DNA of 34,303 nucleotides from positions 1 through 34,303 of the forward strand of contig JAAYNQ010000025.1 of assembly GCA_012520725.1 (NCBI GenBank), in the 5' to 3' direction. Numbering within the stretch: position 1 is the stretch's first letter; every line of letters begins with the position of its first letter. This DNA comes from Syntrophomonadaceae bacterium (GTDB taxonomy: Bacteria > Bacillota > Syntrophomonadia > Syntrophomonadales > Syntrophomonadaceae). Below, piece by piece: positions 1-34,303 of this stretch. The notes under the pieces were generated by a model, which worked only from the letters and a program-made list of their open reading frames with translations, was not told the origin of the DNA and did not search any database. The translations under genes were made by a program, and so were the position numbers.

Positions 1-410
1 GCGCTCATATTCATACCCCTTTTAAACTGAGTTTTTTTGCCTGCCCCCCAGCAGCTAAGGAATTAGTCTGCCGGATCTTCCTTTTTTACATTATTAGTTT
101 TTGGTCTGAATCGTATTTCTATTAATTAAATAATTATTCTGATGGCTTACGGTAAGAATATGCTTAAGACTATTTTTCTTGCCGGGCTTCCCAGGGATTG
201 TTTAAAAGATGGCAGTTAAAGTAACGAAGAATGAGCTAAATATCAAATAGAACTTGATTGTCTTTCCATTTTTTACTAGTGTCCTATCAATGATTCTGGG
301 TTTTAGCGATAGGCTTGGTTTTGGTACCCAAAATATGCCTCGCCAATCCAGCCCAGGGCCTTAAGCAGGCAATATTAATCTTGATCACAGCCCAAAGGAA
401 GGTTAAAAGG
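1..410. other. Non-coding start of window, possible 5' end of an outward minus-strand gene
   Basis: No convincing gene lies in these 410 bases. At the very edge the minus strand reads a purine-rich AAAAGGGG followed by two in-frame ATG codons (first bases at 14 and 8). A minus-strand gene may therefore start here and run out of the window, but only two to four codons are visible. The remainder is AT-rich and presumably holds the splB promoter. I looked for a sigma-G-type -10/-35 pair, expected for a forespore gene, and saw none good enough to call. Confidence 0.3.
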
Positions 411-1433
411 ATGAATAAGGCATATTTTAAGCGGGTTTTCTTTGAAGAACAGGCCCTTGATTATCCGGTCGGGAAGGCTATGTATGATAAATTAAAAGTC
501 CAGGGATATGATATCGGGTTACTTAAGTCTCACAACCGGGTAACCGGTATTCCGGGTAAATCAGCACGCGAATCCTTTTTTCAAGGCAAAAACACCCTGG
601 TAGTGGGGGTTCGCAAAACCCTGGATTTTGCTCCCTGCAAACCCTCAGCCCACTTTCAGCTTCCTTTGGTAACCGGTTGCCAGGGCATTTGCGAATACTG
701 TTATTTGAACACTCAGCTGGGTAAAAAGCCATACACCCGAGTCTATGTAAATATCGATGAAATCCTGGCTCAGGCGGCCAATTACATTCAGCAGCGGCAA
801 CCGGAGACGACGGTTTTTGAAGCTGCCGCCACTTCCGACCCGGTACCGGTAGAGCCTTTCTCCGGTGCCCTGGCCCAGGCCATAAACTTTTTTGCGCACC
901 AGGAATATGCTTATTTAAAATTTGTCACCAAATTTCCCTCTATCGACAGCCTGTTGGACTTAGATCACAGGGGGCGTACCCGTATCAGGTATAGCCTCAA
1001 TACAGATAGGATTATCCACGACTATGAACATCGAACTGCTGTTTTAGACGAGCGTATACAGGCTTTATCCCGCTTGCTGGAACACGGTTATCCAGGCGGG
1101 GTAATCATTGCTCCGGTTATCCTAGAGGGTAATTGGCAGGAAGAATATGGCCATATGATGGATAAGTTAGCTGAGGCTTTGTCTGCTTACAGGGATATTC
1201 ATTTTGAAGTCATATCCCACCGCTTTGCCCGCAAGGCGAAAAGCAATATTCTGGATGTCTTTCCCCAGACCACCTTGCCTATGAACGAGGATAAAAGCCG
1301 CAGCTATAAATTCGGACAATTTGGCTATGGCAAACTAGTATATAATAAAGCACTGCTACAAGAAATAAAAAGCTTCTTTACCGATGCCATAGGCCGGCAT
1401 TTTCCTGAAGCTAAAATTGACTATATTATATAA
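411..1433 (+). CDS. splB: Spore photoproduct lyase (radical SAM DNA repair)
   Basis: Radical SAM enzyme that reverses the 5-thyminyl-5,6-dihydrothymine lesion formed in UV-irradiated spore DNA during germination. The protein is 340 residues, the usual length. The CxxxCxxC cluster motif is at C90, C94 and C97 (TGCQGICEYC), and the flanking Tyr96 and Tyr98, implicated in radical transfer in the family, are present. The reading frame is open back to 315, but the ATG at 411 follows an AAGGAAGG ribosome site and gives the family N-terminus, so I start there. The position of the Bacillus H-atom donor Cys (FEASCTSD context, from memory) is Ala140 here (FEAAATSD). A Cys at 76, just before PSA, may replace it, as proposed for clostridial enzymes. 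The gene stands alone, without a partner such as splA. Confidence 0.93.
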   Translation: MNKAYFKRVFFEEQALDYPVGKAMYDKLKVQGYDIGLLKSHNRVTGIPGKSARESFFQGKNTLVVGVRKTLDFAPCKPSAHFQLPLVTGCQGICEYCYLNTQLGKKPYTRVYVNIDEILAQAANYIQQRQPETTVFEAAATSDPVPVEPFSGALAQAINFFAHQEYAYLKFVTKFPSIDSLLDLDHRGRTRIRYSLNTDRIIHDYEHRTAVLDERIQALSRLLEHGYPGGVIIAPVILEGNWQEEYGHMMDKLAEALSAYRDIHFEVISHRFARKAKSNILDVFPQTTLPMNEDKSRSYKFGQFGYGKLVYNKALLQEIKSFFTDAIGRHFPEAKIDYII

Positions 1434-1574
1434 GCTTGAGTTGACAAAAGAATAGGTTAAGCTCCTATGCTTTGTTCTTCACGGCTCTACCAGACTTATT
1501 CTTAGTTTTCTTCACCGGCAGCTTAATGATATACTTTAGAATAATGCCCAAAACATAACAGGAGCTGAAGAAGA

Positions 1575-2783
1575 ATGAAATATTTGCTTATACTGGCCGA
1601 TGGACTGGCTGATTATAAAATAGCAGAACTGGGCGGCAAGACCCCCTTGGAATACGCTCAAACACCTAATATGGATTTTTTGGCCCGCACTTCGATTATA
1701 GGAAAGGCCAGGACCATTCCGGAAGGATTCCCCCCGGGGAGCGATGTTGCCAATTTAGCGGTAATGGGTTACAATCCGGAAATTTATTATACCGGTCGTT
1801 CCCCCCTGGAGGCAGTGAGTATGGGTATCGAACTGGGAGATAATGATCTGGCCATACGCTGCAATCTGGTCACCCTATCAGATCCTGAAGATTATAGCCG
1901 GAAAACCATGCTGGATTATAGCTCGGGAGAGATATCTTCAGCTGAATCGAAAGAATTGATAAAAGCCCTGCAAAATGAACTGGGAGGGCAGGAGATAAGT
2001 TTTCACCCCGGTATAAGTTACCGGCATCTCTTGGTATGGAAAAACGCCCGGGGACGAAAGGTCAATCTTACTCCTCCCCACGATATTAGTGAAAAGGTAG
2101 TAGGGGAATACCTTCCCACCGGTGCCGATAGTGCTGTCTTAATGGATTTAATGTTGAAGAGTTACGATATCCTAAAGGATCATCCCATTAATAATAAACG
2201 TCGAGCTGCAGGCCAGAATCCAGCCACTTCAGCCTGGTTCTGGGGAGAAGGAAACAAGCCGGCCCTGGATAGCTTTGAAAAACTTTATGGCTTAAAAGGC
2301 TCAGTAGTAGCAGCAGTAGATCTGGTCAAAGGTTTAGGAATCAGCGCGGGATTGAAATCGGTAGAAGTCCCGGGAGCCACTGGAGCCATCGAAACCAACT
2401 TTGCCGGTAAAGCCAGGGCGGCTCTGGATGAATTAAAGCAGGGTCAGGATTTTGTATATGTACATATTGAATCCCCCGATGAGTCAGGGCACCAGGGTAG
2501 TTTGAAACAAAAATTATGGAGTATTGAGCAGATCGACCGGGAAGTGGTGGGATTGTTGGTTAAAGAGCTAGACCAATTCCAGGACCTGCGAGTGATGATA
2601 TTGCCGGATCACCCTACCCCTTTGTCTATCAGAACCCACAGCAGTGAACCGGTTCCCTTCATGATCTTTGACAAAAACCATCCGTTGAATGATAGTATAG
2701 GCATATATAGTGAGCAAGCCGCTGATAAAGGAATCTTTTTCCCTGAAGGTTATAAGTTGATGGAATTCTTTATCAAGGGTTAA
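1575..2783 (+). CDS. ApgM-like phosphomutase / proposed homoserine kinase (alkaline phosphatase fold)
   Basis: A 402-residue member of the archaeal-type cofactor-independent phosphoglycerate mutase family. The N-terminal metal-binding motif (LILADGLAD, Asp9) and the GSDVAN motif (Ser56, the expected phosphorylated nucleophile) are present. C-terminal metal ligands are in SPDESGH and PDHPTPLSIRTH. Two family functions are possible. One is 2,3-bisphosphoglycerate-independent phosphoglycerate mutase (ApgM) in glycolysis. The other is the subfamily proposed as a non-orthologous homoserine kinase in bacteria lacking ThrB. The gene is convergent with threonine synthase, whose substrate is O-phosphohomoserine, which favours the kinase role; I infer this from context only. 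The ATG start follows GGAGCTGAAGAAGA at a rather long spacing. No terminator was seen except the paired palindromes further downstream. Confidence 0.82.
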   Translation: MKYLLILADGLADYKIAELGGKTPLEYAQTPNMDFLARTSIIGKARTIPEGFPPGSDVANLAVMGYNPEIYYTGRSPLEAVSMGIELGDNDLAIRCNLVTLSDPEDYSRKTMLDYSSGEISSAESKELIKALQNELGGQEISFHPGISYRHLLVWKNARGRKVNLTPPHDISEKVVGEYLPTGADSAVLMDLMLKSYDILKDHPINNKRRAAGQNPATSAWFWGEGNKPALDSFEKLYGLKGSVVAAVDLVKGLGISAGLKSVEVPGATGAIETNFAGKARAALDELKQGQDFVYVHIESPDESGHQGSLKQKLWSIEQIDREVVGLLVKELDQFQDLRVMILPDHPTPLSIRTHSSEPVPFMIFDKNHPLNDSIGIYSEQAADKGIFFPEGYKLMEFFIKG

Positions 2784-2847
2784 TTGATATTGGAACCATC
2801 TGGATGGTGGGATAATTAGTCTGCTTCTATACGATTAGATAATAGGC

Positions 2848-2929
2848 GGGGCGAGCACAGCTCGCCCCTACAGATCTCGACGATATGCCTCAGCAGGTCC
2901 AGGCTGGCGAGCACAGCTCGCCCCTACAG
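2848..2929. repeat. Two copies of a palindromic GC-rich repeat between convergent genes
   Basis: The core GGCGAGCACAGCTCGCC, followed by CCTACAG, occurs twice. The copy at 2848-2873 forms a perfect 9-bp stem with an ACA loop. The copy at 2906-2929 forms a 7-bp stem with the same loop. The copies are direct repeats about 56 bp apart in the gap between two convergent genes. No T-run follows either hairpin, so they are REP-like repeats rather than textbook terminators, though they may still stop or stabilise converging transcripts. Confidence 0.75.
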
Positions 2930-2964
2930 GTTGCCCCGCGGTATAATGCCCCAATACACGGTAT

Positions 2965-4467
2965 TTACTCCAAATTGAGAAATTGGGAAACGGTATTTTG
3001 CATATCCTCTACCTGACAGATGGTTTTATGTAGTATCGGCCGGTTTTCCAGACCTCTTATTGCTGCAGGCATCCTTACTCCCGTGAATTCCTCCAACCGG
3101 TATAATAATTCAAACTCGTTACCGCCAGCCATCATCTCCGGTGGCAATACAGCCTGGGCTACACTGCTGCCAAATTTAAAGGGACTGGCAGTGGAGGCAA
3201 TAACACTAAGGGTATGGTCTCCGGTAGACTTAAGGTATTTTTCATAAACATTAACTGCCACCGCAGTATGGGTATCAATCAGGTAATGATCCTCCTGCCA
3301 GGTTTTGCGGATAGTGGCAATAGTTTCTTCATCTGAGCAGTAGTCGGACCAGAAATAATCGACTACCTGTTGGTAAACTGCCGGACCTACATCATAATTG
3401 CCCCTGCTCCTTAATTCTTCCATCCAAGCCTTAACTTTGCCGGCATCATGATCGGTAATTTCAAACAATAAACGCTCCAGGTTGGATGAGATCAATATAT
3501 CCATGGAAGGGGAAATGGTTTTCTCAAAGGGTCGATTGCGATCATATATCCCCTTTTTGATAAAGTCGGTTAAGACATTATTAGAATTGGCTGCACATAT
3601 CAACTTCCCTACCGGTAATCCCATTTGGCCGGCATAATAAGCGGCCAGAATGTTGCCAAAATTCCCGGTAGGAACTACAATATTAATCTTATCGCCGGGT
3701 TTTATGCTTCCTCCCTGACGCAGATCCAAGTAGGCAGAAATATAGTAAACGATTTGAGGTAAGAGTCGCCCCCAATTGATGGAGTTAGCCGAGGATAATC
3801 GCATTTGTTTCTGTTGGAGAAGCTGATTATAATCCTCCTGACTGAAAATACTCTTAACCCCAGTCTGGGCATCGTCAAAATTCCCCCGGACTCCGGCTAC
3901 ATAAACATTATTGCCTTCCTGTATCATCATCTGCCGTTTTTGCACCTCACTTACCCCTTGTTCAGGGTAAAACACGATGATCCTGGTCCCAGGGACATCA
4001 CTGAAGCCTTCCAGGGCAGCCTTGCCGGTATCTCCCGAAGTTGCCACCAAGATAACTATCTCACTGCTTTCACCGGTTTTATTCATACTGGTACTCATTA
4101 AATGGGGCAGTATCTGCAAAGCCATATCTTTAAAGGCGCAAGTCGGCCCATGCCATAGTTCCAATATATACTTATTGTCCCCCAATTTTACCAGGGGTGC
4201 TATTCTCTCATCATTAAAATTCTTGCTGTTGTAAGCTCCCTCTACACATTGTTTAATTTCGGATTCGGTAAAATCAAGCAGGTAACAAGCCAGTATATGC
4301 CTGGCTCTTTCCTGGTAGTTCCATCCCTCCATGACAGAAAAGATATCTTCTGTTAATCTGGGTATGTATTCGGGTACGAATAAGCCTCCATCTGGAGCTA
4401 TTCCCTTTATAATAGCTTCGGCGGCGCTGATTCCCGAAGCCTGACCCCGGCTGCTGATATAATCCAA
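2965..4467 (-). CDS. thrC: Threonine synthase
   Basis: PLP-dependent enzyme that converts O-phospho-L-homoserine to threonine and phosphate. The product is 500 residues, matching the long ThrC type with the N-terminal domain beginning SSRGQ. The Schiff-base lysine is Lys113 in GPTCAFKDMA. The phosphate-binding region follows (VATSGDTGKAAL), and a glycine-rich PLP phosphate site is at PTGNFGN. The start is a TTG codon preceded at 7 bp by GAGGAGG; no ATG nearby has a comparable site. The gene faces the ApgM-like gene, which could supply its substrate. The 209-bp divergent gap upstream (4468-4676) is AT-rich with alternating TA tracts. I looked there for a T-box leader and found no clear one. 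Confidence 0.95.
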   Translation of the reverse strand: MDYISSRGQASGISAAEAIIKGIAPDGGLFVPEYIPRLTEDIFSVMEGWNYQERARHILACYLLDFTESEIKQCVEGAYNSKNFNDERIAPLVKLGDNKYILELWHGPTCAFKDMALQILPHLMSTSMNKTGESSEIVILVATSGDTGKAALEGFSDVPGTRIIVFYPEQGVSEVQKRQMMIQEGNNVYVAGVRGNFDDAQTGVKSIFSQEDYNQLLQQKQMRLSSANSINWGRLLPQIVYYISAYLDLRQGGSIKPGDKINIVVPTGNFGNILAAYYAGQMGLPVGKLICAANSNNVLTDFIKKGIYDRNRPFEKTISPSMDILISSNLERLLFEITDHDAGKVKAWMEELRSRGNYDVGPAVYQQVVDYFWSDYCSDEETIATIRKTWQEDHYLIDTHTAVAVNVYEKYLKSTGDHTLSVIASTASPFKFGSSVAQAVLPPEMMAGGNEFELLYRLEEFTGVRMPAAIRGLENRPILHKTICQVEDMQNTVSQFLNLE

Positions 4468-4676
4468 ATTAATTCCTCCTCTTCATACTTGACCTGATTC
4501 TTTATCCTGCCTATAATAAAGTGTCCTGCCCAATATTTACCATGAAAACCTGCATTTCGCTGATGCAAATTGGAGCTAGTGCAATCAGTCACTTTTGTAT
4601 AGAATATATATATATTGTTCTCCTTCCTGATAAATATATATTAATATAACACCATCTTCAATTAGGAGGTAGGGGA

Positions 4677-5261
4677 TTGTTACAATTTATAATGCTTATA
4701 GTTGCGGTTATCCTGGGAAAACTACTCTGGGATTTTCTTAATGATTACCGGCGAAAAATGCAGGAGACAGGAAGCTATCCCAGCCCTAAAAAACGGCGCC
4801 CAGGGAATGGGGGAGTGATTGACCTCAGCAATGCCTGGATAAACATGGACGATTTACCATACCGCAAACGGGATAACCTGCTATCAGGAAAAGACCTGGT
4901 ACTATTTGATTTGGTAGCCAAAGGGTTGGACCATAGTATTTACACTCCTTTTCCTCGAGTAAATTTGGAAGACCTGTTTACTGTTGTCTCGGATGTAGAA
5001 AATCCCAGCGAATATTTTAATCGCATAAAAAACCGCTATGTTGATATATTGATTTGCGAGCGAGATGGATTACGGCCAGTCTTGATCATAATCGGTGAAT
5101 CCAACCGGGAAGTACGTAAGAAACAGCAATTGCTGGAAGATCGGTTTATTCGCACTGCTGCTGAAGCTGCGGGTTTGAAATACCTTCCCCTGAACCTAAA
5201 CAGTCCTCCTGACCCTGAAGAACTACGCCAATTGTTTAGGAATTCAGGTTTAAACTTATAA
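4677..5261 (+). CDS. Membrane-anchored DUF2726 domain protein
   Basis: A 194-residue protein with one hydrophobic N-terminal segment (about residues 2-19), then a basic linker and a DUF2726 domain (about 60-190). The family resembles endonuclease-like folds and normally carries an Asp followed by an ELD-type acidic motif. Here the first Asp is kept (RYVDILICE) but the second motif reads VLIIIGES, with the acidic residues gone. The domain is therefore probably not an active nuclease, or it uses other residues. Its function is unknown. The start is a TTG 6 bp after AGGAGGT; the next ATG (codon 6) would lose part of the membrane segment. It is divergent from thrC and followed by an inverted repeat. 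Confidence 0.75.
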   Translation: MLQFIMLIVAVILGKLLWDFLNDYRRKMQETGSYPSPKKRRPGNGGVIDLSNAWINMDDLPYRKRDNLLSGKDLVLFDLVAKGLDHSIYTPFPRVNLEDLFTVVSDVENPSEYFNRIKNRYVDILICERDGLRPVLIIIGESNREVRKKQQLLEDRFIRTAAEAAGLKYLPLNLNSPPDPEELRQLFRNSGLNL

Positions 5262-5265
5262 TATT

Positions 5266-5326
5266 AAGAATCACGGGGACAGCTTCCTTGATCAATTAGG
5301 ATCAAGAAATTGTCCCCGTGATTCTT
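5266..5326. repeat. Nested inverted repeat after the DUF2726 gene
   Basis: A perfect 16-bp inverted repeat (AAGAATCACGGGGACA at 5266-5281, complement at 5311-5326) encloses a second 7-bp inverted repeat (CTTGATC at 5287-5293, GATCAAG at 5300-5306). The whole 61-bp element starts 5 bases after the preceding stop codon. Only three T residues precede the GGG that follows, so it is a poor textbook terminator. The GGGGACA/TGTCCCC arms look like a dispersed REP or MITE-type unit that may also terminate transcription. Confidence 0.75.
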
Positions 5327-5428
5327 TGGGCCGGCTCCTCCTTTAGCTGTTACGTCATAGTAACTTGGGTAAACGGTGCTATTCCTGGCTCCTATTTCTG
5401 CTTACACACCCCTTGCTTACATATATAT

Positions 5429-5457
5429 TTGACTGAGAGCATATAGATTGGTATATC
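5429..5457 (+). promoter_or_regulatory. Candidate sigma-A promoter for the EEP-fold gene
   Basis: TTGACT (5429-5434) is followed after 17 bases by TATATC (5452-5457). This lies 25 bp before the GTG start with its GGAGGAGG site. The spacing is ideal, but the -10 box matches only four of six bases. Confidence 0.4.
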
Positions 5458-5482
5458 CCAATATGCAGGGAGGAGGTCTTAA

Positions 5483-6193
5483 GTGCCGGTTATTAAGGTA
5501 TGCAGCTATAACATACGTCGGGCTATAGGAATTGATGGTAAAAAGGATCTAAAAAATATCCATCAGGTATTAGTAGAGATTAACCCCGATGTTATAGCCT
5601 TACAGGAGGTGGAAATGGTTCCCGGGGTGGTGGGAATATCCAGGCAAGCTCATTCTCTGGCCGGTTTATTGAATATGAACTATGTTTATGCTCCCGTTCA
5701 CCGCTTGAAATTTGGTTCGGTAGGCAATGCGGTTCTATCCCGTTATCCAATCTTACAAGATATTAAGCACCTGCTTCCTGATTCCCGAGATGAAAGGGTC
5801 TGTTTACAGGTGGATATTAATGTTTCCGGAGTGGGCTTGAGTGTTTTCAATGTGCACCTGTGCTTAAACCAGGTTTCCCGCTATCGCCATTTGAAATACC
5901 TGCTCCTGCCTATCATCCAGGAGTCAGTCTTCCCGGTCATACTGGCTGGAGACTTTAATGCTACTCCCTCTATGCGGGAAATTCGAATGCTTAATACTTA
6001 TTTGCATGATTCTTTCCAGCATAACTCCGGATTGTATGGCAATACCTATCCTGCCGATGCTCCCAGGGTGCGCATCGATTATATCTATACCGACGACAAA
6101 ACCAGGTGTTTTGATTTTGCCATCTTTAAATCCCGGGCTTCGGATCATTTGCCCATATGTGCCAGCATTACCATCCCTAACTCCCTGGGTTAA
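5483..6193 (+). CDS. Endonuclease/exonuclease/phosphatase family protein
   Basis: A 236-residue protein covering nearly the whole EEP fold (DNase I, AP endonuclease and inositol phosphatase relatives). Family motifs appear in order: SYNIRR (Asn), ALQEVE (metal-binding Glu), FNVHL, AGDFNATP (catalytic Asp/Asn), RIDYIY and SDHLPI (terminal Asp-His). All catalytic residues are present, so it should be an active Mg-dependent phosphodiesterase. No signal peptide or extra domain is seen, so the substrate (DNA, RNA, phospholipid or sugar phosphate) cannot be named. Start is GTG, 6 bp after GGAGGAGG. It is a single gene, convergent with the hydrogenase cluster. Confidence 0.88.
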   Translation: MPVIKVCSYNIRRAIGIDGKKDLKNIHQVLVEINPDVIALQEVEMVPGVVGISRQAHSLAGLLNMNYVYAPVHRLKFGSVGNAVLSRYPILQDIKHLLPDSRDERVCLQVDINVSGVGLSVFNVHLCLNQVSRYRHLKYLLLPIIQESVFPVILAGDFNATPSMREIRMLNTYLHDSFQHNSGLYGNTYPADAPRVRIDYIYTDDKTRCFDFAIFKSRASDHLPICASITIPNSLG

Positions 6194-6276
6194 AACTTTA
6201 ATACTATATAACATAAGCATCTTACCCTTTAGCTCAGAGTAGTCTTGCTATCAGCTTAAAACAAGATAATTAATTA

Positions 6277-6531
6277 TTACAATTTTTTCTTGGTCAAAGC
6301 GCTCTTAACACTAACATGCTCCAGGCTGCCCAGCTTTCCGGTCAAAGCCCCAATTTGGTCAGTGGTGCCATTGATAATGATCGAGATTATAGCGATCTGC
6401 TTTTCGCGATAGGGAACTCCCATTCTGCCAATGATTATGCTTTCGTTTTCACTCAGCACCTGATTTACCAATGGTACCATTTCCCGGTCCTCAACCACTA
6501 TACCTATTACTCCCAGCCTTTTTTCCGCCAC
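6277..6531 (-). CDS. TM1266-like putative iron-only hydrogenase system regulator (ACT-like)
   Basis: An 84-residue protein resembling the TM1266 family, small ACT/NikR-C-like ferredoxin-fold proteins found beside [FeFe]-hydrogenase genes and annotated as putative hydrogenase regulators. Characteristic stretches are EKRLGVIGIVVEDRE at the N-terminus, GRMGVPYREKQIAIIS in the middle and GALTGKLGSLEHVSVKSAL at the C-terminus. The frame is open further upstream to 6636. However, the GTG at 6531 has a GGAGAGGGAGG site and yields the exact family length, so I start there. It lies about 200 bp downstream of hydA on the same strand. The ligand and mode of action in this family are not established. Confidence 0.85.
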   Translation of the reverse strand: MAEKRLGVIGIVVEDREMVPLVNQVLSENESIIIGRMGVPYREKQIAIISIIINGTTDQIGALTGKLGSLEHVSVKSALTKKKL

Positions 6532-6734
6532 AACTATGAGCCTCCCTCTCCTTTTCGCCTTCAAAACATCACTTAGGAAGAACAGCCCCATACTGCAAAA
6601 TAATTCATCGATAGCCCTGCTCAGGCCTGCCACCACTCCCCGGAGGCAAGAAGCTCCTAATCCTAAATTATAGCTGCCCCTCCAATTCAGTATTTAACCT
6701 TATTGTCAGGACCAGCTTCTAATCCAAGGTAGTA

Positions 6735-8459
6735 TTAAAGAACCTGTTTATTTTTAGCTGTATAGTGGGTATGCAATAGTTCGTGGGATTTATGCCCTAG
6801 CGGTTCATGCAGGAACTCCTGGTATATGGTCTGAACTTCCGGATTCTCATGAGATTTCCTTATCTGGCATTGGGCATCTTCAACATAAATCTGCTGAATG
6901 CGTTCAACCCTTTTGGCATTGCTCTTGGTTATGGGCTGTCCGCCTCCACCGATACATCCTCCCGGGCAGGCCATTATTTCAATAAAGTGATACGGAGAAC
7001 TCCCAGCCCGGACTTCATCCATCAACTTCCTGGCATTGGACAATCCATTGGCGATAGCTACCTTTACTTTGGTTCCATTTAAATCCACTTCTGCTTCTTT
7101 AATGCCTTGAATACCGCGGGTGACTTCAAAATCGACATTTTCCAGAGTATTACCGGTCACTACTTCGTATACGGTTCTTAAGGCTGCTTCCATAACTCCC
7201 CCACTGGCTCCAAAAATAACTGCTGCCCCAGTGTACTTACCCATCCAGGAATCAAAATTGGAACCTTCCAATTGATTAAAGTCTATCCCACTCATGCGGA
7301 ATAGCCGGCCAATTTCCCGGGTAGTAAGGACCAGATCCACATCCCGGAACCCACTGTCATTCATCTCCGGCCTGCTGCACTCAAATTTCTTGGCCGTGCA
7401 GGGCATAATCGATACCGAGTATATTTGGGCCGGGTCTATATCCATCTTTTCCGCCCAGTAGGTTTTAACCAGAGCCCCAAACATCTGCTGGGGTGATTTA
7501 CAGGTGGATAGATTATCCAGTAAATCAGGATAGAAGGTCTCACAGAAGTTTATCCATCCCGGACTGCATGAAGTAAACATGGGAAGGGTACCGCCTTCCT
7601 TCAGGCGCTTCAGCAGTTCATGGCCTTCCTCCATAATGGTCAAGTCTGCAGTAAAGTTCGTATGCAATACATAATCAAATCCCAGTTGTCGTAATCCGCT
7701 TACAAATACCTCCATAGGCATATCACCGGTAGCCAGACCCACCTCTTCCCCGATAGCAACTCTTACTGCCGGAGCAATCTGGGTGACCACTACTTTATCC
7801 GGATCGGCTATGGCCGCCAGCAGCTTATCTATTTCTTCAACTTCTCCGATGGCTCCTACCGGACAAGCGTGGATACACTGGCCGCACATTACGCAAGGAC
7901 TGTCAATAAGATCCCAGCCCATGGTAGGAACCACCATGGCTTTATGACCTCTTTTTTCCAGTCCCAGGGCATGTACACTCTGAATCACTGAGCAAGCTTC
8001 AACACAACGTCGGCATAATATACATTTATCAGGATCTCTGAATAAAGAGGGGGTAGAATAATCTTTGGGTAAGCCCCGGGTTTTAAGAGTAAAGGGATTA
8101 TCCCTAATAAAGTATTCTTCAGCCAGAGTCTGCAGTTCACAATTCTGGTTTCTTATGCAGTTCAAACAATCCTGCGGGTGATTGGAAAGTATAAGTTCCA
8201 AAATGGTTTTCCTGGCTTCGATCACCTTCGGGGTCCTGGTTTTAACCTCCATTCCTTCCCAGACTGGTGTAACACAGGCAGCCGACAGCAAGCGGTTTCC
8301 TGCCACTTCACACACGCAGACCCGGCAATTGCCCTTTACCGCCTGGTCCGGGTGATTACACAGGGTAGGTATCTTAACGCCTATACTCTCAGCTGCTTTT
8401 AGGATAGTCGAACCTGCAGGAACAGATGTTTTAATTCCGTCAATACTTAGGTTTATCAC
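6735..8459 (-). CDS. hydA: [FeFe]-hydrogenase catalytic subunit HydA (NADH-dependent type)
   Basis: Catalytic subunit of a cytoplasmic trimeric hydrogenase, 574 residues. Cluster ligands can be placed: N-terminal [2Fe-2S] C34, C45, C48 and C62; His-ligated [4Fe-4S] H94, C98, C101 and C107; two ferredoxin-type clusters at 146-156 and 189-199; then the H-cluster domain. The H-cluster motifs are TSCSPGW (296-302), MPCTAKKFE and ACPGGCIGGGGQP. The first motif is normally quoted as TSCCPxW; here the second Cys is Ser299. There is no C-terminal extra [2Fe-2S] domain as in Thermotoga HydA. GTG start with AAAGGAGG 6 bp upstream. It follows hydB by 15 bp and is last in the hydCBA set, passing electrons from NADH (HydB) to protons. 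Confidence 0.95.
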   Translation of the reverse strand: MINLSIDGIKTSVPAGSTILKAAESIGVKIPTLCNHPDQAVKGNCRVCVCEVAGNRLLSAACVTPVWEGMEVKTRTPKVIEARKTILELILSNHPQDCLNCIRNQNCELQTLAEEYFIRDNPFTLKTRGLPKDYSTPSLFRDPDKCILCRRCVEACSVIQSVHALGLEKRGHKAMVVPTMGWDLIDSPCVMCGQCIHACPVGAIGEVEEIDKLLAAIADPDKVVVTQIAPAVRVAIGEEVGLATGDMPMEVFVSGLRQLGFDYVLHTNFTADLTIMEEGHELLKRLKEGGTLPMFTSCSPGWINFCETFYPDLLDNLSTCKSPQQMFGALVKTYWAEKMDIDPAQIYSVSIMPCTAKKFECSRPEMNDSGFRDVDLVLTTREIGRLFRMSGIDFNQLEGSNFDSWMGKYTGAAVIFGASGGVMEAALRTVYEVVTGNTLENVDFEVTRGIQGIKEAEVDLNGTKVKVAIANGLSNARKLMDEVRAGSSPYHFIEIMACPGGCIGGGGQPITKSNAKRVERIQQIYVEDAQCQIRKSHENPEVQTIYQEFLHEPLGHKSHELLHTHYTAKNKQVL

Positions 8460-8474
8460 ACGAATCCTCCTTTC

Positions 8475-9689
8475 CTAGAGCTTGGCTTCATAATCTACGG
8501 CAAAGTATCTCAAACTGGTCAAAATAGGAGTTGGGGCTGCCTGACCCAGCCCACAGAGGCAGGCTATGGACATAACTCCACCCAATTTCTTTAACAAGGC
8601 AATATCCGCTGCTCTGCCTTGGCTATCTTTAATCTTGCTTATTATCTCATGGATGCGGGCGGTCCCCTCTCGACAGGGAGCACACTTACCACAGGATTCA
8701 TGTTCGAAGAACCTGGCTATGGTTTCTGCCACATCTACCATGTCCCGGGTCTCATCCATGACCAACACCGCTCCCGAACCCAGGGTAGCACCAATCTTCG
8801 CCAGAGCATCGAAGCTGATAGGGGTATCCAGTAGGGATTCAGGAATAAAGCCGCCTGAACTTCCTCCGATTTGAACAGCTTTGAACTGTTTGCCTCCTGG
8901 AATTCCGCCGCCCAATTCAAAAATCACTTGCCGGACGGTAGTATCACTTGGAACTTCAAAGAAGGTCTTATTGTTAACATCTCCGGTAAGAGTCAGCACC
9001 TTGGTGCCAGGATAGGAAGGATCACCAATAGATGCATACCACTCTGCTCCCTTGGTCAGAATAACCGGTATATTGGCAAAGGTCTCCACATTATTGACTA
9101 TGGTCGGTTTGCCCCATAATCCTTGAACTCCTGGAAAGGGCGGCTTGAAGCGAGGTTCACCCCGGTGGCCTTCTATGGACTCGATAAGGGCAGTCTCTTC
9201 TCCACAAACGTAGGCGCCGGCTCCCGCACGAACTTCAATCCTAAAATCTCCCAGCAGATCCTGAGCTTGCTCTATAGCCTGCTTAAGTATATCCACCACA
9301 TAGGGATATTCGCCCCGGCAATAAATATAGCCCTGCTTGGCTCCAATAGCGTGCCCGCATATAGCCATACCCTCCAGAATACTCTGGGGATCACCCTGCA
9401 TAATTAAGCGATCCTTATAGGTACCTGGTTCACCCTCATCAGCATTACATATCACATACTTCTTATCGGCCTGAGCCTGCTGTGCGAAAAACCATTTTTG
9501 ACCGCAGTTAAAACCGGCTCCTCCCCGGCCGCGCAGATTAGATTTCTTTATTTCTTCAATCAAATCCGTCGGTGCCATGGCCCTGGCTTTTTCAAGGGCT
9601 TTATATCCGCCGGCAGCAAGATATTCTTCTAGCTTAAGCGGGTCGATTTTGCCGTAATTACGCAGCACAATGCGCATTTCTTCGGCCAT
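8475..9689 (-). CDS. hydB: Hydrogenase NADH-binding flavoprotein subunit HydB (NuoF-like, short form)
   Basis: A 404-residue NuoF homologue binding FMN, NAD(H) and one [4Fe-4S] cluster. Visible are GRGGAGF (54-60), the NADEGEPGTYKDR nucleotide segment, CGEETALIESIEG, and cluster ligands C333, C336 and C339 (SCGKCAPCREG) plus C379 before GLG. It lacks both the N-terminal thioredoxin-like [2Fe-2S] domain and the C-terminal double [4Fe-4S] ferredoxin domain of the roughly 600-residue bifurcating HydB proteins. This short form matches the Syntrophomonas wolfei enzyme, reported to oxidise NADH without ferredoxin. ATG start with AAAGGAGG upstream. It lies 56 bp after hydC and 15 bp before hydA. Confidence 0.94.
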   Translation of the reverse strand: MAEEMRIVLRNYGKIDPLKLEEYLAAGGYKALEKARAMAPTDLIEEIKKSNLRGRGGAGFNCGQKWFFAQQAQADKKYVICNADEGEPGTYKDRLIMQGDPQSILEGMAICGHAIGAKQGYIYCRGEYPYVVDILKQAIEQAQDLLGDFRIEVRAGAGAYVCGEETALIESIEGHRGEPRFKPPFPGVQGLWGKPTIVNNVETFANIPVILTKGAEWYASIGDPSYPGTKVLTLTGDVNNKTFFEVPSDTTVRQVIFELGGGIPGGKQFKAVQIGGSSGGFIPESLLDTPISFDALAKIGATLGSGAVLVMDETRDMVDVAETIARFFEHESCGKCAPCREGTARIHEIISKIKDSQGRAADIALLKKLGGVMSIACLCGLGQAAPTPILTSLRYFAVDYEAKL

Positions 9690-9745
9690 GATATAACCTC
9701 CTTTTGCTTGTATTGGGAATGCTTTTATATCGGCAATTATTGCAA

Positions 9746-10189
9746 TTACCTATATTCCGATAGTATATCGGGAACTCTTGCTGGAGTAAGATCCAGGTAC
9801 GGTTTTCCGTTTATGGTCAATACTGGTGTTGACTGGCATTGACCAACACATTCAGTAAATTCCAAGGCAAATAAACCATCCTGGGTAGATTCCCCCATCC
9901 TTATACCCAATTCCTGTTCCAGAGCCGCTACTAGCTCAGATGCACCAGCTACATGACAAGGAGCACTCTCACATAAGCGGATCACATTCCGGCCTCTGGC
10001 TTGAGTTGAAAACATGGAGTAAAATGATGCCACCCCATAGGCTTGGGCAGCAGGCACTTTAAAGACTTTTGCCGCCTCCGCTATAGCCTCCTCCGGCAAA
10101 TAGCCCAGCTGCTTCTCTACCGCGTGGAAAGCCTCAATGATCCCCCCCGGAACCTGGGCATAACTGGCGATGGTTTCCTGATAACTCAT
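9746..10189 (-). CDS. hydC: Hydrogenase [2Fe-2S] subunit HydC (NuoE-like)
   Basis: A 147-residue NuoE-family thioredoxin-like ferredoxin carrying one [2Fe-2S] cluster. The ligands follow the family pattern: C73 and C78 (CESAPC), then C114 and C118 (CVGQC). The N-terminal helical part (about 1-50) resembles NuoE. A GTG two codons upstream (10195) sits only 3 bp from the GGGAGG site, whereas the ATG at 10189 has 9 bp spacing, so I prefer the ATG. First gene of hydCBA; the promoter must lie in the roughly 400-bp gap upstream. It is thought to dock on HydB as part of the NADH module. Confidence 0.93.
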   Translation of the reverse strand: MSYQETIASYAQVPGGIIEAFHAVEKQLGYLPEEAIAEAAKVFKVPAAQAYGVASFYSMFSTQARGRNVIRLCESAPCHVAGASELVAALEQELGIRMGESTQDGLFALEFTECVGQCQSTPVLTINGKPYLDLTPARVPDILSEYR

Positions 10190-10593
10190 TCCCACATTCC
10201 TCCCTTCTATAATATGTATAACCTCTTGTGGCCCTTAGCCTGGAAGGCTAATTAATATTACAATAATATACAGCAGTTAAAGTGAAAATGCTTAAATACC
10301 CCTAAAAAAGGTGTTTATGGAATGTATTTAAAGTTTTTACCAGTTATTTGCTTGATATTGTGAGATTTCTACCATTTACAAGTGATAAATTGTACAATGT
10401 TTGATCAGGCAGGCTATAAACCCAATAAAAATGGGAACCTGAAGACTTGAGTCTAAGATTCCCATCAACTGTTTTTGGAATTTTGGATTTTTTCTGTAAA
10501 TTATGGATTATACCAGCTATTGGTCCTATCGCTGGTAATAATCATATTAATTATAACTATAAGTTATTTTATTCCGGTTATTATTTTATTATT
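10190..10593. other. About 400-bp intergenic region upstream of hydCBA
   Basis: AT-rich region between the end of folE and hydC, both on the minus strand. It contains the folE-side terminator (10424-10465) and a perfect 10-bp palindrome ATTGTACAAT (10389-10398), a possible operator about 200 bp upstream of hydC. The hydCBA promoter should lie here, but I could not choose a single -10/-35 pair. No canonical Rex operator (TTGTTAA-type inverted repeat) was seen, and no coding ORF is supported. Confidence 0.4.
10424..10465 (-). terminator. Rho-independent terminator after fhs-folE
   Basis: Read on the minus strand, ATGGGAA (10465-10459) pairs with TTCCCAT (10437-10431). The loop contains a second small hairpin, AGACT-CA-AGTCT. 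TTTTATT follows immediately. It lies about 130 bp after the folE stop and separates fhs-folE from hydCBA. Confidence 0.7.
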
Positions 10594-11169
10594 TCATTTT
10601 TTCATGATAAGGGATAATAGTTCATTGCGGGTCTGGGCCCTGGTTTCAAATATTCCTCTAACGGCTGAGGTAACGGTTAGGGAACCCGGTTTGTTGATAC
10701 CCCGCATGGTCATACACATGTGCTCTGCTTCGATTATTACTGCCACTCCATAAGGTTTTAGGGTATCGTAAATGCAATCAGCTATCTGGGAAGTCAGTCT
10801 TTCTTGAAGCTGAGGCCGGCGGGCCAATACTTCGGTAACCCGGGCAATTTTACTGATGCCTACTACCTGTCCGCCCTTGGGAATGTATGCCACATGGGCT
10901 TTACCATAAAAGGGCAAAAAGTGGTGTTCGCACATGGAATAAAGGGGGATGTCCTTCACCAGTACCAATTCATCATGAAATTCGGTAAAGGAAACCTTTA
11001 AAAGCTCCTGGGGATCCATGTCCATGCCATAAAAAATCTCTTCATACATTTTGGCGATCCGTTTGGGTGTATTCTTAACTCCCTCCCGCTCCGGGTCCTC
11101 CCCAATGGCTTCCAATATCATGGTGAATGCAGTTTCTATTTTTTGGCGATCTATTCCCTTTTTCTTCAT
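10594..11169 (-). CDS. folE: GTP cyclohydrolase I
   Basis: Type I enzyme that converts GTP to 7,8-dihydroneopterin triphosphate, the first step of tetrahydrofolate synthesis and also of the queuosine precursor route. The product is 191 residues. Zinc ligands are C80 and H83 ([10 protein letters not shown]) and C152 (EHMCMTMRG), with the active-site His residues beside them. The C-terminal [11 protein letters not shown] helix is typical. ATG start with AAGGAGGAGG upstream. It follows fhs by 68 bp and probably shares its transcript, linking folate supply with folate-dependent C1 metabolism. Queuosine genes lie 20 kb away in the same window. Confidence 0.96.
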
Positions 11170-11237
11170 GTGTTTCCTCCTCCTTGCAGGCAGATCTTTG
11201 CTCCTTCAGGAACAGCCTTTTCTTCACCTGCCTGGGC

Positions 11238-12905
11238 TTAGAACAAACCGACAATCTGTCCATTTTCCAAAATATCTATGTTTTCCGCAGCCGGGGTTTT
11301 TCCTAAGCCGGGCATAGTCATTATGGTCCCGGCCAAAGCCACGATAAAGCCTGCTCCCGCTGATAGCCGCACTTCTTTTACTGAAACGGTGAAGCCCCGG
11401 GGCCGGCCTTTAAGATCCGGATTATCTGATAATGAATACTGGGTTTTGGCAATGCATACCGGTAGGTGCCCATATCCCTGGGCCTGATATTGGCTCAGAC
11501 GCCTTAAGGCTTCAGGGGCATAGCTTACTCCATCGGCACCATAGATTTCCCGGCAGATACAATCCACTTTCTCCTGCAATGGAAGCTCATCGGGATACAG
11601 GAATTTGAATTTATTGGGTTTATCAGCCGCTTCAATCACCTTTCGGGCTAAGTCTTCTCCTCCGGCTCCACCTTTCGCCCATACCTGGGAAAGGGCTACT
11701 TCAGCTCCCAATACGGCACAACGATCGCTAATAAAATCAATTTCTTCCTGGGTATCGCCGGGGAATTCGTTCAAAGCCACTACTACCGGCACCCCATATT
11801 TATTAATGTTTTCCAACTGTTTTTCCAGATTCTCAATACCCTGGGCCAGGGCGCCCATATTCCTCTCTCCCAGCTGGCTCTTAGGTACTCCCCCATGATT
11901 CTTCAGGGCTCTTACCGTGGCCACCAGCACTACGGCAGCAGGGGTAAATCCCCCATAACGACAGACTATGTCAAAGAATTTTTCAGCTCCCAAATCAGCT
12001 CCGAATCCTGCTTCGGTAACCATATAATCGGCCAATTTCATACCCATCCTGGTAGCTACTATGCTATTGGAACCATGGGCTATATTAGCAAATGGCCCCC
12101 CATGCACAAAAGCGGGTGTGTTCTCCAAGGTTTGCACCAGGTTAGGCTTTATGGCGTCTTTCATCAGCAGGGCCATGGAACCTGCTGCTTTCAGGTCGGC
12201 GGCGGTAACCGGCTTGCCGTCAAAGGTATAAGCTACCACCATTTTGCTGAAGCGCTCCTTTAAATCCATCAAATCGGTAGCCAAACATAAGGCAGCCATT
12301 ACCTCTGAAGCCACACTGATATCAAATCCGGATTCCCGGGGCACACCATTGATTTTCCCCCCCAGACCTAGAACAATATTTCTCAAAGCCCTCTCGTTCA
12401 AATCCATAACCCGGCGCAGTACTACCTGCCGGGGGTCAATATTAAGATCATTGCCCTGGTGCAGGTGATTGTCCAACATAGCCGCCAGGAGATTGTGAGC
12501 GGCAGTAACCGCATGAATATCTCCAGTAAAATGCAGATTTATATCTTCCATGGGAAGCACCTGGGCATATCCGCCACCGGCTGCTCCTCCCTTAATGCCG
12601 AAACTGGGTCCTAAAGAAGGTTCCCGCAGTGCTATAATAGCTTTTTTGCCCAAGCGATTTAAAGCCATGCCTAAACCAACCGTATTGGTGGTTTTTCCTT
12701 CCCCGGCCGGGGTGGGATTGATGGCTGTAACCAGCACTACCTTACCTGAAGGCCGGTCCTTTATTCGGTCCCAGACCCCCAGGGAAACTTTGGCCTTGTA
12801 TTTCCCGTACAATTCAATATCATCTTCATCGAGTCCAATAGACCTGGCTATCTCAATTATTGGACTCATCCTGGCTTCCTGAGCTATCTCAATATCCGTT
12901 TTCAT
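11238..12905 (-). CDS. fhs: Formate-tetrahydrofolate ligase
   Basis: ATP-dependent 10-formyl-tetrahydrofolate synthetase, 555 residues (normal length). The P-loop-like [11 protein letters not shown] is at about 63-73, followed by [20 protein letters not shown] and, near the C-terminus, [19 protein letters not shown], all diagnostic for the family. It belongs to the methyl branch of one-carbon metabolism, feeding formate into purine and Met synthesis or running in reverse to release formate and ATP. Formate is also an electron shuttle in syntrophs. ATG start after CAGGGAGG. Followed by folE, likely in one transcript. Confidence 0.97.
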
Positions 12906-13239
12906 AAAATTTTACCTCCCTGACAGCTAATAGCTTAAATAATACCCCGGCTGTTCTAAAAAATTGGCTTAATAAATTCCATCTTTAATAATCTATCACA
13001 ACTAAAGACAATTCTGAAGCCACAAATATCACAATTCAGTAATTATGTTTGAATTTTGTAAAATAAACCCTATTTTAGCCATCCCCAAGGCTTTTCTTAG
13101 GTATTACAACTACTATATTACCTGCTTTAATCAGCTGCTTTTCCAAGTATTCGAACAAAATATTACCATAAACAACATAAGTCCAGGCTTTTATCTGTTA
13201 AAATAGCAAGAAAAAGAAGGCTAAACTAGGAGGGATTCC
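12906..13239. other. Divergent intergenic region between fhs and MBL-fold gene
   Basis: 334 bp of AT-rich DNA that must hold promoters for both directions. TAAAAT (13199-13204) is a possible -10 for the plus-strand gene, without a convincing -35. On the fhs side, ATCACAA/ACAAT motifs recur between about 12995 and 13035. I searched for a tetrahydrofolate riboswitch fold and recognised none. No ORF is supported. Confidence 0.35.
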
Positions 13240-14151
13240 ATGATAATTACCTCACCTGCCCAGATAAGCAACAGCTTCCATGTCCTGGGGCCAAAAAGCT
13301 ATCACATCTTCCTGAAGGATGGCCCCCAACCGCTGATCTTTGATTCCGGGGTCAGCTGGGCTGGAAAGATCTATGTTGAAGCCATCCGGTCCATACTGGG
13401 CCACCGGCAGCCATCAGTATTATTTCTTACTCATGTTCATTGGGATCATTGTGGGGCAGCGGCTTACCTGAAGGATGCCTTTCCTTCACTGCAGATTGCT
13501 GCATCCACTCAGGCCATAGAGATTCTTAAACGCCCCCGGGCCTTGGATTTAATGAGCCAGCTAAATGAAGAGAGTAGACTCTCCCTCAGCTCCAGTAGTG
13601 AATTGGATTTATCCTTAATATCGGATGAAGGCTTTCGTTCTTTTACAGTTGATATTGAGCTCATGGGCAACTCCACCATGAATTGGGGAGACACTAAGGT
13701 TGAAGTAATATCAAGCCCGGGCCACACCCGGGATCACTGTAGCTACTTTCTACCCCAGGAAAACATTTTAATCGCAGGAGAAGCAGGTGGTATACTGCTG
13801 GACTCCGGCATGGTTACCACTGAGTTCGTAGCTGATTACGAGGCCTACCTGTCCTCCCTTCAGGCTTTGGCCCAATTGCCTACCCAGGTCTTTTGTCAGG
13901 CTCACGGAATGATTCTGATGGGCCGGGAGGAAATCAAGGACTTTTTTAAGCGCTCTATAATGGAGACAGTTGCTTTCAAAGATAGGGTATTGGATCTGCT
14001 CAGTGAAGAAGAGGGAAACTTGGAAGCGGTTATTCAAAGGTTGAAAAAGGAGCGCTATGATTCTATCCCTGGATTCAAACAAGCTGAAGTTCCCTACTTG
14101 ATTAATCTCAGGGCCCAGGTAAACCATCTGGCCAGGCAAAGCCAGTTATAG
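13240..14151 (+). CDS. Metallo-beta-lactamase-fold hydrolase
   Basis: A 303-residue soluble MBL-fold enzyme. The metal motif THVHWDHCG gives H65, H67, D69 and H70; the third His is H162 (SPGHTRDH). The usual bridging Asp is represented by Glu181 (IAGEAGG), an unusual replacement. A later CQAHG supplies the last His. The C-terminal 60 residues are helical and charged, like the winged-helix tail of LACTB2/glyoxalase II-like proteins. The substrate cannot be predicted; a thioesterase or glyoxalase II-like role is plausible. ATG start after CTAGGAGGG. Single gene, convergent with the CNNM/CBS gene. Confidence 0.85.
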   Translation: MIITSPAQISNSFHVLGPKSYHIFLKDGPQPLIFDSGVSWAGKIYVEAIRSILGHRQPSVLFLTHVHWDHCGAAAYLKDAFPSLQIAASTQAIEILKRPRALDLMSQLNEESRLSLSSSSELDLSLISDEGFRSFTVDIELMGNSTMNWGDTKVEVISSPGHTRDHCSYFLPQENILIAGEAGGILLDSGMVTTEFVADYEAYLSSLQALAQLPTQVFCQAHGMILMGREEIKDFFKRSIMETVAFKDRVLDLLSEEEGNLEAVIQRLKKERYDSIPGFKQAEVPYLINLRAQVNHLARQSQL

Positions 14152-14172
14152 CCTGGGTCACTGCACCCAGGC
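14151..14172 (+). terminator. Hairpin directly after MBL-fold gene
   Basis: GCCTGGGT (14151-14158) pairs perfectly with ACCCAGGC (14165-14172) across a 6-base loop, beginning on the last base of the stop codon. No T-run follows, so it is a weak terminator or an RNA 3'-end stabiliser. A second small hairpin GAGTC-GATT-GACTC lies about 20 bp further. Confidence 0.4.
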
Positions 14173-14290
14173 CGGAGCTGTTCCAAAGGGAGTCGATTGA
14201 CTCAGGGTACATCCGGCAGAAGGATATTTAAAGCAATTTTTCAGCAATTATTTTATGAGATAAAGCCTGGGTACCATCCAGACAAAAGCT

Positions 14291-14310
14291 AGAGGGTAAA
14301 CCAGCCCTCT
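14291..14310 (-). terminator. Possible terminator for the CNNM/CBS gene
   Basis: AGAGGG (14291-14296) and CCCTCT (14305-14310) form a 6-bp stem with an 8-base loop. On the minus strand it is followed by AGCTTTTG. It lies about 45 bp beyond the stop codon of the minus-strand gene. The T tract is short, so this is tentative. Confidence 0.35.
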
Positions 14311-14355
14311 GGAAATATGGGCTTTTCCTGGCGAGAAAAGTCTGGGCCAGCAGTT

Positions 14356-15654
14356 TTACACTTTACAGGCCTTTACCTTGGCTATTCTCTTTTCGCATAC
14401 TTCCTGAACCTTAAAAATCACTCCATCGAATTCCAGGGTTGGTTTATCATCCGGCCCTGGTATTCTACCCAGTTGCCCAATAATAAAACCGCTGAGGGTT
14501 TCGTATTCATCAATGGGCAGATCAAGGTTCAAGTAATTCTTCACCCGTTCCAGGCTGGTATGGCCTTCTATTATAAAGGTGTTTTCATCCAGTTTATGTA
14601 TCTCCTCTTCTTCATCATCGTATTCATCAAATATATTGCCTACTATTTCTTCCAGTAAGTCTTCTAAAGTTGCTATACCGGCCGTACCCCCATATTCATC
14701 AATAACAATGGCCATATGGGTCTTGTTCTTTTGGATTTCCTTCAGTAACTGGTCAGTTCGCTTGGAAGTGGGAACAAAGTAAGGAGGCCGGATTATGGCC
14801 TTTAAATCAAACTTGGACTTATCATCCATGTTACTTATATGCTGAATGAGATCTTTAACATAAAGTACTCCTACTATATTGTCAATATTGTCCTCATATA
14901 CCGGAATTCTGGAATATTTCTCTATCATAATCGAGTTTATGACACTGTCCAAATCTATCCCCAGGGGGAAAGCAACAATATCAGTTCTGTGAGTCATAAT
15001 TTCTTCTACTGTCTTATCATTGAATTCAAAGATATTGTTTATCATTACTTTTTCCGCTTCCTGTATGGCTCCTTTTTTCTCTCCCACGTCTACCATCATA
15101 CGGATCTCTTCCTCGGTTATCTTTTCATCCTCTTCCAGGGGATCAAATCCGAATATCCGCACGAAGAAGTTGGTAGATACAGTTAACAGGGATACAAAGG
15201 GAGCAGTAAGAAAGGATAGGTAATTAAGGGGACTGACCACGAAATTGGAAATGCTTTCAGCTTTCTTCATAGCCAGCCGCTTGGGCACCAATTCACCGAA
15301 GACCAAGGTAAAATAGGATAATACTATGGTTATAATGATCACCGCTATACTCTTAAGCCAGGATTCCGGGATAGGGATAGCAGTTTTCTTAATGAGCTCT
15401 ACAAAGGGACCGGCAAAGCTTTCGGCAGCAAAGGCACTGGCTAAAAATCCAGCCAGAGTGATTCCGATTTGTATGGTAGCCAGGAATTTGCTGGGTTCAT
15501 CCAGCAATTGTTTTATTTGCCGGGCCTTCTTGTTTCCTTCCTCCGCCATCAGGCTGATTTTGTTATCGTTTAATGAGATCAAAGCTATTTCTGAGGCCGC
15601 AAAAAATGCATTCAAAAGTATGAGTACCAGCAATAATAAAATCTCGCTCAGCAA
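14356..15654 (-). CDS. CNNM/CorC-HlyC family membrane protein with CBS pair
   Basis: Three-part protein: an N-terminal DUF21/CNNM membrane domain with about three to four helices (residues 1-190), a CBS pair (about 200-330, including THRTDIVAFP and DEYGGTAGIATLEDLLEEIVG), and a C-terminal CorC_HlyC domain (about 345-430). Relatives act in Mg2+ or other cation export and resistance; the hemolysin name is historical. I start at the TTG at 15654, with GAAGGTGAT at good spacing. The GTG at 15663 overlaps that site and would add three residues (435 aa in total). A terminator hairpin and a small ORF lie directly upstream on the same strand, suggesting attenuation of this gene. Confidence 0.88.
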   Translation of the reverse strand: MLSEILLLLVLILLNAFFAASEIALISLNDNKISLMAEEGNKKARQIKQLLDEPSKFLATIQIGITLAGFLASAFAAESFAGPFVELIKKTAIPIPESWLKSIAVIIITIVLSYFTLVFGELVPKRLAMKKAESISNFVVSPLNYLSFLTAPFVSLLTVSTNFFVRIFGFDPLEEDEKITEEEIRMMVDVGEKKGAIQEAEKVMINNIFEFNDKTVEEIMTHRTDIVAFPLGIDLDSVINSIMIEKYSRIPVYEDNIDNIVGVLYVKDLIQHISNMDDKSKFDLKAIIRPPYFVPTSKRTDQLLKEIQKNKTHMAIVIDEYGGTAGIATLEDLLEEIVGNIFDEYDDEEEEIHKLDENTFIIEGHTSLERVKNYLNLDLPIDEYETLSGFIIGQLGRIPGPDDKPTLEFDGVIFKVQEVCEKRIAKVKACKV

Positions 15655-15692
15655 ACTTATCACCTTCTATGATATAATCCCTGCCAGAATAA

Positions 15693-15736
15693 AAAGGCCA
15701 TAAATAGCCTCTATGTTCAGGAGGCTTATGGCCTTT
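15693..15736 (-). terminator. Strong terminator hairpin in the leader of the CNNM/CBS gene
   Basis: Read on the minus strand, AAAGGCCATAAGCCTC pairs with GAGGCTATTTATGGCCTTT with a small bulge, and TTTTTATT follows. This is a textbook intrinsic terminator. It ends only about 35-40 bp before the CNNM start codon and overlaps the stop codon of the 27-codon ORF upstream. It could be the end of a short separate transcript or an attenuator. Confidence 0.75.
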
Positions 15737-15809
15737 GATCACCTATCTTAAACATATCCTTTCCGGGATGCCAATAACTGAGTAATCGATCACTCCGTTC
15801 ATCATTCAT
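15726..15809 (-). CDS. Possible 27-residue leader peptide or small protein
   Basis: ATG start, 27 codons, TAA stop, with an AGGAG site 9 bp upstream. The peptide is polar (MNDERSDRLLSYWHPG at its N-terminus, DQRP at its C-terminus) with no membrane segment. I recognise no family. Its last codons (CAA AGG CCA TAA) form the 5' arm of the terminator at 15693-15736, so a ribosome finishing the ORF would cover that arm. This is the geometry of a leader-peptide attenuator for the following CNNM/CBS gene. Whether it is translated is unknown. Confidence 0.4.
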   Translation of the reverse strand: MNDERSDRLLSYWHPGKDMFKIGDQRP

Positions 15810-15853
15810 ATTCTACCACTCCTGATCTTTTTACATTCATCATGTTAATTTGT

Positions 15854-15883
15854 AGCATACTATATAGCTTGTTCCATCGTCAA
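15854..15883 (-). promoter_or_regulatory. Candidate promoter for the leader ORF and CNNM/CBS gene
   Basis: On the minus strand TTGACG (15883-15878) and TATGCT (15859-15854) are separated by 18 bases, about 45 bp before the small ORF start. The remaining upstream sequence to the spmB stop at 16039 shows only a 40-codon frame without a ribosome site and no other feature. Confidence 0.4.
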
Positions 15884-16038
15884 GCTTGCCAAGTGCTTGG
15901 GAACTGCTTGGAGCTTCCCTATAAACCAAATATGGGCAGAACTTGTAAAGCTGCATTTCTTCAACTCAAATCCCAAACCCATGCTGAACCCTAGGGATCC
16001 TGGAGAAGGCCGCAATACCCTTGGCAATAAAAAATATT

Positions 16039-16575
16039 CTATCTAAACAAGAGGTTGCATATATAGATGGCAGCGATGAACCCGCTAATGTCAGCGGTGA
16101 GACCAGTAACGATGGAATAACGGTATTTCTTAATACCTACTGAACCAAAGTATACGGTCAGGATGAAGAAAGTGGTATCGGTAGTCCCTTGCATTACCGA
16201 AGCTAAGCGACCGATGAAGGAGTCGGGACCATATACCCTCATCAATTCAGTAGCCATCCCCAAAACTGCGCTTCCTGACATGGGGCGCATAATAGCCAGG
16301 GGCAGAATCTCAGAAGGAGCGCCAATCCTGGAAGTTAGCGGTTCCAAACCTAGACTTAAGTAATCCATGGCTCCGGAAGCACGAAAAACCGATATTGCTA
16401 CCATCATTCCTACCAGAAACGGGATAATCTTTACCGCAGTAGTAAAGCCTTCCTCAGCTCCTTCTACAAAGGCTTCATATACCGGAACTTTTTTTATATA
16501 ACCATAAAGAGGAACTGCCAGCAATAATATGGGTATAGCCCATTTTGATATCAGGCTTAGTATTGCATGGAGCAT
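16039..16575 (-). CDS. spmB: Spore maturation protein B
   Basis: A 178-residue polytopic membrane protein of the SpmB/nucleoside-recognition (Gate) family, needed with SpmA for proper spore core dehydration and heat resistance. Conserved stretches include AVKIIPFLVGMMVAI, RPMSGSAVLGM and QGTTDTTFFILTVYFG. About five hydrophobic segments are visible. It starts one base after the spmA stop, so the two are translationally coupled. No clear terminator follows. Confidence 0.95.
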   Translation of the reverse strand: MLHAILSLISKWAIPILLLAVPLYGYIKKVPVYEAFVEGAEEGFTTAVKIIPFLVGMMVAISVFRASGAMDYLSLGLEPLTSRIGAPSEILPLAIMRPMSGSAVLGMATELMRVYGPDSFIGRLASVMQGTTDTTFFILTVYFGSVGIKKYRYSIVTGLTADISGFIAAIYICNLLFR

Positions 16576-16576
16576 T

Positions 16577-17167
16577 CTATCTTTTCCTCCAACGACTCTT
16601 GGTCCTGAACCAGTAATCCAAGGATACCGCCAGGGTCATACCCACTGCAGTGGCAAATATGCAAGGCCCCACAATTTCGGTAGGATTGGCAGAATTAAAG
16701 GATAGCCGAATGGCTATAATGGTAGCGGGAATCAAGGTAATACAAGAAGTGTTTAAGGCCAGAAATGTACACATGGCCTCAGAGGCCTCAGATGAGTCCC
16801 GGTTCAATTTCTGCAATTCCTGCATAGCCTTCATGCCCAGTGGAGTAGCAGCATTGCCCAGGCCCAACATATTAGCACTTAAGTTTAGAATAATTGCCCC
16901 CATGGCCGGGTGCTGGGGTGGTACACTGGGAAATAGGCGGACTGTTAGCGGTCTTAACCACCGGGCCAGAGTCTGTACCAGCCCCCCCTGTTCAGCTATT
17001 TTCATAATACCCAGCCATAAGGCCATTACTCCTATCAGATCAAAACAGACTTCAACCGCTCCTTTGGCCGCACCCAGGGCTGCTTCGGTTACTACTTCGA
17101 TATTACCATTAAAAGCAGCTACCAGTATCCCTGAGGCCAGCAGCAGCAACCATATAAGATTCAACAT
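16577..17167 (-). CDS. spmA: Spore maturation protein A
   Basis: A 196-residue polytopic membrane protein, partner of SpmB. Hallmarks are GAAKGAVEVCFDLIGVMALW, NLSANMLGLGNAATPLGMKA and NTSCITLIPATIIAIR. The frame is open to 17230, but the ATG at 17167 follows GGGAGGG and begins with the first membrane helix, so I start there. An intrinsic terminator 50 bp upstream separates it from ytfJ. It therefore needs its own promoter, probably a mother-cell sigma, or readthrough. CATACCCT between terminator and start resembles a sigma-E -10 box, but no matching -35 is evident. Confidence 0.95.
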   Translation of the reverse strand: MLNLIWLLLLASGILVAAFNGNIEVVTEAALGAAKGAVEVCFDLIGVMALWLGIMKIAEQGGLVQTLARWLRPLTVRLFPSVPPQHPAMGAIILNLSANMLGLGNAATPLGMKAMQELQKLNRDSSEASEAMCTFLALNTSCITLIPATIIAIRLSFNSANPTEIVGPCIFATAVGMTLAVSLDYWFRTKSRWRKR

Positions 17168-17214
17168 AAGCTTCCCTCCCCATAGCCTTTCTTTTGAAGG
17201 GTATGTATAAAGAC

Positions 17215-17250
17215 AAAAAAATAGAACCACTGCTAAAGCTAACGGTTCTA
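17215..17250 (-). terminator. Intrinsic terminator between ytfJ and spmA
   Basis: On the minus strand TAGAACC (17250-17244) pairs with GGTTCTA (17228-17222) around a 15-base loop. It is followed by a run of seven T residues (17221-17215). It lies about 60 bp after the ytfJ stop and closes the long array that begins at 23386. Confidence 0.8.
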
Positions 17251-17311
17251 TTGCAAGTTAAGCCCAGGGGCTTTCACTCCATATTATTATTGGTCCAGGA
17301 AAATAGGGCTC

Positions 17312-17737
17312 CTATTCTTCTTCCTCGTAAGAAGAGCGCTGATGGGGGAAAAGGCATTCCAATTTATCCACTATCTGGGGTACTATATCGATTAATCTCT
17401 CCGCCAACAGGTTACCGGAGGTTGATATGAGTCTGACTTCATTCATCCTCACTACCAAAAAACCTACCGGCCTTACCGACACTCCGGCACCGCTGCCGCC
17501 GGCAAATGGCAGTTCCGAGTTTTTCCCCCCATTACCCGTGGCACTGTTATATTCACCGCCCCCGGCTGCAAATCCACAGGCCACCTGGGATACGGGTATT
17601 ATAACGGTACCATCATTGGTTTCTATGGCATCGCCCACTACTGTATTCACATCAACCATTTCTTTAATACTCTGCATGGCAGTATTCATTAAGCCTTCAA
17701 TGGGATGGCTGGGGTTTTCCTGCTGCTGTGTATCCAT
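17312..17737 (-). CDS. ytfJ: Sporulation protein YtfJ (GerW family)
   Basis: A 141-residue GerW/YtfJ-family protein, known as a spore germination protein in Bacillus. It shows the family core VGDAIETNDGTVIIPVSQV, a Gly/Ser-rich loop (GGSGAGVSVRPVGFLVV) and the C-terminal helix with IVPQIVDKL; the end is acidic (EEEE). No signal peptide. ATG start after AGGAGGT. It overlaps the 3' end of the DUF2953 gene by 41 bp in another frame, implying translational coupling. The terminator at 17215-17250 follows. Confidence 0.92.
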   Translation of the reverse strand: MDTQQQENPSHPIEGLMNTAMQSIKEMVDVNTVVGDAIETNDGTVIIPVSQVACGFAAGGGEYNSATGNGGKNSELPFAGGSGAGVSVRPVGFLVVRMNEVRLISTSGNLLAERLIDIVPQIVDKLECLFPHQRSSYEEEE

Positions 17738-18275
17738 TCCTATACCTCCTGATTTTTAACCATATTATATGGACGGCTATAAGCATAATATGCACCATTC
17801 GCAGCTTAAATATGCAATTGAGCTCACTATAGATCCTTTGCTTTTCAAAATCAGGCTGTATGTTTATGAACTGTTTTCCGCTGGGGCTTCCCTGGCTAAT
17901 AGCCGCTATTAACATAGCTTTAAGGGACCACATACTCCCCACAGCTAGAGCAGTATACATGGCATCGCCGGTACCGATTACCGTATACCACCTTAATTCA
18001 TTAATATTTATGTATTTCCTAAGCTTGTAGACAGATTTCAGGGAATGAAAGGACTGGGCAGATCCAAACTGGGATGAGTTCTTGCCTGGAGGACGGGCAA
18101 AAATGGCCTGTATCCCTTTGGCTGCTATAGTGTGCCGCCCTTGGATAACCCCCAGACCCTGCCATTTAATTCTAAGCTCACCCTGATCATAAATCACCTG
18201 TATTTTAAACTCTATTAATATACTTAATAGAAGGAGTAATAGCAGCAGTATTATGCCGGAAATTATATAGATCAT
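17697..18275 (-). CDS. DUF2953 protein, sporulation-linked
   Basis: A 192-residue protein with a strong N-terminal membrane segment (residues 3-20), a beta-rich middle part and a second hydrophobic segment near residue 160 (VHIMLIAVHIIWLKI). It resembles DUF2953, a family commonly found directly upstream of ytfJ in spore formers. Function is unknown. The position and overlap with ytfJ suggest a joint role in the spore or forespore membrane; this is inference. ATG start follows AGGGGAAAA. Confidence 0.75.
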   Translation of the reverse strand: MIYIISGIILLLLLLLLSILIEFKIQVIYDQGELRIKWQGLGVIQGRHTIAAKGIQAIFARPPGKNSSQFGSAQSFHSLKSVYKLRKYININELRWYTVIGTGDAMYTALAVGSMWSLKAMLIAAISQGSPSGKQFINIQPDFEKQRIYSELNCIFKLRMVHIMLIAVHIIWLKIRRYRNGYTAAGKPQPSH

Positions 18276-18325
18276 GGGCTTTTCCCCTGTTTTTTCCTAT
18301 TATACCCCTCCTGCTTATGCTTGAT

Positions 18326-18892
18326 TCAACTACCTTTATTCAATAGCTCTTCAATTAAAGACTCCAGCTCTATTATTATCTTGTACATCTCATCATCGAT
18401 GATCAGGTTGGCCCGGCCCACTCTAAAGCTTGGACAATGGAGATTATAGTCTATTATCTTCTTGCTGATTTTCTCCAGATCCCTTCTTCTTTCCGCCAGG
18501 AAATAGGCTTTCCTGCTTTCATACCGTCTCACCGCCATTTTATCCCGTTTACGGTTATTCAGTACCATAGAGGTATAGCGTTTAAAGTAATCTACCTCCT
18601 GTTTTAACTTTTCCCAATCCTGGTCTATCTCTTTCCCCAGTTCAATCCAGTAGGGAGCGAAATCATTGTCTTTGAGGATTTTATGAATCATTCTTAGCTC
18701 CGGCGGTTCATAAGGGTTTTCTTCAAAGCGCAGGGGCTTGCCGGTACCGGCCAGATTATCAAACTCTCCATTTTCCATGGCCTTGCGAATCTGATTTTCC
18801 ACCAAATCCTGAGTACTGCTCATATAACGAGCTAATTTCCTGGATTTCTGCGCCTTTAGTTTAATTTCTTCTTCAATAGATTTATCACTCAC
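18326..18892 (-). CDS. DUF1992 protein (DnaJ homologue subfamily C28-like)
   Basis: A 188-residue soluble, highly charged protein with the DUF1992 domain in its first 75 residues (VENQIRKAMENGEFDNLAGT and GKPLRFEENP). The name refers to human DNAJC28, but no J domain (HPD motif) is present, so chaperone activity should not be assumed. The remainder is helical and rich in Lys, Arg and Glu. GTG start, two bases after the scpB stop, with GGAGGAGG lying inside the scpB end. Cellular role unknown. Confidence 0.85.
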   Translation of the reverse strand: MSDKSIEEEIKLKAQKSRKLARYMSSTQDLVENQIRKAMENGEFDNLAGTGKPLRFEENPYEPPELRMIHKILKDNDFAPYWIELGKEIDQDWEKLKQEVDYFKRYTSMVLNNRKRDKMAVRRYESRKAYFLAERRRDLEKISKKIIDYNLHCPSFRVGRANLIIDDEMYKIIIELESLIEELLNKGS

Positions 18893-18894
18893 TT

Positions 18895-19407
18895 TTAGTC
18901 CTCCTCCAGACGGGGCAGATCTTTCAAACTACTCAATTGAAACATCCTCAAAAATTCACTAGTAGTACCGTATAGCATTGGTTTGCCTGGTGCTGGCTTA
19001 ACACCTAGTTCTTCAATTAACCCCTTTTCCAGCAAACTGGCTATGACTCTTTCTGATTTTACTCCCCTTATATTTTCGATTTCGGATCTGCTCACCGGTT
19101 GACGATAAGCAATAATAGCCAGGGTCTCCATGGCTGCGGTAGATAATCGGCGGGGAGCAGTTTTTCCCATTTTAGCCAGAATCCCTCCATATTCAGGCCG
19201 GGTACAGATAAGATAACCCCGATCCACCATGGCTATTTGCAAACCCCTTTTGGTGCTATTGTATTCCTCTATCAATTCTTCCAGTATTTCCTTGACATCT
19301 GCTGCTGGAAGCTCTAGTATTTCAAGCAGTTCATTCAATTCCACCGGTTCTGCTCGAACAAAGAGTATGGCTTCAATGGCAGCTTTAATATCTTCTCGCA
19401 TTAACAT
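18895..19407 (-). CDS. scpB: Segregation and condensation protein B
   Basis: A 170-residue winged-helix protein of the SMC-ScpA-ScpB condensin complex, required for chromosome segregation. Typical motifs are IEAILFVRAEPV at the N-terminus, AMETLAIIAYRQPVSRSEIE in the second winged helix and ERVIASLLEKGLIEELG. It starts directly after the scpA stop codon (TAG ATG), so translation is coupled. The product binds the kleisin ScpA. Confidence 0.96.
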   Translation of the reverse strand: MLMREDIKAAIEAILFVRAEPVELNELLEILELPAADVKEILEELIEEYNSTKRGLQIAMVDRGYLICTRPEYGGILAKMGKTAPRRLSTAAMETLAIIAYRQPVSRSEIENIRGVKSERVIASLLEKGLIEELGVKPAPGKPMLYGTTSEFLRMFQLSSLKDLPRLEED

Positions 19408-20130
19408 CTATATCTCCACCTGTAAAAACACTTTTATCTGGTCTAAAGGGTTTTCCTGTACCGCTCTCACTTTTTGCAGACGGATTAATTCCAGTAAGGC
19501 TAAAAACAAGGCTGCTATTTCCCGTTTACTGCTATTGCCGGCAAATAGCCCCTGAAACTTCACCCCCCCAGGAGATCTTTGAAGTTTCCTAAGTATTTCT
19601 CCCATTTTACTTTCTATATTGACATCCCCTTCGGGCAGGGTAAAGACTTCTGCCCGCTCTTCTGGTAAGGCAGTCAAAACCTTTTGGTAAGCCCGGATTA
19701 GTGCATTTAAGTCAACTCTCAACTCAGCTTGCCCCGGAATCGCTTCTGCTGCACTACGGTAAAAAACCTGGAAGTATTCCTCATTCTGTCTGGAGCGAAG
19801 ATACATGGCAGCTTTTTTATAACGCCGGTACTCCACCAGCTTTTTGACTAATTCTTCTCGGGGATCAAGCTCTTGCTCTTCTCCCTCTTCATCTTCATAA
19901 GCAGGTAGGAGCAGGCGCGACTTCAAATTCAGCAAATAGGATGCCATACTCAAAAAAGATCCCAGGTTTTCCAGATCAGAGTCACCGCTAAGCTGCAGGT
20001 GCTGCAAATACTGTTCGGTAATATCGGAAATGGGAATATCGTAAATATCTACCTCATTACGATCAATCAAATAGAGCAAAAGATCCAAAGGTCCATGGAA
20101 TGCCTCTAAATCCACCACATAAGTAGTCAT
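19408..20130 (-). CDS. scpA: Segregation and condensation protein A (kleisin)
   Basis: A 240-residue kleisin that bridges the SMC head domains. The N-terminal FHGPLDLLLYLIDRNEVDIY and ISDITEQYL are diagnostic, and the C-terminal winged helix includes KREIAALFLALLELIRLQK. The central EDEEGEEQELDPREELVKKL linker is acidic. It follows the M50 protease gene by 15 bp, an arrangement common in Clostridia. ATG start. Confidence 0.96.
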   Translation of the reverse strand: MTTYVVDLEAFHGPLDLLLYLIDRNEVDIYDIPISDITEQYLQHLQLSGDSDLENLGSFLSMASYLLNLKSRLLLPAYEDEEGEEQELDPREELVKKLVEYRRYKKAAMYLRSRQNEEYFQVFYRSAAEAIPGQAELRVDLNALIRAYQKVLTALPEERAEVFTLPEGDVNIESKMGEILRKLQRSPGGVKFQGLFAGNSSKREIAALFLALLELIRLQKVRAVQENPLDQIKVFLQVEI

Positions 20131-20145
20131 TTAACACCATCTCAC

Positions 20146-20763
20146 TTAAAAAACCAATCCATACAACAAGCCATACATGGCATTAGCCAGGGGCAGAAAT
20201 ATTTTAGATGCGCTTCCGGTCATAATCAATAACAATAGAAGTAAAGGGCCATACTGTTCCAGGGAATACATTAAACGGGCACCTGCATCCGGCAGTAGCC
20301 CGGCCAGTACTTTGGATCCATCCAGGGGAGGCAATGGTATCAGATTGAAAGCGGCCAGGATTATGTTGATACTAACCAGAGGACTTATTATTGCTGTACT
20401 AAGGCGTCCCCATTCGCTCAGCTGATAAGGCCACAATACTTTCAATAAAACCAAGCCGGCCAGGGCCAGCAGCAGATTCATCACGGGGCCAGCCAGGGAT
20501 ACCAGCATCATACCTTTTTTATAGCCAACATTGCGAAAATTATTGGGGTTAACTTGAACTGGTTTAGCCCAGCCAAAGTGAAATATAAATAACATGGCAA
20601 AGCCGATCCAATCTATATGGGGTAATGGATTCAGGGTTAAACGACCCTGATAATATGGAGTGTCATCTCCCAGAAGATCAGCTACCTTGCCATGGGCATA
20701 CTCATGAAAGGTCAGGGCTATCAATATGGCCGGTAAGGCTACCAGCATTTCCACTATCTGCAT
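20146..20763 (-). CDS. Site-2 protease-like M50 metallopeptidase (rhomboid-unrelated, membrane)
   Basis: A 205-residue intramembrane zinc metalloprotease of the compact FBP/YwhC-type M50 group. The zinc motif HEYAH is H20, E21 and H24 in the first helix. The third ligand motif is NLIPLPPLDGSKV, with the Asp conserved. Five to six hydrophobic segments are visible. No PDZ or CBS domain is fused. The frame opens at TTG 20784, but that codon precedes the AGGAGG itself. The ATG at 20763, 12 bp after AGGAGG, is the likely start. It overlaps the upstream nucleotidyltransferase gene by 62 bp. Substrate unknown. Confidence 0.88.
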   Translation of the reverse strand: MQIVEMLVALPAILIALTFHEYAHGKVADLLGDDTPYYQGRLTLNPLPHIDWIGFAMLFIFHFGWAKPVQVNPNNFRNVGYKKGMMLVSLAGPVMNLLLALAGLVLLKVLWPYQLSEWGRLSTAIISPLVSINIILAAFNLIPLPPLDGSKVLAGLLPDAGARLMYSLEQYGPLLLLLLIMTGSASKIFLPLANAMYGLLYGLVF

Positions 20764-23386
20764 TAATGTATTTTTCCTCCTCAATTATTTTCTTTATATA
20801 CTCCAACTCCTGAGCCTGATTCTTAATTGCTCCATCCAGTTTGCGTTTATACAATTCCTTCAGGATTATACTGTATTGGGGACCGGGTTTTAAGCCTAAA
20901 TTCTGTAAATCATGCCCGCTTAATTCCAGCTTAATATCCGATTTCAAATCCAGATACTGAACCACCTCTTGCCAGATCTTTTCATCTTTGATACAACGCA
21001 AAAGGTAAATGATACCTTCCTGGGTCCAGGAACCTATGTATTCGTCAATCAGGCTAGGGGGAAGAGACTCCTGCCCCCGGAAGCGCTCTACTAGTTCTGG
21101 AGCCTTATATGCTTCCTCCATTGACTTTAATACCTGACGGGCAGTAAAAAACCTCTGTATGGCCGCCAGACCTTTTTCCCTCTCCAATCCGGACAATATC
21201 AGCATTAAATAGATTAGCCATTGTTGTATTCCGGTCATATGGTATCTTTCATGCCACCAAGCAATAATAACCGGTACTCGTCTCAGTTCAATCCAATCCA
21301 ATTCATTTAAATCAACTTCGGGAAATATATAACTCCATACCCCTATCTCTTTCATGCGATCCAGTGAGGGTACCGGATCTTTTTCCTCCAAAATCAATAT
21401 CAATTCATGAATTATACGAGCATAGGAGAGTTTATCCAAAAGCCTGCGGGCTATTGCATCCCGGGCAAACTTCAGCGTATCTTCCTCTATGGTAAACTTG
21501 TATCTCTGCTCAAAACGGATGGCTCTTAAGATCCGGGTAGGGTCTTCTACAAAACTCAAATTGTATAATATTTTGATTATTCCCTTTTCCAGATCTTTAC
21601 GGCCTCCAAAATAATCAATAAGCTCAGCAAAGTTACCGGGATTCAAGGCAAGAGCCAGGGTATTGATGGTAAAATCCCTGCGATATAAATCTTCTTTGAT
21701 GGAAGCTCGCTCGACCCGGGGCAAGGCGGCTGGGAATTCATAAAACTCAGTACGAGCAGTGGCTACATCCACTTTAAGTCCGTCGGGCAAAGTTATCACT
21801 GCCGTCTTGAATCGCTCATGAATTTTAGCCTTTCCTCCTAACCTTTCAGCCAATTGCTGGGCCAATACTATACCATCACCTTCCACTACCAGATCAACAT
21901 CGAAATTGGGCAAGCGCAGGAACAAATCACGGACAAATCCTCCCACACAATATACTGCACAGTTTAATTCTTCTGCTACCTGACCGGCTAAGCGCAGGGT
22001 AGACAGTATCCGGGCCGGTAGCCTATCTTGCATTAATTCAAGACAGTTTTCCTGTTCCAAAGGAGCAGCTGAGTATAGTACTGCGTGATCCTCGGGATAT
22101 TGATCCCCATGCAGGGTTCTTAGAATATCGGTACGGGATACAATTCCATATATCCTGCCATCTTCTACAATGGGTAAACGTCCTATATCATATTCCACCA
22201 TTACTTTTTGGATTTCATTAACCGGGGTATCCGGGGAAGCAGTCAAAACACCGCTGGTCATGAACCCCTTTACCGGCGCATGGGCCAATTCATGGATTTT
22301 GGCTTTCTCCACATCCCGCCTGGAAATCATTCCTATCATCCGCTCTCCCTCCACTACCGGCATACCGGTATGCCCATAGCGAAGCATAATTTTTCCTGCT
22401 TCTTCCATGCTGATATCTCCGGCCAGGGTTTTTACTGGAGTAGACATTATATCCCGGGCCAGCAATCCCGGTTTAGCCCTGCACTCTGCTTCCTTCAATA
22501 TCTTTTCTATAATCCGTTCCAGATCTATATCCTTGACTATGGCTGAGGCTGCTTTGGCGTGACCTCTCCCCCCCAGGCCCTGTAATACTTCATTAACATT
22601 TATATTGTTGCTGCGGCTTCTGCCCACTACATAAGTCTTTCCTTTCATTGCTGCTGCTACCAAGGCCACTTCCCCGTTTTCAACCTCCAGCAGGCGATAG
22701 GTCAGGGCATCCAAACCCTGTACAAACTCATCAGTAGTAGTATAAGAAACAATTATATCGGTGTTTTTAATATTATAATGCCGGGTATTTTTCATTAAGT
22801 CCTGTAAGATCTGCCTTTGCTCACCGGAAAAAGACTGTTCCATAAAATTGGCTACCACGGAAAGATTAGCCCCGGACTCCAAGAGGAAAGCAGCTGCTTC
22901 AATATCCCGAGGGGTAGTAGAGGTAAACAGAAGACTACCGGTATCTTCATAAATACCCAGGGCTAGAATAGTAGCATCAAAAGGGCTGATACTGATGCCC
23001 TGCCTTTTTATTTCTTCTACCAATATGGTAGTTGCAGCTCCTACCTTATGTATCTCCACCTTCTCCCCCAGCAGGTTATCCTCTGCTTCAGGATGATGAT
23101 CATAAATTATAAACTTCATATGGGGACGGGCTGCAATATTCTTTAAATGTCCCAGCCGGTTAATATTGGCGGTATCCACCACTATTATGCACTGTACCTG
23201 GTCCAAATCCAACTCCTTGGGTGTTTTTATATTAATCAGATCTTTATACAAAGCCATAAACTTTTTCACGTGCCGGGACAAAGTACCGGAAAAAACCTGG
23301 ACTGCCTGGGGATATAGAATCTTGGCTGCCACCATTGAAGCCAGGCCATCAAAATCCAATGCATTATGTGAAGTAATAATAACCAA
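20702..23386 (-). CDS. DHH-CBS-tRNA nucleotidyltransferase fusion (CCA/A-adding enzyme)
   Basis: An 894-residue multidomain protein. Residues 1-300 are a DHH/DHHA1 phosphodiesterase domain (ALDFDG, VVDTANINRLGH, YDHHPE, GGRGHAKAASA). Residues about 305-430 are a CBS pair. Residues about 455-600 are a class II nucleotidyltransferase head (CVGGFVRDLF, NFDVDLVVEGD with the metal-binding DxD, and YRRDFTINTLA), followed by helical neck and body domains. This long form is known in Clostridia, Aquifex and cyanobacteria and may add only A or the whole CCA to tRNA 3' ends; sequence reading cannot decide which. TTG start 8 bp after AGGAGGT. First gene of the array down to ytfJ, preceded by a promoter with an operator-like repeat. 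Confidence 0.92.
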   Translation of the reverse strand: MVIITSHNALDFDGLASMVAAKILYPQAVQVFSGTLSRHVKKFMALYKDLINIKTPKELDLDQVQCIIVVDTANINRLGHLKNIAARPHMKFIIYDHHPEAEDNLLGEKVEIHKVGAATTILVEEIKRQGISISPFDATILALGIYEDTGSLLFTSTTPRDIEAAAFLLESGANLSVVANFMEQSFSGEQRQILQDLMKNTRHYNIKNTDIIVSYTTTDEFVQGLDALTYRLLEVENGEVALVAAAMKGKTYVVGRSRSNNINVNEVLQGLGGRGHAKAASAIVKDIDLERIIEKILKEAECRAKPGLLARDIMSTPVKTLAGDISMEEAGKIMLRYGHTGMPVVEGERMIGMISRRDVEKAKIHELAHAPVKGFMTSGVLTASPDTPVNEIQKVMVEYDIGRLPIVEDGRIYGIVSRTDILRTLHGDQYPEDHAVLYSAAPLEQENCLELMQDRLPARILSTLRLAGQVAEELNCAVYCVGGFVRDLFLRLPNFDVDLVVEGDGIVLAQQLAERLGGKAKIHERFKTAVITLPDGLKVDVATARTEFYEFPAALPRVERASIKEDLYRRDFTINTLALALNPGNFAELIDYFGGRKDLEKGIIKILYNLSFVEDPTRILRAIRFEQRYKFTIEEDTLKFARDAIARRLLDKLSYARIIHELILILEEKDPVPSLDRMKEIGVWSYIFPEVDLNELDWIELRRVPVIIAWWHERYHMTGIQQWLIYLMLILSGLEREKGLAAIQRFFTARQVLKSMEEAYKAPELVERFRGQESLPPSLIDEYIGSWTQEGIIYLLRCIKDEKIWQEVVQYLDLKSDIKLELSGHDLQNLGLKPGPQYSIILKELYKRKLDGAIKNQAQELEYIKKIIEEEKYINADSGNAGSLTGHIDSPDLS

Positions 23387-23414
23387 ATGCTTATACCTCC
23401 TAAAAGATATATGA

Positions 23415-23441
23415 ATTATATCACACCTTTTAGGGGTGTGA
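23415..23441 (-). promoter_or_regulatory. Extended -10 promoter with overlapping inverted repeat
   Basis: On the minus strand TGATATAAT gives an extended -10 with a perfect TATAAT (23420-23415), about 29 bp before the TTG start. Immediately upstream is the inverted repeat TCACACC-N7-GGTGTGA (23421-23427 and 23435-23441), covering the spacer. It could be an operator for a repressor of the tRNA nucleotidyltransferase array. Confidence 0.5.
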
Positions 23442-23510
23442 CACCCGGCCTTTGTCTAATGATGGGCCAATACCCCTTGAAGCTTCTTGCTTAATAATTA
23501 GAGCAAAATA

Positions 23511-23538
23511 TTGATTGTCATCAAAGATTATTGATAAT
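23511..23538 (+). promoter_or_regulatory. Candidate sigma-A promoter for the DUF2889 gene
   Basis: TTGATT (23511-23516), 16-base spacer, GATAAT (23533-23538), about 110 bp upstream of the GTG start. The long leader shows no recognised riboswitch. Confidence 0.45.
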
Positions 23539-23648
23539 ATATGATATTGATAGGACAGGTGAATGCGGAATAAGATTTTATCCATTCAAAACCCGCCCAG
23601 TATAAATTAAGCAATAACATTATTAGCAGTTTAGGGAGGAATAGCCTA

Positions 23649-24134
23649 GTGTACCAGAAGTACGAAAGATACACCGTTGAGCAATTGAAACCGCAGCTGT
23701 ACCAGATTAAGGGAGAATGGAAAGACGATATCCATGATCTTCAGACCACCTTGCTTATTGATATTCTTAAGTTTCAGATAGTAGACGCCAAAGCAAATGG
23801 CCAGGGGGTTCCCTTTGCCATCTGCCATCAGGGAATCAGCAAGGTCAAGGATATGATAGGAAGTGATATCGGTCCCGGGTTCAGCCACACAGTGAAGAAG
23901 AATATTATGGGGCCTGAAGGTTGCACCCACCTGGGAGAGTTAATGCTGGGTTCGATCAAAGCCTTTATTCATGCCACTGCTCGCCAGGTTCCGAGCAAAA
24001 AGCTGGAAGCACTATATGATGCCAAATGGAATGAATGGATGAATCATTATTCAGATGGGTGTATTTTCTTTTCCCAGCCTGGTATAACCCGGGAAGAAAT
24101 CATAGAGGCCATTACCAAAGCTGGAAAGTCCTAA
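23649..24134 (+). CDS. DUF2889 family protein
   Basis: A 161-residue soluble protein. The GPEGCTHLGELML stretch (about residues 96-108) is the signature of DUF2889, a family without known function. The rest is mixed alpha/beta with no membrane segment. Conserved-looking Cys and His within GCTHL and an upstream CHQG could bind a metal, but that is a guess. GTG start with TTTAGGGAGGA upstream. Monocistronic, divergent from the tRNA nucleotidyltransferase gene, and followed by a hairpin without T-run. Confidence 0.75.
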   Translation: MYQKYERYTVEQLKPQLYQIKGEWKDDIHDLQTTLLIDILKFQIVDAKANGQGVPFAICHQGISKVKDMIGSDIGPGFSHTVKKNIMGPEGCTHLGELMLGSIKAFIHATARQVPSKKLEALYDAKWNEWMNHYSDGCIFFSQPGITREEIIEAITKAGKS

Positions 24135-24190
24135 GGGTTTTGAACATTCATCCAAGCCCCCAGGTACGGGATAATAGCAGGAATTATAAA

Positions 24191-24228
24191 GGAGCTGTTT
24201 CCAAAACTAAAGTTTCGGAAACAGCTCC
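24191..24228 (+). repeat. 12-bp perfect inverted repeat downstream of DUF2889 gene
   Basis: GGAGCTGTTTCC (24191-24202) pairs with GGAAACAGCTCC (24217-24228), and part of the loop (AAACT/AGTTT) can extend the stem. The stem is followed by CCCG rather than T residues. It is a stable RNA hairpin that may protect the mRNA 3' end or weakly terminate transcription. Confidence 0.6.
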
Positions 24229-24261
24229 CCCGTAGAGTCTATCACATAACAGGGCATTTAA

Positions 24262-24386
24262 TGAGGGTGACCTGTGGTCCCCCGGCGCTCCCCGCTCCAA
24301 ATACCGTTGCAGACCCGAACTTGGCAGTCAAAGACTGCCCTAAAATCGGGCACAGGAAAGGAGTTGAAGAAGGGTCAATCCTTTTT
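24262..24386 (+). ncRNA. Unassigned structured RNA candidate ending in an intrinsic terminator
   Basis: Nested pairing is visible on the plus strand: CCTGTG (24271-24276) with CACAGG (24351-24356), CCCGA (24314-24318) with TCGGG (24346-24350), and GGCAGTC-AAA-GACTGCC (24323-24339). A 10-bp terminator stem with one bulged G (24357-24367 with 24375-24384) follows, then TTTTT. It is more GC-rich than the flanking gaps. It lacks the GGAAGGAAGCAGC element of SRP RNA and is not 5S, 6S, tmRNA or RNase P RNA as far as I can tell. It could be a small RNA or only the structured 3' UTR of the DUF2889 gene. Confidence 0.4.
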
Positions 24387-24720
24387 AATCAGGAATTTCG
24401 TCAGTGGCTGCAGCTGTTTCGGTATCTGCCATCACCATATGGTTCTGGGCTGATGGCTGCAAAGATTTATTTATCTTCTCCAGTTTTTTGTTGCTGGCTC
24501 GCAATTCCCGGATGTTTTTGGCCACCTTTAAAAATCTAAGGGTATCAAGCATGAAAGTAATTAAAGCCCCGCTAATTACCGCCAGCAACACTATAATTCC
24601 CAGTTGTATTTCAGGAGAATTCCAACCCAAAAATTGAACCACTACCAGGGTTGGATTTTGAAAAATGAAGACCGCTACAACTACCAGACATACCAAAGCC
24701 ACAAATAGGTAAACCTGCAT
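24385..24720 (-). CDS. LapA-domain (DUF1049) membrane protein
   Basis: A 111-residue protein with two membrane helices (about 3-23 and 41-62) enclosing the LapA-domain motif (FIFQNPTLVVVQFLGW). A short coiled-coil-like basic segment (RELRASNKKLEKINKSLQ) and an acidic tail follow. In proteobacteria LapA/YciS is linked to lipopolysaccharide assembly with LapB. Firmicute homologues have no assigned function, and an LPS role cannot apply to a Gram-positive-type cell without evidence. ATG start after AGAAGGG. Convergent with the DUF2889 gene; its stop lies within the T-run of the plus-strand terminator. Confidence 0.8.
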   Translation of the reverse strand: MQVYLFVALVCLVVVAVFIFQNPTLVVVQFLGWNSPEIQLGIIVLLAVISGALITFMLDTLRFLKVAKNIRELRASNKKLEKINKSLQPSAQNHMVMADTETAAATDEIPD

Positions 24721-24944
24721 TTTAGCCCTTCTTTCTGTTAATCTTCAATTCTCTTTAATTATAGGGCCTGCTTCATTGGAATACAAACATTTTCCGCGTC
24801 CCAGCTCCGTATGGATAAGTACCTGAAATATTGAATCTCTGTTTAAAGTTAAAATATCTACCAATCATGGTCTTCTAAGATACTCATCCTTTGTTCAGCA
24901 GCAAGATCATGACAGTCCGGTGCGGTTTATGGGAGCTACTTCTT

Positions 24945-25799
24945 TTATTCCGGCTCTACATGGATAAGGACATGGCTATAATTAAGCCTCTCTTGAATCC
25001 TGGACTCAATAGTATCGCACAAATCATGGGCTTCTTCTATACTCATCTGAGCTTGTACAACCAGGTGCATATCGATGTGAACATCCCTGCCTGCCTTGCG
25101 GCTCCTGAGGTCATGATACTCGATGAATTCTCCTTTCAGGTCTTCCAGAACTTCGGTAACCGTATCCATGGTTTCAGCATCGGCGGCGGTGTCCAAGAGA
25201 GGTAAAAAGGCTTTCTGTAATAGATCAAAGGCTGCTTTTACTATCAGCAAAGCCACCAGTATGGCTATGATAGGATCCAATATCCAGTAGCCGCTTAATT
25301 GTATCAATCCTAAGCCTGCCATTACCCCCAGAGAAGTATAGACATCGGTACGCAGGTGAACGCCGTCCGCTTCCAGGGCTACCGAATCCTGCTCCTTACC
25401 CACCTTCAACAAATAGCTGGAAACCATGAAGTTCAATCCTGCCGAGACCGCCATTACCAGCATTCCCCAGCCTGGCTCCAGTATCTCTCCCCCCTGCCTT
25501 ATTTTTTCAATGGATTCAGAAATGATAAAGACAGCGGCTATAAATATCAATACCGCCTCTATGGTCCCGGCAATGTTTTCCACTTTGCCATGGCCATAAG
25601 GATGTTCCTGGTCTGGTGGCTGGGCAGATTTTCTCACTGCCCACAGGGCAATGAAAGATGCCAGCAAATCATTGGCTGAATGTATAGCTTCTGATATTAC
25701 ACTGACTGACCCAATTATGGAGCCGACCACCAGTTTTCCAGCAGTCAGGGCTATATTACTGGCTACCGACAACCCGGCTGCTTTAACCTTGATATCCAT
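24945..25799 (-). CDS. Cation diffusion facilitator family transporter
   Basis: A 284-residue CDF protein exporting divalent metal ions by proton antiport. Membrane helices span the first 200 residues. Metal-site motifs are HSANDLLAS in helix 2, HPYGHGKVENIAG in the loop, and ADGVHLRTDVYTS in helix 5 (His-x3-Asp). The cytosolic C-terminal domain contains RKAGRDVHIDMHLVV and ends SHVLIHVEPE. Zn, Fe or Mn specificity cannot be told. The frame opens at GTG 25820, but the ATG at 25799 directly follows the ribosome site, a run of eight G. That homopolymer could slip and alter spacing. Confidence 0.9.
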   Translation of the reverse strand: MDIKVKAAGLSVASNIALTAGKLVVGSIIGSVSVISEAIHSANDLLASFIALWAVRKSAQPPDQEHPYGHGKVENIAGTIEAVLIFIAAVFIISESIEKIRQGGEILEPGWGMLVMAVSAGLNFMVSSYLLKVGKEQDSVALEADGVHLRTDVYTSLGVMAGLGLIQLSGYWILDPIIAILVALLIVKAAFDLLQKAFLPLLDTAADAETMDTVTEVLEDLKGEFIEYHDLRSRKAGRDVHIDMHLVVQAQMSIEEAHDLCDTIESRIQERLNYSHVLIHVEPE

Positions 25800-25893
25800 G
25801 AATCCCCCCCCTTTGGACACTTAACTCTACTAGCTGCGGCTTAATGGCCGTAAACACAAAATATTTTTATAAACCTTTCCCCATTTAGAAGTG

Positions 25894-25923
25894 AAAAGGG
25901 ACTTCACTTTTACATGAAGTCCC
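25894..25923 (-). terminator. Intrinsic terminator after secF
   Basis: On the minus strand GGGACTTCA (25923-25915 complement) pairs with TGAAGTCCC (25906-25898) around an 8-base loop and is followed by TTTTCAC. It lies about 100 bp after the secF stop and ends the ruv-que-sec block. Confidence 0.8.
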
Positions 25924-26026
25924 ACAGATAACTGCTGCTCGTTAGAGCCCGGCTGAGAGCCTGACCGTTTTCTTATAAGGTTTTGCTTATTTTACCATAT
26001 GTTTAATCCAATGTCACCCTTAAATA

Positions 26027-26866
26027 CTATATCGCCTTTTTTATTTCAAATAAAAAGGGGCTGGCAATAAATATGGAGCTATAGGCTCCTACTGCAAAGC
26101 CGATCAGCATGGCTGCTACAAAGAACTTGATGGTGGCTCCGCCCAGCAAAAGCAAAGCTAAAAGCGGAAAAGCAGAAGTCAGGACCGTGTTAATGGAACG
26201 GTTTAAGGTCTGCATAATGCTGGTGTTGAGCAGTTCCTGGTAATCCTGACGTCGATTCCTTTTCATGTTTTCCCGCACCCGGTCAAATATAACAATGGTG
26301 TCATTAATACTGTATCCGATTACGGTTAGAATGGCAGCCACAAAAGCGCTGTTTATTTCCCATTGCAAAATGGAGAATACCCCCATTACCACCAGCACAT
26401 TATGAATAATGGCCAGAACCGCCGCTACCCCAAAGGCCCACTCGAAACGCACTGTTATATATAGCAGCATCAAGGCTGCAGCTATACCTAAAGCTAAGAT
26501 TGCATTACGGGTGAGTTCTTTGCCTATAGTAGCACCTACCGTGTCGGAGCTCATGAAAGTAACTTTACCGAATTTGTCTCTAAGAGCCTGTATCAATTCG
26601 TCTGATTTATCCTGATTTAAGACTTCAGTGCGAATATAGAATTCATTGCCACTTTTCTGTACCTCGCTATCCTCCAGGCCAAATTCCCCAAGTACGGTTC
26701 TAACTTCGGCCGCACTTACTGGTTTATCTATCTTGACGTGCAGTATGGAACCACCTTTAAAATCTATCCCCTGATTGAGACCCTGATAAAACAGGGATAC
26801 TAATCCGGGTATTATTATCAGCAAAGAAATAATGTAAAATATTTTCCTCTTCTGTATTATTTGCAT
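26027..26866 (-). CDS. secF: Protein translocase subunit SecF
   Basis: A 279-residue RND-type membrane protein that works with SecD to drive late steps of protein export using the proton motive force. Visible are the N-terminal helix, the GIDFKGGSILHV motif, the periplasmic domain, and conserved helix 4 and 5 stretches (GYSINDTIVIFDRVREN; SINTVLTSAFPLL). The frame extends to 26908 into secD, but the ATG at 26866 follows AAGGGGGGCAAGAGG and lies 13 bp after the secD stop. Confidence 0.96.
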   Translation of the reverse strand: MQIIQKRKIFYIISLLIIIPGLVSLFYQGLNQGIDFKGGSILHVKIDKPVSAAEVRTVLGEFGLEDSEVQKSGNEFYIRTEVLNQDKSDELIQALRDKFGKVTFMSSDTVGATIGKELTRNAILALGIAAALMLLYITVRFEWAFGVAAVLAIIHNVLVVMGVFSILQWEINSAFVAAILTVIGYSINDTIVIFDRVRENMKRNRRQDYQELLNTSIMQTLNRSINTVLTSAFPLLALLLLGGATIKFFVAAMLIGFAVGAYSSIFIASPFLFEIKKAI

Positions 26867-26879
26867 CCTCTTGCCCCCC

Positions 26880-28082
26880 TTATACCCCGTACAGTTTCTT
26901 ATTATCACTCAGGTTGGCTGATAATAAGAGCAGGTAACGGGTAAATATCAATGCAACCAACATACTGGCCACAATACCTATAGACAGGGTTACGGCAAAG
27001 CCTTTGATGGGACCGGTACCGAAATACATAAGAACTATGGCGGTTATCAAGGTAGTGAGATTGGCATCGAAGATGGTCCAAAAGGCTCTTTTGAAACCGG
27101 CATCAATGGCTGCTCGCAAGGTCTTGCCCAAACGCAGTTCCTCCTTGATTCGTTCATAAATAATTACGTTGGCATCTACAGCCATGCCGATAGATAGAGC
27201 AAATCCTGCAATACCTGGCAAGGTGAGAACAGATCCCAGCAGGCTCATAGTTCCCAGGACCAGAACTGCGTAGAGGATTAAGGAAATATCAGCTATCAAA
27301 CCCGGAAGACGGTAAAAACCGATCATAAAGAAGAGTACGGCAATAACACCTACAATACCAGCTTTTATGCTCTTTTCCAGAGATTCAGATCCCAGGGTGG
27401 GTCCGATAGATCTCTTCTCCATAACCTCCAAACTGACCGGCAAGGCTCCTGAGCGCAATAATACCGCCAGGTCATTGGCTTCCTTAGCCGTAAATTGGCC
27501 TTCAATTACAGCATTGCCATCGGTGATGGGGACTCTCACGGTGGGAGCACTGATAACTTCTTCGTCAATCACTATCAGCAAGGGCTTGCCCACATTGGCA
27601 GTAGTAGCTTCAGCAAATAGTTTAGCCCCTTCACTATCAAAGCTCAGCGTTACTTCACCCTGCTGATTATCGCTCCTCACTCGGGCCTGGGCATCTTTGA
27701 GGTTTTTCCCGGTTAAGAGTACATTACCATTTTCATCCCAGAATTCCAACTGAGCGGTATTCTTAAGTATGTTGACTGCTGCCTCGGGATCATCTTCCCC
27801 GGCTATCTCAATAACCACCCGATCATCCCCCTGGGGATATAGAGTGGTTTCCTTAACTCCCAGACTGTCAACTCTCTCCCGCAGGATACCCAGTGCTTTT
27901 TGTATGGTATCCTCAGTGACCTTTTCTCCCTCGTTTTCCTGGGCCTGTAAAACTACCCTCAATCCCCCTCTTAAGTCCAATCCCAAGTTGATAGAACTTA
28001 AGATGGGTTGATAGCTAAAGTAAACCAGCAAACCCAGAACCGCTACTATGGCCACAATAATAATACTGGATTTTGTCTGCAC
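26880..28082 (-). CDS. secD: Protein translocase subunit SecD
   Basis: A 400-residue RND-type translocase partner of SecF with six membrane helices and a large extracytoplasmic P1 domain. Markers are NLGLDLRGGLRVVLQ after helix 1, GILRERVDSLGVKE, and GMAVDANVIIYERIKEELR with the functionally important Asp in helix 4. GTG start 8 bp after GGAGG. Separate SecD and SecF chains, unlike the fused SecDF of Bacillus, are the clostridial norm. Downstream of the HD protein and yajC. Confidence 0.96.
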   Translation of the reverse strand: MQTKSSIIIVAIVAVLGLLVYFSYQPILSSINLGLDLRGGLRVVLQAQENEGEKVTEDTIQKALGILRERVDSLGVKETTLYPQGDDRVVIEIAGEDDPEAAVNILKNTAQLEFWDENGNVLLTGKNLKDAQARVRSDNQQGEVTLSFDSEGAKLFAEATTANVGKPLLIVIDEEVISAPTVRVPITDGNAVIEGQFTAKEANDLAVLLRSGALPVSLEVMEKRSIGPTLGSESLEKSIKAGIVGVIAVLFFMIGFYRLPGLIADISLILYAVLVLGTMSLLGSVLTLPGIAGFALSIGMAVDANVIIYERIKEELRLGKTLRAAIDAGFKRAFWTIFDANLTTLITAIVLMYFGTGPIKGFAVTLSIGIVASMLVALIFTRYLLLLSANLSDNKKLYGV

Positions 28083-28126
28083 CAGTATTTCCTCCTTCCA
28101 ACTTTCTACCTAATTAAATTGGCTAG

Positions 28127-28786
28127 TTACAGTAGTTTCGCCTCATTTATGATTAATTCAAATTCACAACCCAAAAAAGCTGCCGCTCTACGGCATAATA
28201 TCATGCGGTGAAGGAATATTTCGAAATATTCCATAACCGGGCAAATATTGGTGTCTATCTTGAGTTCCATGGTTATTAAACGCTGCTCCGGATCTATATC
28301 CATAATAGAATATTCTACCGCATAATTGACCCGGTCGTGAATGTCAAATTTGTCCAGCCCGGTATTTCGAACCCGGTTCCGATGCACATGAGATTTGTCG
28401 GCTAGAATAAGGGCTGCCGCTACTTCACTGACCGGATGCCCACTGCCTTCGTCATGATTACCGATAGCCGCGCAGATAATGGCATTTTCATCCATACTCA
28501 GCCCTATCCTTTTAAGTATGCTCATGGCAATAATAGCACCGCTTTGGCTATGACCCTGCCGGTTAATAACATTTCCTATGTCATGCATATATCCTGCTAT
28601 GCCTGCCAGTTCAGCCGTACGTTTTTCATAGCCCAGTTTTAATAAAATCTCCCGGCTCAACATGCTTACCAGCAAAACATGCAGATAACCATGGTCGGTA
28701 AATCCCATAGCTCCCAGATGCTCATTGCCTTTTTTAATGAATGCATTGATAACAGGATCCTGCTTTATTTCCTTAAGACTTACCAT
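28127..28786 (-). CDS. HD-domain phosphohydrolase in the yajC-secDF cluster
   Basis: A 219-residue HD-superfamily protein. The metal motif is present: His in GYLHVLL, MHDIGN (His-Asp), NHDEGSG and a final Asp in ADKSHVHRNRVR. The C-terminal part (about 140-219) is a mixed alpha/beta extension. Close relatives sit between yajC and secD in many Clostridia, with no proven substrate; nucleotides are likely. It begins immediately after the yajC stop (TAG ATG), so translation is coupled. Its presence with Sec genes is unexplained. Confidence 0.85.
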   Translation of the reverse strand: MVSLKEIKQDPVINAFIKKGNEHLGAMGFTDHGYLHVLLVSMLSREILLKLGYEKRTAELAGIAGYMHDIGNVINRQGHSQSGAIIAMSILKRIGLSMDENAIICAAIGNHDEGSGHPVSEVAAALILADKSHVHRNRVRNTGLDKFDIHDRVNYAVEYSIMDIDPEQRLITMELKIDTNICPVMEYFEIFLHRMILCRRAAAFLGCEFELIINEAKLL

Positions 28787-29059
28787 CTATTTGGGCTCCT
28801 CGCCTTCCTTGTAGGCAATGGCTTTCTTCAGCAATTCAATCTGCATGGTTTCATTTACTCTTAACGAAACCGTATCGTCCTTTATACGGGTAATTTCTCC
28901 TTTTATACCGCCTATGGTGATTACCTTGTCACCCCTTTGCAGTGCTTCCAGGAGGCTATTATGCTTTTTCTCCTGCTTTTTACGCGGCATGATGATCAAG
29001 AAGTAGAAAATCCCAATAAATACCGCGAAATAAGCTACTAAGGACAACCATTCATTCAT
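28787..29059 (-). CDS. yajC: Preprotein translocase subunit YajC
   Basis: A 90-residue single-helix membrane protein (hydrophobic residues 6-24) followed by the YajC beta domain (GDKVITIGGIKGEITRI, DDTVSLRV). YajC associates with SecDF and YidC. Directly followed by the HD-domain gene with no gap and preceded by tgt at 70 bp, a layout shared with many bacteria. Confidence 0.94.
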   Translation of the reverse strand: MNEWLSLVAYFAVFIGIFYFLIIMPRKKQEKKHNSLLEALQRGDKVITIGGIKGEITRIKDDTVSLRVNETMQIELLKKAIAYKEGEEPK

Positions 29060-29129
29060 AGCTCAATACCAACTCCTTAAAAATGATTAACTTTTATTAT
29101 ATTCGCCTAATCTTTTCAATTCCCTTTAA

Positions 29130-30305
<1,176 letters not shown>

Positions 30306-30335
30306 TCAGATATCCATGGTCTAAGCCGTAGCAAA

Positions 30336-31391
30336 TCATTTGATAAGCATGGCATCTCCATAACTGAAGAAACGGTATCTGGCTTCTACCGCATGCTGGT
30401 AGGCGGATAATACCTGCTCAAGTCCCCCAAAAGCAGCTACCAGCATAAGCAATGAGGAAGCAGGCAGATGAAAATTGGTGATCATGGCATCAACACCTTT
30501 TATTTCATAGCCGGGGTATATGTATTTATCGGTATAGCCCCGGCTTCCTTGATAAATATAAGCTTCATTATATACTGTTTCCAGAGTTCTTACCACTGTA
30601 GTTCCTACCGCAATAATCTTTCTGCCTTTGGCTCTGGTATCATTGAGGACTTGAGCGCAGGATTGGTCCAGCTCATAGTATTCGCTGTGCATCCGGTGTT
30701 CCCGGATATCAGTACAGCTAACGGGTCGAAAAGTACCCAGGCCTACGTGCAGGAGAATACTGGTGATATTAACTCCCCTCTCCCGGATGGATTGCAGCAA
30801 TTCTTTAGTAAAATGTAGTCCCGCAGTAGGAGCAGCAGCTGAGCCCCGTTGCCTGGCATAAACGGTCTGATAGCGTTGTACATCCATTGCTTCATCTTCT
30901 CGATTAATATAGGGAGGCAATGGAATATGGCCTTTACTCTCCAGAAAAGCTTCCTCATTCAGGCAGTTTACTATTCTCAGCAGTCGACCTCCTGCCAGGG
31001 GCAACTCACCCATGATTTCCACTTCTACTTTACTGTCCTCAAACAAAACCCGGTCCCCTGCTTTAAGCCGGCGAGCTGGTTTCACCAAAGCCTCCCAGTT
31101 TTCTCCTACTTTCTTCAACAGCAGCAATTCCACCTGGGCTCCAGTTCTTTTATACCCCCTTAGACGTGCCGGTATCACTCTGGTATCATTAAGAACCAGG
31201 GTGTCACCGGGTTGCAAATACTCCACTATATCCCGGAACCTTCGATCTTCCCGCTGCCCACTTTTTCTGTCCAGTACCAGCAGCCGGGAGGCATCACGGG
31301 GCTCAACCGGATACTGGGCAATCAATTCCTGGGGCAGGTGAAAATAATAGTTTTGTAGCTGATAGTAGTCCCTATCCTGTTTTTCGCACAT
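30336..31391 (-). CDS. queA: S-adenosylmethionine:tRNA ribosyltransferase-isomerase
   Basis: A 351-residue QueA that transfers and isomerises the ribosyl part of AdoMet to preQ1-tRNA, giving epoxyqueuosine. Motifs: FHLPQELIAQYPVEPRDASR at the N-terminus, LVLNDTRVIPARL, APTAGLHFT, ILHVGLGTFRPV and NFHLPASSLLMLVAAFGG. ATG start after TTTAGGAG. It starts 2 bp after the DUF2905 stop. Upstream in the same direction is queH, which performs the next step. Confidence 0.97.
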   Translation of the reverse strand: MCEKQDRDYYQLQNYYFHLPQELIAQYPVEPRDASRLLVLDRKSGQREDRRFRDIVEYLQPGDTLVLNDTRVIPARLRGYKRTGAQVELLLLKKVGENWEALVKPARRLKAGDRVLFEDSKVEVEIMGELPLAGGRLLRIVNCLNEEAFLESKGHIPLPPYINREDEAMDVQRYQTVYARQRGSAAAPTAGLHFTKELLQSIRERGVNITSILLHVGLGTFRPVSCTDIREHRMHSEYYELDQSCAQVLNDTRAKGRKIIAVGTTVVRTLETVYNEAYIYQGSRGYTDKYIYPGYEIKGVDAMITNFHLPASSLLMLVAAFGGLEQVLSAYQHAVEARYRFFSYGDAMLIK

Positions 31392-31393
31392 AA

Positions 31394-31618
31394 TTATCTC
31401 CTAAATAGGTTCAATATTACAGTAATAATCAAGCTTAAAACAATGCAGCTTACAATGGGAAAATAAAAAGTGAAATTTTCCTTTTTAACGTATATATCTC
31501 CCGGAACTTTGAAAGTACCTCCGCCCCATCTGGAAAAAACGTAGGTCAGTAAACCTACGGCCAGAATAATCAATCCTCCCCATATGAGTAAACGAGCCAT
31601 GGCTTCCATACTGTTCAT
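31394..31618 (-). CDS. DUF2905 family small membrane protein
   Basis: A 74-residue protein with two membrane helices (about 8-28 and 50-70) joined by a loop carrying the family motif GTFKVPGDIYVKKENFTFYF. The frame is open to 31693, but the ATG at 31618 has GGAGG 6 bp upstream and gives the normal family size. DUF2905 is of unknown function and is often next to ruvB/queA. It ends 2 bp before queA and is probably cotranslated. Confidence 0.85.
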   Translation of the reverse strand: MNSMEAMARLLIWGGLIILAVGLLTYVFSRWGGGTFKVPGDIYVKKENFTFYFPIVSCIVLSLIITVILNLFRR

Positions 31619-31739
31619 AATTAACCTCCAATTAATTATATGGTTTACTTGAAACTGCTTTATCCCTATATACCCATTGTTTCTTACCACCATACAATTG
31701 TCGGGATGCCTTTTTGCGGCCCAACTGAAGTAATCCAGC

Positions 31740-32324
31740 TCACTTGTCTTCCCTGATCATAGCCTTGGCATTGAATAGTCCTTTTATTAAATCCCGGGGA
31801 GCATAACGCTCCATTTCACTATACAAACAACCACAGTATTGCTGGCGGTAAAGTCCCATTTCTCTAGACCATTCCCCGCTTTGCTTGAAGCCCTCTCGAA
31901 AATCCCGGTAGAGAAAAGGTACTCCGTATTTATGCCCCACCGCATCTCCTATTTCTCGAATCCAGTTGTGTTTCTGGTATTTACTTACCAATAAAGTACT
32001 GGTAAAATAATCGAATTTGCCTCTTTTAGCAATATGGGCGGCCTGTTCCAAACGCATCTGGTAACAGAAGAAACAACGACGACTCTCACGATAAGCAATG
32101 TTTTGAAAATACTGGACGGGATTGTAGCTCTCATCATAGATGACCTTTAAGTCTGCTATCTGAGCATACTGCTCCAATCCGGCCTTTCTTTTCGTATACT
32201 CCGTATAGGGATGTATATTGGGATTATAGAAATATCCCATAAGCTCAAAGCCTTCCTCTCTGAGCTTAGGTACGGGATAAGTTGCGCAGGGTCCGCAGCA
32301 TATATGCAGTAAAACCCGTTCCAT
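31740..32324 (-). CDS. queH: Epoxyqueuosine reductase QueH
   Basis: A 194-residue QueH (formerly DUF208), the cobalamin-independent enzyme that reduces epoxyqueuosine to queuosine in tRNA; it replaces QueG. Cysteine motifs are C9, C10 and C13 (HICCGPC), RRCFFC in the middle and YCGC near the C-terminus, which bind a [4Fe-4S] cluster and an extra metal in the family. NPNIHPYTEY is also typical. The frame is open to 32351, but the ATG at 32324 follows GGAAGGAGT. Together with queA and tgt it completes the last three steps of the queuosine pathway. Confidence 0.93.
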   Translation of the reverse strand: MERVLLHICCGPCATYPVPKLREEGFELMGYFYNPNIHPYTEYTKRKAGLEQYAQIADLKVIYDESYNPVQYFQNIAYRESRRCFFCYQMRLEQAAHIAKRGKFDYFTSTLLVSKYQKHNWIREIGDAVGHKYGVPFLYRDFREGFKQSGEWSREMGLYRQQYCGCLYSEMERYAPRDLIKGLFNAKAMIREDK

Positions 32325-32356
32325 ATTGAAACTCCTTCCGCATCCTATCAATATCT

Positions 32357-32476
32357 TTACTGGAAAAGCACCATCTCCACCAGCTTAAGATTACTTTTAC
32401 CGCCCTGTAATTCATCACTTGCTAATAAGCAAGCCTCCAGGCCGGACTTAGTATTAAAAGCCCTGGCCGCACCTAG
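32357..32476 (-). pseudogene. Short open frame without start between ruvB and queH (possible gene remnant)
   Basis: A 39-codon open stretch ending in TAA lies in the 148-bp gap after ruvB. It has no ATG, GTG or TTG near its beginning and no ribosome site. The translation (SGLEACLLASDELQGGK then SNLKLVEMVLFQ) loosely resembles the C-terminus of DNA polymerase III delta subunit proteins. I offer this only as a weak resemblance. It may simply be a chance frame. Confidence 0.2.
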
Positions 32477-33516
32477 TCAAATAATCCCGGAGCCTTAAAG
32501 CTGCTACCGGGCATGGTATAACCCAGGTGCCGGTAAGCATGTTCGGTAGCAATGCGGCCTCGGGGGGTTTTCTGGATGAAACCCAATTTGAGGAGATAGG
32601 GCTCGTAGACATCGGTGATAGTATCGTTTTCCTCGGAAACGGCTGCCGCCAGGGTTTCCAGCCCTACCGGGCCTCCTCCAAATTTGACTATTATGGCCTG
32701 CAATATCATCCGGTCCACATTGTCCAGACCATATTGGTCTATTTCTAATTTTCCCAAAGCCAGGCCGGCCATTTCATAGCTTATGCTGCCATCCCCCTTA
32801 ACCAGGGCAAAATCGCTAACCCTTCTCAGCAAACGGTTGGCTACCCGGGGAGTTCCCCGGGACCTGCGTGCGATCTCCTGAGCCCCTGACCTATCTACCT
32901 TTATCCCCAGGATACTGGCAGATCTTATTATTATCTGGCTTAGATCTTCTTCTTCATAGAAATCCAGACGCTCATTGATGCCAAAGCGGTCTCGCAAAGG
33001 TGAGCTTAACAGTCCCGGCCGGGTAGTGGCCCCGATCAAAGTAAAGGGAGGAAGATCCAAACACAGGGTTCGGGCTGCCGGTCCTTTACCTATCACTATA
33101 TCGATGGTGAAATCTTCCATGGCTGGATACATTATCTCTTCCACACTGCGGTTTAAGCGATGTATCTCATCTATAAACAGCACCTCACCAGCTTCCAGAT
33201 TGCTCAATATGGCAGCCAGATCCCCGGGGCGCTCTATGGCCGGTCCCGATGTCTTTCTAATAGTTTTCCCCATCTCATTGGCAATTATGGTAGCAAGAGT
33301 TGTTTTCCCCAAACCCGGTGGCCCGCTGAGCAGGACATGATCCATACTATTGCCCCGTTCCCGGGCGGCTGAGATAAAAATGGACAGGTTCTCTTTAACC
33401 CGCTTCTGGCCTATGTAATCTTCCAGCCGTTGAGGCCGAAGGGATACTTCAGCTTCATCCCCGGCTACCAGCTGGGATGATATCAGTCGTTCTTCCCGCA
33501 CCTTAAATTCCCCCAT
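32473..33516 (-). CDS. ruvB: Holliday junction branch migration ATPase RuvB
   Basis: A 347-residue AAA+ motor that drives branch migration with RuvA. Walker A is GPPGLGKTT, Walker B is LFIDEIHR, sensor 1 is IGATTRPG, and the arginine finger region is RDRFG. The C-terminal winged helix contains [13 protein letters not shown] and [12 protein letters not shown]. The ATG lies 3 bp after the ruvA stop with only a weak AAGGG site, suggesting coupled translation. Confidence 0.97.
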
Positions 33517-33519
33517 CCC

Positions 33520-34116
33520 TTATTTCATCTGCCGGGCTTTATATTTCAAGACCTTTCTCAGGTTCTCCTCCACCCGATCTGACAGCTCTCCATTTTGCTT
33601 AAGATCTAATATCAGGGGATAGACCTCACTGCGGCCATAGCCTAAACTTTCTAGGGCCTGCAGCACTTCATCAACCATGGCCCCTCCCTGGACACCGGCT
33701 TGATTTAAACTGAACTCCGGTAATTTTTGCTGTAATTCAAAAATCAGACGGCCTGCACTCTTTTTCCCTATGCCGGGTATTTTGGTCAGCATCTTTTCGT
33801 CAGCGCTGGCTATAGCTTGATAGAAAGTGAGGGGATCCATGGCCGCCAGTATGTTCATAGCCCCTTTGGCTCCCATACCGGATACCCCCAACAGGGTCTT
33901 AAACAGTTTCAATTCCTCTTTTTCCAGGAATCCATATAGTTTAAAGTCATTATCCAAGACCTGCAAGTGGGTATGAAGAAAAAGGCTCTCCCCCACTCGG
34001 GGCAAAGCAGCCAGGGCTCTTTGATGAAGAAGAACTTCCAGACCCAGGCCATTAAGATCTATAATAATGGATTCCGGCCCAATTTCATATAGGAATCCTC
34101 TTAAACAGGATATCAT
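33520..34116 (-). CDS. ruvA: Holliday junction binding protein RuvA
   Basis: A 198-residue RuvA: an N-terminal OB fold (ISCLRGFLYEIG onward), helix-hairpin-helix motifs (LLGVSGMGAKGAMNIL and LTKIPGIGKKSAGRLIFEL) and a C-terminal RuvB-binding domain (ALESLGYGRSEVYP). The frame is open to 34149, but the ATG at 34116 gives the canonical MI-start and suits the AGGAAGG site upstream. Another ATG at 34128 abuts that site. 52 bp downstream of ruvC. Confidence 0.96.
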   Translation of the reverse strand: MISCLRGFLYEIGPESIIIDLNGLGLEVLLHQRALAALPRVGESLFLHTHLQVLDNDFKLYGFLEKEELKLFKTLLGVSGMGAKGAMNILAAMDPLTFYQAIASADEKMLTKIPGIGKKSAGRLIFELQQKLPEFSLNQAGVQGGAMVDEVLQALESLGYGRSEVYPLILDLKQNGELSDRVEENLRKVLKYKARQMK

Positions 34117-34168
34117 TATAACATCCATCCTTCCTGGGAAATAAATCATAAGTTCTTAGCTTGTGGAA

Positions 34169-34303
34169 TCAAGGTTGGCTTTTAAAAGCCTTACGCATAC
34201 GATGGGAATGAATATGACAGATGGCAACTGCCAGGGCATCGGCAGCATCATCAGGGCGGGGTATTTCAGGCATAGCCAAAATTTTCTGTACCATGATCTG
34301 TAC
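34169..34303 (-). CDS. ruvC: Holliday junction resolvase RuvC, C-terminal part (cut by window end)
   Basis: The last 44 codons of a gene entering from the right edge. The translation includes [20 protein letters not shown] and [14 protein letters not shown], the RuvC C-terminus with the catalytic Asp pair region (DDAADA). It ends in TGA 52 bp before ruvA. Consistent with the ruvC-ruvA-ruvB operon order. The N-terminal two thirds are outside the window. Confidence 0.93.

Follow-up and report, generated by a model that had tools for sequence, protein, structure and literature searches.

The gene apg, found in a window of 34,303 nucleotides (the whole stretch of DNA analysed here) from a Syntrophomonadaceae bacterium, probably encodes a phosphotransferase of the threonine branch, most likely making O-phosphohomoserine and providing a second route beside the homoserine kinase ThrB rather than a replacement for it (probability of roughly 0.6). 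The data establish the gene itself, its residues, its profile match and its neighbourhood; the substrate, the phosphate donor and the phosphoenzyme are inferred. The TIGR02535 family, to which apg belongs, and the idea that its members are homoserine kinases have already been published; here, profile and neighbourhood support a tie between this family and threonine synthesis.

By analogy with the alkaline phosphatase superfamily, the apg protein would be a two-metal phosphotransferase in which Ser56 attacks the phosphate donor, of which phosphoenolpyruvate is a published example. The resulting phosphoserine enzyme would be held between two metal ions and the phosphate then passed to the hydroxyl of homoserine, giving O-phosphohomoserine, the substrate of the adjoining threonine synthase. 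In the window genome, apg would work alongside the ordinary ATP-dependent ThrB, both leading to the same intermediate.

The apg gene and its neighbours

The apg gene (positions 1575 to 2783, + strand) starts with ATG, is preceded by AGGAG and encodes 402 amino acids. Its product scores 514.2 bits against TIGR02535 ('proposed homoserine kinase'; curated cut-off 446.3), and it is the only copy above that cut-off in the window genome. It also passes two ApgM-named models that overlap TIGR02535, PRK04200 (533.7 bits, cut-off 426) and TIGR00306 (522.2 bits, cut-off 320); NCBIfam PRK04200 names the same group cofactor-independent phosphoglycerate mutase. The score against PRK04024, 295.8 bits, is far under the cut-off of 489. 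Pfam recognizes the domains PhosphMutase and Metalloenzyme, at 205.6 and 140.8 bits respectively. The complete nucleophile and two-metal ligand set expected from the initial annotation is indeed present, with all seven residues in place (D9, S56, D302, H306, D345, H346 and H355). Across the 59 aligned TIGR02535-type sequences, six of these positions are invariant and D9 is found in 58, the last one having a gap. The codon of the putative nucleophile Ser56, within GSDVANL, lies at positions 1740 to 1742 (+ strand), and serine occupies this position in 59/59 sequences. The AlphaFold model of the protein (pLDDT 96.3) is closest to the PDB fold 2zkt (TM 0.81).

The 3' end of apg faces thrC (positions 2965 to 4467, - strand), which has a TTG start and encodes a 500 amino acid threonine synthase of the long type with a Thr_synth_N domain. 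As the initial annotation had proposed, the two genes are convergent, tail to tail and 181 bp apart, and the identity of thrC is borne out by TIGR00260 (259.3 bits, cut-off 167.1) and by the Pfam domains PF14821 (74.2 bits), PF00291 and PF24857. It is the sole thrC over cut-off in the window genome. Because of their convergent orientation, apg and thrC do not form one operon there. On the other side, the same-strand upstream neighbour is splB (positions 315 to 1433, + strand; spore photoproduct lyase, TIGR04070 482.2 bits), which occupies this place in 12 of the 34 loci fetched from the family and is not part of the proposed function of apg. Past thrC, a DUF2726 protein gene (positions 4677 to 5261, + strand; PF10881 37.9 bits) is a conserved neighbour, being found downstream in 27/34 of these loci. 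Rfam scans of the window and five related stretches revealed no riboswitch or T-box above gathering scores, and those of seven operon loci returned nothing but tRNAs and a fragment of an intron. Scanning for promoters and terminators gave no better scores than shuffled sequences did.

In 32 of the 34 family loci, thrC, whole or cut at a contig end, lies convergent downstream of apg, which argues that this adjacency is more than chance; in the other two (L113 and L166), the contig stops within 400 bp of apg. Of 80 named loci, 12 have hom, thrC or lysC on the same strand no more than 300 bp away, in clusters such as hom-apg-thrC (L181), hom-apg-lysC (L228 and L240) and thrC-apg (L189, L195, L242 and L247). 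One of these three genes, or thrB, was found within the flank in 16 of 76 loci, a count that omits L170-L173, which have the arrangement of the window, and for which about 2.2 would be expected. Several clusters also include thrB: hom-thrB-apg (L150), ACT-hom-apg-thrC-thrB (L152), apg-hom-thrB-lysC (L180) and ACT-hom-thrB-lysC-apg (L196 and L198). No thrC, thrB, hom or lysC was found within the flank in 60/80 named loci, many of whose flanks are truncated. Beyond the family, 30 proteins from the neighbourhoods of 18 loci, including one locus of the divergent ApgM-like kind, were scanned with Pfam; no partner recurred in more than two loci.

Coexistence with thrB and occurrence across relatives

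The initial annotation presented apg as a candidate non-orthologous substitute for ThrB. This part did not hold: the window genome carries thrB (263.4 bits, cut-off 168.25) on another contig, C208, in an operon with the order ACT-hom-thrB-lysC. Contamination as the source of this contig was rejected, as its thrB, hom and lysC share 86-92% identity with their counterparts in the closest genus-mate, G003 (87% for apg), and as a cluster of this kind lies 3.8-11.6 kb from apg in six relatives (G007, G013, G022, G034, G038 and G048). Since both genes reside in the same genome, there is no gene displacement here and apg is an addition. Nor is apg decaying beside thrB, a scenario ruled out by its low dN/dS versus the closest relative (0.096, and 0.134 for thrB), which indicates that it is still under constraint.

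The distribution of both genes was established in 88 genomes with a completeness of 90% or more and a contamination of 5% or less, hereafter good genomes. Among the 80 that carry thrC over cut-off, 25 have both genes, 22 only the TIGR02535 gene, 32 only thrB and one (G071) neither, so that thrB or TIGR02535 is found in 79/80 (Fisher p about 1e-5 within these thrC carriers); six of the eight lacking thrC lack both. These counts treat as present two full-length proteins slightly under the TIGR02535 cut-off (G076, 436.7 bits, and G084, 429.5 bits); when they are treated as absent, the figures become 24, 21, 33 and 2. In the phylum-level subset of 53 genomes, the thrC carriers include five with both genes, nine with TIGR02535 only, 32 with thrB only and one with neither, and both genes are missing from all six genomes devoid of thrC. 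Within the family of the window, the TIGR02535 gene is found in 28/28 good genomes, seven of which lack thrB.

On a quick tree of the apg protein, which was computed with no bootstrap, gave long-branch warnings and omits three genomes over the TIGR02535 cut-off (G039, G042 and G060), at least 12 switches between presence and absence of thrB are required. Furthermore, no column of the TIGR02535-type alignment separates sequences from genomes with thrB from those without. Taken together, these two results make one function likely in both settings, and a separate subfamily of apg associated with thrB was rejected on their basis.

Alternative functions

That apg is a cofactor-independent phosphoglycerate mutase (ApgM) lying beside thrC by chance is very unlikely, even though PRK04200 and TIGR00306 are both passed and the nearest solved structures are archaeal phosphoglycerate mutases. 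Six sequences were taken as the group resembling these enzymes, namely the solved mutases 2zkt and 3kd8 and four divergent ApgM-like proteins, 25-32% identical to the apg protein (alignment A2), which come from exactly the four good genomes that lack both TIGR02535 and an over-cut-off gpmI. All six have arginine at positions 115, 116 and 119, within a DRRAGR motif, whereas the TIGR02535-type sequences have Tyr (56/59), Ser (56/59) and Glu (55/59) there; in apg the motif reads DYSSGE (codons 114-119, positions 1914 to 1931, + strand). Similarly, Arg226 and Lys302 of the group (2zkt numbering) are replaced by Trp223 and Glu299. On the quick tree, which carries long-branch warnings, the six are set off from all other sequences by a branch whose SH-aLRT value is 100. 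By profile score the apg protein is of the proposed homoserine kinase type, as the initial annotation suggested, and it differs from the mutase-like group at the marker residues.

In addition, gpmI is present in the window genome (704.4 bits) and in 47 of the 49 good genomes with TIGR02535. Of the two findings that together would have contradicted the initial annotation, a genuine thrB and the lack of any other phosphoglycerate mutase, the first was made and the second was not, as gpmI shows. Because the DRRAGR motif, Arg226 and Lys302 are replaced and gpmI is present, the sequence comparison makes a mutase activity of the apg protein unlikely, and this activity was rejected as the main reading. 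The two exceptions, G074 and G094, have no gpmI (none at E 1e-60) and no gpmA over cut-off, and their single other strong Metalloenzyme match is presumably a phosphopentomutase, judging from its signature; a mutase role of apg in these two genomes is thus possible.

An observation against homoserine as the substrate comes from BT2402 of Bacteroides thetaiotaomicron, a member of the same family. According to PMC7311316, this gene is required for growth on minimal medium, a need that added threonine relieves, and it did not enable an E. coli thrB mutant to grow. Other points on that side are the co-occurrence of apg with thrB, here and in 25/80 good genomes with thrC, the PRK04200 match, the two genomes without recognized gpmI or gpmA, and the named loci without threonine genes in their flanks. 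A different role within the aspartate/threonine branch, either regulatory or not that of a kinase, exercised together with ThrB, would explain the threonine need of BT2402. It would also agree with the failed complementation, with the clustering of apg and thrB in several lineages and with the presence of apg throughout the family of the window, thrB present or not. Such a role is nevertheless rather doubtful: the 22 genomes with apg and no thrB, and the one (or two) of 80 without both, draw the pattern of interchangeable enzymes, and no column distinguishes the two sets of proteins.

A role as L-threonine kinase for the cobalamin side chain (CbiU) is the least probable, although it was proposed for the TIGR02535 protein Dehre_1608, encoded within a corrinoid operon of Dehalobacter (PMC4285132). 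The window genome has no cobD over cut-off (best 221.9 versus 290.55 bits), on which ground this role was rejected for it. Moreover, cobD is found in 14/49 good genomes with TIGR02535 versus 14/39 without (p 0.5), and three cobD seeds match near apg in only one of the 80 named loci (L234) and in none of 60 loci from relatives.

Returning to O-phosphohomoserine synthesis, it may tentatively be proposed, as a stronger version that we consider somewhat unlikely, that in these anaerobes the homoserine step relies chiefly on apg rather than on ThrB. The apg protein would use a non-ATP donor (e.g. phosphoenolpyruvate, pyrophosphate or a phosphoglycerate) and be retained in the whole family, while the ATP-dependent ThrB comes and goes. 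If so, BT2402 would have failed in E. coli for want of a donor or metal, and two homoserine kinases with differing energy costs would operate in many genomes.

Comparison with known systems

In a published survey, homoserine kinase was among the two commonest low-confidence steps in 148 prototrophs (29/148), 15 of these 29 having a TIGR02535 protein (PMC7311316). In gut genomes, the family was predicted as ThrB2 in 300, and 278 of these lack thrB (PMC9026213). Genomes carrying both apg and thrB, like this one, indicate that the enzymes are not simply exclusive. The replacement of the mutase-group Arg and Lys by Tyr, Ser, Glu and Trp suggests a simple rule separating misnamed 'phosphoglycerate mutases' from real ones and, together with the hom-apg-thrC loci without adjacent thrB, makes the question directly testable.

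Among known systems, the archaeal ApgM mutases (2zkt, 3kd8/3idd; PRK04024) share fold, catalytic residues and domain layout with apg but differ by an identity of 24-30% (structure alignments), by the motif and residues described above, by the PRK04024 cut-off, under which apg falls, and by the additional gpmI of the window genome. CbiU (Dehre_1608) has the same TIGR02535 domain (PMC4285132), whereas the window genome has no cobD over cut-off and no corrinoid gene among the named neighbours of apg. ThrB itself (GHMP homoserine kinase, TIGR00191) belongs to an unrelated family and coexists with apg here; it has in common with apg the proposed reaction and, among phylum-level relatives, a complementary occurrence. 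The closest system is TIGR02535/ThrB2, as exemplified by BT2402: apg passes the family cut-off, has the complete metal set published for BT2402, where it forms two zinc sites (PMC9765024), and is tied to thrC as the family is tied to hom, thrC and lysC in many genomes. BT2402, however, belongs to a genome without recognized thrB (PMC7311316). The window genome does have thrB, the absence of which is the usual argument for the function of TIGR02535 proteins, and its thrC is convergent with apg rather than in an operon with it.

The convergent gene pair and its genome

The ApgM-like gene apg, a 402-aa ORF at 1575-2783 (+), and thrC (2965-4467, -) are convergent, as the initial annotation described. 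The window spans the whole of contig C121; the genome, 2.64 Mb spread over 212 contigs (completeness 99.99%, contamination 3.98%), has no other TIGR02535 gene and no other thrC over cut-off. The apg protein passes TIGR02535 "proposed homoserine kinase" with 514.2 bits (cut-off 446.3), PRK04200 "cofactor-independent phosphoglycerate mutase" with 533.7 bits (cut-off 426) and TIGR00306 apgM with 522.2 bits (cut-off 320), and does not reach the PRK04024 cut-off (295.8 bits for 489). Therefore, one protein carries two library names. Its nucleophile and metal residues are complete (D9, S56, D302, H306, D345, H346, H355), and its AlphaFold model (mean pLDDT 96.3, built from 55 aligned sequences) best matches the archaeal phosphoglycerate mutase (PGM) 2zkt (TM 0.81, 30% identity).

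The gap between the two genes holds two copies (2850-2873 and 2906-2929) of a 24-base sequence, GGCGAGCACAGCTCGCCCCTACAG, each including a short palindrome, which looks like a small interspersed repeat. Elsewhere in the window, positions 6277-8459 encode a TM1266-type hydrogenase regulator and an NADH-dependent [FeFe] hydrogenase of group A6 (NF040763, 881.9 bits), in keeping with a hydrogen-forming anaerobe.

The initial annotation put apg forward as a candidate non-orthologous homoserine kinase, a true phosphoglycerate mutase being the alternative. This is only partly right: a place in the threonine branch rather than among the mutases is very probable, but there is no missing ThrB to replace, as thrB (263.4 bits, cut-off 168.25) lies on another contig, C208, in a same-strand run of genes for an ACT-domain protein, hom, thrB and lysC, hom being single copy in the genome. 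The genome also carries gpmI (704.4 bits, cut-off 330.65) and no gpmA over cut-off. As thrB and gpmI are both present, apg is explained neither as a simple ThrB gap-filler nor as a required phosphoglycerate mutase.

Distribution and neighbourhood of TIGR02535 genes

TIGR02535, thrB, cobD, thrC and gpmI were searched in 121 genomes (this one and 120 relatives), including 88 good genomes (>=90% complete, <=5% contaminated). Presence was scored by cut-off for thrB and thrC; for TIGR02535, two full-length sub-cut-off proteins (G076, G084) and contig-edge fragments were added, the latter leaving good-genome counts unchanged, and four divergent ApgM-like proteins were scored as absent. The 80 good genomes with thrC over cut-off comprise 25 with thrB and TIGR02535, 22 with TIGR02535 only, 32 with thrB only and one with neither (24, 21, 33 and 2 if G076 and G084 are scored absent). 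Six of the eight others lack both genes; the remaining two (G009, G033) have both, together with a thrC piece beside apg cut by a contig end. TIGR02535 is kept in all 28 good genomes of the Syntrophomonadaceae, seven of them devoid of thrB, and in 7/7 good genomes of two sister families, where thrB is absent from six. Such a distribution is that of an enzyme of threonine synthesis that can be exchanged for ThrB, and co-occurrence is common in the sample (25/47 thrC-positive good genomes with TIGR02535).

G071, the good genome whose thrC-type gene passes the cut-off while thrB and TIGR02535 are both lacking, possibly holds yet another homoserine kinase. A third homoserine kinase, shikimate-kinase-like, is described for Desulfovibrio (PMC5764234). 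Two genomes with TIGR02535 genes, G074 (L146) and G094 (L149), have neither gpmI nor gpmA over cut-offs. Their other strong PF01676 protein is, we presume, a phosphopentomutase.

Within the family, thrC is convergent downstream of apg in 32 of the 34 loci fetched; L113 and L166, the two exceptions, are cut by a contig end within 400 bp of apg. In six loci (G007, G013, G022, G034, G038, G048), a hom-thrB-lysC group lies 3.8-11.6 kb from apg, on the same side. Outside the family, the arrangements include hom-thrB-apg with 4 bp between thrB and apg (L150), ACT-hom-apg-thrC-thrB (L152) and thrC-apg (L155). Named loci (best 80 of 590) show hom-apg-thrC in Clostridium sp. N3C (L181), hom-apg-lysC (L228, L240), thrC-apg (L189, L195, L242, L247), apg-hom-thrB-lysC (L180) and ACT-hom-thrB-lysC-apg in Sporotomaculum syntrophicum (L196) and L198. 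At least one of the four genes thrC, thrB, hom and lysC flanks apg in 20 of these 80 loci, and in 12 of the 20 it is a direct neighbour on the same strand. Without the four loci sharing the window's arrangement (L170-L173), 16/76 have such a neighbour vs about 2.2 expected for four genes placed at random, an approximate null model that takes no account of inherited gene order.

Residues, selection and divergent relatives

A first alignment gathered 51 TIGR02535-type sequences, the four divergent ApgM-like proteins (from G063, G101, G103 and G110) and the PDB chains 2zkt and 3kd8, these last six being the PGM-like rows; a repeat used 59 TIGR02535-type rows. DRRAGR, found in 6/6 PGM-like rows, is mostly replaced by DYS[SA]GE, and Leu-x-Arg (6/6) by Trp221-x-Trp223 (59/59). 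Likewise, Lys (6/6), His (6/6) and His (5/6) give way to Glu299, Tyr149 and Asn60, respectively (58/59 each). Judging from these columns, the lost positive charge would suit an ammonium-bearing substrate better than phosphoglycerate.

The genomes of the four divergent proteins are exactly the good genomes without TIGR02535 and without over-cut-off gpmI, as expected of true mutases, but Glu replaces H306 in 3/6 PGM-like rows and Thr replaces S56 in one. G110 also has a sub-cut-off permuted GpmI-type protein. Two loci, L263 (1111-2715, +) and L264 (1063-2634, +), encode apparent circular permutants of a GpmI-type mutase (523-534 aa), with the C-terminal half placed ahead of the N-terminal one; in L264, the second half was identified by eye only. 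Each gene directly follows an ORF resembling an ABC transporter ATPase. No report of a circularly permuted GpmI-type mutase was found in the open-access literature searched.

Purifying selection on apg beside thrB is at least as strong as that on thrB. Compared with G003, dN/dS is 0.096 for apg, 0.134 for thrB, 0.110 for thrC, 0.079 for hom and 0.074 for lysC; dN of apg is below that of thrB in all four genus-mates compared, dS being near saturation in three. Furthermore, thrB presence switches at least 12 times on the apg protein tree (59 rows) and no column separates thrB-positive from thrB-negative members at the 70% level; therefore, its function is probably the same whether or not ThrB is present.

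Function and comparison with known systems

Globally, apg is very probably (about 0.85) an enzyme of the threonine branch rather than a mutase; that it acts as a homoserine phosphotransferase beside ThrB is a narrower reading, towards which we lean less firmly. TIGRFAM curators proposed that TIGR02535 proteins move phosphate from a donor such as PEP to homoserine, according to the GapMind paper (PMC7311316), which also states, partly from data and communications cited there, that BT2402 mutants need threonine and that BT2402 does not rescue an E. coli thrB mutant. That failed complementation stands against these readings, as do the thrB gene of this genome, the PRK04200 name, the two genomes without a recognised mutase (G074, G094) and the 60 of 80 named loci (best 80 of 590) whose flanks show none of the four genes thrC, thrB, hom and lysC. 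TIGR02535 does not track gpmI, present in 47/49 good genomes with TIGR02535 vs 35/39 without. Compared with a phosphoglycerate mutase structure, BT2402 has its zinc sites conserved but not its calcium site (PMC9765024). A Dehalobacter TIGR02535 protein was proposed to be the threonine kinase CbiU (PMC4285132). Here, TIGR02535 does not track cobD (14/49 good genomes with TIGR02535 vs 14/39 without), and cobD seeds match in 1/80 named loci (best 80 of 590).

Proof of TIGR02535 activity was not found among the open-access papers listed. A survey uses the name ThrB2 and predicts it in 300 gut genomes, 278 of which lack thrB (PMC9026213); the complementary pattern of ThrB and TIGR02535 observed here resembles that of these gut genomes.
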